From an uncultured Trichococcus sp. (GTDB lineage: Bacteria; Bacillota; Bacilli; Lactobacillales; Aerococcaceae), in the NCBI RefSeq assembly GCF_963667775.1, contig NZ_OY764015.1, positions 372,001 through 436,000 of the forward strand: 64,000 nt of DNA, in the 5' to 3' direction. Shown here in pieces: positions 1-64,000 of this stretch. The notes under the pieces are model-generated. The model saw nothing but the letters and a program-made list of their open reading frames with translations, had not been told where the DNA came from and did no database searches. A program made the translations under genes and the position numbers. Position 1 is the first letter of the stretch, and each line of letters opens with the position of its first letter.

Positions 1-377
1 CTTGTGGGCTGACGAAGTCGCAAATGTACCTGCGCGTCATTCTTCCGCAAGTTGTTGTCGTGGCATTACCATCGTTTGGTACCACCACTGTCGCTTTGCT
101 GCAGGACACATCGCTGGCATTCACGATCGGGATAGTGGATGTGGTTGGGAAAGCGCGGGCCATTGGTGCCGTTACCTTCCACACGCTGGAAGGCTATGTA
201 GGCGCGGCAATTCTGTTCATTACATTGAGCATCATTTTGGAACGGGTCTTCGACTTGTTGGAAAAACGGATGAATTTCGCAGAAGCAAAAAAATCGTCCT
301 TCCAACTGCCAAAATTATTACTGATTAAAAATAAAAAGGTTCAAATTAAAGAGGTTCAAAAAATTGAGACAAATTGA
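1..377 (+). CDS. Amino-acid ABC transporter permease, 3' part
   Basis: The reading frame is open from the window edge (first full codon at base 3) to a stop at 375-377, so the 5' part lies outside. What remains is the C-terminal part of a His/Glu-type amino-acid ABC permease: the hydrophobic stretch around LPSFGTTTVALLQDTSLAF is the usual loop that contacts the ATPase, and it is followed by a last membrane segment (AAILFITLSIILERVF). A charged lysine-rich tail of about 30 residues follows, longer than usual. It lies just upstream of the matching binding protein, second permease and ATPase, so it is very likely the first permease of that transporter. Confidence 0.85.
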   Translation, partial: CGLTKSQMYLRVILPQVVVVALPSFGTTTVALLQDTSLAFTIGIVDVVGKARAIGAVTFHTLEGYVGAAILFITLSIILERVFDLLEKRMNFAEAKKSSFQLPKLLLIKNKKVQIKEVQKIETN

Positions 378-391
378 AGGAGGAATTATTT

Positions 392-1210
392 ATGAAAAAA
401 TCAACATTGGGTTTTGGAGCAAGTTTATTGATGACAGGGATTATCTTGGCTGGATGCGGCAGCGGTTCAGCTGAAACCGATAGTGGAGCCGACAGCGGCG
501 CGACAGAAATCAAAGTAGGCACAGGTAATGCAGCACTGCCCTACGCTTATCTGGATGAAAATGGCGAATATGATGGCTATGATGTCGCTGTAGTGAAAGC
601 CATCGATGAAAAACTGACTGATTACACGTTCACTTTCGAAGGAGCGGACTTCCCCACAACATTGTCAAACCTAGAGAGCGATAAAGTCCAGATGGCAGCC
701 TTTGAACTTGAAGTGAATGCAGAGCGCCAGGAAAAATTTGTATACGGGGATGTCGGTTACGTCGTATGGGATACGTACATTGTCTCGGATCCGGATGCAG
801 GAACGGTCTATGAATCCTTCGACGATCTTGCCGGGAAAAAAGTATATGTCACAACCGCAACAAATCAGGCAGCGATGGCTGAAACCTATTTGGAAGAAAA
901 TCCCGATGCTTTTGAATTGGTGTATGGCGAATACAACAATGAACAGATCGTCCAAGCGATCACTTCCGGAGCAGTCGATGCATCTTTGGCACCGAAATAT
1001 CAAGTCGATAACTGGAACCGTTCCTTTGAGGAAAACTTAGCGATTGGCAGCGAACCAGTCCATAATTCGGATGCCTACCTGCTGTTCAACAAAAAAGCTG
1101 ATCAAGCCTTCATCGATGCCGTGAATACAGCATTAGAGGAATTAAAAGCGGACGGAACCATCAAAGAACTTTCCGAAGAATATTTAGATGGTGATTACGT
1201 GCCAGAATAA
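392..1210 (+). CDS. Amino-acid ABC transporter substrate-binding lipoprotein
   Basis: This is a 272-residue extracellular solute-binding protein of family 3 (polar amino acids). The N-terminus is a lipoprotein signal with lipobox LAGC and Cys22 as the lipidation site, followed by a Gly/Ser/Ala/Asp-rich linker. The mature part begins with IKVGTGNAALPYAYLDENG, typical of this fold, and GYDVAVVKAIDEKL follows. ATG 392 is chosen because AAGGAGG sits 9 bases upstream; an in-frame TTG at 374 has no such site. It follows the permease end directly and precedes a second permease and an ATPase, forming one transport operon. The ligand cannot be read from sequence. Confidence 0.93.
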   Translation: MKKSTLGFGASLLMTGIILAGCGSGSAETDSGADSGATEIKVGTGNAALPYAYLDENGEYDGYDVAVVKAIDEKLTDYTFTFEGADFPTTLSNLESDKVQMAAFELEVNAERQEKFVYGDVGYVVWDTYIVSDPDAGTVYESFDDLAGKKVYVTTATNQAAMAETYLEENPDAFELVYGEYNNEQIVQAITSGAVDASLAPKYQVDNWNRSFEENLAIGSEPVHNSDAYLLFNKKADQAFIDAVNTALEELKADGTIKELSEEYLDGDYVPE

Positions 1211-1225
1211 GAAAGGATGAGGGCC

Positions 1226-1936
1226 ATGAGTTTCAAGTTTGAGGTGATGATCGAATCATTGAAAGTAGCAAGCCAATACATTGGCACAACATTATTCATG
1301 GCCATCACAGCGATAGTCATCGGCGTTATTTTAGGGTTGGGCATAGCGCTGATCCGACTGTATCGCATCAAAGGACTGAGCCAGTTTTTTCAAGTGGTAG
1401 TCACTTTGTTGAAAGGCATTCCGATGGTACTAATCATTCTCGCTCTGTACCTGATTGCTTCCAAACAGTTTGATGTTTGGTCGGAATCCATGAATTGGTC
1501 GCTTCGGTTCAGGGATTTCAACATGGTCTGGATCGCCATTTCCGCATTGACGCTATTGGCCACGATCAACAGCAGCGAGATTTTCCGTGGGGCATTTGCA
1601 GCTATCAAAAAAGGACAGTTCGATGCAGCCAAATCGATGGGCATGACCAACCTGCAGACGATTCGCCGGGTTCTGTTGCCGCAAGCCATTCCGATCTCTT
1701 TACCGATGTTCAGCAATTTATTGATCGGCCTGGTCAAGGCTTCTTCCTTAGCCTCAATGGTCAGCGTCGTCGATGTCTTCGCAGCCGCGAAGATCACGGC
1801 CCAGCAGAACTACCGCTTCCTGGAAGCCTATGTGGCGGTTGCGGTCATCTATTGGGGAATCAGCCTGGTGATCGAAAAAGGTGCGCAACTCCTAGAAGAG
1901 CGCATGACCCGTAAATTAAGGAGGGCGATTGTATGA
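1226..1936 (+). CDS. Amino-acid ABC transporter permease
   Basis: This 236-residue integral membrane protein has the HEQRO-type permease layout: an N-terminal membrane segment (YIGTTLFMAITAIVIGVILG), the KGIPMVLIILALYLI segment, and the ATPase-contact loop EIFRGAFAAIKKGQFDAAKS, which matches the EAA motif of polar amino-acid permeases. ATG 1226 is preferred over ATG 1217 because AAAGGATGAGG lies just before it. Its stop overlaps the start of the ATPase gene (ATGA), so the two are translationally coupled. It would form the membrane channel with the permease at the window edge. Confidence 0.92.
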   Translation: MSFKFEVMIESLKVASQYIGTTLFMAITAIVIGVILGLGIALIRLYRIKGLSQFFQVVVTLLKGIPMVLIILALYLIASKQFDVWSESMNWSLRFRDFNMVWIAISALTLLATINSSEIFRGAFAAIKKGQFDAAKSMGMTNLQTIRRVLLPQAIPISLPMFSNLLIGLVKASSLASMVSVVDVFAAAKITAQQNYRFLEAYVAVAVIYWGISLVIEKGAQLLEERMTRKLRRAIV

Positions 1937-2679
1937 TGGAAATACGCAATATCCACAAGCGCTTCGGCAAGCAGGAAGTCCTCAAAGGCATCGATATGGA
2001 TGTCGCAAAAGGGGAAGTCGTCACTCTCTTGGGGCCAAGCGGTTCCGGCAAAACAACCTTTCTCCGCTGCCTGAATTTTTTGGAACGGGCGGATGAAGGC
2101 AGCATCCTATTGGGAGAGACCGAAACGATCGTCAATAAAGCCAACTCAAAAGAAATTTTGGCCCACCAACGCCAAACCGCTATGGTCTTTCAAAATTATG
2201 CGTTGTTCCATAATAAGACAGCGCGCGAAAATATTGCGATGCCGCTATTGCTGACGAAAAAAAGGACAAAGCAAGAAGCGTATGAAGTAGCGGATGCTTT
2301 GTTGGAGCAAGTGGGCCTGACCGAACGCAAAGATTTTTATCCCAGCCAATTATCCGGTGGCCAACAGCAACGCATCGGAATTGCGCGGGCCTTGGCGCTG
2401 AATCCGAAAGTGATACTGTTCGATGAACCGACTTCAGCATTGGATCCGGAATTGGTCGGACAAACGCTGACGCTCCTGCGGGACATTGCAGAAACCGGCG
2501 CCACGATGGTGCTGGTGACACATGAGATGAAATTCGCTTATGAAGTATCGGACAAGATCATCTTTATGGAAAATGGCCAAATTGTCGAACAAGGGTCACC
2601 TAAAGAAGTGTTTGAACAAACGAAAGAAGAGCGGACCAAAGCCTTTTTGGCCCGTTTCACAAACCAAATGGCTAGATAG
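1933..2679 (+). CDS. Amino-acid ABC transporter ATP-binding protein
   Basis: This 248-residue cytoplasmic ATPase of the GlnQ/HisP type energises the transporter encoded upstream. Walker A is GPSGSGKT at residues 34-41, the Q-loop is MVFQNYALF, the signature is LSGGQQQR, Walker B is [11 protein letters not shown], and the switch histidine is in LVTHEMKFA. Length is normal for the family. The start overlaps the permease stop by four bases. A second ATPase of the same family lies 2.2 kb downstream. Confidence 0.95.
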   Translation: MMEIRNIHKRFGKQEVLKGIDMDVAKGEVVTLLGPSGSGKTTFLRCLNFLERADEGSILLGETETIVNKANSKEILAHQRQTAMVFQNYALFHNKTARENIAMPLLLTKKRTKQEAYEVADALLEQVGLTERKDFYPSQLSGGQQQRIGIARALALNPKVILFDEPTSALDPELVGQTLTLLRDIAETGATMVLVTHEMKFAYEVSDKIIFMENGQIVEQGSPKEVFEQTKEERTKAFLARFTNQMAR

Positions 2680-2692
2680 AGGAGGAGATCAG

Positions 2693-3913
2693 ATGGCATA
2701 TCGTTTCGCAAACCGCATCAAGGAATTGAAAACATCTCCATTAAGGGAAAATGCAAGCAAAAACATGGAACTCAAGGATGTGATCTCATTTGCTTACGGC
2801 TTTCCGCCGGCTGAGGCTTTTCCGATGGGGACACTCCAAAAAATTTCGCAAAAATTATACACGGAAGTCGATCCGGAAACGTTTTTGCAGTATGGTGCAT
2901 CTGAAGGCTATCCCTTGCTGCGCAAGCTGGTCAAAGAAAGGCTGGCGGCAACCGCCAATCTCCAGAATGAGGAACAGGTGCTGATCACATCGGGTTCCAC
3001 CCAAGCGATGGATATCGCCGTGAAGATCTTGTGTGATGAGGGAGACGTCGTGCTTTGCGAAGAACAAACCTTTTCGGGAGCGGTGAATGCGATCAAAGGC
3101 TATGGAGCCATTCCCGTACCGATTCCGATGAACGTCGCAGAAGAATCCGTCGATTTGGAAGCACTGGAAGAACTGCTGCGTTTTGATCAACGCATAAAGT
3201 TCATTTATCTCATTCCTACATTCCAAAATCCATTGGGGACGTCGATCCCTCTGGAAAAACGCCAGGCAATCTACAGCTTGGCCCAAAAATATGATGTGCT
3301 GATTTTCGAGGATGATCCTTATGGCGATCTTCTGTACTACGGCGAACCGATCATGAAGCTGAAGGAGATGGATACGGACGGGCGTGTCATGTATGCGGGT
3401 TCGTTCTCCAAAATTTTGGCACCCAGCGCACGCTTAGGCTTCATCATGGCGCCGGATGAAATCATGGAAAAACTGGCTTTGGCCAAGCAAGTATCTGATT
3501 CCCACACCAATTTTTACTGGCAAGTAATGCTGGCGGAATTCATGCAGAACCATCAGTTTGAAGAACATGTCTCGGCGTTGAAGCAGTATTACAAGGGCAA
3601 ATTTGAAGCGATGGTTGCCGGTCTTGAAGCGTTGCCTGAAGACAAAATTCAGTTCATCAAACCAACCGGCGGCTATTTCATCTGCTGCAAAATGGCGGAC
3701 GAATTGGACCCGGAAACATTCTATACGGCATTGGACGAAGCCAAAGTCGCCGTTATCCCCGGAAATATAATGAGCGTGGCGCAGGAAGGCTATGAACGGT
3801 ATTTCCGTTTGAACTTCACCAAACCGACACTTTCGGAAATCGTGGACGGGGTAAAAGTGATCGGGGAAGCTTTGGAACAAGCGACACCTGCATCATACAA
3901 ACAAGTGATTTAA
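2693..3913 (+). CDS. PLP-dependent aminotransferase, class I/II
   Basis: This 406-residue fold-type I aminotransferase resembles the LysN/2-aminoadipate and MocR-type branch but has no DNA-binding domain. The PLP-contact segment TSGSTQAMDIAVK, the FQNPLGTSIP motif, the aspartate in FEDDPYGDL, and the Schiff-base lysine in AGSFSKILAPSARLG are all present. The open frame extends upstream into the ATPase gene, but ATG 2693 follows AGGAGGAG closely and is the start. Between an amino-acid transporter and a D-hydroxyacid dehydrogenase, it likely deaminates the imported amino acid to its 2-oxo acid. Substrate is unknown. Confidence 0.9.
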   Translation: MAYRFANRIKELKTSPLRENASKNMELKDVISFAYGFPPAEAFPMGTLQKISQKLYTEVDPETFLQYGASEGYPLLRKLVKERLAATANLQNEEQVLITSGSTQAMDIAVKILCDEGDVVLCEEQTFSGAVNAIKGYGAIPVPIPMNVAEESVDLEALEELLRFDQRIKFIYLIPTFQNPLGTSIPLEKRQAIYSLAQKYDVLIFEDDPYGDLLYYGEPIMKLKEMDTDGRVMYAGSFSKILAPSARLGFIMAPDEIMEKLALAKQVSDSHTNFYWQVMLAEFMQNHQFEEHVSALKQYYKGKFEAMVAGLEALPEDKIQFIKPTGGYFICCKMADELDPETFYTALDEAKVAVIPGNIMSVAQEGYERYFRLNFTKPTLSEIVDGVKVIGEALEQATPASYKQVI

Positions 3914-3924
3914 GGAGGATATTT

Positions 3925-4896
3925 ATGAGATTGATTTATTATGGGGTCAGTGTTGACGAAGAAAAATTCATCAAGCGCTGGAGTTTCAGCAACAAGATTC
4001 CCGTGACCATCATCAATGAAGGCATTTCCAGTGAAAATGTCCATTTTGCCGGTCCCCATGATGGGGTCTGCCTGTATCCGAGTCCGGAAATGCGCAAAAG
4101 CGAGCTGCTTTACCGCAAACTACGGGAGCAAGGCATCCACCAATTGTCGGTCAAATCGACCGGGGTGGATGGCATCAACTTCGAGTGGGCCCAGAAATAT
4201 GGCCTGACCGTGACGAATGTTCCTGCCTACAGTCCCACTTCAGTCGGTCATTTTGCGATCATGTCGATTTTGATGGTCTTACGGAATATTCCGACCGTGC
4301 TGCAACCAAACTCATCCCGCAAAGCAGCAATCGGCCGGGAATTGCAGGATGTGACGGTCGGTATCCTGGGGACAGGCCGGATCGGTTCTGTGGTCGCAGA
4401 AGGGATCCATGCTTTGGGCGGACGCGTGATTGCTTCAAGTTCTAATGAAAATCCTGACTTGAAAGGGAAAGTTAGCTACGTTTCTTTTGAGGAATTGTTG
4501 AGAAAATCGGATGTTCTGTCCATACACATCCCCTTAACTGAAGAATCAACTTATCTATTTTCAGAGGACACTTTTACAAAAATGAAACCCGGAAGCTGTC
4601 TGGTGAATACGGCGCGCGGAAAAATCGTCGACACCAAAGCGCTGATCCAAGCTTTGGCAACCGGAAAACTGGCTGGGGCGGCCTTGGATGCCTTAGAAGA
4701 CGAGGAAAAATATTTTTCCGTCGGTTGGGAAAAGAACCCTTATTATTCCAGCCTGATGGCCATCCCGAATGTCATGATCACACCGCATATCGCTTACCAT
4801 ACCGAATTGGCCGTACAAGAAATCGTCGAGACATCGTTGACCAATGCGCGGGATATCATAATCGCAGGAAGCTGCCGGAATACGATCTCACTTTGA
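3925..4896 (+). CDS. D-2-hydroxyacid dehydrogenase, NAD-dependent
   Basis: This 323-residue protein belongs to the D-isomer-specific 2-hydroxyacid dehydrogenases (D-lactate/D-hydroxyisocaproate type). The nucleotide-binding motif is VGILGTGRIGSVVAEGI. The catalytic arginine lies in NTARGKIVD, the glutamate in DALEDEEKY and the histidine in TPHIAYHT. AAGGAGG precedes ATG 3925. Placed after an aminotransferase, it would reduce the resulting 2-oxo acid to a D-hydroxy acid and reoxidise NADH. The hydroxyisocaproate or phenyllactate route is plausible but inferred. Confidence 0.9.
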   Translation: MRLIYYGVSVDEEKFIKRWSFSNKIPVTIINEGISSENVHFAGPHDGVCLYPSPEMRKSELLYRKLREQGIHQLSVKSTGVDGINFEWAQKYGLTVTNVPAYSPTSVGHFAIMSILMVLRNIPTVLQPNSSRKAAIGRELQDVTVGILGTGRIGSVVAEGIHALGGRVIASSSNENPDLKGKVSYVSFEELLRKSDVLSIHIPLTEESTYLFSEDTFTKMKPGSCLVNTARGKIVDTKALIQALATGKLAGAALDALEDEEKYFSVGWEKNPYYSSLMAIPNVMITPHIAYHTELAVQEIVETSLTNARDIIIAGSCRNTISL

Positions 4897-4923
4897 GAAC
4901 CAAAAAAGAAGGAGGAGATGTAG

Positions 4924-5676
4924 ATGATCCAAGCGCAAGTAAGCGGACTGAAAAAAAGTTTCGGTAAGAACGAAATATTGAAAAACGTAGGTTTGACCAT
5001 CAATAAAGGCGAAGTTGTCTGCATTATCGGCCCGAGCGGCTCCGGCAAAACCACCTTCTTGCGTTGTTTGAATCTCCTGGAACGGCCGGATGCAGGCATG
5101 TATGAACTCGGCGACCTCCGCTATGACCTGAGCCGGATCGGTTCGCATCAGAGCCGGGAAATTGCCCGGAAAACAGCGATGGTTTTCCAATCCTATGAAC
5201 TGTTCAGCCATATGACGGTTCTGCAAAATGTGATGGAAGGATTGGTCACACCCCGGAAAGTCCCGAAAAAGCTGGCAGAAGAAGTCGCCACTTCCGTCCT
5301 GGAAAAAGTCGGGATGGCGGACAAAGCAGGGATGTATCCGAGTCAACTTTCCGGTGGTCAACAGCAACGGGTCGGAATCGCCCGGGCGATGGCGTTGTCC
5401 CCGGACCTCTTGTTGTTCGATGAACCCACATCGGCCCTCGATCCGGAACTTGTCGGGGATGTGCTGAATGTGATGAGGCAATTGGCTGAAACGGGCCAAA
5501 CGATGATCATCGTCACCCACGAGATGCAGTTTGCGCAAGAGGTGGCGGATAAAGTGGTCTTTATGGCGGATGGCGTGGTCGTTGAAGCAGGCACGCCGGC
5601 AGAAGTCTTTGATGACCCCAAACAAGAACGGACAAAACAATTTTTGATGCAAGTCCGCTTCAAAACAGCAGTCTGA
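4924..5676 (+). CDS. Amino-acid ABC transporter ATP-binding protein (second)
   Basis: This is a 250-residue ATPase of the polar amino-acid uptake family, with Walker [10 protein letters not shown], signature [14 protein letters not shown], Walker [13 protein letters not shown] and switch histidine in VTHEMQFA. It is clearly a paralogue of the ATPase at 1933-2679 but divergent in the middle. The AGGAGATGTAG stretch supplies the ribosome site. No permease or binding protein sits beside it, so it may serve the same permeases or act with genes upstream of the window. Confidence 0.93.
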
Positions 5677-5688
5677 GAGGGATGACAT

Positions 5689-6882
5689 GTGGAATACACA
5701 GAAGTAAAAAGCAAGCTTTGGACCAAGGACTTCCTCCTGGTCAACTGCATCACATTTTTGGCGATGACGGCAATCACGACCCAAATGGGAACGCTACCCC
5801 TCTATGTGACTGCCTTGGGAGGGTCCAAAGCGGTTGCCGGAAGTATCGTAGGCATCTTGGGCATCGCGGCCTTGTTTTTCCGCTTGCCGATCGGAATATT
5901 ATTGGATCGTTACGGTCGCAGGCTGTTGCTCACGATCGGGTTAGGCATCCTTTTCATTGATTTCGCTTTGTTGAATGTGCTGCAGACGCTCTTGATGCTG
6001 TTTTGTTTGCGATTGATCCAAGGCATCGGCAACAGCATCCAGGCAACAAGTGCTGCGACGATGGCGGCGGATTTGATACCGAAGGAACAGCTGTCGGTCG
6101 GGTTGGGCTACTTCAGCATCGCCCAAGCAATCCCTGGCGCAATAGGACCTTTGCTGGGGTTGGCGGTGGTGGAAGCATACGGATTTGAAGCCTTGTTTCG
6201 GGTGGCGCTTTTGCTGACGAGCGTGGCTTTTGGTTTGAGCTTTTTTATTGGTGCTGAATCGCCGAGAACGCTATTTTTCGGAGAAAAAACAAAGACGAAG
6301 GGCGGAGCGGCTGAAGCGTTGTCCGTCATGAAGAATCGGGGCGTTACTTTTCCCAGCCTGATCATGTTTCTGATCTGCTTTGCGAATTCCGGTGTGATTG
6401 CGTTTATCGCGCAGTTTGCGATCGAAAAGAAAATAAGCGGAGCCGGCTACTACTTTACCGTGATGACGGTCGTCACGGTTCTGATCAGGTTCCTCTTCCC
6501 CTATATGATGAATCGCATCAATCAAACATTTTTGATCTGCGGCAGCATCCTGAGCATCAGTGCAGCCTTCGGCATACTTGCTTATGCCGATGATCTTATC
6601 CATCTTCTTTTAGCGGCCATCCTATACGGAATCGGGTTTGCCAGTCTGCTGCCGGTGATGAATACAATTGTTTTGCAAAGTATTTCAGACCAGGAACGCG
6701 GACGCGCGATAGCGATTTTCTCGGCTGCTCTGGATGTAGCGTACGGCGGCGGGGCAATGCTTTGGGGCATCATCGCCAGCTTGTTTGGCTTTCAAGTCAT
6801 GTATCTCTTTTGTGGAGGATTCGGACTGGCAGCGTTGTTTGCTTACCTTCTGTTTGATGGCAGGAAGAAGCGAATGTCATAA
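5689..6882 (+). CDS. MFS transporter
   Basis: This 397-residue major facilitator protein has twelve predicted membrane segments. The loop 2-3 signature reads RLPIGILLDRYGRRLLL. Translation starts at GTG 5689, just after GAGAGGGATGAC; the ATG at 5687 is in another frame. It follows the second ATPase by 12 bases and ends the operon. Substrate is not predictable; export of a hydroxy acid or amino acid would fit the neighbourhood. Confidence 0.85.
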   Translation: MEYTEVKSKLWTKDFLLVNCITFLAMTAITTQMGTLPLYVTALGGSKAVAGSIVGILGIAALFFRLPIGILLDRYGRRLLLTIGLGILFIDFALLNVLQTLLMLFCLRLIQGIGNSIQATSAATMAADLIPKEQLSVGLGYFSIAQAIPGAIGPLLGLAVVEAYGFEALFRVALLLTSVAFGLSFFIGAESPRTLFFGEKTKTKGGAAEALSVMKNRGVTFPSLIMFLICFANSGVIAFIAQFAIEKKISGAGYYFTVMTVVTVLIRFLFPYMMNRINQTFLICGSILSISAAFGILAYADDLIHLLLAAILYGIGFASLLPVMNTIVLQSISDQERGRAIAIFSAALDVAYGGGAMLWGIIASLFGFQVMYLFCGGFGLAALFAYLLFDGRKKRMS

Positions 6883-6913
6883 AGCATGACACATCTTGTG
6901 AGCCCAACCTTGC

Positions 6914-6958
6914 AACTCTTATCATTTCTTACTAAAATTAAGAAAATGATGAGAGTTG
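6914..6958 (+). promoter_or_regulatory. Long inverted repeat upstream of the Lrp gene
   Basis: Arms AACTCTTATCATTTCTTA and TAAGAAAATGATGAGAGTT pair over almost their whole length around a short AT-rich loop. No T-run follows, so it is unlikely to be an intrinsic terminator. It sits about 20 bases before the start of the Lrp-type gene and could be an autoregulatory operator, or an RNA hairpin at the end of the upstream operon. Confidence 0.5.
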
Positions 6959-6977
6959 TTAGGATGGAGGGGTCATT

Positions 6978-7421
6978 ATGGATGCATTAGATCGGAAAAT
7001 TTTGAATATTATGCAAAAAAACAGCAGGATTACTGTCAAACAGATTGCAGAGGAATGTTTCATTTCGTCCCCTTCCGTATCTGTGCGTTTGCAGAATTTG
7101 GAAGGTCTCGGATATATTCGTACGTATCAAGCTATTCTTGACCATCAGAAATTGGGCTTTTTGATAAAGGCATATGTGAATTGCGCGGTCCCTGCAAAGG
7201 ACAAACAGGATTTTTACCGCTATGTCGAAGAAATCCCCAATGTCGTGGAATGCGACTGCATCACGGGTGACTACTCGATGCTATTGAAGGTCTATTTTTC
7301 GAACACAATCGAGCTTGATGAATTCATTACGGACCTGCAACGCTTCGGCGACACCAAAACGCACATTGTCTTTTCAACAAATGTCGGTCCCCGCGGCCTT
7401 CAGATTCAAGTAAACGAATAA
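6978..7421 (+). CDS. Lrp/AsnC family transcriptional regulator
   Basis: This 147-residue regulator has an N-terminal winged helix-turn-helix (DALDRKILNIMQKNSRITVK, then FISSPSVSVRLQNLEGLGYI) and a C-terminal RAM/AsnC ligand-binding domain (residues about 65-145, including VVECDCITGDYSMLLKV). ATG 6978 follows GGAGGGG. Proteins of this family sense amino acids and form octamers; its place at the end of an amino-acid transport and catabolism operon makes that operon the obvious target. A 45-base inverted repeat lies directly upstream. Confidence 0.92.
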   Translation: MDALDRKILNIMQKNSRITVKQIAEECFISSPSVSVRLQNLEGLGYIRTYQAILDHQKLGFLIKAYVNCAVPAKDKQDFYRYVEEIPNVVECDCITGDYSMLLKVYFSNTIELDEFITDLQRFGDTKTHIVFSTNVGPRGLQIQVNE

Positions 7422-7456
7422 GCAAAAACGCCGAGAATCATTACCGGCGTTTTTGC
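7422..7456 (+). terminator. Intrinsic terminator after the Lrp gene
   Basis: GCAAAAACGCCG and CGGCGTTTTTGC form a perfect 12-bp stem. It begins at the stop codon of the Lrp gene; the T-run is inside the 3' arm, so it could serve both strands. Confidence 0.8.
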
Positions 7457-7489
7457 TTATTATTTGTGTGTGGCGTGGGGGTCCCGTAC

Positions 7490-7617
7490 CTCCGGCGAGC
7501 GACCGGCTGGCCGGAGGACAATACCCAAAATAACATTCATCTCCGATGAAGCCCGCTTCGCCGGAGATGGGAGGAGAAAATGGGATCGGATCTCCGGCGA
7601 GGGCTTCTTCGCAGGAG
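7490..7617. repeat. Hairpin array A: three CTCCG...CGGAG units, 51-nt period
   Basis: Three palindromic units start at 7490, 7541 and 7592, exactly 51 bases apart. Lengths are 27, 26 and 26 bases; each starts CTCCG, and the first two end CGGAG while the third ends AGGAG. The unit at 7541 has the inner arms GAAG and CTTC. Interunit stretches are 24-25 bases and not identical. The array fills the gap between the convergent Lrp and AraC genes. The same design recurs at 17570, 19385, 20687 and 23635. Confidence 0.9.
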
Positions 7618-7652
7618 GACAGGGTGCCACCGCGCCACCTCTGGACACGCAG

Positions 7653-8606
7653 TTATTTATTCTGCGGCAGCCGATTGTCGAATTTCGTGCGGTACATCTG
7701 CGGGGTCTCGCTATACCAATCTTTGAATATTTTGTGGAAATGACTGTAGCTTTGGTAACCTACTTCAGTTGCAATATTGTGAACGGGAAGGTCGGTGTTT
7801 TGCAGCAACAGACCGGCGTTTTCCATTTTCTTTTCGGTGATGATCTTTGTGATCTGTTTGCCTGTGTGTTTCTTGATGTACCGCGACAGGTAGCTTTCGC
7901 TGTAGTTGAAGCGGACAGAGGCATCGGCAAGGGAAGTCGTCTGGTAATTGGCTTCAATGTAGCTCAATATTTCCAGGACCTTTTCGTCGATCCCGTAATA
8001 GCTGTACTCATTGAGCTCAAGCAATTCGGCGAACAACTGCAGCACTTCGCTGGCCAACAAAAAGGGAGTGGCCGCGCCTTCCCTGGCGTAAGTCGTCAGG
8101 ATAATCTGAAGCAGTCCCGCCAGATTGCGCTTATGGTTGTTCGGGAAGTAAAGATAGTCGAGATTGTCATTTTCCCGCAAAAAGGTTCCGATGAAGGTGT
8201 CGGAGCGGAACAGATTACGGAAGGTGCCGTGCTGCATCTCGTCGGCTTTGATGCAGATGTTGAAGATGATCGCATCGGGATCGACTACTTTGAGGGAATG
8301 GGCGCTAGCCAAGTTCATGATGCAGATGTCGCCGCTGCTCATATAGAACGATTTGGAGCCCATGCAATTCTCGATGACACCGTTGAGGATGCAAATCACT
8401 TCATAAAAATTGTGGCTGTGGTGCGGCGTTTCCTGCGACATCCGGTGGCCGATCAGGAAGATGTCCTGCTGCTCAGCGGCTTCGATGCCCTTCAATTGGT
8501 TGTCGGTGGTGATCCGGCTGTCGGCCCACAGACCCTCAAAATCGATTGATGGAATGAAATCATCCATCAAAATTTTATCGTAATGTTGAAAAAACACTTG
8601 ATTCAA
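7653..8606 (-). CDS. AraC family transcriptional regulator (cupin plus HTH)
   Basis: This 317-residue regulator has an N-terminal cupin-like sugar-sensing region (including HRMSQETPHHSHNFYEVICI) and a C-terminal AraC/XylS double HTH from about residue 215 (SLADASVRFNYSESYLSRYI; then IATEVGYQSYSHFHKIFKDW). Translation starts at TTG 8606, eight bases after AAGGAGG. It is divergent from the rhamnosidase gene with 178 bases between, so it probably controls the rhamnosidase-MFS-GH43 operon in response to a plant-type sugar. Confidence 0.92.
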   Translation of the reverse strand: MNQVFFQHYDKILMDDFIPSIDFEGLWADSRITTDNQLKGIEAAEQQDIFLIGHRMSQETPHHSHNFYEVICILNGVIENCMGSKSFYMSSGDICIMNLASAHSLKVVDPDAIIFNICIKADEMQHGTFRNLFRSDTFIGTFLRENDNLDYLYFPNNHKRNLAGLLQIILTTYAREGAATPFLLASEVLQLFAELLELNEYSYYGIDEKVLEILSYIEANYQTTSLADASVRFNYSESYLSRYIKKHTGKQITKIITEKKMENAGLLLQNTDLPVHNIATEVGYQSYSHFHKIFKDWYSETPQMYRTKFDNRLPQNK

Positions 8607-8784
8607 TCAGAAAACCTCCTTAGGACAAAAAAACGCATGATGAGGACAAGGGATGATATTGTTACCGCATACATCGCGGTGTTAAAGTTATGCATGTAAA
8701 GGTTGCCAGAGAGCGATGTGATATTTTGTTCCATTTCGTTCCGATGATAACAGGTTTTTAAAGCGACTTCAAGGAGGAAATGCT

Positions 8785-11172
8785 GTGTTGAAAAAAGAAT
8801 TACGGGAATGGAAAGGCAAATGGATCGAGCCGGTGCAGGTGCCGATCAACAAAGAGCCGGTTTTTACGCTTCAGGAGATGTTTTCCGGCAAGATTTTGCC
8901 GCAACGGCCGGTGGAGGAACGGCTGCATCCGGTCAAGCTACTGAAACGGACGTTTGCACTCGATCCGGATAAAGAACTGTTGCAGGCCACGCTGAGGATG
9001 ACGGCGCACGGCATCTATTCGGCCAAAATCAACGGCCGCAAAGTTACGGATGCGCTGTTCACACCGGATTACACCTCGTATCATAGTTATTTGCAAGTGC
9101 AGGAATACGAAATCACCGGGCTGCTGCAGGAGCGGAATGTCTGGTCGGTGGCACTGGCCGATGGTTGGTATGGCGGCCGCGTCAGCGTCAATGGCGGCAG
9201 TGGGCAGTTCGGCGATACGCTGGGCATCCTGGGCGAAGTCACGATCAATTATGCTGACGGGACAACCGATACGATCGGCACGGACGAACAGTTCGTTTCC
9301 ACGACCGGGAAGTACGTCTACAGCGATATCTTCATCGGCGAAAAACAGGATCTGCGGCTGCTGGCGGACGATTGGGAAACCGACTTCGACTGCAATGGTG
9401 CAGAAAAGGTGAAAATCGCGGACTACTCTTTTGACAATCTCGTCCCGCAAAAAGGCGCCTACGTTACAGCACAGGAGGAGCTTGCGCCGATCGCAATCTG
9501 GAAAGAGAGCGATGCCCACATCATCGACTTTGGCCAGGTGATCGCCGGACGCATGCGTTTGGAAATCGCTTTGAAAGCGGGACAGGAAATTGTGCTGGAG
9601 CACAGCGAGACGCTGAATGAGGAGGGGCTATTCTTCAACAACATAGTCGGCCGCAACAAAGACCAGCGCGATGTCTACATCGGCCGGGGCCAAAAGGAAC
9701 TGCTGGAGCCGGATTTCACTTTTCACGGCTTCCGCTACGTCCGCTTGAGCGGCTACGATGGCGCTTTGGACAAGGCGTCCCTGAAAGCCATCGTGCTGCA
9801 TACGGATATGCGGAAAACGGGCAACTTCCGGACGGACAATCCGAAGGTGAACCAATTGCTGCACAACATCGAATGGAGCCAGAAGGGCAACATGCTGTCG
9901 ATCCCGACCGATTGCCCGCAGCGCGAACGGGTGGGCTGGACCGGCGATATGCAGGTTTTTGCGCCGACCGCGACGTTCTTCATGGATGTCGAGGATTTCA
10001 TCGGCCGCTGGTTGGACAATGTCCGGCTTGAACAGACTGCCGATGGGGAAGTGCTGGACTACTCACCGGCGCCGAGCGATTATTTCAATCTGCCATCCCT
10101 GACCGGAACACTTTCCTCCGCCGGCTGGGGCGATGCGATCATAATGGTGCCCTGGGAGCTTTATCAGCGCTACGGAAATGCGGAGATACTGGCCGAAAAC
10201 TATGCGGCCATGGTCAAATGGCATGCCTTCAGCAAGCAAAGTGCGGCCGGTGACAAGCAAGGGGATGCGCGCTATCTTTGGGATACCAAGTTCCATTACG
10301 GGGATTGGATGTTCCCGAGCTATATGATCGGACCCGATTTCAAAGGGCCGATCGCGACTTCGGAAGCGACGAAGGATATTTTCGGTACGGCATTTCTGGC
10401 GCATTCAAGCGCGCTGTTGGCGGAAATAGCCGACATACTGGGAAATGCGACCGAAGCTGAGGAGTACCGCAATTATGCGCAAACGGTCAAGCGCGCCTTC
10501 GAAGAGGCCTACTGGCAAAATGGCCGGTTGACCAGTGACCTTCAAGGATGCTACGTGATTGCGGTCGCGTTTGGGCTCTTGAGCGGAACTGCCGTGCAGC
10601 AGGCTGTCAAGCGGTTGGTGGAACTGATCGAAGCGAACGGCAAGCGTCTGGACACCGGCTTCCTAGCGGGCCCTTACCTGCTGGATGTGCTGGTGGACCA
10701 TGGCCATGCCGACCTGGCGAAGCAGGTGTTCCTGCAGGAAGCCTGCCCGTCCTGGCTGTACGAGGTGAACAATGGTGCGACCACCATCTGGGAATCATGG
10801 GCAGGGATCCAGCCCAACGGAAAAGTCGGCGATTTCTCATTCAACCATTACGCTTTCGGCTGCGTAGGCGACTGGATGGTCCGGAAAATAGCCGGACTGC
10901 AGGTCAAAGAACCGGGATTCAAGGAGTTTTATATCATGCCGAATCCAGATTTGGGCATCGCGGCTTTTGAATTCAGTTACCGCTCCGCCCACGGACTGAT
11001 CGAAATCGTTCTGGCGGAAGGGCAACTGACGGTCACGGTTCCCGAAAACACCACGGCATACATCAAGCTTCCGACCGAAACGACAGAGACTGCAGTGGGC
11101 GCTGGTACGCACTCATTTGAGCTGCGTCCGTCCACTGATGCATCCGCGGTTGAGCCGACAACGATTGGCTGA
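8785..11172 (+). CDS. Alpha-L-rhamnosidase, GH78
   Basis: This 795-residue protein has the GH78 order: N-terminal beta-sandwich domains (residues about 1-330), the (alpha/alpha)6 barrel, and a C-terminal beta domain. The family motif DCPQRERVGWTGDM near residue 375 holds the general-acid glutamate region. The C-terminal part has TTIWESWAGIQPNG and SFNHYAFGCVGDWM, both typical. There is no signal peptide, so it is cytoplasmic and would act on imported rhamnosides such as flavonoid or pectin fragments. Start is GTG 8785 after AAGGAGG. The gene is GC-richer than the defence region to the right. Confidence 0.93.
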   Translation: MLKKELREWKGKWIEPVQVPINKEPVFTLQEMFSGKILPQRPVEERLHPVKLLKRTFALDPDKELLQATLRMTAHGIYSAKINGRKVTDALFTPDYTSYHSYLQVQEYEITGLLQERNVWSVALADGWYGGRVSVNGGSGQFGDTLGILGEVTINYADGTTDTIGTDEQFVSTTGKYVYSDIFIGEKQDLRLLADDWETDFDCNGAEKVKIADYSFDNLVPQKGAYVTAQEELAPIAIWKESDAHIIDFGQVIAGRMRLEIALKAGQEIVLEHSETLNEEGLFFNNIVGRNKDQRDVYIGRGQKELLEPDFTFHGFRYVRLSGYDGALDKASLKAIVLHTDMRKTGNFRTDNPKVNQLLHNIEWSQKGNMLSIPTDCPQRERVGWTGDMQVFAPTATFFMDVEDFIGRWLDNVRLEQTADGEVLDYSPAPSDYFNLPSLTGTLSSAGWGDAIIMVPWELYQRYGNAEILAENYAAMVKWHAFSKQSAAGDKQGDARYLWDTKFHYGDWMFPSYMIGPDFKGPIATSEATKDIFGTAFLAHSSALLAEIADILGNATEAEEYRNYAQTVKRAFEEAYWQNGRLTSDLQGCYVIAVAFGLLSGTAVQQAVKRLVELIEANGKRLDTGFLAGPYLLDVLVDHGHADLAKQVFLQEACPSWLYEVNNGATTIWESWAGIQPNGKVGDFSFNHYAFGCVGDWMVRKIAGLQVKEPGFKEFYIMPNPDLGIAAFEFSYRSAHGLIEIVLAEGQLTVTVPENTTAYIKLPTETTETAVGAGTHSFELRPSTDASAVEPTTIG

Positions 11173-11257
11173 AGCAAGCAAATATCCGTTTCCGCCCCGG
11201 ACGCCATGTGCGGTCCGGGATCGGGAACCATTTTGAAAGACGAAAGGGAAGAGAAGA

Positions 11258-12496
11258 ATGAAAAAGACAAAACTGAAGGTCGGCATATTGAGCATGACCT
11301 TGTTGAACATGAGTGCATTGGTAATCACGAGCGCGTTCGGAGCGATCATGGCGTCGTTTCCGGAAGAACCGATTTCGAAAATCCAGATGATCGGGACGAT
11401 CCCCGGTCTGGGTTCAATGCTGATCACTTTGGTCGTCGGGGTTCTGGCGATGCGCATCCCCAAAAAGACCCTGGCCCTCATCGGCATCCTCTGCGTCGCT
11501 TTGGGCGGCTTGCTGCCGCTCGCTTTTCACACAACTGTAAACGCTTTACTCGTCTGCGCTCTGATCATGGGAATCGGCCTCGGCTTCATCGGGACAATCA
11601 ATCCGATGCTGATTTCGATGTATTTCGAAGGCGAAGAGCGCGGTTCCTTGATGGGCATCGGGACGGCCATCAACTCGATCGGCCTGATGGTCATGATGAT
11701 CATCGGCAGCACGCTCGGCGCCGCAAAGTGGGAAAATACCTATCTTGTGTTCCTGCTCGCGTTGTTGATTTTCTTCGTCGTGATGCTGTTCCTGCCGTTG
11801 GATAAAGTCGAAACGAAATCGGATCACACCACCCATGCACAAGGCCCGCAGGCGAAAACATCCTTGCTTGCCGTGATCAAGGACATGAACAAGTATGTGC
11901 TCTGGGTATCGCTCTTGGCGTTCGCGGTCTCATTCCTTTATACCATCTACCCAAGCAACCTGTCGCTCATTGTCGCGGAAAAGAATTTCGGCGGCACAGC
12001 CATCACCGGACTCATCAACGCTCTTGGAACCATCGGCGGCCTCATCGCCGGCTTCACGATCAGCCGAATCAATCGCATCCTGAAGGACAAATCGATCGCC
12101 ACCGGCTTTATCCTGCTAGCGCTGTCCTACCTGCTGGTCTGCTATGCGCAGAATTTTGTGATGATGGTGTTGGGCGCCGGTATATCCGGTATCGCGATGG
12201 CTATGATCTACTCGACCATCCCGTTCTATGTCTCCATCATCGCCAAACCATTCCAGATCGCCATCGCCATGTCCATCTTCCAATTCCTGAACGGTCTGGG
12301 CGGAATCATTTCCCCAATCGTGCTTGCCGGTTTGGGCGTTGCGTCCGGCCAGAGTGCAGTCCTCTTCGGAGCGGTCTGCTGCTTTGCCATCGGAATCGGT
12401 CTGATTGTCCTCAATTTCGGCAAGAAAGCCTTGGCCAACCGCTACGAACACCAAGCTGTTGTGATGGATGGAGTGTTGGAAGAAGCGCAGGCATAA
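11258..12496 (+). CDS. MFS transporter
   Basis: This 412-residue twelve-segment major facilitator lies between a rhamnosidase and a GH43 enzyme, 85 bases after the former. It begins MKKTKLKVGILSMTLLNMSA and has the central cytoplasmic loop around residues 185-210. ATG 11258 follows GGGAAGAGAAGA. By context it likely imports the oligosaccharide or glycoside that the two hydrolases degrade. Substrate is inferred from neighbours only. Confidence 0.87.
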   Translation: MKKTKLKVGILSMTLLNMSALVITSAFGAIMASFPEEPISKIQMIGTIPGLGSMLITLVVGVLAMRIPKKTLALIGILCVALGGLLPLAFHTTVNALLVCALIMGIGLGFIGTINPMLISMYFEGEERGSLMGIGTAINSIGLMVMMIIGSTLGAAKWENTYLVFLLALLIFFVVMLFLPLDKVETKSDHTTHAQGPQAKTSLLAVIKDMNKYVLWVSLLAFAVSFLYTIYPSNLSLIVAEKNFGGTAITGLINALGTIGGLIAGFTISRINRILKDKSIATGFILLALSYLLVCYAQNFVMMVLGAGISGIAMAMIYSTIPFYVSIIAKPFQIAIAMSIFQFLNGLGGIISPIVLAGLGVASGQSAVLFGAVCCFAIGIGLIVLNFGKKALANRYEHQAVVMDGVLEEAQA

Positions 12497-12575
12497 GCTA
12501 TCTGGAGGAGCGAAAGAGAGTATGTCTGGCCGGACGTTCCGGCCGCAACTGAACATTTGAAAAGAGGTAAAAAAT

Positions 12576-13919
12576 ATGCTGACACACCACAACACAAGAA
12601 ATCCGATATTGCCGTTGGACGTGCACGTTCCGGACGGTGAGGCACATGTGATGCCGGATGGGAAACTCTATATTTACGGAAGCTTTGACAAGCGTTCGGA
12701 TGTATTTTGCAGCGAGGAGTACCATGTCGTTTCCACTGCTGATCTGGCAAACTGGGAAATTCATGGGACAGCACTGGAAGGAAAAGATATTCCGTGGTTC
12801 AATAATCCGGAGGCTCCCAAGTACCCCGGAATCGACTGGAGCAATCCCACTCCATTCATCCGGAAGATGCTTGAAAGTGTCGACCATTTAGCTGAGAAGG
12901 AAAAGTTCGAAACGGCACCCGATGTAGTGAAGCCGCCATTGCTGTTCGCTCCGGATGCCGTCCACAAAGACGGGAAATATTACCTGTATTTCTGCATGCC
13001 CGACGACAGCGAAGGGGTCGCAGTAGCCGATAATCCAACTGGTCCATTCTGCGATCCGATCCAACTGCCTTGCGGCGGCATCGATCCGGCAGTGTTCATC
13101 GACGAGGACGGCCAAGCATATTTCTACTGGGGGCAACTTTTTTCCCACGGCGTGAAACTGAACGATGACCTGATTTCATTGGATCGCGAAGCAATCGTGG
13201 ATGATTTGGTGACGGAGGAAGTGCACTATTTCCACGAAGGATCTTCCATGCGGAGAATCGGGGATACGTACTATCTGGTCTATTCGAACATCGAAAGGGG
13301 CAAACCGACCTCGCTTGGGTACGCCACCAGCAAATCGCCGCTGGGACCATTCGAATACCGCGGCATCATCATCGATAATGAAAAATGCGACCCGGCAAGC
13401 TGGAACAACCATGGCTCGATCGAACAGTTCAACGGCCGATGGTATGTCTTCTATCATCGTTGCAGCAGAGGTGTGCAACAGTACCGCCGCCTCTGCATCG
13501 AGCCGATTACGATCAACGAAGATGGTTCCATCGATGAGGTTAAAATGACTTCACAAGGGGTCGGCAAACCATTTGGACCTGGCGAAAAAATCATGGGATA
13601 CCAAGCCTGCGAACTCCAAGGAAAAGCCTTCATCGACACAGATTCGACCTGCGGAGAAAAGTTGACCCAGATTGAAAAGGGCGATCAGGCATTGTACCGC
13701 TATGTCCAAAGCGAAAGCCCGTTCACTGTAATCGAGATTGCGGCCAGTGGTAACGGTACTATATCTGTTCGCTTCGATGGCGAAGACGCTGGTACAATCG
13801 AAATCAAGGACGGCCAACAACTGAGCCGAACCATCAACAGCAAAGCCGGTACGTATGCAATCGGCCTGCATTTCCTTGAATCGGATGCTTTGGAAATCCT
13901 CTCCATTACGTTACATTAG
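12576..13919 (+). CDS. Glycoside hydrolase family 43 protein
   Basis: This 447-residue protein has a five-bladed beta-propeller of GH43 (arabinofuranosidase/xylosidase/arabinanase group) followed by a beta-sandwich tail (residues about 345-447, possibly carbohydrate-binding). The expected acidic residues are visible: an Asp in VPDGEAHVM near residue 20, the pKa-tuning Asp in LLFAPDAVH near 124, and the general-acid Glu in YFHEGSSMRR near 219. No signal peptide is seen, so it acts inside the cell on imported substrate. A good ribosome site (AAAGAGG) precedes ATG 12576. It closes the rhamnoside operon. Confidence 0.9.
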   Translation: MLTHHNTRNPILPLDVHVPDGEAHVMPDGKLYIYGSFDKRSDVFCSEEYHVVSTADLANWEIHGTALEGKDIPWFNNPEAPKYPGIDWSNPTPFIRKMLESVDHLAEKEKFETAPDVVKPPLLFAPDAVHKDGKYYLYFCMPDDSEGVAVADNPTGPFCDPIQLPCGGIDPAVFIDEDGQAYFYWGQLFSHGVKLNDDLISLDREAIVDDLVTEEVHYFHEGSSMRRIGDTYYLVYSNIERGKPTSLGYATSKSPLGPFEYRGIIIDNEKCDPASWNNHGSIEQFNGRWYVFYHRCSRGVQQYRRLCIEPITINEDGSIDEVKMTSQGVGKPFGPGEKIMGYQACELQGKAFIDTDSTCGEKLTQIEKGDQALYRYVQSESPFTVIEIAASGNGTISVRFDGEDAGTIEIKDGQQLSRTINSKAGTYAIGLHFLESDALEILSITLH

Positions 13920-13972
13920 GAAAATGAAAAACATCAACCGGTTCCGATTGATGCTTATCAAGATAAGAAGTC

Positions 13973-14007
13973 AAAAAACCGATTGAATCTCCTTCAATTG
14001 GTTTTTT
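13973..14007 (+). terminator. Intrinsic terminator after the GH43 gene
   Basis: AAAAAACCGATTGAA and TTCAATTGGTTTTTT form a stem of about 15 bp with one mismatch and a 5-base loop, ending in six Ts. A second, shorter hairpin (CATCAACCGG...CCGATTGATG) lies just before it. Confidence 0.85.
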
Positions 14008-14169
14008 GCATAGTGATGCTTCTGTATCTGAGTGACCGGAGGAACGAACAACAAAAAACGGGCTGTTCATCCCTAAGCCAGACGAACAAAAATAGGCTCT
14101 AATATAATTATTTCTTGCATTCTCATCTGAATCCGCATACGAAGAGTTTTCAACTTTAGACAGTTTTTG

Positions 14170-14330
14170 GTGAACTACTCACGACTTAAGTCGCAAGCTT
14201 CCTACGAACTCCTTCCTTACCTACGTATGTCTTTGCAGGCAGAGGGAGTGGATATTTAGTAGGCTCAAAAGGCAGTACCTGCCTCATGTATTTTCTTTTA
14301 CTTGGCTAACGCCAAGAGGTTCTTGCTGGC
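14170..14330 (-). ncRNA. Putative omega-RNA (TnpB guide RNA)
   Basis: In IS605-type elements the RNA covering the 3' end of tnpB and the right end guides TnpB. Here the minus-strand sequence after the tnpB stop has several short stems, then the CGACTTAAGTCG hairpin and the terminal GTAGTTCAC. The guide would be the bases just outside the element (minus strand from 14169: CAAAAACTGTCTAAAGTTGA). The 5' limit is a guess. Confidence 0.45.
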
Positions 14331-15398
14331 ATTGATGTCCCGGTCGTGGGTTGCACCGCAAGCCGGACAGGTCCATTCCCTGATATGTGGGGCTTTCTTG
14401 CCGTCCCGATGTCCGCAAGTGGAACAGATTTGGGTGGACGGATAAAACCTATCAGCCTTGATGAGCGTCCGGCCTTTCCATTCGGATTTGTACGCCAACT
14501 GCCTGCAGAATTCGGACCAACTGACATCCCCAATCGCTTTCGCAAGACTGTGGTTCTTCATCATATTCGAACTCCGCAGCGTCTCGATCACGATGACTTG
14601 GTTTTCGTCCGTGATTTTATTGGAGAGTTTGTGCAGGAAGTCCTTGCGTTGATTCGCAATCTTTTCGTGTTTTTTTGCCAGTACCAAGCGTGCCTTTTCC
14701 CGGTTCTTGCTGCCTTTTTGTTTGCGGGACAAGGCGCGTTGGGCTTTCTTGACTTTCTGTTCAGATCGGGACAGGCATTTCGGGTTCGCATATTTCACGG
14801 ATTCGCCGGCATCGGTTGTGGTGACGGCGAAGTCGGAAATGCCGAGATCAATACCGATTTTGTGTTCAGCAGGCAGCCATTCCGGTGTTTCCTGTTCCAC
14901 CAAAATGGAAATGAAATAATTGCCGGCCTTGTTCATGGAAATGGTACAGGATTTGATTAGCCCATCAAAATTCCGGTGCTGTTTAATTGATACGAATCCG
15001 ATTTTTGGGAGTTTAATCTTTCCGTCTTCGATACGGATATTGCCGCCCTGATTGTTAGTGGTGTAGGACGCTTTCGATTTATGTTTGGCTTTGAATTTCG
15101 GATGACCGACGGCTTTGTCGCGGAAGAAGTTTTTGTAGGCCTTGTTTAGGTTTTGGCTGGCATTTGCCAAGGCCAGGTTGTCCACTTCTTTCAGGAACGG
15201 AAATTCTTCTTTGAAGGACGTGTAGGTGCGTGGCTTGATGCTTCTCAGCAGTTCTTTATCGTCTTTGTAGGTTTCATAAATTTCTTTTCGGTCAGCCAAC
15301 ATCTGATTGTAGACAAATCTTGCGGAGCCAAAACAATTTGCGAAATAGATTTTCTGTTCCTGATTGGGGTACAAACGAAACTGATAGGCTTTCAGCAT
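14298..15398 (-). CDS. tnpB: RNA-guided endonuclease TnpB, IS200/IS605 family
   Basis: This 366-residue protein has the N-terminal HTH_OrfB_IS605 domain (LKAYQFRLYPNQEQK; then GSARFVYNQMLADR), a RuvC-like nuclease (Asp in IGIDLGISDFAV, Glu in QVIVIETLRSSNM, Asp in HDRDINASKNLLA) and a four-Cys zinc finger (CSTCGHRDGKKAP and CPACG). The start is taken at 15398 (MLKAYQ) because GGAGGTGGG lies just before it; an in-frame codon at 15428 adds ten poor residues. All catalytic residues are intact. No tnpA is adjacent, so mobility would need a transposase in trans. Confidence 0.93.
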   Translation of the reverse strand: MLKAYQFRLYPNQEQKIYFANCFGSARFVYNQMLADRKEIYETYKDDKELLRSIKPRTYTSFKEEFPFLKEVDNLALANASQNLNKAYKNFFRDKAVGHPKFKAKHKSKASYTTNNQGGNIRIEDGKIKLPKIGFVSIKQHRNFDGLIKSCTISMNKAGNYFISILVEQETPEWLPAEHKIGIDLGISDFAVTTTDAGESVKYANPKCLSRSEQKVKKAQRALSRKQKGSKNREKARLVLAKKHEKIANQRKDFLHKLSNKITDENQVIVIETLRSSNMMKNHSLAKAIGDVSWSEFCRQLAYKSEWKGRTLIKADRFYPSTQICSTCGHRDGKKAPHIREWTCPACGATHDRDINASKNLLALAK

Positions 15399-15483
15399 GA
15401 CACCCACCTCCTTGGCTTCATTATACACCTCCGAACTTGCGTTCGCAAAACGTGAAGTAAGGGAAAAGCTGTGCTACCTAACT

Positions 15484-15609
15484 ATCGATTGAAATAATAG
15501 TTACTATCAAAATAGGATTTCAGACGTATTTGAAAATATGGATAACCTGAATCTAGTTTTACTGAAACAGCATTCTCATGAAATATTGGAGGAGAATTTG
15601 CATGGATGA
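15484..15609 (+). pseudogene. Remnant of a zeta-toxin gene, 3' end only
   Basis: Reading into the stop at 15607-15609 gives ISDVFENMDNLNLVLLKQ, then HSHEILEENLHG, which aligns with the C-terminus of the intact zeta toxin at 44031-44702 (ISEVLEDVENIDLILPKQ, then YTVEELEENLDG). The similarity extends back to CGATTGAAATAATAG at 15484 with an internal small deletion. The rest of the gene is missing, and the break adjoins the left end of the tnpB element. It is followed by a decayed copy of the small partner gene, in the same overlapping order as the intact operon. Confidence 0.75.
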
Positions 15610-15766
15610 TAAAGAAAAGTCAGAGCGAATAATGGGGAAATATAATCGCAACTTAAGTACTTTTACTAAAAATGCGACTCACTAGGAGTTCAAAACGGTA
15701 TTGAAATATGTCGCGGATGAGGCCGTCTGTAAACAATGAAAGCTTGTCGGCTTGGACTCAATGTGA
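15602..15766 (+). pseudogene. Decayed copy of the zeta-toxin partner gene
   Basis: This is a degenerate copy of the 53-aa gene at 44695-44856. Translation gives MDDKEKSERIMGKYNRN, then LSTFTKNATH, then TAG at codon 28, EFKTVLKYVADEAVCKQ, a TGA at codon 46, and KLVGLDSM. The upstream GGAGGAGAAT ribosome site is retained exactly as in the intact copy. Two in-frame stops make it non-functional. Confidence 0.85.
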
Positions 15767-15800
15767 TGTAGCCTGAAATGTCCAATTGGAAAATTCTAAA

Positions 15801-15838
15801 ACAGCCCCAAACGTTGAATTGATAACGTTTGGAGCTGT
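15801..15838. terminator. Bidirectional intrinsic terminator
   Basis: ACAGCCCCAAACGTT and AACGTTTGGAGCTGT form a 15-bp stem with one mismatch and an 8-base loop. It lies between the decayed toxin module and the convergent DUF1828/1829 gene. Confidence 0.65.
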
Positions 15839-15870
15839 TGATCTACACAGAAACTAATGATTTTATGGAG

Positions 15871-16641
15871 CTATTTCAATTTCAATAGTTCTTCTTTTTT
15901 TGACCAAGGTTGGATATCAATTTCTAATGCTTGTGCTGCTGTAATGGCTTTATCCGGAATTTTGTTATCAATATCATTGGCGACCAAAATATAGCGAACT
16001 TGATTCTTACTGGTTTTTCTTTTTTTATTCAGATCATCGTATATGAAGCCTTCTTTTGTAACGTCCCCGAATGATAGATTGTTGATGAACTGTATCAATA
16101 TTTCAGGCCGGGATTTTGTAGGCCCGAGACTGTAATCTATTTGATGTTCTAGCCCAGAATCACCAGTCATTTTGATATCAAAATTCCCTCCTAATTCATT
16201 GTCGAATAAATACTGTTTGGCTTCTTCGTTGAACAGGCTGATGATGTTCGGTTTTGAAAGGAGAACCATATCATAGATGCGCAAAATTGCTTGAACAAGA
16301 TTATGTTTTTTTAAAGGAAAATCTTTTATGGTTGCTTCAACGTATAAAATGTCATCGTCCAACTGGATTCCGAAGTTGGATAAGGTATTATGAATTAATT
16401 TTTGACGCGTATTAGTCTTGATGTCCAAACCATACATTGCAAGTTCATTGAAGGTATTTCCATCATCAGAAATTCGGATCGTGTTGTTTGCTTTCAATTC
16501 AATGTATAATCTGATTCGATCATTTAAGTGGTTGACAAAAGGAGTGACAATTTCATCAGCGTTTTCCAGTTGTTTGATTGAATATTTGTTTTTGAACCAG
16601 TCCACGTAATCGCTTATCAACTGTTGGGATGTGTTGGGCAT
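15871..16641 (-). CDS. DUF1828/DUF1829 domain protein
   Basis: This 256-residue protein has an N-terminal DUF1828-like half (FVNHLNDRIRLYIELKANN; ISDDGNTFNELAMYGLDI) and a C-terminal DUF1829-like half (residues about 150-250). It has no signal peptide or membrane segment. Start ATG 16641 follows GAAAGGAG. Proteins with this pair of domains are often found in accessory regions with restriction or toxin genes, and its Fic, zeta-remnant and tnpB neighbours fit, but no biochemical role is known to me. Confidence 0.75.
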   Translation of the reverse strand: MPNTSQQLISDYVDWFKNKYSIKQLENADEIVTPFVNHLNDRIRLYIELKANNTIRISDDGNTFNELAMYGLDIKTNTRQKLIHNTLSNFGIQLDDDILYVEATIKDFPLKKHNLVQAILRIYDMVLLSKPNIISLFNEEAKQYLFDNELGGNFDIKMTGDSGLEHQIDYSLGPTKSRPEILIQFINNLSFGDVTKEGFIYDDLNKKRKTSKNQVRYILVANDIDNKIPDKAITAAQALEIDIQPWSKKEELLKLK

Positions 16642-16921
16642 ATTGTCCGACTCCTTTCATTTTCTATTTTTGTGGTATTAGTGTATTTTCCATATCAACG
16701 TCATTATATAACAAAAATGTGACTCGGAGGAAATGTAGGTTATTTACCTATTTCAACGTTTCTAATTCAAATAGTCAATATAAATACTGATATAACAGCA
16801 TTTTTTAAAGTCGGGATTGGTCGGGATGGAAAATTTTTTTGTCTCAAGATTACAACCTGGCGATAAGCTATAATAGTTTTACCAGCTGAAACAGCATATG
16901 TGATTTGAAAGGAGCCTAAGC

Positions 16922-17524
16922 ATGCTAAACAATAAATTGGGAATCACGAATCAAGTTGAGTTGGCGAAAGCGGAAGAACGAATCAGTAAAGCTAATGCTA
17001 AACGTCTATATGATTCTGGCGATATCAATGATCTGGAAATCGGTACATACAAAGGTTTGGCAGATATTCATAACTATTTGTTTGCTGATATTTACGACTT
17101 TGCGGGGAAGACCCGTACCGTGAATATTTCGAATGGAAACTTCAGATTTGCACCCGTCATGTACTTGGAGGTTTCTTTGAATCACATTGACAGTATGCCA
17201 CAATCCGCTATCGAGGAAATCGTGGCGAAATATGTTGAAATGAACATTGCACACCCTTTTCGTGAAGGAAATGGACGCAGCACACGCATCTGGTTGGACT
17301 TGATTCTGAAGAAAGAACTGGGAAAGGTTGTAGACTGGAACCTGATCGACAAAGATAATTATCTGTCTGCCATGGAACGCAGCCCCATAAACGACCTGGA
17401 AATCAGATTCTTGATCAGCAATGCTTTGACTTCATCAATTGATGATAGGCAAGTTTATATGAACGGTATTGATGTAAGTTATTATTACGAGGGGTATACA
17501 GAATATACTACTGATGATTTATAG
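16922..17524 (+). CDS. Fic family protein (protein AMPylase)
   Basis: This 200-residue protein carries a complete Fic core: the flap region near GKTRTVNISNGNFRFAP and the active-site loop HPFREGNGRSTR near residues 115-126. The His and the anion-binding GNGR are intact, so adenylyl transfer to a target hydroxyl is possible. The inhibitory motif (S/T)xxxE(G/N) is not obvious at either end, and no small antitoxin gene is adjacent upstream; 280 bases without a gene separate it from the divergent DUF1828/1829 gene. AAAGGAG precedes ATG 16922. Confidence 0.9.
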   Translation: MLNNKLGITNQVELAKAEERISKANAKRLYDSGDINDLEIGTYKGLADIHNYLFADIYDFAGKTRTVNISNGNFRFAPVMYLEVSLNHIDSMPQSAIEEIVAKYVEMNIAHPFREGNGRSTRIWLDLILKKELGKVVDWNLIDKDNYLSAMERSPINDLEIRFLISNALTSSIDDRQVYMNGIDVSYYYEGYTEYTTDDL

Positions 17525-17569
17525 AGGTTTGACGAAAAAAATTTTTTATAAAGGAGTGTGTGTCCGCAT

Positions 17570-17697
17570 CTCCGATGAAGGCCTCCTCGCCGGAGATGGA
17601 CGGGTAAAATGGAAGCTGATCTCCGGTGAGGGTTGTCTGACCGGAGGAAACAACTACGGAACAGTCCTGTTCTCCGGCAAGAACCGCCTCACCGGAG
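17570..17697. repeat. Hairpin array B: three units, 51-nt period
   Basis: Units of exactly 26 bases start at 17570, 17621 and 17672; each begins CTCCG and ends CGGAG, with 25-base spacers. The first spacer (ATGGACGGGTAAAATGGAAG...) resembles the second spacer of array A. It lies between the Fic gene and zwf, about 45 bases after the Fic stop. Confidence 0.9.
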
Positions 17698-17834
17698 AAA
17701 AATGACCAAACCCGAAAATCCGAAAGAAATATTAAAGTTTTTGGTTTTTCAGGTGTTCAAATTCTCTAAGAGTGAAGGAAGTTGGCGCTAATCATGGTAT
17801 TATGGAGTTATTAAGTAAAGCAGGAGGCGATAAA

Positions 17835-19340
17835 GTGGTAAAAACAAATCCAGTATTGATTGTATTATTCGGCGCGACAGGTGATTTAGCCCAAAGAAAG
17901 TTATATCCTTCATTTTTCCGACTGTTCCGAAGCGGAGCATTGGCGGATCGTTTCGCAGTGATCGGTACGGCAAGAAGAGAATGGAGCGACGCGCATTTTC
18001 GGGATGTTGTTTCGGATTCGATTCAATCATTCCAGCCGACAGACGCTGAAAAAACTGCTTTTTTAAGCCACTTTTATTACCGTGCGCATGATGTTTCCGA
18101 TGTGGAGCATTATGTTCACCTCAAAGAGTTGGCTGACAAATTGGATGACAAGTATGATTTAGAACAGAACCGTATGTATTACTTGGCGATGGCACCGCAA
18201 TTTTTCGGACCGATCGTGACGCATCTGAAAGGGCAACAAATCGTGACGGACAAAGGTTTCAACCGTGTCGTCATCGAAAAGCCATTCGGGATGGATTATG
18301 CATCAGCCGAAAAATTGAACAATGAAATCACAAAAGTGTTCCCGGAAGAGGATATTTTCAGAATCGACCACTATTTGGGCAAAGAAATGATCCAAAATAT
18401 TTTGGCCGTGCGTTTAACGAATCCGTTCCTTGAACCTTCGTGGAATCGTGAGTACATCGAAAATGTTCAGATCACTTTTTCCGAAGAACTGGGCGTGGAA
18501 GAACGCGGTGGCTACTATGACCACAGCGGCGCTCTGAAAGATATGGTCCAAAACCATATTCTGCAAGTACTGTCCTTGCTGGCGATGGAACCATTAGCTT
18601 CCGTATCGGATGCAAATATCCAAACAGCGAAGATCAAAGCCCTGAATGATGTGCGTGTCTATTCACCGGAAGAAGTCCGCAAAAATTTTGTCAGAGCACA
18701 GTATGCGGCTGGCCGTTTGGGTGATGATGGATTTGTTGCCTATCAAGAAGAGCCGAATGTTGCTAGCGATTCGAGGACCGAAACGTTTGTAGCCGGTAAG
18801 TTCATGGTGGATAATCCACGCTGGAAGGGTGTGCCTTTTTATGTGCGCACCGGCAAACGAATGACGGAAAAAGGAACGCGCGTCAATATCATTTTCAAAA
18901 AAGTTCCTGTGAATCCGTTTGATGCTGAGAAGGATGTTCCGGCAAACGATCTGACCATCTACATACAGCCGACAGAAGGCTTTGCTTTGACCATGAACCG
19001 GAAAGAAATCGGTCAGGGATTCAATACGCAGCCGATCAAATTGGAGTACCGCCACGACAGCGAAATGATGGAGAATACGCCGGAAGCGTATGAACGGCTG
19101 ACTTACGATGTTATTTTAGGCGATGCAACCAACTTTGCGCGTTGGGAAGAAGTCGCACAATCTTGGAGAATCATTGACGCGATCCGAGAAACATGGGACA
19201 ACGACAATGAAGAAATTCCGAAGTATGCGGCAAGGACAATGGGACCAAAAGAAGCATTTGATTTGCTGAAAAAAGAAAACCATGAGTGGGTCTGGAGACC
19301 GGATGAATGGTACCGCGAGCGCGGATTGCTGGAGGGGTAG
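17835..19340 (+). CDS. zwf: Glucose-6-phosphate 1-dehydrogenase
   Basis: This 501-residue enzyme oxidises glucose 6-phosphate to 6-phosphogluconolactone with NADP+, the entry to the oxidative pentose phosphate pathway. The nucleotide-binding motif is LFGATGDLAQRKLYPS, the substrate and catalytic motif is RIDHYLGKEM, and VIEKPFGMD and VRTGKRM are present. GTG 17835 is chosen because AGGAGG lies seven bases upstream; an in-frame upstream ATG at 17772 adds 21 residues unlike the family. It is a single gene flanked on both sides by hairpin arrays. Confidence 0.96.
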   Translation: MVKTNPVLIVLFGATGDLAQRKLYPSFFRLFRSGALADRFAVIGTARREWSDAHFRDVVSDSIQSFQPTDAEKTAFLSHFYYRAHDVSDVEHYVHLKELADKLDDKYDLEQNRMYYLAMAPQFFGPIVTHLKGQQIVTDKGFNRVVIEKPFGMDYASAEKLNNEITKVFPEEDIFRIDHYLGKEMIQNILAVRLTNPFLEPSWNREYIENVQITFSEELGVEERGGYYDHSGALKDMVQNHILQVLSLLAMEPLASVSDANIQTAKIKALNDVRVYSPEEVRKNFVRAQYAAGRLGDDGFVAYQEEPNVASDSRTETFVAGKFMVDNPRWKGVPFYVRTGKRMTEKGTRVNIIFKKVPVNPFDAEKDVPANDLTIYIQPTEGFALTMNRKEIGQGFNTQPIKLEYRHDSEMMENTPEAYERLTYDVILGDATNFARWEEVAQSWRIIDAIRETWDNDNEEIPKYAARTMGPKEAFDLLKKENHEWVWRPDEWYRERGLLEG

Positions 19341-19384
19341 ATCTCTGCAATGTGATTGATGTGTTGCGTGTCAGATTTGCTCTC

Positions 19385-19512
19385 CTCCGGGTAAGGGGTG
19401 TCTGGCCGGAGGAGAGTCGAGATACCGGCACTGTCCTCCGGTGTGGACCGGTTAACCGGAGAACAGCATAACGAACGGAATCTTATCTCCGACCAAAGCC
19501 GCTTCACCGGAG
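19385..19512. repeat. Hairpin array C: three units, 51-nt period
   Basis: Units start at 19385 (27 bases), 19436 (26) and 19487 (26), 51 apart. The first has longer outer arms, TCTCCTCCGG and CCGGAGGAGA. It begins about 45 bases after the zwf stop. A degenerate relative (TCCCGGCGAGAGCC...TTCGTCG) lies further on near 19621-19645. Confidence 0.9.
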
Positions 19513-19547
19513 AACAGCGAAGTAAATGTGTTTCAATAAGTAACAGA

Positions 19548-19581
19548 GGAGTGCTCACCAACTAGCTGAGCACTCCTTTTT
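19548..19581 (+). terminator. Intrinsic terminator
   Basis: AGGAGTGCTCA and TGAGCACTCCT form a perfect 11-bp stem with a 9-base loop followed by TTTT. It is downstream of zwf and array C. Confidence 0.85.
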
Positions 19582-19849
19582 GTGTTTGCGGTAATGATGG
19601 TTTCAAATATGGATTGTAGTTCCCGGCGAGAGCCTTTTCGTCGTGGCATACCAGTCAGCGGTTAGCCAAATCTTCTGAATTTCCAGCTGCTATTCCTTGA
19701 CTTCACCTTGAGGTTAAGGAGTAAGGTTCTAATAAGCCTATAACAGGTCCCGGTGGTATAATAAAAATGGATAAGCAGTTGTCAGATGCAATAAAACGTT
19801 TTTCGATTTTTTATTGATACTCCGGGTCAAATTGGAAAGGATGAAGAGC
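19582..19849 (+). other. Non-coding leader upstream of the SDR gene
   Basis: I see no gene here. A TATAAT box at 19757-19762 is the only promoter-like signal; no good -35 is spaced correctly. The degenerate hairpin unit near 19621 belongs to the repeat family of array C. Confidence 0.4.
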
Positions 19850-20596
19850 ATGGCAATCAAAGACAAAGTGGTGATCATCACGGGAGCTTCTTCAGGGATT
19901 GGTGAGGCGACGGCCAAACTGTTGGCGAGCAAAGGCGCCAAGGTGGTCCTGGGCGCACGCAGGGAAGACAAATTGCGGAGATTGGCGGATGAAATCGTTC
20001 AGGACGGCGGGGAAGCTGTCTACCGCGTTACGGATGTCACCAAAATCGAGGACAACAAAAAACTGGTCGAGTTGGCGAAAGAGAAATTCGGCAGAGTGGA
20101 TGTCATATTCCTGAATGCCGGCGTGATGCCGAACTCGGCGTTATCGAAGCTGAAAACGAAGGATTGGCATCTGATGGTGGACGTCAACATCAAAGGCGTG
20201 CTGAACGGGATCGAAGCGGTCCTTCCGGAATTCGTGAAACAGAAATCCGGCCATGTCATCACCACATCATCCGTAGCGGGCCTTAAAGCATATCCGGGCG
20301 GAGCCGTTTACGGCGCCACTAAATGGGCAGTCCGCGATCTGATGGAAGTGTTGCGCATGGAATCGGCTATGGAAGGCACGAACATCCGGACGGCAACTAT
20401 CTATCCGGCCGCGATCAACACGGAATTACTGGAGACCATCAGCGACGATAAGATAGCCAAAGATATGGGGATCATCTATAAACAATACGGTATCAGCCCC
20501 GATCGCGTAGCCAATGTGGTCGCCTTCGCGATCGATCAGCCCGAGGATACCAATGTCAATGAATTCACGATTGGTCCGACAATTCAGCCTTGGTAA
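19850..20596 (+). CDS. Short-chain dehydrogenase/reductase (SDR)
   Basis: This 248-residue classical SDR has the cofactor motif TGASSGIGEATAKLL, the NAG motif LNAGVMPNS, the catalytic serine in TTSSVAGLKA, and the Tyr/Lys pair in YGATKWAV. An Arg after the second strand (GARRED) suggests NADP(H). ATG 19850 is chosen over ATG 19841 because GGAAAGG ends nine bases before it. The gene stands alone; substrate is not predictable. Confidence 0.92.
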   Translation: MAIKDKVVIITGASSGIGEATAKLLASKGAKVVLGARREDKLRRLADEIVQDGGEAVYRVTDVTKIEDNKKLVELAKEKFGRVDVIFLNAGVMPNSALSKLKTKDWHLMVDVNIKGVLNGIEAVLPEFVKQKSGHVITTSSVAGLKAYPGGAVYGATKWAVRDLMEVLRMESAMEGTNIRTATIYPAAINTELLETISDDKIAKDMGIIYKQYGISPDRVANVVAFAIDQPEDTNVNEFTIGPTIQPW

Positions 20597-20686
20597 TGAA
20601 TATGAGAATTAGAAGTCCTTTGCACCTTGTTGTTTTGGTGTAGAGGACTTTCTTTTTGTTTCTTTTTAGTGTCTGTGGATGCGCTC

Positions 20687-20813
20687 CTCCGGCGGGGAGA
20701 CACTGGTCGGAGGACGGGCTCGTCATCGCCTGCTCTCCTCCGACCAGGCATCCCCGCCGGAGCAGAGCGACGTCACAGGTACCTTATCTCCGGCCGCAAC
20801 CGCTCGGTCGGAG
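20687..20813. repeat. Hairpin array D: three units plus a half unit
   Basis: Units start at 20687 (26 bases), 20738 (25) and 20788 (26), with steps of 51 and 50. A fourth CTCCGG at 20838 keeps the 50-base step but has lost its 3' half, so this array seems to be eroding or was once longer. The spacer before 20788 (...GTACCTTAT) resembles the one before 19487 (...GGAATCTTAT). It lies about 90 bases after the SDR stop. Confidence 0.88.
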
Positions 20814-20914
20814 AACAGCATCCGCAAGCCGCACCACCTCCGGCCACCCTCCAACAGCCACACCATCCAACAACAACAAGAATGAAAATAATCAGAAAAT
20901 ATTTCACAAATTAA

Positions 20915-20943
20915 TTGACAACCATCCATCATTCTTGTATATT
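20915..20943 (+). promoter_or_regulatory. Promoter of the methionine T-box operon
   Basis: TTGACA at 20915-20920 and TATATT at 20938-20943 with a 17-base spacer form a near-consensus sigma-A promoter, placing the transcript start at about 20950, right at the 5' end of the T-box leader. Confidence 0.85.
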
Positions 20944-20949
20944 TATTAA

Positions 20950-21204
20950 AAATATATGAAACTTTGATGAGATAAGTAGTTGGGAAAGAAACCACAGAGA
21001 GTCTGCGAATGGTGAAAGCAGATGTTTCGGAATCAGCGAAAATGGTCTTTGAGTTATCACGTGTGAGGGAAACTTAGCAGGTGACGGGTACGCCCGATAG
21101 CGCGTGAAGGGATGACAGTCCCTTGCTGAGATAATCTTTTTGATTATGAACAAAGGTGGTAACGCGAGCACTCGCCCTTTCATTAGGGGGAGTGCTTTTT
21201 TTAT
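20950..21204 (+). ncRNA. T-box leader, probably tRNA-Met specific
   Basis: The leader has the stem I elements (AGAGAGTCTGCGAATGGTGAAA), the T-box AAGGTGGTAACGCG at 21153-21166, and a terminator AGCACTCGCCCT...AGGGGGAGTGCT followed by seven Ts. The most likely specifier is the ATG at 21042-21044 in GAAAATGGTC, which fits a methionine leader. Uncharged tRNA-Met would stabilise the antiterminator and allow transcription of the permease and homocysteine methyltransferase that follow. The specifier assignment is inferred. Confidence 0.88.
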
Positions 21205-21235
21205 ATATTTTTAAAACATTTTTGGAGGGAAAAAT

Positions 21236-22645
21236 ATGGAGCAATCATTTGTAAGAGAAATGACATCAAAGCATCTAGTAATGCTTTCATTGGGTGGGGT
21301 AATCGGAACCGGAATTTTTTTGAGTTCGGGGTATTTGATCCAAACGACGGGTTCGATCGGAACCATCATCGCGTATCTGATCGGAGCGTTTTTGGTGACG
21401 CTGGTCATGATGTGCTTGGGTGAATTATCGGTCCACGAGCCCAGCACGAGTTCGTTCCACAACTACGCTTCAAAATATATCCATCCCGGAGCAGGCTTCG
21501 TGGTGGCATGGCTTTATTGGTTGACGTGGACAGTGGCATTGGGCTCGCAATTCATCACCTTGGCGATATTATCGCAGCGCTGGTTTCCTGGCATTCCCGC
21601 ATGGATTTGGTGCATCTTTTATATAGGCATTATTTTATTATCAAATATTATTGATGTGCGTTGGTTTTCCGTCAGCGAATTTTGGATGTCGTTGATCAAA
21701 GTGTTGGCACTGGCAATTTTCCTTATCTTGGGTCTGGGCGGCATTTTCGGATTTATACCGATCCAGGGAAATGAATCAGCACCACTGTTCAATCATCTGA
21801 CGGAAAACGGTTGGTTCCCGAAAGGGGCAGGCTCCGTTTTCTTGGCGATCCTGTCGGCCAACTTCGCCTTTTCCGGTGCGGAACTGATCGGCGTGGCAGC
21901 CGGCGAAACGGAAAATCCAAAGAAAAATATCCCGAAAGCGATCCTGCAGACAATCATCATTCTGGTTGTGCTTTTCATCGGTACGATCGTCGTCATCGGA
22001 GCGTTGCTTCCGGATGCTGCGGCTAATTTGGATGAGAGTCCGGTTACCGTTATCCTGAATTTGATGGGTATCCCATACGCCGCAGACATCATGAACCTCG
22101 TCTTGATTACAGTGGTCCTTTCCGGCGCAAACTCCGGGGTCTACGCCGCATCGAGAATGCTTTGGTCATTGGCCAATGCGGGAACGTTGCCGATACGCTT
22201 CGCGAAACTATCCAAACGCGGGTTGCCGGTCTATGGCTTGCTGCTGACCATCCTAGGCGGACTGCTCTCGCTATTTTCAAGCATCTATTCCGCGGACACC
22301 GTTTACCTGGCTTTGGTGTCCATCTCTGCCTTTGCGGTCGTGGCTGTTTGGTTGAGCATCGCGTGGGCCCAATTGAATTTCCGGAAACACTATCTGAAAT
22401 CGGGGCATAAACTGGAGGAACTGGATTACCAAACGCCATTCTATCCAATCGTTCCATGGCTCGTCATTATCCTTTGCTCCGTGTCGATCATCGGCATCGC
22501 TTTTGATCCGAACCAGCGGCTTGCCTTGATCATCGGCATCCCATTCACAATCTTGTGCTTCTTTTATTACCAATTATTCTTCAGCAAAAAGGCTTCCGTA
22601 GCACTCGAAAATCAAGAAGTAGGTGAGCTTTCCGATGAATTTTAA
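21236..22645 (+). CDS. mmuP: Amino-acid permease, probably S-methylmethionine permease
   Basis: This 469-residue APC-superfamily permease has twelve membrane segments and begins with the family signature HLVMLSLGGVIGTGIFLSSG; EPSTSSFHNYA follows. Its cognate T-box leader and the overlapping homocysteine S-methyltransferase gene point to S-methylmethionine uptake as in the mmuPM pair; methionine or homocysteine transport is an alternative. TTGGAGGG precedes ATG 21236. Its 3' end overlaps the next gene by eleven bases. Confidence 0.88.
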   Translation: MEQSFVREMTSKHLVMLSLGGVIGTGIFLSSGYLIQTTGSIGTIIAYLIGAFLVTLVMMCLGELSVHEPSTSSFHNYASKYIHPGAGFVVAWLYWLTWTVALGSQFITLAILSQRWFPGIPAWIWCIFYIGIILLSNIIDVRWFSVSEFWMSLIKVLALAIFLILGLGGIFGFIPIQGNESAPLFNHLTENGWFPKGAGSVFLAILSANFAFSGAELIGVAAGETENPKKNIPKAILQTIIILVVLFIGTIVVIGALLPDAAANLDESPVTVILNLMGIPYAADIMNLVLITVVLSGANSGVYAASRMLWSLANAGTLPIRFAKLSKRGLPVYGLLLTILGGLLSLFSSIYSADTVYLALVSISAFAVVAVWLSIAWAQLNFRKHYLKSGHKLEELDYQTPFYPIVPWLVIILCSVSIIGIAFDPNQRLALIIGIPFTILCFFYYQLFFSKKASVALENQEVGELSDEF

Positions 22646-23555
22646 AGAGTGGCAAAAGAATCAAAAAGTGATCCTTATTGATGGTTCGATGTCCTTAGGT
22701 CTGGAGGAACAAGGCTTGGACCTGAATGATAAGTTATGGACCGCAAAGGCATTAGTGAATGAACCGGATAAAATCGAAAAAGTGCACCAGAATTATTACG
22801 ATTCCGGGGCCAACATCGCCATCACCAGCAGCTACCAAGCGACGGTACCCGGTTTTGAGCGACTGGGCCACACAACCGAAGCAAGCCGGGACTTGATCAA
22901 ACGGACGGTCCACCTTGCGAAACAGGCCCAGGCAAAAAGCCAAGGCACGCAAGCCAAATGGGTGGCGGCTTCGGTCGGTCCTTACGGTGCCTATTTGGCG
23001 GACGGCTCTGAATACCGCGGCAACTACGGACTGGCGCAAACCGAATTGGTTGATTTCCATCGTGAGAGGTTGGAACTGTTGCTGGAAGCCGAGCCCGATC
23101 TGCTGGCCATCGAAACCATTCCGGATATAACGGAAATCCAAGCTCTGATTGATTTATTGGCCCAGCATCCCGAGGCCGTAGCTTGGCTGACGGTCACTTT
23201 GAAGGATGCCCGCCATTTGTGCGACGGCACCGATTTGCGTGTGTTCCAATTGTTGGCAGAGTCATCCGACCAGATCATTGCCTACGGCGTCAATTGCGTG
23301 CAGCCGGATTTGGTCCAGCCTGTCTTGGAGTATCTGGAGGAGGCTGCGACCAAACCGTTGGTCGCCTACCCAAATTCCGGAGCGGTCTATGATCCGACAA
23401 CAAAAGTATGGACGCACAGCCACACAGTCGATGACGTGTTCTCCCGGCAAGCTTTGCAATGGCACGCATCGGGATGCAAGTGGATCGGCGGCTGTTGCTG
23501 CACCTCCGCAAAAGAAATCAGTTTGCTGAAGGCAACATTTGCTGCAGTTCTTTAG
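22635..23555 (+). CDS. mmuM: Homocysteine S-methyltransferase
   Basis: This 306-residue cobalamin-independent enzyme transfers a methyl group from S-methylmethionine to homocysteine, giving two methionines. The zinc-binding pair is in KWIGGCCCTSAKEI near the C-terminus, and the upstream Cys is in IAYGVNCVQPD. The N-terminal LIDGSMSLGLEEQGLDL is typical. ATG 22635 is chosen (AGGTGAG seven bases before) over GTG 22623. It is coupled to mmuP by overlap and controlled by the same T-box. Confidence 0.93.
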   Translation: MNFKEWQKNQKVILIDGSMSLGLEEQGLDLNDKLWTAKALVNEPDKIEKVHQNYYDSGANIAITSSYQATVPGFERLGHTTEASRDLIKRTVHLAKQAQAKSQGTQAKWVAASVGPYGAYLADGSEYRGNYGLAQTELVDFHRERLELLLEAEPDLLAIETIPDITEIQALIDLLAQHPEAVAWLTVTLKDARHLCDGTDLRVFQLLAESSDQIIAYGVNCVQPDLVQPVLEYLEEAATKPLVAYPNSGAVYDPTTKVWTHSHTVDDVFSRQALQWHASGCKWIGGCCCTSAKEISLLKATFAAVL

Positions 23556-23568
23556 TTGAAATCAACAC

Positions 23569-23609
23569 AAAAACCTATCATCCACAAACAAGAGGATGAT
23601 AGGTTTTTG
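23569..23609 (+). terminator. Intrinsic terminator after mmuM
   Basis: AAAAACCTATCATCC and GGATGATAGGTTTTT form a perfect 15-bp stem with a 10-base loop, 13 bases after the mmuM stop. Confidence 0.92.
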
Positions 23610-23634
23610 CGTTTTGTCTGTTGGAGTCCCTGAT

Positions 23635-23761
23635 CTCCGGCGAAGGCCGCTTCGCCGGAGATTGCGCAATCCGAATGTTGTTCAACTCCGGTCAGGGTCG
23701 GCCAACCGGAGCTGGGCAAGGATAATGAATCCTACCTCCGACGAAAGCAGCCTAACCGGAG
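23635..23761. repeat. Hairpin array E: three units, 50-51-nt period
   Basis: Units of 26 bases start at 23635, 23686 and 23736. The first is the best palindrome of the whole family: CTCCGGCGAAG, a 4-base centre, CTTCGCCGGAG. It lies just after the mmuM terminator and about 100 bases before the RpiR gene. Confidence 0.9.
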
Positions 23762-23858
23762 AAGGACAGATGAATAAGCAGATCCAACTGTTGCTTTCGT
23801 TGACGAAAATAAGATTTAGAAGTATTATTTTTACGAAAGATAATTTCAGGAGGTTTAT

Positions 23859-24707
23859 ATGGAAAATCAGACGATAATTGATAGCATATATAGTCAATTT
23901 GATCAATTCTTTGATTCGGAGAAAAAAATAGCGACCTATATTATTAATAATCATAAAAAAGTGATTGATATGACAATTGCCGAGCTCTCTAAAAACTGTG
24001 GAGCAAGTGAAGCTTCAATTTCAAGGTTTTGCAAAAAGATTGACATGAAAGGATTTCACCATCTGAAAATAAATTTGGCACGCGAAATGGTTGAAACCGA
24101 TAAAACAATCACGGTCTCCAACGATGTCTCCATCGGTAATATCGAGCAATCTTTACAAAATATTTTAGCCAATAAAGTAGCTGAACTAACCGCTACTGTG
24201 AATATGATCAATGCGCAAGAGCTAAGGGAAATAATTGAATTGATTCAGCATGCCCGGCTAGTACAGTTGGTGGCTGTCGGAAATACTATCCCTGTAGCCT
24301 TGGATGGATCCTACAAATTTAGTGAAATCGGCATTCCAGCAGTTTCAGGAACAATCTGGGAAACCCAAACAGCGTTCAGTTTGACGCTTACCAAAGATGA
24401 CGTCTTGATTGCAATTTCGAACTCAGGCGAATCCAGCAAAATACACACAATGATCAAATCCGCCAATGAAAGAGGCGTAACAACGATCGGCATAACAAAT
24501 AATAAAAATTCGGCAATCGGTATGGAAAGTAAGTACCATATCCAAACAGCTACAAGAGAAAAACTGTTTTTGGATGAATTCTATTTTTCTCGAATTTCAG
24601 CTTCTACCATCATTGAAATCCTCTATTTGTTTTTAACAATCGGGCAGAAAAATAGTTACGAGCAATTAAGCAAAAATGAGGAACTGTTTGCGCAGGAAAA
24701 ATTGTGA
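23859..24707 (+). CDS. MurR/RpiR family transcriptional regulator
   Basis: This 282-residue regulator has an N-terminal HTH_6 domain (MTIAELSKNCGASEASISRF) and a C-terminal SIS domain (residues about 115-250: VGNTIPVALDGSYKF and LIAISNSGESSKI), which binds phosphosugars. AGGAGG precedes ATG 23859. It directly precedes, in the same orientation, a PTS operon with ribose-5-phosphate isomerase and is its likely regulator; its own terminator separates the two units. Confidence 0.93.
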   Translation: MENQTIIDSIYSQFDQFFDSEKKIATYIINNHKKVIDMTIAELSKNCGASEASISRFCKKIDMKGFHHLKINLAREMVETDKTITVSNDVSIGNIEQSLQNILANKVAELTATVNMINAQELREIIELIQHARLVQLVAVGNTIPVALDGSYKFSEIGIPAVSGTIWETQTAFSLTLTKDDVLIAISNSGESSKIHTMIKSANERGVTTIGITNNKNSAIGMESKYHIQTATREKLFLDEFYFSRISASTIIEILYLFLTIGQKNSYEQLSKNEELFAQEKL

Positions 24708-24728
24708 AAAACCGAAAATAATAAATTT

Positions 24729-24779
24729 AACTCCTATTGATTGGATACAAATCGCGTATCCAACCAATAGGAGTTTTTT
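24729..24779 (+). terminator. Intrinsic terminator after the RpiR gene
   Basis: AACTCCTATTGATTGGATAC and GTATCCAACCAATAGGAGTT form a 20-bp stem with one mismatch and a 7-base loop, followed by a T-run. Confidence 0.92.
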
Positions 24780-24838
24780 AATGGAATGCCTGCAGGTTAA
24801 AATCAACCTGAGAGAAATTTAATTTCACAAAATTAATA

Positions 24839-24867
24839 TTGACGGATAATTATTTCGTTGTTATACT
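24839..24867 (+). promoter_or_regulatory. Promoter of the PTS-rpiA operon
   Basis: TTGACG at 24839-24844 and TATACT at 24862-24867 are separated by 17 bases. Around it lie short GAAA/TTTC inverted repeats (TTTCACAAAATTAATATT before it; GAAATGAGTTTC at 24879-24890 and GAAAAAATTATTTC just after), which could be operators for the RpiR protein. Confidence 0.75.
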
Positions 24868-24981
24868 ACGTTCAAAGGAAATGAGTTTCACGAAAAAATT
24901 ATTTCATGGAATAAAATTTCTTTGGGTGTGAGTTCAGGAGTGACGGTGCAAAATAAATGAAACGGATAGGGGTTGGAAAGA

Positions 24982-26922
24982 GTGAGGATCAGGGAGTTGC
25001 TTTCAGTAAGCGGTATCGATTTGAATGTAGATGTTTTGACAAAAGAGGACGCCATTGACCATCTTGTTGATTTGATGGATAAAAGCGGAAAACTAAGCGA
25101 TCGAAAATTATTTAAGGAAAAGGTTCTGTCCAGAGAAACCCAATTTACCACAGGCATAGGCGATGGGATTGCAATCCCACATGCAAAGACTACTGCGGTT
25201 AAGGAAGCTGGGCTTGCCGCAATGGTTGTAAAAAACGGAGTCGATTTTGATTCGTTGGATGGCAAACCTGCTTATTTATTTTTTATGATTGCCGCTTCGG
25301 AAAATGAAAATAATCTCCACCTTGATGCGCTGGCAAGATTGTCGGCAATGTTAATGGATGAAGTTTTCAGAAAGCGTTTAATGCAAGCGGAAACAAAAAA
25401 GGAATTTTTAACGCTTATCGACGAAAAGGAAAGTGCCATAGCTAAAGATAAAGAAAATTCATCTTCAGAATCTTATCGCGTGCTGGCAGTGACCGCTTGC
25501 CCAACCGGCATTGCCCATACTTATATGGCGGCTGAAGAGCTTGAGAACAGAGGTAAGCTGTTAGGCATACCGGTGAAGGCAGAAACGCAGGGAGCGGATG
25601 GGGCAAAAAATGTACTAACTGCCGAAGAAATAGCCAAGGCGGATGGGATCATTATTGCCGCAGACAAAAAAGTTGATTTAGCACGATTTGACGGGAAGCC
25701 AGTGATTGTGACCAAGGTTTCAGATGGTATCCACAAATCGGAAGAACTGATCAATAGAATTGTGAACAAAGAGGCAAAAATCTATCGCCATGATCAAAAT
25801 GAAAAAGGTAAAGACGAAGCCGAAAGTTTAGGCCATGGTATCTATAAACATTTGATGAACGGTGTATCCCATATGTTGCCTTTTGTCATTGGAGGAGGAA
25901 TCCTGATTGCATTAGCGTTCCTGTTCGATGATTATACGATTGATCCAAGTAATTTTGGGAAGAACACGCCGGTTGCAGCGTACTTGAAGACAGTCGGCGA
26001 ATATTCTTTTGGCATGATGTTGCCCATTTTGGCGGGTTACATTGCAATGAGTATCGCAGACCGACCAGGCCTGGCTGTCGGTTTTATCGGCGGCATGGTG
26101 GCGAATGCGGGGGTTACTTTCGGCAATCCTGCCGGTGGCGATGTGAATGCCGGGTTTTTAGGGGCCTTGTTTGCAGGTTTTGTGGGCGGGTATATTGTGT
26201 TGGCTTTGAAAAAAGCATGTTCGAAAATTCCGCATTCGCTTGAGGGGATAAAACCCATGTTGATTTACCCGGTGGCAGGAATACTGCTTGCAGCGGTAGT
26301 TACAACGATGATAAACCCATTTGTTGGTGCGATTAATGACAGTTTAAATGGTGCGCTTAACGGAATGGGGAGCAGCAGTAAAATTTTATTAGGGATAGTA
26401 GTCGCTGGTATGCAATCCACTGATATGGGTGGCCCGATCAACAAGGCATCGTATGTATTTGCCACCTCTCAATTAGCTGAGGGTAATTTTGAAATAATGG
26501 CGGCAGTTATGGCTGGAGGCATGATTCCGCCATTGGCGATCGCGCTTTGCACGACATTCTTTAAAAATCGCTTTACAGAAAAAGAGCGCCAATCCGGGAT
26601 GGTTAATTACTTGTTGGGTTTATCCTTTATTAGTGAAGGAGCCATTCCTTTCGCGGCAAGTGATCCATTGAGAGTCATTCCGGCTTGCATCATCGGAAGT
26701 TCTACAGCGGGTGGGTTATCCATGCTTTTCGGCTGCACGCTGCGCGCACCGCATGGGGGCATTTTCGTCCTGCCAACGATGGGGAATCCTCTTGCATATG
26801 CTTTAGCGATAACTATAGGAGCTTTTGTGGGATGTTTTGTATTAGCTATTTTAAAAAAACCGATAGTGACTGGAGAATACAATGAAAAAGAGATGCGCAT
26901 TAAAAGCGTTAGAGTTAATTGA
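24982..26922 (+). CDS. PTS fructose-type transporter, IIABC fusion
   Basis: This 646-residue protein fuses IIA (residues about 1-150, active His in IAIPHAKT near 67), IIB (about 160-265, active Cys173 in TACPTGIAHTYMAAE) and a IIC membrane domain (about 290-640) in the usual fructose-family order. It takes up and phosphorylates a sugar using PEP. The start is uncertain: GTG 24982 has AGGGG nine bases upstream, but TTG 24973 is in frame too. With rpiA and an oxidoreductase downstream rather than fructose-1-phosphate kinase, the true substrate may be a rarer ketose or pentose-related sugar (inference). Confidence 0.92.
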   Translation: MRIRELLSVSGIDLNVDVLTKEDAIDHLVDLMDKSGKLSDRKLFKEKVLSRETQFTTGIGDGIAIPHAKTTAVKEAGLAAMVVKNGVDFDSLDGKPAYLFFMIAASENENNLHLDALARLSAMLMDEVFRKRLMQAETKKEFLTLIDEKESAIAKDKENSSSESYRVLAVTACPTGIAHTYMAAEELENRGKLLGIPVKAETQGADGAKNVLTAEEIAKADGIIIAADKKVDLARFDGKPVIVTKVSDGIHKSEELINRIVNKEAKIYRHDQNEKGKDEAESLGHGIYKHLMNGVSHMLPFVIGGGILIALAFLFDDYTIDPSNFGKNTPVAAYLKTVGEYSFGMMLPILAGYIAMSIADRPGLAVGFIGGMVANAGVTFGNPAGGDVNAGFLGALFAGFVGGYIVLALKKACSKIPHSLEGIKPMLIYPVAGILLAAVVTTMINPFVGAINDSLNGALNGMGSSSKILLGIVVAGMQSTDMGGPINKASYVFATSQLAEGNFEIMAAVMAGGMIPPLAIALCTTFFKNRFTEKERQSGMVNYLLGLSFISEGAIPFAASDPLRVIPACIIGSSTAGGLSMLFGCTLRAPHGGIFVLPTMGNPLAYALAITIGAFVGCFVLAILKKPIVTGEYNEKEMRIKSVRVN

Positions 26923-27559
26923 AGATGGGATGACGGTTGGCCTTGGTGGTGGTAGTACAATTTCATTCCTGATTAGATTCATTCGAGACACGGAACGAGA
27001 TGTTCAAATCGTCACACCGTCATATGCAACAGCTGCCTTATGTGCAGAGGCTGGTTTGACCGTTGTTCCTACTCACCTGATCTCACAAATTGATCTAGCT
27101 TTTGATGGGTGTGATGAGGTAGATCAGTCACTGAACGCATTAAAGAGTGGTGGGGCGATCCACACCAAAGAAAAAATAATCGCATCCTTGGCAAAAGAAT
27201 ACATATTGTTGGTAGATGAAACGAAAGTATCTCAGTCTTTGCGTTTTAACGTGCCGATTGCTTTAGAAGTGATTCCAGAAGCCCGTCTTTATGTCGCTAA
27301 CGAAGTAAAAAAACTGGGTGCTGAAGTTGTCGAAAGAAAGAGTTCGGCAAAAGATGGCATCACAATGAGTGATAACGGTAATCTGATCATGGATGCTTAT
27401 TTTAAGCCAACACCAAAGCTGAAAGAACTGGATGTACAATTGAAACAACTAGTGGGTGTTGTAGAAACGTCACTGTTTTATCAAATAGCGACAAAAATGA
27501 TTGTTGCAACAGAAACGACAACCAAGATAATCGAAAGGAATGCTGAAAATGAAATATAA
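26882..27559 (+). CDS. rpiA: Ribose-5-phosphate isomerase A
   Basis: This 225-residue RpiA interconverts ribose 5-phosphate and ribulose 5-phosphate. The motifs VGLGGGSTISFLI, DLAFDGCDEVD and LKSGGAIHTKEKI (with the catalytic Asp and Glu regions) are intact. It overlaps the end of the PTS gene by 41 bases, so the two are tightly coupled. The GLGGGST loop differs slightly from the usual GLGTGST (Gly for Thr), perhaps reflecting an altered phosphosugar substrate in this catabolic operon. Confidence 0.92.
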   Translation: MKKRCALKALELIEDGMTVGLGGGSTISFLIRFIRDTERDVQIVTPSYATAALCAEAGLTVVPTHLISQIDLAFDGCDEVDQSLNALKSGGAIHTKEKIIASLAKEYILLVDETKVSQSLRFNVPIALEVIPEARLYVANEVKKLGAEVVERKSSAKDGITMSDNGNLIMDAYFKPTPKLKELDVQLKQLVGVVETSLFYQIATKMIVATETTTKIIERNAENEI

Positions 27560-28517
27560 CTGGGGAATTATTGGAACAGGCTGGATTGCACATGAAATGG
27601 GCGATGCTTTAAAGAATGTTAATGGAGAAATTTATGCTGTTTGTGATGCGAATTTAGCAGGAGCGCAAAAATATGCGGCGGAATATAATGTGAAACATGC
27701 GTACGGCAGTTTTGATGAACTGCTGGAGGACAGCCAGATTGATATTGTATATATTGCTACCCCCCATAATTTTCATTATGACATGATGAAAAAGGCACTG
27801 GAAAAGAACAAGCATGTCTTTTGTGAAAAAGCAATCACCGTCAACGACCGACAATTGGAAGAATGCGTGGCAATCGCCAAAGAAAAAAACTTGATCATTT
27901 CCGACGGGGTTACCTTGCTCCACATGCCTTTATATAAAAAATTAAAGGAAATATTGGACAGCGGGAAATTAGGCCGTGTCAAAATGGTTCAAGTGAATTT
28001 TGGGAGCTGCAAAGAATATGATGTAACAAACCGTTTCTTCTCCAAAGAATTGGCTGGGGGTGCCTTACTGGATATCGGCGTGTATGCGACATCCTTTGCC
28101 CGTTTTTTTATGAGCAGCAAAGCGAACGTAGTGTTAACGACGGCTAATTTTTTTGAGACAGGCGTGGATGAGTCGTCGGGGATCATCCTGAAGAACAGCG
28201 ATGACGAAATGGCGGTAATGGCATTGACCATGCGTGCGAAACAACCGAAACGTGGAGTTGTTTCCTGTGAAGAAGGGTATATTGAAGTAAATGAATACCC
28301 TCGGGCAGCTTCGGCGACCATCACCTACACCAGCGATGGGCATCAAGAGGTGGTGGAAGTCGGCGAAAGCAAAAAAGCCTTGGAGTATGAAATCAAGGAC
28401 ATGGAAGACTATATCAGCAATCAGTCTGGTGAGGAGAATCTGCAGTATATTCGTGACGTCATGGCGACACTGACATCCGTCAGAAATCAGTGGGGAATGG
28501 TGTATCCTTTTGAATAA
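27549..28517 (+). CDS. Gfo/Idh/MocA family oxidoreductase
   Basis: This 322-residue NAD(P)-dependent sugar oxidoreductase starts at ATG 27549 (AAAGGA eight bases before), preferred over ATG 27540. The N-terminal Rossmann motif is WGIIGTGWIAHEMGD. The usual EKP reads CEKAITVN, and the catalytic DIGxH reads DIGVYATSF, with Tyr for His; similar variants occur in small Firmicute members, and the substrate is unknown. It overlaps rpiA and the HAD gene, so it belongs to the same operon. Confidence 0.87.
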   Translation: MKYNWGIIGTGWIAHEMGDALKNVNGEIYAVCDANLAGAQKYAAEYNVKHAYGSFDELLEDSQIDIVYIATPHNFHYDMMKKALEKNKHVFCEKAITVNDRQLEECVAIAKEKNLIISDGVTLLHMPLYKKLKEILDSGKLGRVKMVQVNFGSCKEYDVTNRFFSKELAGGALLDIGVYATSFARFFMSSKANVVLTTANFFETGVDESSGIILKNSDDEMAVMALTMRAKQPKRGVVSCEEGYIEVNEYPRAASATITYTSDGHQEVVEVGESKKALEYEIKDMEDYISNQSGEENLQYIRDVMATLTSVRNQWGMVYPFE

Positions 28518-29288
28518 GAAATATTTTTTCTTCGATATTGATGGAACGTTGACAGACCATAGAACCAAAGAGATCGTGCCGTCTGCGCAGTTAGCGCTGG
28601 ATAAACTTTCAGCTGCAGGGCATTTTGTGGGGATCGCTACAGGTCGTGCCCATTCCATTACAAAGCCGTAAATTTCATGAATGAAATCGGATTGGAGAAT
28701 ATGGTCTGCAGCGGCGGAGCAGGTTTAGTGATCAAGGGAGAGCTGGTACAAAATTTACCTTTAGACCCAGTCAAAGCTAAGAATATTCTGAAGGAAGCCG
28801 AACAGTTGGGATATGGCATTCTGCTAATGATGGATGATTCCATAAAAGTCTATGCCAAAAATAATCGCTTTAGGGAACAAGTGGGACCGCGCAAGGAACC
28901 AACTACTTATATCATTGATCCGGAGCTGGATTTCGAGGCTCTCGAATCTATTTATAAAATCTACATTTCTATACCAAGTGAAGAAGAAAATTTGTTGACC
29001 TCAAAAGGGACATTGGGACACCTACGCTTTGAACCAGATTATTTGATGTTTCAGCATGATCAGAAGAATCAAGGGATAGTCGATCTGATGTCTCATTTGG
29101 ATGCGCCATTAAATGATGTTGTGGTATTTGGGGACGACTACAATGATTTGGTGATGTTTGATTCAAAATGGACGAACATTGCGATGGGAAATGCTTGCCT
29201 GGAACTGAAAAATAAAGCCTCCTATATCACGGATTCAAATGTCGAAGACGGAATATATAAGGCATCTGAGCATTTTGGTTGGTTCTGA
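28510..29288 (+). pseudogene. HAD hydrolase (Cof type), frameshifted
   Basis: From TTG 28510 the frame gives KKYFFFDIDGTLTDHRTK and VGIATGRAHSITKP and stops at 28669-28671. The following frame, open to 29288, gives AVNFMNEIGLENMVCSGGAG and later DVVVFGDDYNDLVMFD. Together they make an ordinary HAD IIB (Cof) phosphatase of about 259 residues: DxD motif, lid domain and GDDYND motif. One missing base in the A-run at 28662-28664 (ACAAAG for an expected ACAAAAG) explains the break. This is either a real inactivating or phase-variable slip or a sequencing error. Confidence 0.85.
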
Positions 29289-29342
29289 ATTTTCGGTGTT
29301 TGCTACTTTTAAGACCTGGTGACTGAGTGGAATGATAAAATA

Positions 29343-29409
29343 AAAAATCCTCGCTAAGCTTTTAATATCTGGTTTGCCAACCAATATTAAAAGCTTAGGA
29401 AGATTTTTG
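29343..29409 (+). terminator. Intrinsic terminator of the PTS operon
   Basis: CTAAGCTTTTAATAT and ATATTAAAAGCTTAG pair inside outer AAAAATC and GATTTTT arms, giving a stem of more than 20 bp with small mismatches, ending in Ts. Confidence 0.88.
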
Positions 29410-29490
29410 TCTACTGTTCCATCGGAAATACCATCAGCTCAAACCGGGTAGCTGTCATACGAGGCCTGCTATAGAAGAAAATATAGCTGT

Positions 29491-29874
29491 CTAATTGATC
29501 TGAAGCTTTTCTTTCAAGGCATCGGTCAGCGTCTGGGAAAAATTGATGTTTTCTTCGGACGCCAAATCAGCCAGCCACTCGGGAATTGTCACATTCTTCC
29601 TGATAGTTTTGGAATGATACTTCCGTCGGTATGCTGCTAGATCGATTCCGATCAGAGCGACAGTTTTGTCGGGATAACGCTTTTGCAGGATGTCCGCGGG
29701 TGTAGCAGCCGGAAAATCTTTTTTATCCTCCAATGCCAGACCCAATACTTCTTCAGCCATCTCATATGCTTCTGCTATCGTGGTGCCTTGCGTAATCGCT
29801 TCGGGGATGTCAGGGAATTGAACAAGTATGTATTTCCCGTCTTTTTCGAATGTAGCTGGATATACTAACTTCAC
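29491..29874 (-). CDS. hicB: HicB family antitoxin
   Basis: This 127-residue protein has the HicB fold at the N-terminus (KYILVQFPDIPEAITQGTTI, then AYEMAEEVLGLALED) and a C-terminal DNA-binding half (TIRKNVTIPEWLADLA, ribbon-helix-helix or HTH-like). The start is GTG 29874 after AAGGAG. It is downstream of hicA in the same operon and would neutralise the toxin and repress the promoter. Confidence 0.9.
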   Translation of the reverse strand: MKLVYPATFEKDGKYILVQFPDIPEAITQGTTIAEAYEMAEEVLGLALEDKKDFPAATPADILQKRYPDKTVALIGIDLAAYRRKYHSKTIRKNVTIPEWLADLASEENINFSQTLTDALKEKLQIN

Positions 29875-29935
29875 TCTCTTTCACTCCTTCTTTTTCAACA
29901 ATACTGCTGAAAAGGTTTCAATCATTTACTTTGAA

Positions 29936-30124
29936 TCATTTGAGGCCTGCTTGTTTCAAGATACTATGTTCTAGTCCAATACCCAAATCCTTATTGTGCA
30001 GGGGAACAATTGCAGTTTTTCTGGTAATCTTATTGTACAACTTCAGATGGCTGCCATTTTGAGTTACTCTCTCGAAACCATTTTTTTGTAATAGTTTGAC
30101 CATTTGTCGAGGTGTCATTGGCAT
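29936..30124 (-). CDS. hicA: HicA family toxin (mRNA interferase)
   Basis: This 62-residue HicA toxin has the double-stranded-RNA-binding-like fold; the catalytic His lies in TQNGSHLKLYNK, and TAIVPLHNKDLGIGL follows. Its length is normal for the family. It is the first gene of a hicAB pair with 61 bases before hicB. GAGAGGAAAA gives the ribosome site. Confidence 0.92.
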   Translation of the reverse strand: MPMTPRQMVKLLQKNGFERVTQNGSHLKLYNKITRKTAIVPLHNKDLGIGLEHSILKQAGLK

Positions 30125-30147
30125 AGATTTTTTTCCTCTCTCAATTA

Positions 30148-30176
30148 ATTATGCGTATATGATGCGCATTTGTCAA
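30148..30176 (-). promoter_or_regulatory. hicAB promoter with putative operator
   Basis: On the minus strand TTGACA (30171-30176) and CATAAT (30148-30153) are 17 bases apart. Between them the inverted repeat ATGCG...CGCAT (9-base centre) occupies the spacer, a natural binding site for HicB. Confidence 0.7.
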
Positions 30177-30361
30177 ATGGGATATGCATTAGTTCTAATG
30201 ATTGTGGTATCTTCTCCCAAAAAAATGTCATCAAATAATAAATACGCAATTGAAGTTGGGAAAATTCCGAGGAGGGACGTTGCAGATCAAATGACAACCT
30301 AACCAGAATCGAAAACGGAGTTCCAAGCATGGGACTGCCTGAATGCTCAAAATCGAAGCGA

Positions 30362-30406
30362 AACCCCACCAGAAATGCTTATCCTTAAAGCATTTCCGGT
30401 GGGGTT
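30362..30406 (-). terminator. Terminator-like hairpin after the aldo/keto reductase gene
   Basis: AACCCCACCAGAAATGCTT and AAGCATTTCCGGTGGGGTT form a 19-bp stem with one mismatch. It lies 18 bases beyond the stop of the minus-strand reductase; the T-run is short. Confidence 0.75.
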
Positions 30407-30423
30407 CAAATTATTCGTAATAA

Positions 30424-31278
30424 CTAATCAGCCGGCACGAGTTGGCTCAGCGCTTCTTCTTGTTCCGCAAGCGTCCGTCTGTAGTAGCGGAAGCCCTTGT
30501 CCAGTCGGCGGATTTCGTTCATTTCTTCCTCCGTCAATTCGAAATCGAAAATGTCGATATTCTCTTTGATGTGCACCGGATTTGAGGATTTCGGGAACAC
30601 GATGATGCCTTCCTGGATGTGCCAGCGCAGGATGATCTGGGCATTCGTCTTCCCGTATTTTTCAGCCAATTTGGTGAATACGGGCTCCTCGATCAGAGCC
30701 GCATCGCCATGGCCCAATGGAAACCAGCTTTCGATGACTGTGTTGTATGGCGCGATCCGTTTCTTCAGCTCGTTTTGTTGATAATAAGGGTGGCATTCGA
30801 CCTGCAGAACGGAAGGGTTGATCGTTGCGGCAGCGAGCACTTCTTCCAGCCGATCGGATTCAAAGTTACTCAGGCCGATGCTCTTGACTTTGCCTTGGGA
30901 GACCGCTTTTTCCATATCTTTCCAGGCGCCCAAGTAATCGCCGAATTGTTGGTGCAGCAGCAGGAGGTCGATATAGTCCGTCCCCAGACGCACCAGCATT
31001 TTGTCGATGGCTTTTTCGGTTAACCCCTCGCCGTATTCGCTTGGCCACAGTTTCGTAGTGATCCAAATCTCTTCTCTTGGAATACCGCTTTCTTTCACTG
31101 CCTGACCGACACCGCGTTCATTTTGATAGGCATGCGCGGTATCGATGTGGCGATAGCCCAATTTAAAGGCTTCCAGGCAAGCTTTCCTGGTCTCTTCGTC
31201 CCCCGGAATCTGGAAAACACCCAGTCCGAATTGCGGAATTTTGTTGCCGTCGTTCAATGTGATGTACGTTTGTTCCAT
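30424..31278 (-). CDS. Aldo/keto reductase
   Basis: This 284-residue AKR reduces aldehydes or ketones with NADPH. The catalytic tetrad is present: Asp and Tyr in HIDTAHAYQNE, Lys in TTKLWPSEYG, His in DLLLLHQQFG; the cofactor loop has FPKSSNPVHIKEN. The start at 31278 is preferred (GGAGGG eight bases before) over in-frame ATGs at 31284 and 31308. It is a lone gene divergent from the AraC-GH39 regulator. Substrate unknown; 2,5-diketogluconate reductase-type annotation would be usual. Confidence 0.93.
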   Translation of the reverse strand: MEQTYITLNDGNKIPQFGLGVFQIPGDEETRKACLEAFKLGYRHIDTAHAYQNERGVGQAVKESGIPREEIWITTKLWPSEYGEGLTEKAIDKMLVRLGTDYIDLLLLHQQFGDYLGAWKDMEKAVSQGKVKSIGLSNFESDRLEEVLAAATINPSVLQVECHPYYQQNELKKRIAPYNTVIESWFPLGHGDAALIEEPVFTKLAEKYGKTNAQIILRWHIQEGIIVFPKSSNPVHIKENIDIFDFELTEEEMNEIRRLDKGFRYYRRTLAEQEEALSQLVPAD

Positions 31279-31429
31279 AGCCATTTCCCTCCGATTAATT
31301 ATTTGCATAAGCCTACTTTAAACCATGGAGTGGACTCCAAGTCAAATAATAATCTCCTTTTTATTTTTGAATGGCTCTTGTTACGAGCCGGCCGAATAGC
31401 ATATAGTAGTACGAGAAAGAGGTGATCAT

Positions 31430-33865
31430 TTGAAACTCATCAATCCATGGGAAAACATCAAGATCAAAAAAATCGGCAACAAGGAAGTCATCCAAAATTT
31501 TGATGATGATATCCATCTGCTGTATGTATTGGTCGGGGAACTGTCGGTTGAATCCGAAGGCAGTTATTTGACTTTGCAAAAGGACGATTTTTTCATTCTG
31601 CATAAATCCAATTCGTATACATGCCATACAGGCGATTCGAAAGTTTTTCAGTTGTCATTGCAGTATTTTTATTCCGAAGAAGATGCATCCAACCCGTACA
31701 GCTACTATTTTACCGGAGATTCGGTCAAAAATACCCACAGCTCGGATATGCAAGTAACCTATCTGTTGAACCAATTGGTGGAATTATACATTTTTAAGGA
31801 ACAGAAGCGGATATCGGAGATTTTTGAGGTCTACTTCAATCTCATCAATACTCTGGAGAAGAAATATTTTGTGAAAGTAAAGCTTGAAGCAGATCGGAGC
31901 ATCAAGCAAAAAGTCGAGGAGGTCAAGTTTTACATAGATAACAACTTTGACAAGGAAATCCGCTTGTCCGATCTGGCCGGGAAGTTGTTCGTGTCGGAAC
32001 AGTACCTTTCCAAACTGTTTTCAAACGAAATCGGCTTGTCCCTCAGCGAATATCTGATCAGAAAACGTCTGGAAAAAGTGCGGAAAGATTTGTTTGAAAC
32101 CGAAAAATCTGTAACCAGCATTGCGTTTTCCGCTGGATTTTCCAACATCAATTCCTTCAACCGGCTGTTCAAAAAATACCAAGGGATGACCCCGAGTGAG
32201 TACCGCAGAGAAGCGAAAAAGGGTATCGAAATCCAATCTTCACCTTTTGCGATACCGAATGAAGAACTAACGGATCTGCAGAAGTACTTTGCGGAAGAGG
32301 AAGAAGGAAATAGTGCCGACAAGCTTAAAATTGATGTGTCAGAGGCTGAAGATTACGATTGCGATAAATATCTGATCAATCTCGGTTATGCGGGGGACCT
32401 GCTCCACACGTCGTTCTCCCAACAGATCCGATATACGCAAGAGCAGAATGCTTTTCGCTACGGCCGGATTTGGGGCTTGTTCAACAATGCCTTATTTGAA
32501 CAGGTTGGCGATGAATTCGACTTCACAAAAGTTGATGAAATCCTGCAGACGGTTCTCGATGCCGGGATGATTCCGTTTTTGGAACTTGGATTCAAAGGGA
32601 AACTGATACATGAAACCCACACAAAAATCATAAAAAAAGAACCGTTTGAGCTGAAGACCAACAGAATGGCCGGTATCTTACTCAGATTCACAACCTTTCT
32701 CAACCATTGCATCGATAAATACGGCGATGAGGAAGTCTCAAAATGGATCATCGAAATATGGAAACCGAACGCATTGGTCCTTAAGAACACGGATCAGGAA
32801 CAGCTATCCCTGATCGAGATGGATGACGAACAGGTAGATATTTCGCAGTATCCGCACTATATCCGTTATTTCAGTCAAATCAGCGAATCAATCAAACGTA
32901 TCGTTCCGGGAATGCAAGTAGGCGGCTGCGGGTTGAGTTTGGATATCGAACGGGGAGACATGCGGAATTTTCTGCGCAAATGGAAACAGGAAAAAGTCAA
33001 ACCGGACTTCATCAGCATCGGCATTTATCCGATTGATGAAATCAAACACGGTTTTGTTGTGGAGAAGCGTGCGAATCCGATTTCCCCCGATGAAGATTAT
33101 ATGCTGAATAAGATCAGGGACATCCGCACCTTGCTGGATGAATTGGATTTGGGTACAAAGTTGTACGTGACTGAATTCAACGTGACCATCCTGAATAGGG
33201 AAATCATCAATGATACGGCCTTCAAAGGCGCCTATATCCTGAAGAATATCCTTTCGATCCTGTCCTATTGCGATCTGATCGGGTATTGGCAATTGTCGGA
33301 TTTGACGGTGACCAGTTTCGATACAGCCAAAAAAGAAATCTTTGGCGGAACCGGCATCCTATCCAAAAACGGCGTCCCCAAAATCGGTTACTATGCTTTC
33401 AAATTTCTCAAGAAATTAGGTCCAAAAAGAATTTTCGCTTCCGAAAATCTGATTGTGACCAGAAAAGAAAAGCAATATCAGTTACTGTGCTACCATTACA
33501 GCCATTTGAATGCGACCTATTACTACGACACCAGCGGAGGCTTCCACAAAAACAATGCCTATGCCATTTTTGACAATGAACAGCCGCTTGATTGGACAAT
33601 TGAACTGAATGGTTTTGAAGCAGCCGGTAAATACCGGGTCATCAAGTACAGCATCGGGAAGAACAACGGTAATTTTTTGGAAGAGGTCAATGCGATCAGC
33701 CAATCCGATCATTTTGATAAAGAAATGATCCAATACCTGAAGCAAAAATGTGTGCCAAAGATCGAAATACAGACGCAGATCATCAGTGATGATAAATTAG
33801 TACTGGAAATCCACCTGTCTCCGTATGATATTTGCCTCTTTGACATCCAAAAAGTATCGGATTAG
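31430..33865 (+). CDS. AraC-type regulator fused to a GH39-like domain
   Basis: This 811-residue protein has three parts: a cupin sensor (residues about 1-130), an AraC double HTH (about 165-265; IRLSDLAGKLFVSEQYLSKL and SIAFSAGFSNINSFNRLFKK), and a GH39 beta-xylosidase-like barrel with C-terminal beta domain (about 320-800). In GH39 enzymes the acid/base motif is WNEPN; here the aligned stretch near 443 reads IEIWKPN, lacking that Glu, while the nucleophile-like Glu remains in YVTEFNVT near 579. The barrel is therefore probably a ligand sensor, not a hydrolase. Translation begins at TTG 31430 after AAAGAGGTGAT. It precedes the symporter and deglycosidase operon and likely activates them. Confidence 0.88.
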   Translation: MKLINPWENIKIKKIGNKEVIQNFDDDIHLLYVLVGELSVESEGSYLTLQKDDFFILHKSNSYTCHTGDSKVFQLSLQYFYSEEDASNPYSYYFTGDSVKNTHSSDMQVTYLLNQLVELYIFKEQKRISEIFEVYFNLINTLEKKYFVKVKLEADRSIKQKVEEVKFYIDNNFDKEIRLSDLAGKLFVSEQYLSKLFSNEIGLSLSEYLIRKRLEKVRKDLFETEKSVTSIAFSAGFSNINSFNRLFKKYQGMTPSEYRREAKKGIEIQSSPFAIPNEELTDLQKYFAEEEEGNSADKLKIDVSEAEDYDCDKYLINLGYAGDLLHTSFSQQIRYTQEQNAFRYGRIWGLFNNALFEQVGDEFDFTKVDEILQTVLDAGMIPFLELGFKGKLIHETHTKIIKKEPFELKTNRMAGILLRFTTFLNHCIDKYGDEEVSKWIIEIWKPNALVLKNTDQEQLSLIEMDDEQVDISQYPHYIRYFSQISESIKRIVPGMQVGGCGLSLDIERGDMRNFLRKWKQEKVKPDFISIGIYPIDEIKHGFVVEKRANPISPDEDYMLNKIRDIRTLLDELDLGTKLYVTEFNVTILNREIINDTAFKGAYILKNILSILSYCDLIGYWQLSDLTVTSFDTAKKEIFGGTGILSKNGVPKIGYYAFKFLKKLGPKRIFASENLIVTRKEKQYQLLCYHYSHLNATYYYDTSGGFHKNNAYAIFDNEQPLDWTIELNGFEAAGKYRVIKYSIGKNNGNFLEEVNAISQSDHFDKEMIQYLKQKCVPKIEIQTQIISDDKLVLEIHLSPYDICLFDIQKVSD

Positions 33866-34033
33866 TTAAGATTGTGCCATACAAATTTACGCAGAAATAA
33901 AAGATAGCGTTTTCTTGTTATAGAAGTACCATGAATTTAAACGCTGCCAAAGTAGAGCGATGCATCATTCAGATATACACTATGTATGTAATCGATTGCA
34001 AGGTTTTCATCATTCTATTTTGGAGGGGTTTAC

Positions 34034-35428
34034 ATGGCAGAAGGATTAGTGAAAGAGAACAGGCTCGCTGAAAAAGTGAAGCCGAAGATGTCCAAATGGA
34101 CGATGATGATTTATGGATTGGGTGATTTGGCAAGTCAATTTGTTTGGACATTCGTAGGGACTTATTTGACAGTATTTTATACAGACATCGTGGGTCTTGC
34201 TCCTTTAGCCGTTTCGATGATCATGTTGCTGGCGCGCTTGTGGGATGGCATCAATGATCCAATCATGGGGATGATCGCTGAAAGGACCAGAAGCAAGTTC
34301 GGCAGATTCAGACCTTATGTCCTGTTCGGAGCTCCGTTTTTGGCGCTGTTCAGTGTTTTGACCTTCACGAGTCCTTTCGGGAACGGAACGGCCGGGGTCA
34401 TTTGGGCAAGTGTGATCTATACGATTGCCGGAATGCTCTATACGCTGGTGAACATCCCTTATGGTGCGCTTGCGGCAGTAATGACCGAAGATGCGAATGA
34501 ACGAAATGAATTGAATGCATGGCGTTCCATCGGGATGAATGTAGGGATGATCGTTGTAAACTCATTGTCTGCAGTCTTGATGTTGCGCTTTTCTGAAGGA
34601 TCGGCTGTTGCCGACGGACGGGGCTATTTTACTACTGCGATGATTTATGCACTGATTTCATTGCCTATGTTTCTGGGCGTTTTCCTGACATCAAAAGAAG
34701 TTATCCAACCGACCAACCAGCAAAAAGTCTCCATGAAAGAAACGATGCGCAATATATTCGGCAACAAATATTTGATGATCCTATTTTTGATCATGGTCCT
34801 GCAGATGACTGCCTTCATGGGTCGGATCGCTGTGACGACCTATTACGTGATTTATTGTTTGGGAGCGTTCTCTTTGATCGCTATCCTGATGACTATCCCT
34901 TCAATCGGCGGCGCAGCCTGCTCCTTGCTGATCGTTCCGTTGGTGAAAAAGTTCGGCAAACGGAATGTCCTGATGGTGAGTATGATTCTGCAGGGGATCG
35001 GCTTACTGGTTGTCTATTTCAGTGATTTCGGGAATATCCGGATGATTATCGCAGGACACATCATTTTTGGTATCTTCAATATGGGCTTCCCGATTACGTT
35101 ATCCTTGGTAGCCGATTCGGTGGATTATCAGGAGCTGAAAAGCGGTGTCCGGACGGATGGAACGGCTTATGCCACTTATGGATTGGCGACAAAAATCGGT
35201 AGTGCGATCGGTGCTGCTTTCGGCGTGATGCTGCTGTCTTATTATGGTTATCAAGCCAATATGGAACAGACGCTTGCTACAAAGGACGGCATCAACACAA
35301 TCGTGAACTTGTATCCGGCGATTCTATTCTTCTTGGGTGCAGCAGCTTGTCTGTTGTGGGATCTTTCCGATAAGGACTCGGAAGGAATCCGCAGAGAGCT
35401 GGACGAACGCCGTCAAATACAGGATTAA
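34034..35428 (+). CDS. GPH family glycoside:cation symporter
   Basis: This 464-residue protein is a glycoside-pentoside-hexuronide symporter of the MFS fold: IYGLGDLASQFVWTFVGTYL, the cation-site region LLARLWDGINDPIMGMIAER, and RSKFGRFRPYVLFGAP are diagnostic. TTGGAGGGG precedes ATG 34034. It lies between the AraC-GH39 regulator and the oxidoreductase/deglycosidase operon, so it is the likely importer of the glycoside used there. About 170 upstream bases separate it from the regulator, enough for its own regulated promoter. Confidence 0.93.
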   Translation: MAEGLVKENRLAEKVKPKMSKWTMMIYGLGDLASQFVWTFVGTYLTVFYTDIVGLAPLAVSMIMLLARLWDGINDPIMGMIAERTRSKFGRFRPYVLFGAPFLALFSVLTFTSPFGNGTAGVIWASVIYTIAGMLYTLVNIPYGALAAVMTEDANERNELNAWRSIGMNVGMIVVNSLSAVLMLRFSEGSAVADGRGYFTTAMIYALISLPMFLGVFLTSKEVIQPTNQQKVSMKETMRNIFGNKYLMILFLIMVLQMTAFMGRIAVTTYYVIYCLGAFSLIAILMTIPSIGGAACSLLIVPLVKKFGKRNVLMVSMILQGIGLLVVYFSDFGNIRMIIAGHIIFGIFNMGFPITLSLVADSVDYQELKSGVRTDGTAYATYGLATKIGSAIGAAFGVMLLSYYGYQANMEQTLATKDGINTIVNLYPAILFFLGAAACLLWDLSDKDSEGIRRELDERRQIQD

Positions 35429-35436
35429 GTAAGAAG

Positions 35437-35465
35437 GGCTGGCTCAAAAAATGAGTCAGCCTTTT
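35437..35465 (+). terminator. Intrinsic terminator after the symporter gene
   Basis: GGCTGGCTCA and TGAGTCAGCC with a 5-base A loop, followed by TTTT, directly after the symporter stop. Confidence 0.9.
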
Positions 35466-35514
35466 CATTGCGGTTTGGATGTATGGTTATCTGGTCCGGC
35501 TTCGAATTCTTGGT

Positions 35515-35649
35515 GAGATTCCCCGCGAAAATGGTTTTCGCGGGGAATCTCGTGCTGTCTGCGGACGTTTTTCCCCGCCAAGGCGGGTTTGACGGTGTAT
35601 TTGACTATGTTTTGAACTCATTTTCCCCGTCAACTAGGTTTTGACGGGT
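35515..35649. repeat. Hairpin array F: three units, exact 52-nt period, different arms
   Basis: CCCCG-headed units start at 35521, 35573 and 35625. The first is a 17-bp perfect hairpin (GAGATTCCCCGCGAAAA, TGG, and its complement). The third has CCCGTCAA and TTGACGGG; the second is imperfect. Size (about 25 bases), number (three) and step (52) mirror arrays A-E, though the arms are unrelated in sequence. The array fills the gap between the symporter and the deglycosidase operon. Confidence 0.8.
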
Positions 35650-35685
35650 TATTTTTAACCCCGCATAAAATTCAATTCTCAAATA

Positions 35686-35742
35686 AAAGAGGCTGTATCA
35701 GGTCAGAAAGTACTATTCTGGTTTGATGCAGCCTTTCTTTTG
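35686..35742 (+). terminator. Second terminator-like hairpin before the deglycosidase operon
   Basis: AAAGAGGCTGTATCA and TGATGCAGCCTTT pair with two mismatches, and the loop contains a second stem CAGAA...TTCTG. A T-rich run follows. No gene lies between the previous terminator and this one, so it may be a relic or a leader structure. Confidence 0.6.
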
Positions 35743-35904
35743 TTATTAGAAGAATAAAATAGTGTGGTTTGTATTTCACTATTAAACAACTCTATTTTTT
35801 TAATGATAAATATGTGTGATTTAGTTTTATTCATAAAGTTGAGAGCAAAAGCGCAATTCATAATAGAATAATCTTGTAAGCGATAACCAAAAGGAGGAAA
35901 TAAC

Positions 35905-37002
35905 ATGAATAAATTAAAATTCGGAATCATCGGCTGCGGAGGAATCGCCAACGGGAAGCATTTCCCGGCATTGGCTAAATTATCGGATAAAGTGGAAATC
36001 GTGGCTTTCTGTGACACGGTCATCGAACGGGCTGAAAAAGCGGCCAAGGAATATGGTACAGCGGATGCTTTAGTGACGGAAGACTACAAAGCGCTTTTAG
36101 CTAGAGAAGACATTGATGTCATCCATGTGTTGACACCGAATATTTCCCACTCATACATCACGGTTGATGCCTTGGAGGCAGGGAAACATGTCATGTGCGA
36201 AAAACCGATGGCGATCAACTATGCAGAGGCAAAAGAAATGCTGGATGCTGCTCAACGCACCGGCAAAAAATTGACGATCGGCTACCAGAACCGTTTCCGT
36301 GCCGATTCCTTAGCTACTTACGATGCTTGCAGCAAAGGCGAATTGGGCGATATCTACTTCGCTAAGGCACATGCCATCCGCCGCAAAGGCGTTCCTACCT
36401 GGGGAGTCTTCCCTGATAAATCAAAACAAGGCGGTGGCCCGCTGATCGATATCGGCACGCATGCCTTGGACTTGACGCTTTGGTACATGAACAACTACAA
36501 GCCTAAATCAGTACTAGGATCAACTTATCAAAAACTGAAGGATAATCCGATGGCAAACATGTTCGGCCCTTGGAATCCGGATACTTTCGAAACGGAAGAC
36601 TCGGCTTTCGGACTGATCAAAATGGAAAACGGCGCGACCATCTTCCTGGAGGCTGCTTGGGCGCTCAACATGATCAATCCGAAAGAGGCTCAAGTCACGC
36701 TTTGCGGAACTGAAGGCGGAGCAGAAATGTTCGGAAAAGCTTTCATCGATCAAGGCTATGTCGTCTTCAATAAAGCAGCCCACAATCAATTGGAACAGAC
36801 GCAGCCATCCGATGCCGGCGGTGTGTTCGGATTCGAAGGGGCTACGTTGGAACAACGTGATGCTGAAGCCAAACAGTGGGTGGATGCGATCCTGAATGAC
36901 ACGGACCCAATGGTGAAGCCTGAACAGGCAATCGTCGTGACCCAAATCCTGGAAGCAATCTACAAATCAGCTGAGACAGGACAAGTCGTTGAATTTGATT
37001 AA
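35905..37002 (+). CDS. Gfo/Idh/MocA oxidoreductase, likely glycoside 3-dehydrogenase
   Basis: This 365-residue oxidoreductase has FGIIGCGGIANGKHFPAL at the N-terminus, CEKPMAINYAEAK, and the catalytic GGGPLIDIGTHALDL. Length and motifs match enzymes of the DgpA type that oxidise C3 of a glycosyl group to a ketone. It is the first gene of a run that continues with two deglycosidase alpha/beta pairs, which need just such a 3-keto glycoside as substrate. AAGGAGG precedes ATG 35905. Assignment to C3 oxidation is by context. Confidence 0.88.
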   Translation: MNKLKFGIIGCGGIANGKHFPALAKLSDKVEIVAFCDTVIERAEKAAKEYGTADALVTEDYKALLAREDIDVIHVLTPNISHSYITVDALEAGKHVMCEKPMAINYAEAKEMLDAAQRTGKKLTIGYQNRFRADSLATYDACSKGELGDIYFAKAHAIRRKGVPTWGVFPDKSKQGGGPLIDIGTHALDLTLWYMNNYKPKSVLGSTYQKLKDNPMANMFGPWNPDTFETEDSAFGLIKMENGATIFLEAAWALNMINPKEAQVTLCGTEGGAEMFGKAFIDQGYVVFNKAAHNQLEQTQPSDAGGVFGFEGATLEQRDAEAKQWVDAILNDTDPMVKPEQAIVVTQILEAIYKSAETGQVVEFD

Positions 37003-37019
37003 GTTTGGGAGGAACAGTA

Positions 37020-37895
37020 ATGGAGCATAACATTAAGCGTGGCGTTTCTGCATATAGCTACAACAAAGTATTCGGAGTCTCAATGGATCTTGACGACATT
37101 ATGCAAGACATCTGCGACACAGGAGCTACTGGAATTGAAATCTTGGCAAATTCTCATATCGTCAAATATCCTGATGTTGCTGAAGCTTGGATTGATGACT
37201 GGCACCAAAAATTGAATCACTTTAAATTGGAACCAGCGGAATATGGTCACTGGGTTGAATCCAGGTTATATAAAGGTAGGGAACTCACTACTAAAGAAAG
37301 CATCGATATGCTTGAGCGAGATTTCAAAATTGCAAATAAGCTAGGATTTAAGGTTTTAAGAACAAAATTAGGCGTTATTGATGATACCCTTACCCCTGTA
37401 TCCAACTGGCGTGAATTCATCAAAGGCGCACTGGGATTGGCAGAAAAATATGATGTCCGCATGTGTCCTGAAATCCATAGTCCAACTATTTTAGATTCGA
37501 GAATGATTCAGGATTATGTGGAATTCATCGAAAAAGAGAATACTGAATTTTTCGGATTGAATATTGACTTCGGTATTTTTCAGACCGGAGATAATGCTCT
37601 AGTAGGATTCGGTGAAAATGATTTCGTGGGCCCTCCATGCGAACACAGCAAAGTTGAAGAGCTGGTGCCGCTTTTGAAGTATGTTTATTGTTGCCATGCA
37701 AAATTTTTAAGGATGGATGAAAATTTTCGTGAAGTTGTTATTCCATATGAAGAGATCATAGAAACACTCATTAAGCATAACTGGGAAGGCTACTTGATCA
37801 GTGAGTACGAAGGTGCAAAAGCAGAAGTGACAGGACATGCGTCTGATCAGGTCAAACGGCATCAAATCATGTTGAAAAACTTATTAGGGAAGTGA
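37020..37895 (+). CDS. TIM-barrel protein, likely C-glycoside deglycosidase alpha subunit (copy 1)
   Basis: This 291-residue protein of the AP-endonuclease-2/sugar isomerase family starts at ATG 37020 (GGGAGGAACAG before). Candidate metal ligands are Glu151 (CPEIHS), Asp183 (LNIDFGIFQ), His226 (YCCHAKFLRM) and Glu262 (ISEYEGAK). The gene is followed by a DUF6379 partner. In known C-glycoside deglycosidases this alpha subunit and the small beta subunit together cleave the C-C bond of 3-keto C-glycosides. Base composition is more AT-rich than copy 2 and the flanking genes, suggesting separate origin. Confidence 0.83.
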   Translation: MEHNIKRGVSAYSYNKVFGVSMDLDDIMQDICDTGATGIEILANSHIVKYPDVAEAWIDDWHQKLNHFKLEPAEYGHWVESRLYKGRELTTKESIDMLERDFKIANKLGFKVLRTKLGVIDDTLTPVSNWREFIKGALGLAEKYDVRMCPEIHSPTILDSRMIQDYVEFIEKENTEFFGLNIDFGIFQTGDNALVGFGENDFVGPPCEHSKVEELVPLLKYVYCCHAKFLRMDENFREVVIPYEEIIETLIKHNWEGYLISEYEGAKAEVTGHASDQVKRHQIMLKNLLGK

Positions 37896-37905
37896 GGGAT
37901 AGCGT

Positions 37906-38313
37906 ATGCTGGAAAAAGAATGCATTCAATCCAGAAGGTTTAAAAATACAGTAGTGGATCAGGAAGTAATTGGTTTTCAGTTTGATATTCGCCTGATGTA
38001 TTATAGAGGATTATGGTTATCCCAGCTTAGACCCATCCATATAAAAGTTGACGGAGAAGCAGTCAGATTAGAGGACATTTCCTGGGAAATAAACGGAAAG
38101 CTATACAAACAAGATGAATTGAAGGGAATTGGGGATATCCAATGGAATGTTTTGGAGCCAGCTTCCATCCATGTAAATGTCTTAGGCGGCTTAACAACAG
38201 GATATCACGAAATTGAAGTTGATCACAGATTCAGTTCGTCATATATGCCCCCTAATATGGACGAAGTACTGAGTTATGGGAATCATAAAAGGAAATTGCT
38301 GTTAGTTTCGTAA
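37906..38313 (+). CDS. DUF6379 protein, likely deglycosidase beta subunit (copy 1)
   Basis: This 135-residue beta-sandwich protein matches the small partner of C-glycoside deglycosidases: RLMYYRGLWLSQLRPIHIKV, a central DISWEINGKLYKQDEL, and LGGLTTGYHEIEV. It shares its whole layout with the protein at 39381-39770. It starts ten bases after the alpha gene stop (GTGAGGGATAGCGT gives the site). It is AT-richer than copy 2, like its alpha partner. Confidence 0.83.
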   Translation: MLEKECIQSRRFKNTVVDQEVIGFQFDIRLMYYRGLWLSQLRPIHIKVDGEAVRLEDISWEINGKLYKQDELKGIGDIQWNVLEPASIHVNVLGGLTTGYHEIEVDHRFSSSYMPPNMDEVLSYGNHKRKLLLVS

Positions 38314-38357
38314 TGATCCGTCGACCACTAACCACTAACAACTAGGAGGAAATAATA

Positions 38358-39368
38358 ATGGCAAGAATCAAAACTGCTGTCAGTCTTTACAGCCTGCAGG
38401 ACGAATATCTGAACAAAAGAATGAACTTGGAAGACCTGATGAACTTACTGAAAGATCTTAACGTCGAAGGCGTGGAAATGTTGCCGGATCAGATGATCAA
38501 AAATGCGCCGCATCCATCCCAGGACGAAGTTGATCACTGGCACGCGCTGCTTGATCAAACCGGCGTGAAACCGGTCATTGCCGATGTCTTCTTGAACTCC
38601 AACCTCTACAACAACCGCATGCTGACGAAAAAAGAATGCATCGATTTGCTGATCCAAGAAATCAAGCAGGCAAACCGTTTGGGCATGAAAATGATCCGCT
38701 TGGTTTCGATGGTCCCTTACTGGGTCTGCGAACCATTGCTGCCTTACTGCAAAGAGTACGACGTTACCATTGCCCTGGAAATCCATGCAGGGATGGCTTT
38801 CGACGGCCCGGAAACGCTCGCGTTCATCGAAGAGATGAAACGTCTGGACTCCCCGTATATCGGACTGGTCATCGACACCGGGATCTTCTGCAGCAGATTC
38901 CCACGCGTTGTCCGTGCCTACGAGGTCAACAATGGCGCCAGCCCGGAAATGTTCGATTACCTGGATAATTTGTTCGAAAAGGGTACGGATCTGCACCGCG
39001 TCGTCAAAGAGAACGGTGGCACTTATCCGGATGATTTTAAACAAGTCATCAAAACCAAAGAAGACCACATGTTTGCGCCGTTGTGCGATGGCTATGAAAA
39101 CTATCCATTCTCAGTGATGGATGAATACATGCCGTACATCAAGCATTTCCATATCAAAATGTTCGAAATGACTCCTGAGGGACCGGAATACTCGATGGAT
39201 TATAAAGGCTTACTGGAGTATCTCCATGAGCACCAGTACGATGGCTATGTGGCGACTGAATACGAAGGCAACCGCTTCATCTTACCTGGTGAGCCGATGC
39301 AGGAAATCCAGCAAGTCATCGCCAACCAGCAATATCTGCAAGCTTGTTTGAAAGAAATCCAAGGGTAG
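38358..39368 (+). CDS. TIM-barrel protein, likely C-glycoside deglycosidase alpha subunit (copy 2)
   Basis: This 336-residue member of the same family as copy 1 has candidate metal ligands Glu141 (IALEIHAGMAF), Asp173 (GLVIDTGIFC), His265 (KHFHIKMFEM) and Glu301 (YVATEYEGNRF). It is longer than copy 1 by an inserted stretch around residues 180-235. AGGAGG precedes ATG 38358, and the beta partner follows at 12 bases. Two different pairs in one operon suggest two substrates or two bond positions. Confidence 0.85.
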   Translation: MARIKTAVSLYSLQDEYLNKRMNLEDLMNLLKDLNVEGVEMLPDQMIKNAPHPSQDEVDHWHALLDQTGVKPVIADVFLNSNLYNNRMLTKKECIDLLIQEIKQANRLGMKMIRLVSMVPYWVCEPLLPYCKEYDVTIALEIHAGMAFDGPETLAFIEEMKRLDSPYIGLVIDTGIFCSRFPRVVRAYEVNNGASPEMFDYLDNLFEKGTDLHRVVKENGGTYPDDFKQVIKTKEDHMFAPLCDGYENYPFSVMDEYMPYIKHFHIKMFEMTPEGPEYSMDYKGLLEYLHEHQYDGYVATEYEGNRFILPGEPMQEIQQVIANQQYLQACLKEIQG

Positions 39369-39380
39369 GGGGAAGAAAAG

Positions 39381-39770
39381 ATGTTTGATAACAATGTATT
39401 CAAAAAAGATACCTGCAAAAATATCGTAGAAAACGGCACGACAATCGGTTACGGACTGCAGACACTGATCACTTACTACCGTGGGATTCCTTTATCGATG
39501 GTAGAATTCGTAAAAGTCGCTGTCGATGGCGTTGAGGAAGAACCAACCGCAATCCAGATTTCGATCGATGAGGAAGATTGGTTCACTCTGAAGGAAGCTG
39601 CGACAGTGTCTTCCTACAAATGGGAATACGGCGAACCCCTGCATATCCGCGTGATGAAAGAGGGCGGATTGGCGAACGGCAACCATGATGTGGCTCTGAC
39701 GATCGCCACAAGAACGGCCTATATCCCGGTGCCGTTGGTCGGAATGAAAGAGCGCACAGTCACGATATAA
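39381..39770 (+). CDS. DUF6379 protein, likely deglycosidase beta subunit (copy 2)
   Basis: This 129-residue protein shares with copy 1 the pattern LITYYRGIPLSMVEFVKVAV, then AIQISIDEEDWFTLKE and GGLANGNHDVALTI, ending in a conserved beta strand. Start ATG 39381 follows GGGGGAAGAAAAG. It pairs with the alpha subunit immediately upstream. Confidence 0.84.
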   Translation: MFDNNVFKKDTCKNIVENGTTIGYGLQTLITYYRGIPLSMVEFVKVAVDGVEEEPTAIQISIDEEDWFTLKEAATVSSYKWEYGEPLHIRVMKEGGLANGNHDVALTIATRTAYIPVPLVGMKERTVTI

Positions 39771-39817
39771 GCAAAATACAGGATCGATGACGATCATGAA
39801 AGATAGGAGCAATAGAT

Positions 39818-40873
39818 ATGTTGAAATTTGGTATCATCGGTTTCGGATTCATGGGTCAAACCCATGCCGAAACCATCAATAAATTTGATTTCGCGGAATT
39901 GATCGCAGTCTGCGACATCAACAAGGATCAACTCGGACATGCAGCGGAAGGTGTGGGAACGCACCTGATGGCGGATGAGTTGTTGGCGAACGACGAAATC
40001 AACACAGTCATCATCGCAGTCCCGAACCATCTGCATTTGGAAATGGTCAAAAAAGCTGCGCAAGCAGGAAAAGACATCATCGTCGAGAAACCGGCCGCGA
40101 TGAATGCGGAAGAATTCAAGGAAATGATGGCCGTAACGGAAGCCGCCAAAGTGCGCTTCACGGTCCATCACCAGCGCCGCTGGGACAAAGACTACCGCCT
40201 GATCAAGGAAGTCGTCGACAGCGGTACGCTCGGAGATGTCTACACGATCAAGAATGCTTTGTACGGCTTCAACGGTAATATGCACGATTGGCATATTTAT
40301 CCGGAGTTCGGTGGCGGCATGCTCTACGATTGGGGCGTACATCTGCTGGATCAGATGCTCTGGATGATTCCAGGGAAGTTGACGACTGTATATGCGGATG
40401 TCCGCAATGTGATCAACAAAGAAGTCGATGATTACTTCAATATCCAGCTGCATTTTGACAGCGGCATCAGCGGACAAGTCGAGCTGGGCACGTATTACCT
40501 GACCGACAAGGAAACTTGGTTCGAACGCCACTGGTTTGTCGGAGGCAACAAAGGCAGCGCCTATGTCGATGGATTCCATCCGGAAGGCAAAATCGTCCGG
40601 ACATCAGCGTTGCTGAAGAACGTTCCCGGAAAAATCACAATGACCGCTGCCGGCCCGACCCGCTCATTCGGTCCAGCTCCGGAAGGACGTCTTGTTTCGG
40701 AGCCGCTTCCGGAAGTCACTGTCAATCATGACATGTTTTTCGAGCACTACAACAAATATGTGAACGGTGAAGAAGAATTGGTTGTGCAACCCGCGCAAAT
40801 CCTGCGCTTGATGAGCCTGCTTGATGCTATCCGCGTATCCGCGAAAGAGCACAGATCCGTAACATTCGAATAA
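39818..40873 (+). CDS. Gfo/Idh/MocA oxidoreductase (second in the operon)
   Basis: This 351-residue oxidoreductase has GIIGFGFMGQTHAETI, IVEKPAAMNAEEFKE and GGGMLYDWGVHLLDQML (the catalytic His retained). It is distinct from the enzyme at 35905-37002. It may reduce the 3-keto sugar released after cleavage, or oxidise a second glycoside. A ribosome site (GATAGGAGC) precedes ATG 39818. Confidence 0.9.
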   Translation: MLKFGIIGFGFMGQTHAETINKFDFAELIAVCDINKDQLGHAAEGVGTHLMADELLANDEINTVIIAVPNHLHLEMVKKAAQAGKDIIVEKPAAMNAEEFKEMMAVTEAAKVRFTVHHQRRWDKDYRLIKEVVDSGTLGDVYTIKNALYGFNGNMHDWHIYPEFGGGMLYDWGVHLLDQMLWMIPGKLTTVYADVRNVINKEVDDYFNIQLHFDSGISGQVELGTYYLTDKETWFERHWFVGGNKGSAYVDGFHPEGKIVRTSALLKNVPGKITMTAAGPTRSFGPAPEGRLVSEPLPEVTVNHDMFFEHYNKYVNGEEELVVQPAQILRLMSLLDAIRVSAKEHRSVTFE

Positions 40874-40906
40874 CCATTGATAAATCGTCGAAAGAAGGAA
40901 AAAAGT

Positions 40907-41821
40907 ATGAAACTAGGACTGGTTACCTCGATCCTTGATCAAAGTGATTTCGAGGAAATGATCGATATTGTTGCTGAGAACGGGCTGGATTGCGTAGAAG
41001 TCGCTTGCTGGCCCGCAGGAAAAGCGGAGCGCCGCTATGCCGGTGTATCCCATATCGATACGGAAAGCCTCACCCAAGAAAAGGCCGATGAATTGAACGC
41101 GTATGCTTCCAGCAAAGGTGTGGAAATTTCTGCTTTGGCCTACTATCCGAACCCATTGGACGAAAACCCAGAAAAACGCCGACTGGCCATCGATCATCTC
41201 TATTCGGTCATCGATGCGGCTGCGTTGCTGGAAGTCAACATGGTCACGACCTTCATCGGGCGCATGTCTTCAAAGACCGTCAGTGAAAACTTGGCGGAAG
41301 TCGCGAAAGTCTGGACACCGATCGTGAAGCATGCGGAGCAAAAGAACGTCAAAATCGCAATCGAAAATTGCCCGATGCTGTTCACGGAAGACGAGTGGCC
41401 GGGCGGACAGAATCTCATGACGACTCCAGCCTTATTCCGGAAAGTATTCGAGCTACTGGACAGCGATCATATCGGCTTGAACTTCGATCCTTCCCACTTT
41501 GTCTGGCAGCAGATGGATTACATCAAACCGCTCTACGAATTCAAGGATAAATTATTCCATGTCCACTACAAAGACATCAAGGTTTATCCGGATAAATTGG
41601 CGGATGTCGGCATCATGGCGACACCTTTACAGTACATGAGCCCGAAACTGCCTGGCTTGGGCGACGTTGATTGGGGCAAGTATGTCTCTGCTCTGACGGA
41701 CATCGGCTATGCCGGCTATACCTGCATCGAAGTCGAGGATAAGGCATTCGAGAAGGACTATGCCGCAGTGAAGACATCCGTCCGACAAAGCGCACACTAT
41801 TTGAGGAATTTTGTTCAGTAA
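40907..41821 (+). CDS. Sugar phosphate isomerase/epimerase (TIM barrel)
   Basis: This 304-residue xylose-isomerase-like barrel has metal ligands in IAIENCPMLF (Glu), LNFDPSHFVWQQ (Asp, His), LFHVHYKDIKV (His) and TCIEVEDKAF (Glu). It lacks a DUF6379 partner and is closer to ordinary sugar epimerases (for example 3-keto-sugar epimerases) than to the two alpha subunits. ATG 40907 follows AAGAAGGAAAAAAG. It is the last gene before a hairpin at 41863. Confidence 0.88.
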   Translation: MKLGLVTSILDQSDFEEMIDIVAENGLDCVEVACWPAGKAERRYAGVSHIDTESLTQEKADELNAYASSKGVEISALAYYPNPLDENPEKRRLAIDHLYSVIDAAALLEVNMVTTFIGRMSSKTVSENLAEVAKVWTPIVKHAEQKNVKIAIENCPMLFTEDEWPGGQNLMTTPALFRKVFELLDSDHIGLNFDPSHFVWQQMDYIKPLYEFKDKLFHVHYKDIKVYPDKLADVGIMATPLQYMSPKLPGLGDVDWGKYVSALTDIGYAGYTCIEVEDKAFEKDYAAVKTSVRQSAHYLRNFVQ

Positions 41822-41836
41822 GCCTGCTTACTTGAT

Positions 41837-41865
41837 TTGAAACAAGGATAAACCAATAATATAAA
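41837..41865 (+). promoter_or_regulatory. Promoter-like sequence before the ROK gene
   Basis: TTGAAA at 41837-41842 and TATAAA at 41860-41865, 17 bases apart, lie directly before the hairpin at 41863-41914. It could give separate expression of the kinase and phosphatase. Confidence 0.55.
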
Positions 41866-41914
41866 AAGGTGATGTGGAATACTCGGCTTCAGGGGTATTT
41901 CGCATCCTTTTTTT
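41863..41914 (+). terminator. Hairpin between the deglycosidase operon and the ROK gene
   Basis: AAAAAGGTGATGTGGAATAC and GGTATTTCGCATCCTTTTTTT pair with a one-base bulge and small mismatches, followed by a T-run, so it looks like an internal terminator ending the seven-gene unit. The ROK ribosome site (AAAAGGAGA) begins right after it. Confidence 0.7.
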
Positions 41915-41930
41915 AAAAGGAGAACATAAA

Positions 41931-42884
41931 ATGGCTAAAAAAATGATCGGGATCGACATCGGCGGAACGGAAATCAAGTTCGCCCTGATCGATGTGTACG
42001 GTAACATCTCAAAAAAATGGAAAATCAAAACGGAGACGGCTGACAACGGCAACCATATCCCGAATGCCATCATCCGCGCCATCAATGAAGAGATTTTGAA
42101 CGGAACTGACGGCACGAAAGACATCATCGGTATCGGCATCGGCGTTCCGGGTCCGATTTCCCAGAACGGGGAATTGGTCGTAAAGGCCGTCAACTTGGGA
42201 TGGTCGGACATGCCATTGAAATTGGTGATCGAGAAGGAATTGCAGCTGCCGGTCATCCTGCTCAACGATGCCAATGCGGCGGCTTTGGGTGAAATGTGGA
42301 AGGGAGCGGCCAGAGGAAAAGCGAATCTGGTGTTTGTGACTTTGGGAACCGGAGTCGGAGGCGGCATCATCTTGAACGGCGAGGTCCTGAACGGCACCCA
42401 TTCATCCGGCGGGGAAATCGGGCATATCCCTGTCCAATCACAAGAGCAGCGGGTTTGCGGATGCGGCAACATCAACTGCCTGGAGACCTATTCATCCGCG
42501 ACCGGTTTGCTGAAGACGATGAGCATCATCGATGAAAAGAAGCAGCTGACGAAGGAAGGATTCACAACCATCGATATTTTCGACTGGCTCAAAGAAGGCA
42601 ATGCATTGGCTGAACAAGCCATCCAAAAAACAGTCACGCATTTAGGCTTTGCCTTGGCAGGAATCATGAACACCATCGATGTGGAAGAGATTGTTGTCGG
42701 CGGCGGGCTTTCCGAAGCGGGCGACTTATTGTTGGAACCATTGAAGGCGGTCATCGATCGGCATGTGTTTCCGGAAATCAGGGGCAATTACGCTGTGAAA
42801 AAGGCGGAACTCGGCAATGATGCCGGCATTTATGGCGCTGTGTACGCGTACTTGACGGCACAACAGCATCCAAACGAGCGTTAA
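41931..42884 (+). CDS. ROK family sugar kinase
   Basis: This 317-residue ROK kinase (glucokinase type) has the phosphate motif IGIDIGGTEIKFALID, catalytic Asp in ILLNDANAAALGE, the LGTGVGGGIILNG segment, and the zinc site CGCGNINCLETYSSA. ATG 41931 follows AAGGAGA. It would phosphorylate the glucose or related sugar liberated by the deglycosidases and returned to C3-reduced form. Confidence 0.94.
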   Translation: MAKKMIGIDIGGTEIKFALIDVYGNISKKWKIKTETADNGNHIPNAIIRAINEEILNGTDGTKDIIGIGIGVPGPISQNGELVVKAVNLGWSDMPLKLVIEKELQLPVILLNDANAAALGEMWKGAARGKANLVFVTLGTGVGGGIILNGEVLNGTHSSGGEIGHIPVQSQEQRVCGCGNINCLETYSSATGLLKTMSIIDEKKQLTKEGFTTIDIFDWLKEGNALAEQAIQKTVTHLGFALAGIMNTIDVEEIVVGGGLSEAGDLLLEPLKAVIDRHVFPEIRGNYAVKKAELGNDAGIYGAVYAYLTAQQHPNER

Positions 42885-42903
42885 GAAGGATCAGGTGAAC
42901 GGC

Positions 42904-43701
42904 ATGATAAAATTGATCGCATTGGACCTGGATGGCACGCTTCTGAATTCGGACCATGGGATATCGGAAGCGAACAAAGAAATGATACAAGTACACAAGG
43001 AGCTCGGCTGCAGATTCGTGCTTTGCACCGGCAGACCGTTTATCGGCATCACAGCCATCATCGAAACGTTGGGGTTGGAAGGACAGGGCTATGCCGTCAG
43101 TTTCAACGGTTCGGTGATCCATGATTTGGCCAGCAACGAAATCGTCCACAACCGGCCACTGCCTTTTCAGGATTTGTTGGAAATAGACCGGCTTAGCCAG
43201 AAGATTGGCGTGGATTACCACATCCAGAGCACCGCAGGCATCTTCACCACAAAACACGACATCAATGTGCATACCGCCTTCGACAGCTGGCTGAACAAAT
43301 CGCGCATAAATGTGAGGAAACTTGAGGATCTGCACAGCACTGCCATCAACAAAGTGCTGTTTGTCTCAGAACCAGCCCGGTTGGACCAAAAAATCGCTGC
43401 GGTGCCCGATTACTTCCGCAGGAAATATAATCTGATGAAAAGTCTGGATTGCTTTTTTGAATTCTTGGACAAGCGGGCGAATAAAGGGAGCGCATTGAAT
43501 GTGGTCGCGGATAGACTCGGGATCCTTCCGGAAGAGGTCATGGCGATCGGCGACAACGACAATGACGTGTCCATGCTTGCTTATGCAGGCATCAGCGTCG
43601 CGATGGGGAATGGTTCCGAAAAAGCGAAAGCGGCCGCTGATTTCGTCACAAAATCCAACGACGAGGACGGGGTTGCTTATGCTTTGGAGAAGTGGGCGTG
43701 A
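42904..43701 (+). CDS. HAD family hydrolase, Cof type
   Basis: This 265-residue HAD IIB phosphatase has IKLIALDLDGTLLNSD (catalytic Asp pair), VLCTGRPFIG, a lid domain (residues about 85-190), and MAIGDNDNDVSMLAYAG. ATG 42904 (AGGTGA just before) is preferred, with GTG 42895 in frame. It follows the ROK gene by about 20 bases. Likely a sugar-phosphate phosphatase; substrate unknown. Confidence 0.92.
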   Translation: MIKLIALDLDGTLLNSDHGISEANKEMIQVHKELGCRFVLCTGRPFIGITAIIETLGLEGQGYAVSFNGSVIHDLASNEIVHNRPLPFQDLLEIDRLSQKIGVDYHIQSTAGIFTTKHDINVHTAFDSWLNKSRINVRKLEDLHSTAINKVLFVSEPARLDQKIAAVPDYFRRKYNLMKSLDCFFEFLDKRANKGSALNVVADRLGILPEEVMAIGDNDNDVSMLAYAGISVAMGNGSEKAKAAADFVTKSNDEDGVAYALEKWA

Positions 43702-43821
43702 TAGGGAACTCTGATGACGAACCTCGAAATGTGTTTTTGATATTTCAGAATTAAGGAGGGGAAAACAGAATTCAAACGGACTCCTATGAAGTACAGCTGA
43801 AATAGAAGTGCAGTCAAAGGG

Positions 43822-43881
43822 AAAAAACGCATGATTACCAGTATTGGGGCTGAGCCCTGACCGGTAACTATGCGTTTTTTT
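43822..43881 (+). terminator. Intrinsic terminator after the HAD gene
   Basis: AAAAAACGCAT and ATGCGTTTTTT form a perfect stem, extended by TTACC and GGTAA, around a long loop. The remaining bases 43702-44030 contain nothing else I can name. Confidence 0.88.
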
Positions 43882-44030
43882 ATTGTGTTCGTTCCTCCTG
43901 GTGAACTTGAAAACAGTAAGGGTTGTAGTCAAGGCTTACTATCTTGTTTTTGCTGGATTATATGATATCCTTTAGTAAGAATTAGGCAATCTAAGTTAAT
44001 AAATGATTAGGAATTAAAGGAGTTGATTAC

Positions 44031-44702
44031 GTGGATGATACATCTTTGCTGTACGCAAAAGCTCATAAGCAGAATTTTGTTAAAGAAGTCATTTTAGATA
44101 AGGTAATGGTTTCAGATAAGGTTGCTATTTTCATGGCGGGTAGCCCAGGGGCTGGTAAAACTGAAGTAGCGACTGCCTTAGCGGAACTATCGGACAATCT
44201 GTGCATCATTGATGCTGATGAATTTCGCAGTCAATTTCCTGATTACGATGGATCAAATTCCAGTGACTTTCAAAAAGGTGCTTCTTGGCTAGTGGATCAC
44301 GTATTTACCCATCTTTTGAAAGAAGGATATTCTTTTATTCTTGATGGAACTTTTGCAATAGGCAAATCTAGTCAGAATATTCAAAGAGCGATAAAACGGA
44401 ATTATGCAGTGTCACTCTACTATGTCTACCAAGATCCTTTTATCGCTTGGCAGTTCACGAAAGAACGTGAAAAAGCAGAAGGTAGATTTGTACCGAAAGA
44501 GCGGTTCATTAATGCCTACTTTAAATCGCGTGAAAATATAGCAAAAGTTAAAGAAATTTTTGGAGATGCGATTGAATTAATTGTTATCTTCAAAGACTAT
44601 GAGAACAAAATATCAGAAGTGTTGGAAGATGTTGAAAACATAGATTTGATTTTACCAAAACAATACACGGTTGAAGAATTGGAGGAGAATCTGGATGGTT
44701 GA
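44031..44702 (+). CDS. Zeta toxin family protein
   Basis: This 223-residue kinase-fold protein has Walker A MAGSPGAGKTEVA near residues 40-52 and the substrate-site acid in CIIDADEFRSQFPDYDG. ILDGTFAIGKS and a conserved Arg/Lys region (FTKEREKAEGRFVPKERF) follow. Zeta toxins phosphorylate UDP-N-acetylglucosamine. Start GTG 44031 follows AAAGGAG. No epsilon-type antitoxin precedes it; instead a 53-residue gene overlaps its 3' end. A fragment of a second copy survives at 15484-15609. Confidence 0.9.
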   Translation: MDDTSLLYAKAHKQNFVKEVILDKVMVSDKVAIFMAGSPGAGKTEVATALAELSDNLCIIDADEFRSQFPDYDGSNSSDFQKGASWLVDHVFTHLLKEGYSFILDGTFAIGKSSQNIQRAIKRNYAVSLYYVYQDPFIAWQFTKEREKAEGRFVPKERFINAYFKSRENIAKVKEIFGDAIELIVIFKDYENKISEVLEDVENIDLILPKQYTVEELEENLDG

Positions 44703-44856
44703 AAAAGAAAAAGCGGAAGAAATCATGGCAAAATACAATCGTAATTTTGGTACTTTCACTAAAAATGCGACGAGGAAAGAATTTAAGACAGTCTTAAAAT
44801 ATGTCGCAGAGGAAGCAAACAGAAAACAACGAAAGATTGTTGGATTGGATAAGTAA
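44695..44856 (+). CDS. Small protein coupled to the zeta toxin
   Basis: This 53-residue, highly charged, probably helical protein begins MVEKEKAEEIMAKYNRN and ends RKQRKIVGLDK. ATG 44695 follows GGAGGAGAAT, which lies inside the toxin gene; the two overlap by eight bases. The same gene with the same ribosome site follows the zeta remnant at 15602-15766, so the pair is a conserved module. It does not resemble epsilon or PezA. A role as antitoxin is inferred from the arrangement alone. Confidence 0.8.
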   Translation: MVEKEKAEEIMAKYNRNFGTFTKNATRKEFKTVLKYVAEEANRKQRKIVGLDK

Positions 44857-44924
44857 AAAATCCTCGTCAAGAGTCTGAAGCCCGGTTCACCAACTAAACA
44901 CCAGACTTTTGGGAGGTTTTTTTG
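44855..44924 (+). terminator. Intrinsic terminator of the zeta operon
   Basis: AAAAAATCCTC and GGGAGGTTTTTTT flank an inner pair AGTCTG...CAGACT, giving an imperfect long stem ending in seven Ts immediately after the small gene. Confidence 0.7.
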
Positions 44925-45014
44925 TATTTAGATATATGAGGCTGGTTGTCAAAAATTGGTAAATCGGAGTTATTGAATGAGCGGAGACTTAAAGTTTTTT
45001 CCAAGCTTCATCCC

Positions 45015-45043
45015 TTGCAAATTTACTGGTTTAGTCATACAAT
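45015..45043 (+). promoter_or_regulatory. Promoter of the 166-aa gene
   Basis: TTGCAA (45015-45020) and TACAAT (45038-45043) are 17 bases apart. This places the transcript start near 45050 and supports translation from ATG 45078 rather than further upstream. Confidence 0.65.
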
Positions 45044-45077
45044 GATAGCGATTACAACATTCGAAAGGGCGGATTAT

Positions 45078-45578
45078 ATGACTCAAACAGTGTATACCAA
45101 CTATTGGCAGAATCGAATCGGCAACATTCGGAAGGAACACGGCAGCTACAAGAGCGAAGAAGAGGCAATTGCGGGAATCAAAGCCTGGTGGGAACTGCAT
45201 AAGGAAAATCATAAAAATGTGCAATATAACCGCACCAACAGCGGCGCTCTCGAAATCGTCTACGACGACAAAAACTATGTCTATCGGATCGAGAAACGCA
45301 CAATCGAAGGCGCCTTGCCCAAACGAACGTACCGACTGAAAAAAACCGGAGAAGTGGAATCACTGCGCGGGAAATACAATCTCAACAAAGAATCGTTCCT
45401 GTTCGACGAATTACCCGAACCGATTCGCGACAGGCTCATCCTTGCGATGGCGGATATTCAAAAAGCCCGAAGCCATGTCTACGACAGCGAAGGCCGCCTC
45501 ATACGGGGACTAGAAGAAAAAGTCATTCTGAAGAATAGCTCTTCGTTCAAAAATACAATCCCCAATCTGAATATCTAA
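45078..45578 (+). CDS. Protein of unknown function, 166 aa
   Basis: I do not recognise this protein. It begins MTQTVYTNYWQNRIGNIRKE and is rich in charged and aromatic residues, with no membrane segment or signal peptide. A segment with alternating strands (SGALEIVYDDKNYVYRIEKR) and a C-terminal helix-rich part are visible. ATG 45078 follows GAAAGGGCGG, and a promoter lies just upstream. It is a single gene with its own terminator, between the zeta operon and the defence island. Confidence 0.7.
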   Translation: MTQTVYTNYWQNRIGNIRKEHGSYKSEEEAIAGIKAWWELHKENHKNVQYNRTNSGALEIVYDDKNYVYRIEKRTIEGALPKRTYRLKKTGEVESLRGKYNLNKESFLFDELPEPIRDRLILAMADIQKARSHVYDSEGRLIRGLEEKVILKNSSSFKNTIPNLNI

Positions 45579-45582
45579 GAAT

Positions 45583-45622
45583 AAACCAGCACAAACGCCA
45601 AAAGACGTTTGTGCTGGTTTTT
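45583..45622 (+). terminator. Intrinsic terminator
   Basis: AACCAGCACAAACG and CGTTTGTGCTGGTT form a perfect 14-bp stem followed by Ts. The following 240 bases to the NUDIX gene are AT-rich and hold no gene. Confidence 0.92.
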
Positions 45623-45863
45623 TGTTTTTTTGATGGTGTATCAGATCAGATTGCTATTTGCTTTTTCCTCAATCATTCCAAAATAATAGCTATGTATTGT
45701 GCTTGCATATTTATTTAAAGCTGCTATTCTGAAATGAAGAGATGGTACAGATGATATATATAACAATAATCACGAGGGATTTCAATATACATTTATAGAT
45801 CTGGTTAAACAAATTCTCAATATGATACTATATATCTATCAGTAAACTGGAAGAGGGACAGTC

Positions 45864-46262
45864 ATGAAAAAAGAAATCCACGTAGTTGGGGCAGTTATAA
45901 AATCAAACAATAAAATCCTTTGTGCACAGCGAGGGCCGGGGAAATCTTTGGCTTATTTATGGGAGTTTCCTGGAGGAAAGATTGAACCAGGTGAAACGGA
46001 TAAAGAGGCTCTTGAACGGGAAATTCGGGAAGAGTTACTCTGTAAAATTGATGTAAAAAATAAAGTGACAACTACTCTTCATGAGTATGATTTTGGTTTT
46101 GTAAATTTAACTACATTTGAATGTGATTTGCTAGAAGGAGAGCCTTCGCTGACAGAACATGTTGCTGTGAAATGGTTGGCGGTTGAGGAGCTAGCAACGT
46201 TAGAATGGGCGCCTGCAGATATTCCAGCAATAGAAATTTTGGTGGGACAAACAATTCGATAG
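45864..46262 (+). CDS. NUDIX hydrolase, MutT-like
   Basis: This 132-residue protein carries a full Nudix box (GGKIEPGETDKEALEREI followed by REEL) at residues about 36-58 and is typical of (deoxy)nucleoside triphosphate pyrophosphohydrolases. AAGAGGGACAGTC precedes ATG 45864. It ends 18 bases before the PLD-helicase gene, so the two formed one operon; a hydrolase of this type beside a DUF3427 helicase suggests a nucleotide- or nucleic-acid-directed defence role (inference). Confidence 0.92.
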   Translation: MKKEIHVVGAVIKSNNKILCAQRGPGKSLAYLWEFPGGKIEPGETDKEALEREIREELLCKIDVKNKVTTTLHEYDFGFVNLTTFECDLLEGEPSLTEHVAVKWLAVEELATLEWAPADIPAIEILVGQTIR

Positions 46263-46280
46263 CAGAGAGAAGGCAGTCAT

Positions 46281-47000
46281 GTGTATACGTTAGTCAATAA
46301 TACGAGCCAGAAAAATTTGCTAGATGAGCTGACACAATCTTTGGAAGGTTGTAGTCGCTTTTATTTTAATGTTGCCTTCGTAAGTTATTCTGGTGTCCAG
46401 CTATTACTGGATAGTTTTAAACTCGCGGAGAGCAAGGGCATTACAGGTAAATTAATTACAGGAACTTATTTAAATTTTACGGATCCGAAAGCCATTCGAA
46501 AGCTAAAAACTTTTAATGATTTTGATGTGCGCGTATTTTTGGCTACTGAGATACAGGGATTTCATCCAAAAGCGTACATTTTTGAATATGATGACTTCTA
46601 CAAGGTGATTATCGGGTCCTCAAATTTAACGAATTATGCATTGAAAAGTAATATTGAGTGGAATCTACAAGTCATTGCTAAGAATGATGTCTCTAATGAA
46701 GAGTTTTTAAACTACTTAAAAGATAGTTTTGACCAGATTTGGGATAGTAGTTTAGAAACAACTGAAGATTTCTTACTTCAATATGAGAAGCACTATCGTG
46801 GCGTTCGTTATCAAGACCTTGTCCATTCTCCAGGTGTTGATACGCGACAAATCTTTACTTATCCCTTAGGTCCACGCTTAACACCTAACAGTATGCAAAA
46901 AAGTGCCATGCGGGAACTCGCTCTGTTGCGGGAAACAGGAAGCGAACGCGCTTTGGCGGTGGCAGCAACCGGAACCGGAAACGTATCACAACTCGACTAA
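46281..47000 (+). pseudogene. PLD-helicase-DUF3427 gene, 5' fragment
   Basis: The first 232 codons (to 46976) encode a phospholipase D-like nuclease domain (GFHPKAYIFEYDDF, then IIGSSNLTNYALKS, the HxK and GSxN pattern) and the start of an SF2 helicase (MQKSAMRELALLRETG, ALAVAATGTG). The Walker A motif breaks off after TGTG and runs into element sequence NVSQLD and a stop. The missing remainder resumes at 61018. Rejoined, the protein is about 955 residues, normal for the family. Start is GTG 46281. Confidence 0.9.
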
Positions 47001-47013
47001 CTGTATAACTACC
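46983..47013 (+). repeat. Left terminal inverted repeat of the transposon
   Basis: Compared with the reverse complement of 60987-61017, it shares TAT at the outer end, AACT, and TGTATAA-TACC at the inner end; about 19 of 31 bases agree. It is probably a recombinase-binding site. The following 215 bases to the YfhO stop hold no gene. Confidence 0.65.
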
Positions 47014-47228
47014 TTTAAACACCTACACTACAACGTTTCTAGCACTATTTAACCCCAAAACCCCGTTAGACACCCATTTATTCAACACCGTGTTCATTTT
47101 CCCTTATTTTTGCCATATAACAACTCCATTACTTGCCTAACTTTTATTCCCAATTTAACGCTCCCGTGTATTCAGTACATAGCAAAATAAGAGTAAGGAT
47201 AATCCCTCACTCTCATGCGATGCGCTAA

Positions 47229-49835
47229 TTATTTTGTTTTTTTTCTAGGCAGTATATACCAGATTATTAAGCTTACCATGGAAATACCACTGACTACAAA
47301 CCCCAAACCCAAGTATGGTGGGTCATAAGTTAATTCAACTTCATGTTTTCCTGTACCTAAATCAATCGCTAAGAATACATCATAGGCTTTTTTGGTTTCC
47401 ACCAATTTTCCGTCCACTCGCACCTTCCAATCTTTAGAGTAAGGTATAGTGAACATCAATGTTTCACGGTCAAATGTTGATTCTGTATGCCCAATTACGC
47501 TTGAATTAGTATAAGAGTCTACTATAAATTCATTACCTTTAATTTTTCCGATGGCATCTGATAAGGCAGATTCATTTAAAGTATAAAAATATGGCTGTAA
47601 ATCTGAAATGGTATCGTCTTTTTCAAATTTTAACGTATATTCTTTAGCACCAGTGACATTCAATACTTTAGTAGCAGTAGGATCGGATGCTTCTGACCCC
47701 GTAAGCTTTGTTTGCGACAATATAGACCAAGATGTTCTTGATTTAGATGTACCATACGTAGGTAGATATAGGTAATGTAAACCATCATTTTCTTTACCTA
47801 AATCAAATGTTAATTCCGAATCCTCAGTTACGTGATATTCTGAATTAGTTATTTCACCGTTTTCATCGTAATAGTATATTTTTTCTTTAGTAAAAATATT
47901 AACGTTCTCATTTGCTATTGCACTTATCAGACTGTTATTGAGATCCAAGTATTTCTTTTTACGGTACTCCTTTGATAAGAACTCATTGTTTACGCCAAAA
48001 CCAATCGATAAAGCATACGGATTTTTGTAAATGTTAAAATTTTCTGTTTCGGCTACTTTAGGATAGGCGTGAATATCAGATCTAGGATTAAGTGTTATCC
48101 AGTAGGGTTCAGCATATAATGAGGATGCTTCTTTTAATTCCACATAGTAATCTAAACCAAAGAAAGAATCTGTTATCAATGTTCCCCCATAATAATCTAT
48201 GTTAACACCATCGGCATAAGTACCTAAATCAAAAAATAACCTAGCCGATGATTGTTCAATATTAGAATTAAAGTTTTGGATACCTCTGTAATGAAAAGCA
48301 AAAGAGTCGTTACGTGAACGATTGAATGTCTTTTCTAAACGGTAAAAATTGGAATGGTTCTCGTTCTCATTAAACCATTCTGTTACTTCTCCCATTTGAG
48401 TATCTACATCTTGATATACCGAATCGTCAAAATAGCCTAAGTACAGCAAGTTAATAGCAGTATTAAACATCAATTCAAAAATTACAAACAGCAACAATAA
48501 TTTTGAGTCTTTATGGTCTTTTATGAGTGTATAAAATAGCATTAATATAAAACATAAAATAATGGATACTACTACACAAGTTTTCCCAATAAGATTTAAA
48601 TTATCCACAAATAGTAACGTATAGATAGCAAATATCGTATACATGCCAAGAAACCATTTTAACTCCATAAATGTATATTTATCTTTACTTATGAATGATT
48701 GATAACCGAAGTAGCACATCACAAAACTAAATAGGAAAGCATAGCGATGAGGAAGCCCATTTGGTAATGCGAAAGCATGCCAAGCTAAATCCAAGAAACC
48801 AAGACTCATTGATAAAAGTAAAAAGATAGATAAAGTCGCCACACCAATTTTCTCTTTCCTTTTAATATTTTCATTAAAGAAGAAAGAGAAGAAGCCTAAA
48901 GATACAACTGTGCCTACAAAAATGTTGGGATAATCGTATTGCAGACTAGGAATAAAGTTGAATGTACCCATTAATAAGCGAGATACAAAGTCTAAAGGAT
49001 TATGAACCCAAAACATAGGGAAACTCGGGTTAACTGAATCTAATTTACCTGCTAATAACGTGTAAAATGTTGGAATTAATGAAAATGCCCCCAAAAGGGC
49101 TGCTAAAATGGAAGAACCTACAAAACGTAATCCATCTTTAAAAAAGACTGCACCTTTCCTTAATCCTTCGGAATAGTCTTGTGTATATTTTACATATAGG
49201 AAATAAAGTACCGAAAAAATACACACCATATAACCTATATAATAATTTGAAACCAGTAATATAGCTAAAGACATAATATACATGAATGGTTTCTTCTCAA
49301 TAACCAACATTTCTATTCCATATACTATTAAAGGCAACCATATCAAACCATCAAGCCATAGGATATTTGACATATATGCCGTTACAAAAGACATCAAGCT
49401 ATAGCTAAAGGAAAAGAATACAGTAGCTAAATTTGATTGATTAAATTTCTTTTGTAATACGTAACCAAATGCCAAAGATGAACTAGAAACCTTTAAAATC
49501 ACTAGAATCCACATTGCAACAGGGAATAGACGATCTGGAAAAAATAACAGAATCAGGTTAAAAGGACTCATTAGATAATAGCCCCATGTGCTTAACATTT
49601 CTCCGCCTAATGATTTTTCAAACGAATAAGTAAAAGCAGTATGGTCATACAGTATCGTTTCTTTGTAATACTTAAATAAGTCGATATATTGAGTACCAAG
49701 ATCCCCACCTAGAATAGTTCCGTTACCAAAAGGGTATACACCACGTATTGCATAGTAAATTAATAACAATATAATCGGTAATGCCCAACATAGAAAAGTT
49801 ATAACTCCTTTCTTATGCTTATTAAAAAACTCCAT
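47229..49835 (-). CDS. YfhO family membrane protein
   Basis: This 868-residue protein has 12-13 membrane segments in its N-terminal half, a large outside domain (about 460-835), and a last membrane segment before a PRKKTK tail. The first loop GNGTILGGDLGTQYIDLFKY with its Asp is typical of YfhO-type GT-C glycosyltransferases, which add sugars to cell-wall polymers from lipid-linked donors. The ribosome site is weak (AAATTATTGGTG upstream). It is unusual cargo for a transposon and might alter surface glycans and phage adsorption (inference). Confidence 0.9.
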   Translation of the reverse strand: MEFFNKHKKGVITFLCWALPIILLLIYYAIRGVYPFGNGTILGGDLGTQYIDLFKYYKETILYDHTAFTYSFEKSLGGEMLSTWGYYLMSPFNLILLFFPDRLFPVAMWILVILKVSSSSLAFGYVLQKKFNQSNLATVFFSFSYSLMSFVTAYMSNILWLDGLIWLPLIVYGIEMLVIEKKPFMYIMSLAILLVSNYYIGYMVCIFSVLYFLYVKYTQDYSEGLRKGAVFFKDGLRFVGSSILAALLGAFSLIPTFYTLLAGKLDSVNPSFPMFWVHNPLDFVSRLLMGTFNFIPSLQYDYPNIFVGTVVSLGFFSFFFNENIKRKEKIGVATLSIFLLLSMSLGFLDLAWHAFALPNGLPHRYAFLFSFVMCYFGYQSFISKDKYTFMELKWFLGMYTIFAIYTLLFVDNLNLIGKTCVVVSIILCFILMLFYTLIKDHKDSKLLLLFVIFELMFNTAINLLYLGYFDDSVYQDVDTQMGEVTEWFNENENHSNFYRLEKTFNRSRNDSFAFHYRGIQNFNSNIEQSSARLFFDLGTYADGVNIDYYGGTLITDSFFGLDYYVELKEASSLYAEPYWITLNPRSDIHAYPKVAETENFNIYKNPYALSIGFGVNNEFLSKEYRKKKYLDLNNSLISAIANENVNIFTKEKIYYYDENGEITNSEYHVTEDSELTFDLGKENDGLHYLYLPTYGTSKSRTSWSILSQTKLTGSEASDPTATKVLNVTGAKEYTLKFEKDDTISDLQPYFYTLNESALSDAIGKIKGNEFIVDSYTNSSVIGHTESTFDRETLMFTIPYSKDWKVRVDGKLVETKKAYDVFLAIDLGTGKHEVELTYDPPYLGLGFVVSGISMVSLIIWYILPRKKTK

Positions 49836-50019
49836 AATAAAATAACACCAATAATTTACTCTTCATAAATTATTCCTCCCATATTGAATTGTTAAAGCTA
49901 TAACGCAAAATGTTTTATTGCGACAATATCTTTATGCGAGAAGCTTAACTCTCATCAACAAAGGTTGCAACGCTTGAACAACTCAGGAATGGTTTTATTT
50001 TAGTAAATAACGTACTTGC

Positions 50020-50430
50020 CTAACTTTTTGCTGCCCTTATGAACGCTTCTATCCTTCCTATCGTTCCTTCATAGTCATCCTTTAATTCATGCTCCCATAC
50101 ACGCATTATATGCCATCCATGAGCCTTGTAATACGCATTGACCTCTTTTGCCTTCTCTATATTTCGATTCAATTTCTTATTCCAATACTCCACATTAGTT
50201 TTTGGGAGATTCCCATGTATAGGACAACTATGCCAAAAAAATGAGTCAATAAAGATAACCACTTTATATTTTTGAATCGAGATGTCAGGTATTCCTACTA
50301 ACTTCCGATTGTTCCTTCTATATCGCACACCACGTTTGTGTAACTCATGCGCTACTTTATCTTCCAAATGTGATTTTGCCCTGATACTGCTCATAACCTT
50401 ACTTCTTTGTTCTGGCGTAATTCTATCCAT
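50020..50430 (-). CDS. vsr: Very short patch repair endonuclease
   Basis: This 136-residue Vsr nicks DNA 5' of T:G mismatches produced by 5-methylcytosine deamination. It has MDRITPEQRSKVMSSIRAK, the PD-type motif GIPDISIQKYKVVIFIDSFF, the WHSCPIHG segment with zinc and active-site residues, and WNKKLNRNIEKAKEVNAYY. AGAAGGTGAGAATATG gives the start. It is divergent from a C5 cytosine methylase, its natural partner. Confidence 0.94.
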   Translation of the reverse strand: MDRITPEQRSKVMSSIRAKSHLEDKVAHELHKRGVRYRRNNRKLVGIPDISIQKYKVVIFIDSFFWHSCPIHGNLPKTNVEYWNKKLNRNIEKAKEVNAYYKAHGWHIMRVWEHELKDDYEGTIGRIEAFIRAAKS

Positions 50431-50564
50431 ATTCTCACCTTCTTTTTCGGCTATTTTACTTTTATTTCAAGAACATAGGTTCCCTTACTAGATAATTATT
50501 TCTTTCTCTACTATAATAGTTTTATCGTCTAAAATTTATTTTAAAGGGAGAATTTACTATTACT

Positions 50565-51620
50565 ATGAAAGTTTTTAAATTAGGTGAGCTCTTCTGTGGG
50601 CCAGGCGGTATTGCCTTAGGTGCTACTAATGCCACTATTGATAATAAAGATTTTAAAATTGTTCACGAGTGGGCTAATGATTATGATGCAGATACTTGCG
50701 ATACATACCGTTTTAATATTGCTAAAAATAACCCTGATTCCGTCATTTGTGGCGATGTTAGAGAGTTAGATATCGAATCCTTATCTCCTATCAATGCTTT
50801 GGCTTTTGGCTTCCCTTGTAACGATTTTTCTGTTGTGGGTGAACAAAAGGGGTTTGATGGTAAATTCGGACCTTTATATACCTATGGAGTTAGAGCCTTA
50901 AAGAAATTTCAACCCGAATGGTTCTTTGCTGAAAACGTCGGTGGCTTGGCTAGTGCTAACGAAGGTAGTGCTTTGGGGAAGATTCTTTTGGACCTACAAG
51001 ACGTTGGTTATAGGGTTTACCCTCATCTTTACAAGTTTGAACAATATGGCGTTCCACAAGCTAGACATAGAATCATTATTATTGGTATTAGAAATGATTT
51101 GCCTTTTGAATTTATGCCCCCCAGCCCAGAACCATACAGTCACCTTGATAATACTTCTAAAAATGCAATCGAGAACCCTCCGATTACTTCTGATGCGTTA
51201 AATAACGAATTGACTAGACAATCAGTTAACGTAGTTGAAAGGCTTAAACACATTAAACCCGGCCAAAATGCCTTTACTGCAGATTTGCCTGAAGAATTAA
51301 GGTTAAATGTTAAGGGAGCGAAAATTAGTCAAATCTATAAAAGGTTAGATCCTAAAAAACCAGCCTATACAGTTACTGGTTCAGGTGGTGGTGGTACGCA
51401 TATGTATCATTATGAAGAACCTAGAGCCTTAACCAATAGAGAGAGAGCCAGATTGCAAACTTTCCCTGACACATACTTCTTTAAGGGTACTAAGGAGAGC
51501 GTCAGAAAGCAAATTGGTATGGCTGTTCCTCCTATGGGGGCTAAGATTATTTTTGAAGCTGTTTTGAAAACTTTTGCAGGTATTCCGTATGAAGGAGTTC
51601 CTTGTAACATCAAATTATAG
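50565..51620 (+). CDS. DNA (cytosine-5) methyltransferase
   Basis: This 351-residue C5 methylase has motif I LGELFCGPGGIALGA, motif IV with catalytic Cys in FGFPCNDFS, motif VI FFAENVGG, motif VIII QARHRIIIIGIR, motif IX RERARLQTFPDTYFF and motif X IGMAVPP. The target-recognition region is residues about 190-285. It protects host DNA against the restriction enzyme that starts immediately after its stop. AAGGGAG precedes ATG 50565, and a TATAAT box lies at 50512-50517. Confidence 0.95.
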   Translation: MKVFKLGELFCGPGGIALGATNATIDNKDFKIVHEWANDYDADTCDTYRFNIAKNNPDSVICGDVRELDIESLSPINALAFGFPCNDFSVVGEQKGFDGKFGPLYTYGVRALKKFQPEWFFAENVGGLASANEGSALGKILLDLQDVGYRVYPHLYKFEQYGVPQARHRIIIIGIRNDLPFEFMPPSPEPYSHLDNTSKNAIENPPITSDALNNELTRQSVNVVERLKHIKPGQNAFTADLPEELRLNVKGAKISQIYKRLDPKKPAYTVTGSGGGGTHMYHYEEPRALTNRERARLQTFPDTYFFKGTKESVRKQIGMAVPPMGAKIIFEAVLKTFAGIPYEGVPCNIKL

Positions 51621-53177
51621 GTGGTGTTTTCTATCATTAACTATTGGTGGGTTACTAGACCCAAACGTAAATTAAATTCTATTCCCGAAGTTTTAGCGGC
51701 TGTTGCCAGTGTTTCTTTGGATAACGAATGGGGTGGTCAAAGAAATACACATCTTAGCGTTGAGGAAGCTTTAGAAGGTTATAGCTTGAAAAGAGTAGGA
51801 GAACGAAGAGATCATGGTGGTAGTGGGGGAAGAACCTACATGGCTTGGCTTAAAAGCCTTGGTTTGACATTCACCCAGAGTTCTACTGGATTATTAAAAT
51901 TGACTTTAGCAGGTGAAGCTATTCTTGCAGGCGAACCTCCTGTTGAAATATTGAAACATCAGGTACTGAAGTACCAATTTCCATCAGCATTTTCAACTAG
52001 CAGAAACATCAATGTTAACCCTAGATTTAAAATTAGACCGTTTAGGTTTTTATTACGTTTGTTGAATGACCCACAAATTGGCTATCTTACTCAAGAAGAA
52101 ATTGCTAAGGTAATTATCGTTAATGCAGAAAATGAATCGGAAGGTTGCTATCAAGAAGTTGTTAAAAGACTTATAGATTTCAGAACTTACGGTGATGCTT
52201 CTCTGGATAGCAACTTTTTCATTAAATATGCCCCCAGTAGAGGTAAAATTAAGATTGATAAACCTTTTAACTATTTAAATGATATTGCAAATACTCTCAT
52301 AAATTGGATTGAATACACGCAACTTGCCATACGTGAGGATAGTAAATTAGTTCTCCTTGATGAAAAAGTTAACGAGGTCAATACAATTTTGGGCGTTGTA
52401 CCACCTTTCATCGAAAGACCCGATCAAGATGAATTTTTCCAACGAAAATATGGTGTTGACCCAAAACACACTAAAGATAACCGAAATCTTACTAACAGTC
52501 GGACTATCACATCTCAGATGCTTGCTGAACAAAGAATTACTCAAGCTTTCATTTCGGAATCTTTAAAATACCCTGTTGGTAAAATTGACAGCAAAATCAT
52601 TGCAAATGTTGCTTATATCAGTGGCTTAGACCCTAAACTCGTTGAACAAGTTTTGCATAGAAAATTCCCTAATGGCTCTATAAATGCTTTCATGACAAGC
52701 TATTTTGAAATGGCATTTAAAGGTAGAGATGAAGCTACTGAATTTGAAGTCGCAACTGTTGAAATTTTCAATAATGTTTTTGGGATGGAAGCTAAACATG
52801 TTGGACCTATTGGGTTAACGCCAGATGTGCTTGTTCTTTCAGATGATGCAGGATTCACAGGCATTATAGATAACAAAGCTTATAGCAAATATTCAATTTC
52901 GAATGACCACAAAAATAGGATGGTTTATAATTACATTCCTACTTACCAAAAAGAAAGATATCCACTTGCTTTCTTCTCTTATATTGCTGGTGGTTTCGGT
53001 AATAACATTGACAGCCAGTTAAAAGATATTTCTTCTGCTACTAATGTTAATGGTAGTGCTATCAGTGTTTCTAATATGATTCAACTCGTTCAAAATTATT
53101 CGGAAAACGGATATGATCAACTTCAATTAAAGGATATTTTCAGCTTGAATAGACAAGTTATGCTAACAGATATTTAA
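51621..53177 (+). CDS. AlwI family type II restriction endonuclease
   Basis: This protein of up to 518 residues matches the AlwI/PleI/BstNBI group: NYWWVTRPKRKLNSIPEVL at the N-terminus, the central LTLAGEAILAG, and a PD-(D/E)xK nuclease core in LTPDVLVLSDDAGF with FTGIIDNKAYSKYS. The start is unclear: GTG 51621 or 51624 abuts the methylase stop without a ribosome site, whereas AGGTGGTG there could serve ATC 51633 or ATT 51636, just before NYWWV. AlwI itself cuts GGATC at a fixed distance; specificity here is unknown. Confidence 0.88.
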   Translation: MVFSIINYWWVTRPKRKLNSIPEVLAAVASVSLDNEWGGQRNTHLSVEEALEGYSLKRVGERRDHGGSGGRTYMAWLKSLGLTFTQSSTGLLKLTLAGEAILAGEPPVEILKHQVLKYQFPSAFSTSRNINVNPRFKIRPFRFLLRLLNDPQIGYLTQEEIAKVIIVNAENESEGCYQEVVKRLIDFRTYGDASLDSNFFIKYAPSRGKIKIDKPFNYLNDIANTLINWIEYTQLAIREDSKLVLLDEKVNEVNTILGVVPPFIERPDQDEFFQRKYGVDPKHTKDNRNLTNSRTITSQMLAEQRITQAFISESLKYPVGKIDSKIIANVAYISGLDPKLVEQVLHRKFPNGSINAFMTSYFEMAFKGRDEATEFEVATVEIFNNVFGMEAKHVGPIGLTPDVLVLSDDAGFTGIIDNKAYSKYSISNDHKNRMVYNYIPTYQKERYPLAFFSYIAGGFGNNIDSQLKDISSATNVNGSAISVSNMIQLVQNYSENGYDQLQLKDIFSLNRQVMLTDI

Positions 53178-53300
53178 TTTGAATTCCTAAGTTAGGATAG
53201 AGTTTACACCTGTTATTAGCAAATGTTAGCTACACATTACTAAACAATGCTATTAGTTAAATAGCGAGTACATTGCAGCTATAATTAAATGAATTTACGA

Positions 53301-53340
53301 AAGCTAAGAGTGGGGTAAACCTATTTTTGGCTTTTTTAAC
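53301..53340 (+). repeat. Direct repeat, copy 1, beside the LRR gene
   Basis: AAGCTAAGAGTGGGGTAAAC... matches 54508-54547 (AAGCTGAGAACAGGGTTAAC...) at about 30 of 40 bases, ending GCTTTTTTA in both. The two copies lie on either side of the LRR gene. The gap 53178-53431 holds no other feature. Confidence 0.6.
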
Positions 53341-53431
53341 TTCTCCTGCGTGATGGTACAATCTTTCGTTTCTGAAGTCAAATCGTAACAATAAAAAAAG
53401 AACCCCGTTAAGAATTCTCCTTGTTAACATT

Positions 53432-54319
53432 TTAATACCTCGTTATTACCGTTGTCGTTGGGAATACGTTAGAATTAACTGTAAATCCTGTTTTTACTTT
53501 TGCACTTGTTAATGGATTAGCAGTAAAAGCATTAACACCTATACTTGTCACACTTTTTGGTATTGTTACACTGGTTAGTTTGTTTAGATGAAAAGCTTGC
53601 GTTCCTATATTGGTTAAACCTAGTCCAAGGTCTACAATTGTTATACTGTTTTGTTGAATTGCTCCTGTACCTAAGCTTTTTACACTGTTTGGTATTGTTA
53701 TACTTGTTAGTTGATTAAGTTCAAGAGCAAAGTCACCTATACTGATTAGTTTATTTGGTAAAATTATACTTGTTATTTTATTTTTTTGAAAGGCTCTATT
53801 ACCTATAATGGTTACACTATTTGGTAAAGTTACGCTTGTTAGCTGATTGAAAGCGAAAGTTGATTCATTTATTGTGGTTATCCCAAAAGGTAGGTCTATA
53901 CTTGTTAATTGATTCCCATAAAATGCCCTAAAGCCTATGGATATTACACTTTCTGGTATGTGGACACTCGTTAAACCTTTTGATTCAAAAACAGAGTCTC
54001 CTATACTGGTTACAACTATATTTCCAATTTTTTCTGGAATTACTACATCTAATCTGGTTCCGTTGTAACCTGTTATTGCTCCTGTTGTTGGATTAAATAC
54101 AAAGTCACTATCCAAATTGGGTACTATTAATTCACTACCTCCAGTTCCAGCTAAACTATTCTCGATCTTCACCCCCGTTACTTCTTCTACACCATCCATT
54201 ACTGAAGCTAATACATTCTTCATCTCATCCTGAAATAACCAATAACTTAAACTTAAAAATATTCCAAATATGACTACTGCTATTAATGTGAATAAACTCT
54301 TATTACTTCCTGTTTCTAT
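53432..54319 (-). CDS. Leucine-rich-repeat (BspA-type) surface protein
   Basis: From residue about 80 the protein consists of about seven 23-residue LRR_5 repeats of the form LTSVTLPNSVTIIGNRAFQ. The frame continues upstream of ATG 54223 without any ATG, GTG or TTG and encodes a membrane anchor, NKSLFTLIAVVIFGIFLSLS followed by YWLFQDE. An AAGGAGAGG site lies properly placed before an ATA codon at 54319, so I take that rare codon as the start; ATG 54223 is the fallback and would lose the anchor. A promoter and an inverted repeat precede it. Likely a cell-surface adhesin or binding protein. Confidence 0.75.
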   Translation of the reverse strand: METGSNKSLFTLIAVVIFGIFLSLSYWLFQDEMKNVLASVMDGVEEVTGVKIENSLAGTGGSELIVPNLDSDFVFNPTTGAITGYNGTRLDVVIPEKIGNIVVTSIGDSVFESKGLTSVHIPESVISIGFRAFYGNQLTSIDLPFGITTINESTFAFNQLTSVTLPNSVTIIGNRAFQKNKITSIILPNKLISIGDFALELNQLTSITIPNSVKSLGTGAIQQNSITIVDLGLGLTNIGTQAFHLNKLTSVTIPKSVTSIGVNAFTANPLTSAKVKTGFTVNSNVFPTTTVITRY

Positions 54320-54342
54320 TGTTAACCTCTCCTTTTATCTTT

Positions 54343-54375
54343 ATATTAATGCAATATTATTATCTGCATTAATAT
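54343..54375 (-). promoter_or_regulatory. Perfect inverted repeat at the LRR transcript start
   Basis: ATATTAATGCA and TGCATTAATAT are separated by 11 bases and overlap the predicted transcript start of the LRR gene. This could be an operator or a 5' UTR hairpin. Confidence 0.6.
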
Positions 54376-54402
54376 CTTATAATCTTGATGGACCTCTGTC
54401 AA
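54374..54402 (-). promoter_or_regulatory. Promoter of the LRR gene
   Basis: On the minus strand TTGACA (54397-54402) and TAAGAT (54374-54379) are 17 bases apart. The 335 bases from here to 54737 contain no gene, only the second direct repeat at 54508. Confidence 0.7.
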
Positions 54403-54507
54403 ATTCTATGATAGTTTTTTTGTTTAGCTAATTTGCTTATTATTTTGACGAACGGATAGGGTAGGTAATTAGCTGATAGGTCTGTGCTATTTTTATTTAC
54501 TTTATGT

Positions 54508-54547
54508 AAGCTGAGAACAGGGTTAACCTTCTTTTAGCTTTTTTATT
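54508..54547 (+). repeat. Direct repeat, copy 2, beside the LRR gene
   Basis: Partner of 53301-53340 in the same orientation, 1207 bases apart; see that entry. Confidence 0.6.
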
Positions 54548-54737
54548 GCTAATATTGACCGATACTTATTTGATATATTTATTATTTGATACAATTTTTA
54601 ACATAATTATAATTCGATAGTTTTTCTGCATTGGATTTATTAGTAGATATGCTAACTTTGTTGATATATCGCATTTTGCTTTTCTTTATTTACACTTCTC
54701 CCCAAAATGGTTTTGTTCAGAAATCTATAGTATTCAC

Positions 54738-54766
54738 TTTACAAATGGAAATTGTGTCATTATAAT
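54738..54766 (+). promoter_or_regulatory. Promoter of the recombinase operon
   Basis: TTTACA (54738-54743) and TATAAT (54761-54766) are 17 bases apart, about 125 bases before the first recombinase gene. The leader contains a weak stem CGAAAGCC...CCTTCG followed by TTTTTATT near 54838-54870, a possible attenuator. Confidence 0.7.
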
Positions 54767-54892
54767 ATAAAAATAATTAGAAATATTATGATATAAATCT
54801 TGCTTTTCACTATATGATGGCTATATAATAACTCCAACGAAAGCCTTTTCAACAGCCTTCGATTTTTATTCACCTTTTTGGAGTTGATATCC

Positions 54893-56224
54893 ATGATTAG
54901 TATTTCTGAAAAAAAGATAGGTAAAGAGTCCGTTTTTATTGTTACAACCTTTGCCGGTGATGATAACCCTACCAATATTATTTCTGAAAAGATTATTAGG
55001 GTTCGAACTTTCACATCACAATACAAAGGAACTGAACGTTACCTCATCTACGATTCTGATATGAATGTCATCTCCGATACCTATCGTTTCCTCAACCACA
55101 ACTATAAACGCAGAGCCAATAACACCGTTAACAAAAGCATGTATGCCCTCAAATTCCTTTATGTTTTCCTTGAAATCTTTGATAAAACAGCTCAACAACT
55201 CGATCAGGATGATTTAGTTAAACTCACTTATTTTTTGACCGGTGTCACTTCTAAAGGACAGAACATTCAACTCGATCTCTTAACCAAACGGGGTAAAGTA
55301 ACCGTAAATTCCTTCTTTAGCATCTATCGTGACTACTTTAGGTTCTTGCGTATCGCTGATTCCCCTATATTCAATGAAAATTCCTACGCTAAATACGTCC
55401 CTAACAAGCCAAAAACACAAGTGCAGCAGGCTAACAAGAACTTCAAGCAACCTCCTAAGTATATTTCTAATTCCGATTTTGAAAATATTATCCACTACAT
55501 CAGGAAAAATAGCGTTAACCGTGAAATAGCCTTGAGAAATGAATGCCTCGTTAGAGTTATGTTTGAAGGAGGTTTACGGTTGGGCGAAGCTTTAGGATCT
55601 ACGATTGAAGATTACATCCTTAAGGAAATCGATGGAAAATCTATTTGTTTTGTTTATATAAGAAATAGAGTTTCCAATTTGCCTTACCAAAATGCTAAAA
55701 CTTGCATGAACGTATGGGATAAAAAGAACTACACTTCCTTCGAATATCAAAAAGAAGGTATAGGTTATCAGTTAACATATCTTAGTTCAGATACTTATGA
55801 TTTACTTATGGACTACATAGATTTATCTCAAGCAAGAGCAGATAAAACATGTAGTGTTGCTTACGAATCAAAAGCGAAAGCTGATGCTGTTGCTACTTGC
55901 AAAGAATCTAACCAAGGTAATTATTACGTATTCATCAATAGTAAATGTACTCCGCTTTCAAGCTCCTCATGGAATAAAATATTAAGAAATATATTTGAAA
56001 GTGTTGGGCTACCAGTAGATTATGGTGTGAAAAGATACAATCTGAGCCACCGTTTCCGGCATGGTTTCGTTATGAACCTTCTTCACGAACAAAAATTATC
56101 CGCAGAACAAGTCATAGAAAGAACCCGACATAAAGGTATTACTAGTTTGGCTGCATACTATACCCCAACAACAGAAGATACTGTCAGGTTGAAAATAAAA
56201 ATTGAGGACAAAATTAACGAATAG
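54893..56224 (+). CDS. tnpA: Tyrosine recombinase, TnpA-like
   Basis: This 443-residue integrase has an N-terminal SAM-like core-binding domain (about 50-180) and a catalytic domain with the Arg in MFEGGLRLGEALG, the HxxR in LSHRFRHGF, the second His in RTRHKGITSLAAY and the nucleophile Tyr in AAYYTPTTE. ATG 54893 follows TTTGGAG; a TTG at 54878 is in frame. First of three recombinases in a row, as tnpA is in Tn554. All catalytic residues are present, so it is probably active. Confidence 0.92.
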   Translation: MISISEKKIGKESVFIVTTFAGDDNPTNIISEKIIRVRTFTSQYKGTERYLIYDSDMNVISDTYRFLNHNYKRRANNTVNKSMYALKFLYVFLEIFDKTAQQLDQDDLVKLTYFLTGVTSKGQNIQLDLLTKRGKVTVNSFFSIYRDYFRFLRIADSPIFNENSYAKYVPNKPKTQVQQANKNFKQPPKYISNSDFENIIHYIRKNSVNREIALRNECLVRVMFEGGLRLGEALGSTIEDYILKEIDGKSICFVYIRNRVSNLPYQNAKTCMNVWDKKNYTSFEYQKEGIGYQLTYLSSDTYDLLMDYIDLSQARADKTCSVAYESKAKADAVATCKESNQGNYYVFINSKCTPLSSSSWNKILRNIFESVGLPVDYGVKRYNLSHRFRHGFVMNLLHEQKLSAEQVIERTRHKGITSLAAYYTPTTEDTVRLKIKIEDKINE

Positions 56225-56235
56225 GAGTGCTTAAT

Positions 56236-58434
56236 ATGGAGTATAACCCTAGATATCTGAATGCTATTCAAGACCCTGAACTCAAGCAAGAATATACCGA
56301 TTTTGTAAACACATTTCCCATTACTACCCAGCATAGAATAAGGCCACTTGCAAAAAAGCTGAGAAATCTAAAATTACAAGATATATCATGGGATGTCGCG
56401 GTGGAATTAATAAATAACCCTATCACTCCGTATACCCCTGACAACCGAAAATGTGTGTTTTACATGTTCGAATTTCTTGTTTACCTCAGCGATAACAACA
56501 AATATTTCGGTAGATACGCTGATGAATTGCGATGGAATCGTGATAATTTTTTAGCATACATCAAGGTAACTACTACTTTGAAAATGGAAAATTTAAGTGA
56601 ACCTAACGTTAGTCCACTCTCATTCATTAGGTATAAATTATTTAATAAATCTGATAGCTTCATTGTATTAAAGAAGCCTACCAAGGTTTTAGCTACCCTT
56701 ATTACTGAATTTCTTAATGTAGATAGTGATGAGAAAAAAAAGAAGAACAACCACAATACTATGTTCAATTATTTTACAGAAAGCTTTATTGAAACCAACT
56801 CAATAATAGACATAAATGATTTCACAGATGATACATTCTTCAAAAATTTTAAGTATTTCAATGAGGTGCACAAATATTCACCTACAGAAAACAAACAAAA
56901 TTTCTTATATATTTTATGCAGGTTTTATAATTATATCCTCGGAAAATTGGATTCAGAAACCAAGCAACAGAATTTTAAATTACTAGACTCTAGTGTTTTA
57001 AAATACACACGTCTTATAAACCTACTCCAAAATGGTTATCGCATCTACCCCTATAGTGTTTATGAAGAACCACCTACATATAGCAAAATGATTCTAAAAG
57101 AAAACGGTATGGATAGAAACTCCACTAACCCTAAAGATTCAGTTGTTATTTTTGACAATGAGTTCGTTGACAACACATACCTTCGATTACTTTATACCCA
57201 ATTTTTTTGGAAAGATCAGCATGTTAGTTTTCTTATTCGAAAAAGAAAATATGCCATCCTAAGAGAGTTTTTGATTGAATTAGATAAGGAAAAAAATAAA
57301 AATGAACCCTTTAAAATCAAAGCAGGGGATATTTACAACTTTATGGCAAAACTTCATAGTAGAAGTTACACAGACGGGATGACCATCTCTTGCCATGGAA
57401 TTATTAAAAGTTTTTTGGCATTCATTAGCAGTAACAGTCTAATGGAAGTTGATAATACGCTTTACGACATACTCAGACATAAAGAACAGAAAAGTCGAGG
57501 GGATAATGAAGCCTATACTAAGGAACAAATTAAAATCTTAAAAGAACACTTCAAAAAAAATTATGAATTGGAGAATGATGAGCCCAGAAAATTACTGTAC
57601 AAACTCTATTACTATATCCTTGAATTTTTTTCCGTATCAGAAATCCGACTAAGTTCTATCCTAGATTTGGAAATCGACAGTCTTTTTATGGATGGAAAAG
57701 ATTATAAATTAAGGGTCAACTCTAAAGCCGTTTATGATGAAAAAGATGAATATGTAATTACCCCTTTTATAAAGTATTTATTTGACGAAATTTTAATAAT
57801 CACGGAGAAATTGAGAGTCAAGGCAGACAGTACCGAGAAAAAGTATTTGTTTATTTACAGACAATTCGGTAAAGAAGCTATCTATAGGGTAAGGCAAGAT
57901 TCATTTGCTAAGTATTTAAAATTGATATTCTTTATATACAAGCTCCCATTTAAATATTTACCGCCCAAAGCTATCCGGAAATATTACCAACAACAAATCA
58001 GTGATTTTGTCGACAGTGAAGGTTATGACCCTATTTTAAAACAACATTTAGGCAAACATTCTTTAAGTGTCCACTTTAGATCTTATGAAAAGAATACCCT
58101 AGACAAAACATGCTTTCAGGAAAAGCAAAATGAAGTTGGAAGTATATATTTAGCAGGTAAGATTGAAAAAAATAATAGTTACCCAAAAGAGTCCACAGTT
58201 CAGAATGGTTGTGGGCATTGCTCTCTCAAAAAATGTAATCTTAAAGGGAATATGGATTGTTTAATGTGCCCCAATTTTATTGCTACCCACGACTGCACTT
58301 ATTTTTTTGAGCAAGCTATCGCTGATTTTGACAAGGCTCTTTCCAAAGAATTAACCAATTTTGAACGTGAGTCCATTATTCAACATAAACGACTCCATCA
58401 AGCTTATTTAGATGAATTAATACTCTTGCAGTAA
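56236..58434 (+). CDS. Second recombinase, divergent, with Cys-rich tail
   Basis: This 732-residue protein is related to large Tn554-type recombinases but degenerate. The first Arg region is SVSEIRLSSILDLEID, and the HxxR box is replaced by KAIRKYYQQQISDF. The box H and Tyr appear as LGKHSLSVHFRSYEK. Its C-terminus has a probable zinc-binding cluster, NGCGHCSLKKCNLKG followed by DCLMCPNF. ATG 56236 lies eight bases after TAGGAG. It may be a structural or DNA-binding partner rather than a catalytic subunit. Confidence 0.82.
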   Translation: MEYNPRYLNAIQDPELKQEYTDFVNTFPITTQHRIRPLAKKLRNLKLQDISWDVAVELINNPITPYTPDNRKCVFYMFEFLVYLSDNNKYFGRYADELRWNRDNFLAYIKVTTTLKMENLSEPNVSPLSFIRYKLFNKSDSFIVLKKPTKVLATLITEFLNVDSDEKKKKNNHNTMFNYFTESFIETNSIIDINDFTDDTFFKNFKYFNEVHKYSPTENKQNFLYILCRFYNYILGKLDSETKQQNFKLLDSSVLKYTRLINLLQNGYRIYPYSVYEEPPTYSKMILKENGMDRNSTNPKDSVVIFDNEFVDNTYLRLLYTQFFWKDQHVSFLIRKRKYAILREFLIELDKEKNKNEPFKIKAGDIYNFMAKLHSRSYTDGMTISCHGIIKSFLAFISSNSLMEVDNTLYDILRHKEQKSRGDNEAYTKEQIKILKEHFKKNYELENDEPRKLLYKLYYYILEFFSVSEIRLSSILDLEIDSLFMDGKDYKLRVNSKAVYDEKDEYVITPFIKYLFDEILIITEKLRVKADSTEKKYLFIYRQFGKEAIYRVRQDSFAKYLKLIFFIYKLPFKYLPPKAIRKYYQQQISDFVDSEGYDPILKQHLGKHSLSVHFRSYEKNTLDKTCFQEKQNEVGSIYLAGKIEKNNSYPKESTVQNGCGHCSLKKCNLKGNMDCLMCPNFIATHDCTYFFEQAIADFDKALSKELTNFERESIIQHKRLHQAYLDELILLQ

Positions 58435-58442
58435 GAAAGAAT

Positions 58443-60443
58443 GTGATTCTCATGGTTTACAAAGATGATCGAATAATTGGATTCAATAAACCTTTGTATA
58501 TAGGTAATAATGCTCTTGATATCTATTCTCGCAACCTATATTACTTGATAACAACAGCATACGAAAAAAATGTGAATGATTTTCGGCAATTCCCAATCAA
58601 TCACGTAGGATATATTCAACATCAGTTTTTAGATTTGGTTAGTCATGATGATCTGATAATTCAAGGTATTCCCATTATGTTTTCTGATGATACTTGGGAT
58701 TTCAATAAGCTTTTTGTTGTAGGAAAAGCAACTGATATTTATATTTACCATTTCAACGGCGCAAATACAAATTTTGGGCTAACTGATTCATTCATAATTG
58801 TGCTTAAACTGTACATGTGGCACTTAATTAGCAGTAACGGTATTCACCAATCCAGTAATCGAATTAAATTTCGTAATGCAAGATCTTTTTTAAGATATTT
58901 ATCCGAGAAAAATTTTATGAATCTTCGAGATGTTACCGTTAAGGACTTCGATAACTACATTCAAAGCCAAAAATGGAACTATCGTTCAGTATCAACTGCT
59001 TTATCGAGTCTAAAAAATTTTTACATATTCTACTCACAGATGGCTGAAAATATCTACACCGATGATTTTGTTGAACTCTTTAATAATAGAGATTCTGTAA
59101 AGTTGAAAGCAGTTACTGAAACAAATAAAGCTACATTATTACCTACTCTTTTTTATCGTAAGTTCACACAAATGATTTTTGACTTCACGTTAAATACCAA
59201 TAATACATTGAGAGAAAGAGGTATGGCTGGTCTATTATATATTGGCACGCAAACGGGTTTAAGAACCAGCGAACTGCAAATATTAAAAAATAATTGTGTT
59301 GAGCCCATCTATTATGAAAATAATCTAGCACATAAATTAAAATATTTCTGTGTAAAGACTGGCAAGCATGGTAAACATAAACAGGGGTATACTATAGCAA
59401 ATGATAGAGTTAAGGAGATGGTAGCTTTTTTACAAGTATTATTTACTGAATTCCGAAGTGATAGTGACTATCTTGTACCCGCAATTTCAAAGGGAAATAC
59501 AACTAAGGGCAAGCCACCAAGAAAAGTATATTCAGCTAATGATTTAATACAGTTTATGCTTAAATTTTGCATCATTAACTGCAATGAATTAGGGGTGCTT
59601 AACACTGAAGAATGGAATATGTTCGATGGCTCCTATTCAATCAATAAAAATAGGGGGAAGGATACAGCTAAAATAGCCAAAATGATGGGTTTAACTGAAA
59701 ATGATTTAATCTCATATCCACGAATTAGACAATTTAGAGTGTATATTGCTTCAGAACTCCAAAATAAAGGGTATGGACAAAACGAAGTAGCTGATGTTTT
59801 AGGACATGATTCAGATCTTATGTGGGGATACTACCAAAGGAATCCTAAGGAAGCCCATGAGAATATTAATTTTGAAGCTGAAATCCCCGAATCAGTACGT
59901 AATCCTTTCACTAACTTAAATACTCAGGATACTAAAAAACTCAAACAAAAAGTGGATGTCTTTCTTGAATACAATACTATTGATGTCAGAAAAGGCGTTC
60001 ACGATGTGATGGATTCCGTAAATGGATCAGTTCCTGTGACCCTTGAAAGAGGTGGTTTCTGCATTAAAGATAATGCAAGGCGGTTATGCCCTAAGAGTAT
60101 GAATAGAGAAGAATTAATATCCATCTTTGGAATAGCCGACCATAGTGCTTTTTTCTTTATGGCACAGCCAGTCTATCACGTATATAAACAACTTGTTGAC
60201 ACTATTAAATACAATCAAAACTATAATTTCATTAATCAAGCACAAAAAGAAATGTACCGATTGGAAGCCGTTATTAACGATCTGTTACTACCTGTTACTC
60301 AAGATTTAGAAAATGAATTAATCTTACAAGGGAGAGATGTACTAATTGAAGGGCATCCTGATTTAGCTTATATCATTGACCATTTAGAGGAAATCGAGGG
60401 GGATATTCAATCATGGAAGCTAAAAATAGAGGAATTGAACTAG
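58443..60443 (+). CDS. Third recombinase, Tn554 TnpB-like
   Basis: This 666-residue protein has a catalytic domain with Arg in GTQTGLRTSELQIL, a box II variant YPRIRQFRVYIASEL (Arg for His), and DVLGHDSDLMWGYYQRNP with the His and Tyr. Length is close to the roughly 630 residues of Tn554 TnpB. The start is GTG 58443 or ATG 58452; neither has a strong ribosome site, so it may depend on translation of the gene that ends eight bases before. It overlaps the TnpC-like gene by 31 bases. Confidence 0.88.
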   Translation: MILMVYKDDRIIGFNKPLYIGNNALDIYSRNLYYLITTAYEKNVNDFRQFPINHVGYIQHQFLDLVSHDDLIIQGIPIMFSDDTWDFNKLFVVGKATDIYIYHFNGANTNFGLTDSFIIVLKLYMWHLISSNGIHQSSNRIKFRNARSFLRYLSEKNFMNLRDVTVKDFDNYIQSQKWNYRSVSTALSSLKNFYIFYSQMAENIYTDDFVELFNNRDSVKLKAVTETNKATLLPTLFYRKFTQMIFDFTLNTNNTLRERGMAGLLYIGTQTGLRTSELQILKNNCVEPIYYENNLAHKLKYFCVKTGKHGKHKQGYTIANDRVKEMVAFLQVLFTEFRSDSDYLVPAISKGNTTKGKPPRKVYSANDLIQFMLKFCIINCNELGVLNTEEWNMFDGSYSINKNRGKDTAKIAKMMGLTENDLISYPRIRQFRVYIASELQNKGYGQNEVADVLGHDSDLMWGYYQRNPKEAHENINFEAEIPESVRNPFTNLNTQDTKKLKQKVDVFLEYNTIDVRKGVHDVMDSVNGSVPVTLERGGFCIKDNARRLCPKSMNREELISIFGIADHSAFFFMAQPVYHVYKQLVDTIKYNQNYNFINQAQKEMYRLEAVINDLLLPVTQDLENELILQGRDVLIEGHPDLAYIIDHLEEIEGDIQSWKLKIEELN

Positions 60444-60892
60444 AGGAATCTGTTAAGGGCAAGTTATTGAAAATAGGTGTCACTTTCGATGTTTTACAAG
60501 ATAAGGATAAGGCGTATTTGTTGGCTATTGAAAATGCTGTTTTAGATAGTATTCAGATTCAGAAACAACTAAGGAATAAACTTAAAAAGAATAAAATCAG
60601 CTTAATTGATATAGCTGCTCGTACAGGTATCTCAAGGCAAACCTTATATAATAATCCTATCCTCAAGGAATATATTAACATTAATGAGAAAGAGTTTGAT
60701 AGAATAGACATTATAGCGCGGGAATACCGTTATCAAGATGAAATCCATAAGCTGAATGAAATAATTGAGACCATGATAATACGTGATTGTGTAATTGAAG
60801 AACAAAAAATTATAATTAACGATTTGAAAAAGAAACTAAAACAAACCAATGACAATGTGATCCATCTTACAGATAGGCTGAACAATCGTTGA
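60413..60892 (+). CDS. tnpC: TnpC-like accessory protein
   Basis: This 159-residue protein has a central helix-turn-helix (ISLIDIAARTGISRQTLYNN) followed by a long coiled coil (residues about 95-159: IHKLNEIIETMIIRD, then NDLKKKLKQTNDNVIHLTDR). This is the layout of Tn554-family TnpC (DUF6262-like), which stimulates transposition and affects insert orientation. It overlaps the upstream recombinase and ends about 95 bases before the right terminal repeat. Confidence 0.82.
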   Translation: MEAKNRGIELEESVKGKLLKIGVTFDVLQDKDKAYLLAIENAVLDSIQIQKQLRNKLKKNKISLIDIAARTGISRQTLYNNPILKEYININEKEFDRIDIIAREYRYQDEIHKLNEIIETMIIRDCVIEEQKIIINDLKKKLKQTNDNVIHLTDRLNNR

Positions 60893-60986
60893 GCGGTATT
60901 TGTATTAGTGGCAAGGTTATTTTCATTGCTTTCATTTTCCCGCTACATGCCTAATTAAATGTTTGTGATTAGGCTACTGATTTATG

Positions 60987-61017
60987 GGTATTTATACAAT
61001 CTTCTAAGTTAGTATAT
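60987..61017 (-). repeat. Right terminal inverted repeat of the transposon
   Basis: Imperfect reverse complement of 46983-47013 (see there). Chromosomal helicase sequence resumes at 61018 with GGTAAAACACTG. Confidence 0.65.
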
Positions 61018-63189
61018 GGTAAAACACTGATGGCGGCTTTTGATGTGCAGCAGGTACAACCTAAGAAGATGCTCTTTTTAGTTCATCGGGGCATTATTTT
61101 GGAAAAGGCGATGGAATCGTTTGCGAGAGTTGTAAATGTGCCTAAGAATAAAATGGGACTTTTGACTGGAAACAAGAAGAGTTATGATGCTGATTATTTG
61201 TTTGCAACGATTCAAACAATGAAAAACGAATTTCATAGTTATCGTCCGGATGAGTTTGAGTATATTGTTGTGGATGAGGCACATCATGCCACAAGTCCTT
61301 CCTATCAAAAAGTATTAGATCATTTCAACCCGAAGTTTCTTTTAGGGATGACCGCTACTCCGGAACGCTCGGACAATGGCAATGTATTTGATCTTTTTGA
61401 TAACAACTTGGCTGTTGATATTCGCCTGCGCCAAGCATTGGAAGAGAATTTACTCGTTCCTTTCCATTACTATGGTATTGCTGACCAAACCGAAATTGAT
61501 TTAAGCGATGAGCATTTAACACCAGACCAAATTGCTGAAAAATTAAATGTTGTTAGTCGCGTTGATTTCATCATAGAGAGAATGAACTTCTATGGTCATG
61601 ATGGTCCTAAACGAAAAGCACTCGGTTTCTGTATCACAAAGAAACATGCTGAATTCATGGCGGCTGAGTTTAACAAACGCGGCATTCCAAGTGCATACTT
61701 GACTGGAGAAGACTCAGAAGAAGAGCGGATGCGTCAAATCCAACTGCTTGAGAGCGACACGGATACGTTAAATGTCATCTTTACAGTTGATATTTTTAAC
61801 GAAGGTATTGATATTCCGAGTGTGAATACCGTTTTGATGCTGCGCCCAACTGAATCAGCGATTGTATTTACCCAACAACTGGGTCGTGGCTTGCGTAAAG
61901 CGGAGCAAAAAGAATTTCTAACCGTCCTAGATTTTATTGGGAACTACAGCAAGTCATTTTTGATTGCCATAGCGCTTTATGGCTCACGTTCGGTGACGAA
62001 GAAAGAAATCACCCATGCCGTTCGTAAAGGCTTCAGAAATATTCCGGGTCCAACTAATATTCGGATGGACGAAATTGCGAAGGATCAAATTCTAGAACAA
62101 TTAGAAAATGAAAACTTCTATGCTCTAAAGTATTTAATTGAAGATTACCAAACTTTTAAAGGCGCCTTGGCAGGGAAAGTTCCGTACCGTCTTCAAGATT
62201 ATTTGACGTTAGAAGGTGCGCCGGATCCGGTGTTGTTCTTTAGTAAATCTGTTAAGACTACCAAATCAGATAACTACATTGCATTTTTACAAAAGGTAGA
62301 AAAGGATAACACATTGGTTCAAAAATTAGCTTCTAATAAGAGCTTCATGAGGATTTATACTAAGCTACAGAGTTATTTACCTTTGAAACGTCCACATGAG
62401 TTTGCTATTTTAGAACTGTGTTTTGATCAAGAACGATTTACTAAAGAAGAAGCCATCCTACAAGTAAATCGCTATGTAGATGGCGATCAAACAGATGATA
62501 CGGCGCATGCGTTAGAGACCTTTAACCTTAATTACGCGGATAAGAATGAAATTAATGGCATTAAGATTGTTAAAAACGTTGAAGGTAATCTTTATGCTTT
62601 TAACAAAGAATTACTCACTTGTTTAGAAGATGAAGAAGCAGGTCCGTTTCTTAGTGATGCTATCCATTACGGTTTGATGCGTTACAAAAATGAGTTCGGT
62701 CATAAGAACTTGGGATATCCATTCTTGCAACTCTACAGTGAGTATTCGCAACGAGAAGTCGGGATGATGACGAACTTTCGTAATACCCATTCGTCCTTTA
62801 GGGGAAGTACTTTGCAAAATGAAATAGGCGGCGCTCATTACTTCCTATTTATCGATTTGCATAAAGAATCCGACATCGATGAAAATATCAACTACAAGGA
62901 TAAATTTATTTCGCAAAAACAATTCCAATGGGAGAGTCCTAATAATACTAAAGTGAATTCTGACCGTGGCAGGGACTTAACTCAAAATGAAGCAAATGGA
63001 AAAACCATTCACCTATTTGTGCGTAAGTATAAAACGGTGAATAATGTGACACAACGATACATGTATATTGGTCCTGCTAATGCAATTTCACATCAAAACG
63101 AGAAACCAATTGAAATTCAGTATCTATTGGAAAACAAAATGCCAATTGATCTGTATCAAGAATTTGAACCTGAGAAAGCTGTTTTTTAA
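61018..63189 (+). pseudogene. PLD-helicase-DUF3427 gene, 3' fragment
   Basis: This holds the remaining 723 codons of the helicase split by the transposon, resuming with GKTLMAAFDV. Helicase motifs are intact: VVDEAHHATSPSYQ (DEAH), MTATPERSD, FTVDIFNEGIDIPS and QQLGRGLRKAEQKE, followed by a DUF3427 C-terminus (from about 62150). Without the PLD domain and the Walker A start it cannot be active. ATG 61030 could start a truncated product but has no clear ribosome site. Excision of the element would restore the full gene. Confidence 0.92.
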
Positions 63190-63307
63190 TCTCGAAAAGA
63201 GTTTTTCAGGAATGACCAAATCATTCAGACCTTCTAAGTTTTTGAGAAGACGAATAAGTTGGTAGTGGGGTAGATAACTCAAATTACGTTTTTAAAATAT
63301 AAATATG

Positions 63308-63333
63308 GGAGCGCCTGTTTTTAAGTGCGCTCC
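63308..63333 (+). terminator. Intrinsic terminator after the helicase gene
   Basis: GGAGCGC and GCGCTCC with a 12-base loop, followed by a short T stretch. Confidence 0.7.
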
Positions 63334-63380
63334 TATTTACGTGGAACAATCTTGTCACTTACGCTTGCCTACAGCGATAG

Positions 63381-63409
63381 TTATGCAAATATAAAATTAA
63401 TGCTATAAT
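63381..63409 (+). promoter_or_regulatory. Promoter of hsdM
   Basis: TATAAT at 63404-63409 with an extended -10 TG (TGCTATAAT) and a weak -35 TTATGC 17 bases upstream, about 38 bases before the hsdM start. Confidence 0.7.
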
Positions 63410-63446
63410 GATATGATGGATAACTATACACTAAAGGGGTTTTAAT

Positions 63447-64000
63447 ATGGGAGCTGAACTAAATCAGAAGCTGTTTAGCGCTGCAGACAATCTGCGCAGC
63501 AAGATGGATGCGTCTGAATATAAAAACTATTTACTAGGGTTGATTTTCTACAAATATCTCTCAGATAAACTTTTGGAAAAAGTTGTTGAATTAGCTGGTG
63601 AGTCATTGGATGAATTTTCCAATGCGGATAAGCAGACGGTTTTGTATCGTCAGCTACTTGAAGATGAAGATACAAAGAGCGATTTGATCGAAACGTTAGT
63701 CGATACTCTTGGCTATGATATTGCAGCGGATCATTTATTCAATGTTTTGACGATGCAAGCAAATCAGAATACATTCCAACTAAACGACTTAAATAAAGCA
63801 TTCATTGACTTGTCCACTAAATACAATCAATTTAGCGGGTTATTCGATGATGTCGATCTAAAATCAAAAAAACTGGGTGCAGACGATCAGCAACGTAATG
63901 TTACCATCACTGAAGTGTTGAAAAAACTAAACGGCATTGATGTGCTTGGACATAACGGTGACGTTATTGGCGATGCCTATGAATTTTTGATCAGTCAATT
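63447..64000 (+). CDS. hsdM: Type I restriction-modification methylase subunit, 5' part
   Basis: The frame from ATG 63447 (AAAGGGG before it) runs off the window after 184 complete codons. It encodes the N-terminal helical domain of HsdM: AELNQKLFSAADNLRSKMDA, YKNYLLGLIFYKYLSDKLLE, and later HNGDVIGDAYEFLISQ, which leads into the methylase domain. HsdM supplies N6-adenine methylation in type I systems, with HsdS and HsdR expected downstream. With the NUDIX-helicase pair it marks this end of the window as a defence island. Confidence 0.92.
   Translation, partial: MGAELNQKLFSAADNLRSKMDASEYKNYLLGLIFYKYLSDKLLEKVVELAGESLDEFSNADKQTVLYRQLLEDEDTKSDLIETLVDTLGYDIAADHLFNVLTMQANQNTFQLNDLNKAFIDLSTKYNQFSGLFDDVDLKSKKLGADDQQRNVTITEVLKKLNGIDVLGHNGDVIGDAYEFLISQ

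Follow-up and report, generated by a model that had tools for sequence, protein, structure and literature searches.

The sugar of aryl C-glycosides such as puerarin, orientin, mangiferin and carminic acid is held by a C-C bond, which is very stable, and these compounds withstand ordinary glycosidases. To our knowledge, only a few bacteria cleave them. The closest described systems are the alpha/beta C-glycoside deglycosidase (CGD) EuCGD/DfgAB of Eubacterium cellulosolvens (PDB entries 7bvs, 7dre and 7exb), the 'P581a DgpC1/DgpB1' pair (9m3b), the oxidoreductases 'W974-1 DgpA1' (9m3d) and 'P581a DgpA2' (9m37), and dgpABC of strain PUE (PuCGD; puerarin). EuCGD acts on C6 glycosides and PuCGD on C8 glycosides (PMC8563793), so branches of the CGD family can differ in regiochemistry.

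The window analysed here is a stretch of 64,000 nucleotides from an uncultured Trichococcus sp. (contig NZ_OY764015.1, positions 372,001 to 436,000), and its locus at 31430-43701 carries two CGD pairs (Table 1). Pair 1 resembles EuCGD/DfgAB (alpha 48.6% identical, beta 41.8% over 122 columns), likewise without the lid domain and with all catalytic residues kept, but in the window its operon also contains a CGD pair of a different kind. Pair 2 is closest to 'P581a DgpC1/DgpB1' (alpha 58.7%, beta 56.6% identical to 9m3b_B), and the top PDB matches of the two oxidoreductases are 9m3d and 9m37; compared with the P581a set, the window has the EuCGD-kind pair in addition. The window pairs have reaction logic and fold in common with PuCGD, whereas their alphas are only ~25% identical to the PuCGD alpha. 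The enzymes are of an already known kind, and what makes the locus of interest is its host, its added pair and its candidate hydratase. Judged from sequence and homology, this is with high probability a catabolic locus for aryl C-glycosides, working by symport, oxidation, CGD cleavage, hydration, reduction and phosphorylation. The interpretation that an earlier note had given of this DNA is supported as a whole, with the refinements described below. It places predicted C-glycoside cleavage in Trichococcus, a genus for which our literature search (Trichococcus with 'C-glycoside') found no paper, defines a gene set that Trichococcus has in common with chromosomes and megaplasmids of Enterococcus, and offers a candidate enzyme, open to testing, for the hydration step.

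Gene content and occurrence

Open frames were found for every gene named in the earlier note, and these genes, among them the two TIM barrel/DUF6379 pairs and the two Gfo/Idh/MocA oxidoreductases, were confirmed by frames and profile matches. For the last three genes the true starts are probably ATG codons inside the reported frames (Table 1). The order of eight genes (regulator, symporter, DgpA1, alpha, beta, DgpA2, barrel, ROK) is kept in five of six Enterococcus loci; L018, the sixth, has its regulator frame ~5 kb further upstream.

Table 1. Features of the locus, in window coordinates.
Feature	Position	Strand	Evidence
AraC-type regulator fused to GH39-like domain	31430..33865	+	HTH_18 6.8e-23; Glyco_hydro_39 1.3e-35
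cre-like palindrome just upstream of symporter gene	33986..34001	.	pattern match, both strands
GPH-family sugar/glycoside:cation symporter	34034..35428	+	TIGR00792 357.5 bits, cut-off 231.35
cre-like box upstream of DgpA1-type gene	35874..35888	+	TTGTAAGCGATAACC, one mismatch to pattern
DgpA1-type Gfo/Idh/MocA, predicted glycoside C3 oxidase/3-keto-glucose reductase	35905..37002	+	PDB sequence match 9m3d
Cassette holding pair 1	36997..38331	.	missing from near-identical Trichococcus locus L012
Pair 1 CGD alpha, EuCGD/DfgA kind, without lid domain	37020..37895	+	48.6% identity to 7bvs_A
Pair 1 CGD beta, DfgB kind	37906..38313	+	PF19906 E 5e-34, 116.9 bits
Pair 2 CGD alpha, 'P581a DgpC1' kind, with lid domain	38358..39368	+	58.7% identity to 9m3b_A
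Pair 2 CGD beta, 'P581a DgpB1' kind	39381..39770	+	PF19906 E 2.1e-34, 118.2 bits
DgpA2-type Gfo/Idh/MocA oxidoreductase	39818..40873	+	PDB sequence match 9m37
Xylose-isomerase-like barrel, candidate 2-hydroxy-3-keto-glucal hydratase	40877..41821, likely ATG 40907	+	PF01261 E 1.7e-39
ROK-family sugar kinase, predicted glucokinase	41874..42884, likely ATG 41931	+	TIGR00744
HAD (Cof-type) phosphatase	42895..43701, likely ATG 42904	+	PF08282 E 2.1e-66

The observation is not a product of chance: the beta-subunit family PF19906 was found in 4 of 398 genomes of a phylum sample, 9 of 395 of an order sample, 5 of 76 of the family and 4 of 13 Trichococcus genomes (the present genome is included in each count), and in none of 14 control genomes. 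A phage or virus origin was rejected, as both searches were empty: megablast of 35905-43701 against phage records gave no match, and a scan of viral contigs with the pair 1 alpha, whose reach is close relatives, gave no relative.

The two deglycosidase pairs

Both window betas score far above the cut-off (27.6 bits) of PF19906, 'C-glycoside deglycosidase beta subunit' (CGDB; DUF6379). In the case of the pair 1 beta, DfgB is the top PDB match (E 8.2e-28), and the identity to DgpB is 42.2% over 102 columns. The alphas were assigned to kinds against four alpha references, a set that leaves the solved alphas 8qrz, 9m3a and 7dnm outside: the pair 1 alpha shows at most 27% identity to the three references other than EuCGD, and the pair 2 alpha, with a PDB sequence match of E 2.4e-129, no more than 32% to the three besides its own.

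Seven metal and catalytic residues of CGDs were named by Mori 2021 in PuCGD numbering (PMC8563793). Mapped from PuCGD, the metal ligands are all present in the pair 1 alpha (E151, D183, H226, K228 and E262) and in the pair 2 alpha (E141, D173, H265, K267 and E301), as are the catalytic base His and the helper Glu (H153/E264 in pair 1, H143/E303 in pair 2). The loss of the catalytic His or of the metal residues, named beforehand as an observation that would speak against the interpretation, was thus not found by sequence alignment. The E/H/D/H/K/E/E set is complete in all four alphas of the genome, two of them outside the window, and in 27 of 27 aligned alpha frames from fetched loci (several being repeat extractions of one genome, and two coming from the second locus of the present one). 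In the beta subunit, the available part of PMC13273386 gives Tyr39 of PuCGE as the aglycone-activating tyrosine; its counterpart in both window betas is Y33, the latter of the two tyrosines in YYRG, and YYR is also kept in the betas of pairs 3 and 4 in the second locus. By family, solved relatives and conserved residues, the window pairs are, as far as sequence can tell, alpha/beta C-glycoside deglycosidases. Their pairing, the gene order and both oxidoreductases agree with solved C-glycoside systems, as the earlier C-glycoside reading had it.

The two pairs had been described as a doubled system. Two pairs are indeed present; they are not copies of one another. Duplication of one pair was rejected, since the alphas share 29% identity and each has a different solved CGD as its closest relative. 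Pair 1 sits on a cassette. That the pairs are nevertheless redundant, with identical substrates, is very improbable: they lie in one operon and belong to one family, but the distance between the alphas, with different closest solved CGDs, and the C6 versus C8 regiochemistry of EuCGD and PuCGD (PMC8563793) speak against it.

The pair 1 cassette and related loci

In BLAST against the near-identical Trichococcus locus, the match runs to 36996 and resumes at 38332 (99% in each flank), with 16 bases between the flanks in L012. Within the genus Trichococcus the pair 1 cassette is thus present or absent; records of T. patagoniensis DSM 18806 and T. alkaliphilus B5 contain both pairs. Pair 1 is also missing from six orthologous Enterococcus loci. 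These one-pair loci (two in E. raffinosus, and one each in E. avium, E. pallens, E. florum and Enterococcus sp. MJM16) share 74-90% identity with the window in the symporter, the oxidoreductases, pair 2 and the barrel, the symporter relative being 77-80% identical in all six; the ROK kinase (57-61%) and the regulator (50-54%) are less close. They differ from the window in the missing pair 1 and in the missing HAD gene next to ROK: no adjoining HAD frame is listed in the six, and in L018 a HAD frame of 31% identity lies ~6 kb beyond ROK. Five plasmids of E. raffinosus, 0.98-1.19 Mb in size, encode relatives of the pair 2 alpha, and the one megaplasmid inspected carries the whole gene set.

The present genome has a second locus with two further CGD pairs (3 and 4), giving four in total; the pair 3 alpha is 46% identical to the PuCGD alpha. 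The genome also contains a sister locus that is free of CGD genes and consists of DgpA1-like, ThuA-like, barrel, DgpA2-like and ROK genes.

Oxidoreductases and the proposed pathway

The top PDB match of the DgpA1-type gene, 'DgpA1 from W974-1' (9m3d), has an E value of 2e-221 and is followed by DgpA (7xr9, E 2.8e-140). The DgpA2-type gene matches best the entry 'P581a DgpA2 and isoorientin complex structure' (E 6.9e-178). According to the parts available of PMC11239390 and PMC10539306, 3-oxo-glucose lets DgpA regenerate NAD+. The oxidoreductases of the window probably perform the final reduction too, which would make the route one of import, oxidation, cleavage, hydration, reduction and phosphorylation; the import-oxidise-cleave-phosphorylate sequence proposed earlier holds as a reading for the steps it named, and hydration and reduction are to be added.

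In the proposed scheme, the GPH symporter would take up the glycoside, and a DgpA-type oxidoreductase with bound NAD would oxidise its sugar at C3. The aglycone and its attachment position would choose which metal-dependent alpha/beta deglycosidase acts, and this enzyme would break the C-C bond by a mechanism resembling beta-elimination, with the aglycone and 2-hydroxy-3-keto-glucal as products. Hydration of the latter may fall to the barrel at 40877 and would give 3-keto-glucose, which a DgpA-type enzyme would reduce to glucose with the NADH of the C3 oxidation. As this NADH is spent on 3-keto-glucose, every turn would yield the oxidant for the next. Glucose would then be converted to glucose 6-phosphate by the ROK kinase, which scores 265.6 bits against TIGR00744 (ROK glucokinase subfamily; cut-off 260.35). 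The roles predicted here for the oxidoreductases and deglycosidases are backed by the families they belong to, by their solved relatives and by the residues they conserve; we infer C-glycoside transport, the hydratase step, the kinase substrate, the regulation and the matching of pairs to substrates.

O-glycosides might instead be the main substrates, with C3 oxidation followed by elimination of an O-linked aglycone, and with C-glycoside cleavage as a side activity. An O-glucoside, 3''-keto-phlorizin, also undergoes elimination by PuCGE (PMC13273386, in its available part), so O-glycosides may be substrates, and D3dgpA oxidises O- as well as C-glycosides (PMC11239390, likewise). The CGD-less sister locus is a plausible O-glycoside version of the gene set. 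DgpA1-type genes exist in Trichococcus without CGD, and their presence is thus no proof of C-glycoside use. We nevertheless regard O-glycosides as unlikely main substrates: ordinary glycosidases suffice for them, C-C cleavage is the job of a CGD pair with its beta subunit, and the closest PDB relative of the DgpA2-type enzyme was deposited with isoorientin, a C-glycoside. Aryl C-glycosides are therefore kept as the predicted substrates.

A candidate for the hydration step

The third barrel of the locus had been called epimerase-like. A barrel is present, and homology and linkage to CGD genes make it better read as a candidate hydratase of 2-hydroxy-3-keto-glucal. For puerarin, the enzyme of this step is 'not identified yet' in the available part of a 2023 paper (PMC10539306), and what is available of a 2026 paper leaves hydration to 'the same or another lyase' (PMC13273386). 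The DFT study in the first of these, in the same part, calculates that adding water to the cleavage product costs 4.59 kcal/mol; hydration, it suggests, is perhaps not one step by one gene product.

The PDB sequence matches of the barrel are 2zds (function unknown, 4.8e-14) and the hydratase AtHYD of Agrobacterium (8ro4, 1.5e-6), the latter being the best match with a named function. A DPSHFVxQ stretch is common to all three, and the barrel and 8ro4 share it in the longer form DPSHFVxQxMDY. The barrel and AtHYD also share the fold and the metal-site pattern, whereas their identity in the structural alignment is ~17%, so AtHYD is at best a distant functional counterpart. The predicted model (pLDDT 72.4, pTM 0.79) shows this fold. 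With this model, Foldseek placed sugar 3-epimerases at ranks 3-6, AtHYD at rank 7 and the 3-keto-glucoside 4-epimerase YcjR at rank 35; epimerases and hydratase are ranked together, and structure comparison thus does not decide the function.

Ten of the 12 CGD-bearing genomes have a homologue of the barrel (at least 56% identity), as does 1 of the 33 others examined; of these 33, 24 were hand-picked from the listed negatives and two are less than 65% complete. One genome counted as CGD-bearing (G282) matches CGD beta only partially and weakly, and its barrel is on a different contig; given the hand-picked negatives, the incomplete and related genomes and this weak case, the Fisher value of 2e-7 is indicative only. 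The counter-examples are G697, where the barrel is missing despite three CGD beta genes, and G068, which has the barrel and no CGD beta. In the second locus of the present genome the barrel has a partner of 73% identity.

The Foldseek neighbourhood, in which the sugar 3-epimerases and YcjR lie near AtHYD, would also suit a 3-keto-sugar epimerase or isomerase, hydration then being left to the lyase itself, to several enzymes or to a spontaneous reaction. This is a serious though rather doubtful alternative, as the best named-function sequence match is a hydratase sharing the DPSHFVxQxMDY stretch, and the barrel gene occurs in most CGD loci looked at. Retaining the hydratase reading, we propose tentatively, as an idea that may well hold and that we stop short of calling probable, that hydration in anaerobic C-glycoside catabolism is the dedicated task of this barrel family, in a redox-closed pathway where the ROK kinase pulls on the uphill hydration and where four pairs form a plug-in architecture. 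If so, no outside electron acceptor would be required, and swappable cassettes (of EuCGD, P581a, PuCGD or 8qvc kind, or ThuA-like) behind a shared oxidase, hydratase and kinase would widen the substrate range, the four CGD pairs of one genome being nearest to four different solved CGDs among the four alpha references used.

Regulation

The dedicated regulator of the earlier description is present as an AraC-type gene; that description was incomplete, as the protein also carries a glycoside-hydrolase-39 domain. The EIWNEPN of beta-xylosidase 1px8 aligns with EIWKPNA in the regulator, while a TEFN motif is present. A search for the motif [WF][NS]EP in 25 listed frames of regulator type, repeat extractions among them, found it in none. 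An active glycosidase was rejected for lack of this acid/base (NEP) motif, and with the acid/base Glu missing the regulator is read as a ligand sensor. A second-Glu pattern was unmatched in 11 of the 25 frames by a script run with no positive control frame, and any statement on this second Glu is confined to the Trichococcus loci.

The AraC/GH39 sensor would switch transcription, and glucose repression through cre boxes is a probable part of the scheme, at which the cre-like boxes in the sequence hint. The window has four cre-like matches against 1.86 expected, and 12 of 100 shuffles reach four; as this count is not significant, the argument for cre boxes comes from their repeated position in related loci. 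The exact pattern is absent altogether from a Lachnospiraceae locus (L019) and from the second locus of the present genome (L005). A similar palindrome stands at the equivalent site in 3/3 other Trichococcus loci, and the exact pattern lies upstream of the symporter in 4/6 Enterococcus loci (L017 and L018 are without it) and upstream of the DgpA1-type gene in four of the six (L015-L018).

The deglycosidase locus of the window

The genome that holds the window (G000) is a single contig of 3,315,642 bases, of which the window comprises bases 372001-436000; in the NCBI taxonomy, Trichococcus belongs to the Carnobacteriaceae. The eleven genes of the locus encode, in order, an AraC regulator with a GH39-like domain, a GPH symporter, a DgpA1-type oxidoreductase (Gfo/Idh/MocA), the alpha and beta subunits of a first C-glycoside deglycosidase (CGD) pair, those of a second pair, a DgpA2-type oxidoreductase, a xylose-isomerase-like barrel, a ROK kinase, and a HAD phosphatase. 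Two terminator-like hairpins between the symporter and DgpA1 genes give a weak hint that the symporter may form a unit apart from the catabolic genes (17 such hairpins were observed in the scanned region vs 13.0 expected).

Features of the CGD-related loci and their coordinates
Feature	Sequence	Coordinates	Strand	Basis or surroundings
Eleven-gene locus	window	31430-43701	+	open frames, Pfam and NCBIfam
Terminator-like hairpins	window	35626-35648; 35689-35735		
Barrel (candidate hydratase)	window	40877-41821		
Zeta-toxin-family protein	window	44031-44702		directly downstream of the operon; PF06414 E 1.1e-42
Locus B	G000	about 2,689,826-2,707,510 (L005 9826-19559, L006 14-7510)		after rRNA operon and tRNA array
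CGD-less locus	G000	3,295,239-3,304,697 (L032 5239-14697)		ThuA-family gene where the CGD pair would stand
Split CGD alpha	G697	L038 8187-9129		two overlapping frames
Barrel homologue	G068	L040 8877-9791		genome without CGD beta

Both beta subunits belong to Pfam family PF19906. Within a set of four solved references (sequences taken from HMMER output, other solved CGDs lying outside the set), EuCGD comes closest to the pair 1 alpha, with 48.6% identity, and none of the remaining three exceeds 27%. For the pair 2 alpha, the closest is 'P581a DgpC1' with 58.7% identity, the others reaching no more than 32%. The lid region is absent from the pair 1 alpha, as in EuCGD, whereas it is present in that of pair 2. 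Seven residues are described as mutated or catalytic in Mori et al. 2021 (PMC8563793), and all are kept in the four alpha subunits of G000 and in 27/27 aligned alpha frames of the fetched loci (an alignment that includes repeat extractions of three genomes and leaves out loci fetched later). Since they are present throughout, the loss of catalytic His/metal residues, which the earlier note had set against its own proposal, is not seen at the sequence level. The finding of that note is right in substance. The locus is a further case of the known CGD systems, with predicted activity, substrate and regulation; to this come the cassette arrangement, the presence in one genome of four CGD pairs that differ in kind, and a candidate for the unassigned hydration step.

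Pair 1 as a cassette and spread of the gene set

Pair 1 forms a cassette. On both of its flanks the window matches L012 (MUZD01000007.1, labelled Sedimentibacter sp. SX930; genome G009) at 99%, yet the site between them spans 1,335 bases in the window vs 16 bases in L012. The pair is present in T. alkaliphilus, T. patagoniensis and L022, a small contig (JAFGJC010000392.1) labelled candidate division CSSED10-310, and absent from all six Enterococcus loci. The simplest history would be a single gain in Trichococcus and a single loss in the SX930 lineage; recombination is a possible alternative. L012 and L022 carry near-copies of Trichococcus genes, which makes their labels or bins look wrong. 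SX930 is probably a mistaken label, and L022, with proteins 95-99% identical, is probably Trichococcus DNA.

In a protein search of plasmids (20 records), the pair 2 alpha was found at 84.5-85.1% identity on five plasmids (0.98-1.19 Mb) from E. raffinosus, and the remaining 15 records lie below 60%. The one E. raffinosus plasmid inspected carries the full set (regulator, MFS, Gfo/Idh/MocA, TIM barrel, DUF6379, Gfo/Idh/MocA, isomerase, ROK). This fits horizontal transfer of the gene set, as does the finding that no more than 4 of the 13 genomes of Trichococcus have the CGD locus.

Related loci in the same genome

G000 has four PF19906 matches. The other two pairs, 3 and 4, lie in locus B, which includes its own AraC/GH39 regulator, a barrel (73% identical to that of the window), pair 3, a SnoaL-like gene, DgpA2- and DgpA1-type genes (72% and 59% identical to their window counterparts), pair 4, HAD, PTS EIIC, MFS, ROK, HAD, and two GH32 genes. 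The nearest reference is PuCGD for the pair 3 alpha (46%) and 8qvc for that of pair 4 (45%), so that by sequence the four G000 pairs fall to four different references within this four-reference set. Judged by PF19906 counts in the 13 genomes, no CGD beyond the locus A (window locus) pairs was found in the other genomes of the genus, and locus B occurs in G000 only; its gene order is nearly copied in a genome of the same order (G654, L037). Several CGDs per genome are already known, since four dgpBC sets are reported for C. scindens and six for C. decagia (PMC11170127).

The CGD-less locus contains DgpA1-like (61%), ThuA-family (PF06283 E 1.4e-39), distant barrel (28%), DgpA2-like (36%) and ROK (41%) genes, along with a LacI-type regulator and an ABC transporter, both named from sequence reading alone. 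ThuA-like proteins act in 3-keto-disaccharide breakdown. Of the 9 Trichococcus genomes that lack CGD, 5 also have DgpA1-type genes (62-64% identity). Together with the ThuA-containing locus, this suggests a common framework in which the cleavage parts can be exchanged.

The hydration step

The CGD product is 1,5-anhydro-D-erythro-hex-1-en-3-ulose, or 2-hydroxy-3-keto-glucal (PMC8563793, PMC13273386). According to a 2023 paper on puerarin (PMC10539306), the enzyme converting it to 3-oxo-glucose 'was not identified yet', the hydration is computed to be uphill by 4.59 kcal/mol, and it is doubted that one gene product does this work. DgpA is described in PMC11239390 as a ping-pong enzyme whose bound NADH is returned to NAD+ using 3-oxo-glucose; a hydratase supplying 3-oxo-glucose would close this loop.

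The barrel is the obvious candidate, and we lean slightly towards its being the hydratase. Homologues of at least 56% identity are found in 10/12 CGD-bearing genomes vs 1/33 others. Of the two CGD-bearing exceptions, G490 has two copies of 38-41% adjoining a CGD pair, and in the genome of G697, with three CGD beta genes, no barrel homologue was found. One CGD alpha of G697 is split and probably broken. In the PDB, the barrel sequence matches 2zds (a protein of unknown function), AtHYD (8ro4, a hydratase), 3wqo and IolE (3cny), and its predicted fold fits a hydratase, yet does not separate hydratase from epimerase. The G068 homologue (62%) lies beside frames resembling an ABC sugar transporter (named by reading only) and a Gfo/Idh-like gene.

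Regulation

The GH39 domain of the AraC regulator has no acid/base motif, nor has any of 25 listed regulator-like frames, and for this reason it is read as a putative sensor of sugars or glycosides. All four Trichococcus loci inspected have a TGTAATCGATTACA-like palindrome directly before the transporter gene, even where the transporter differs (35% identical), and TTGTAAACGTTTACA-like versions are similarly placed in 4/6 Enterococcus loci; no such box was found in L005 of locus B. These cre-like boxes are presumably CcpA sites, judging by the consensus. In T. alkaliphilus (L013 4096-5562) and T. patagoniensis (L014 4150-5562), the regulator adjoins a different GPH symporter, 35% identical to window 34034-35428, and DNA homology with the window ends at the cre-like palindrome.

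The predicted glucose repression of the locus agrees with two reports: glucose and starch reduce C-deglycosylation by E. faecalis W12-1 (PMC6537369), and faecal samples convert mangiferin only without carbohydrates (PMC12101588).
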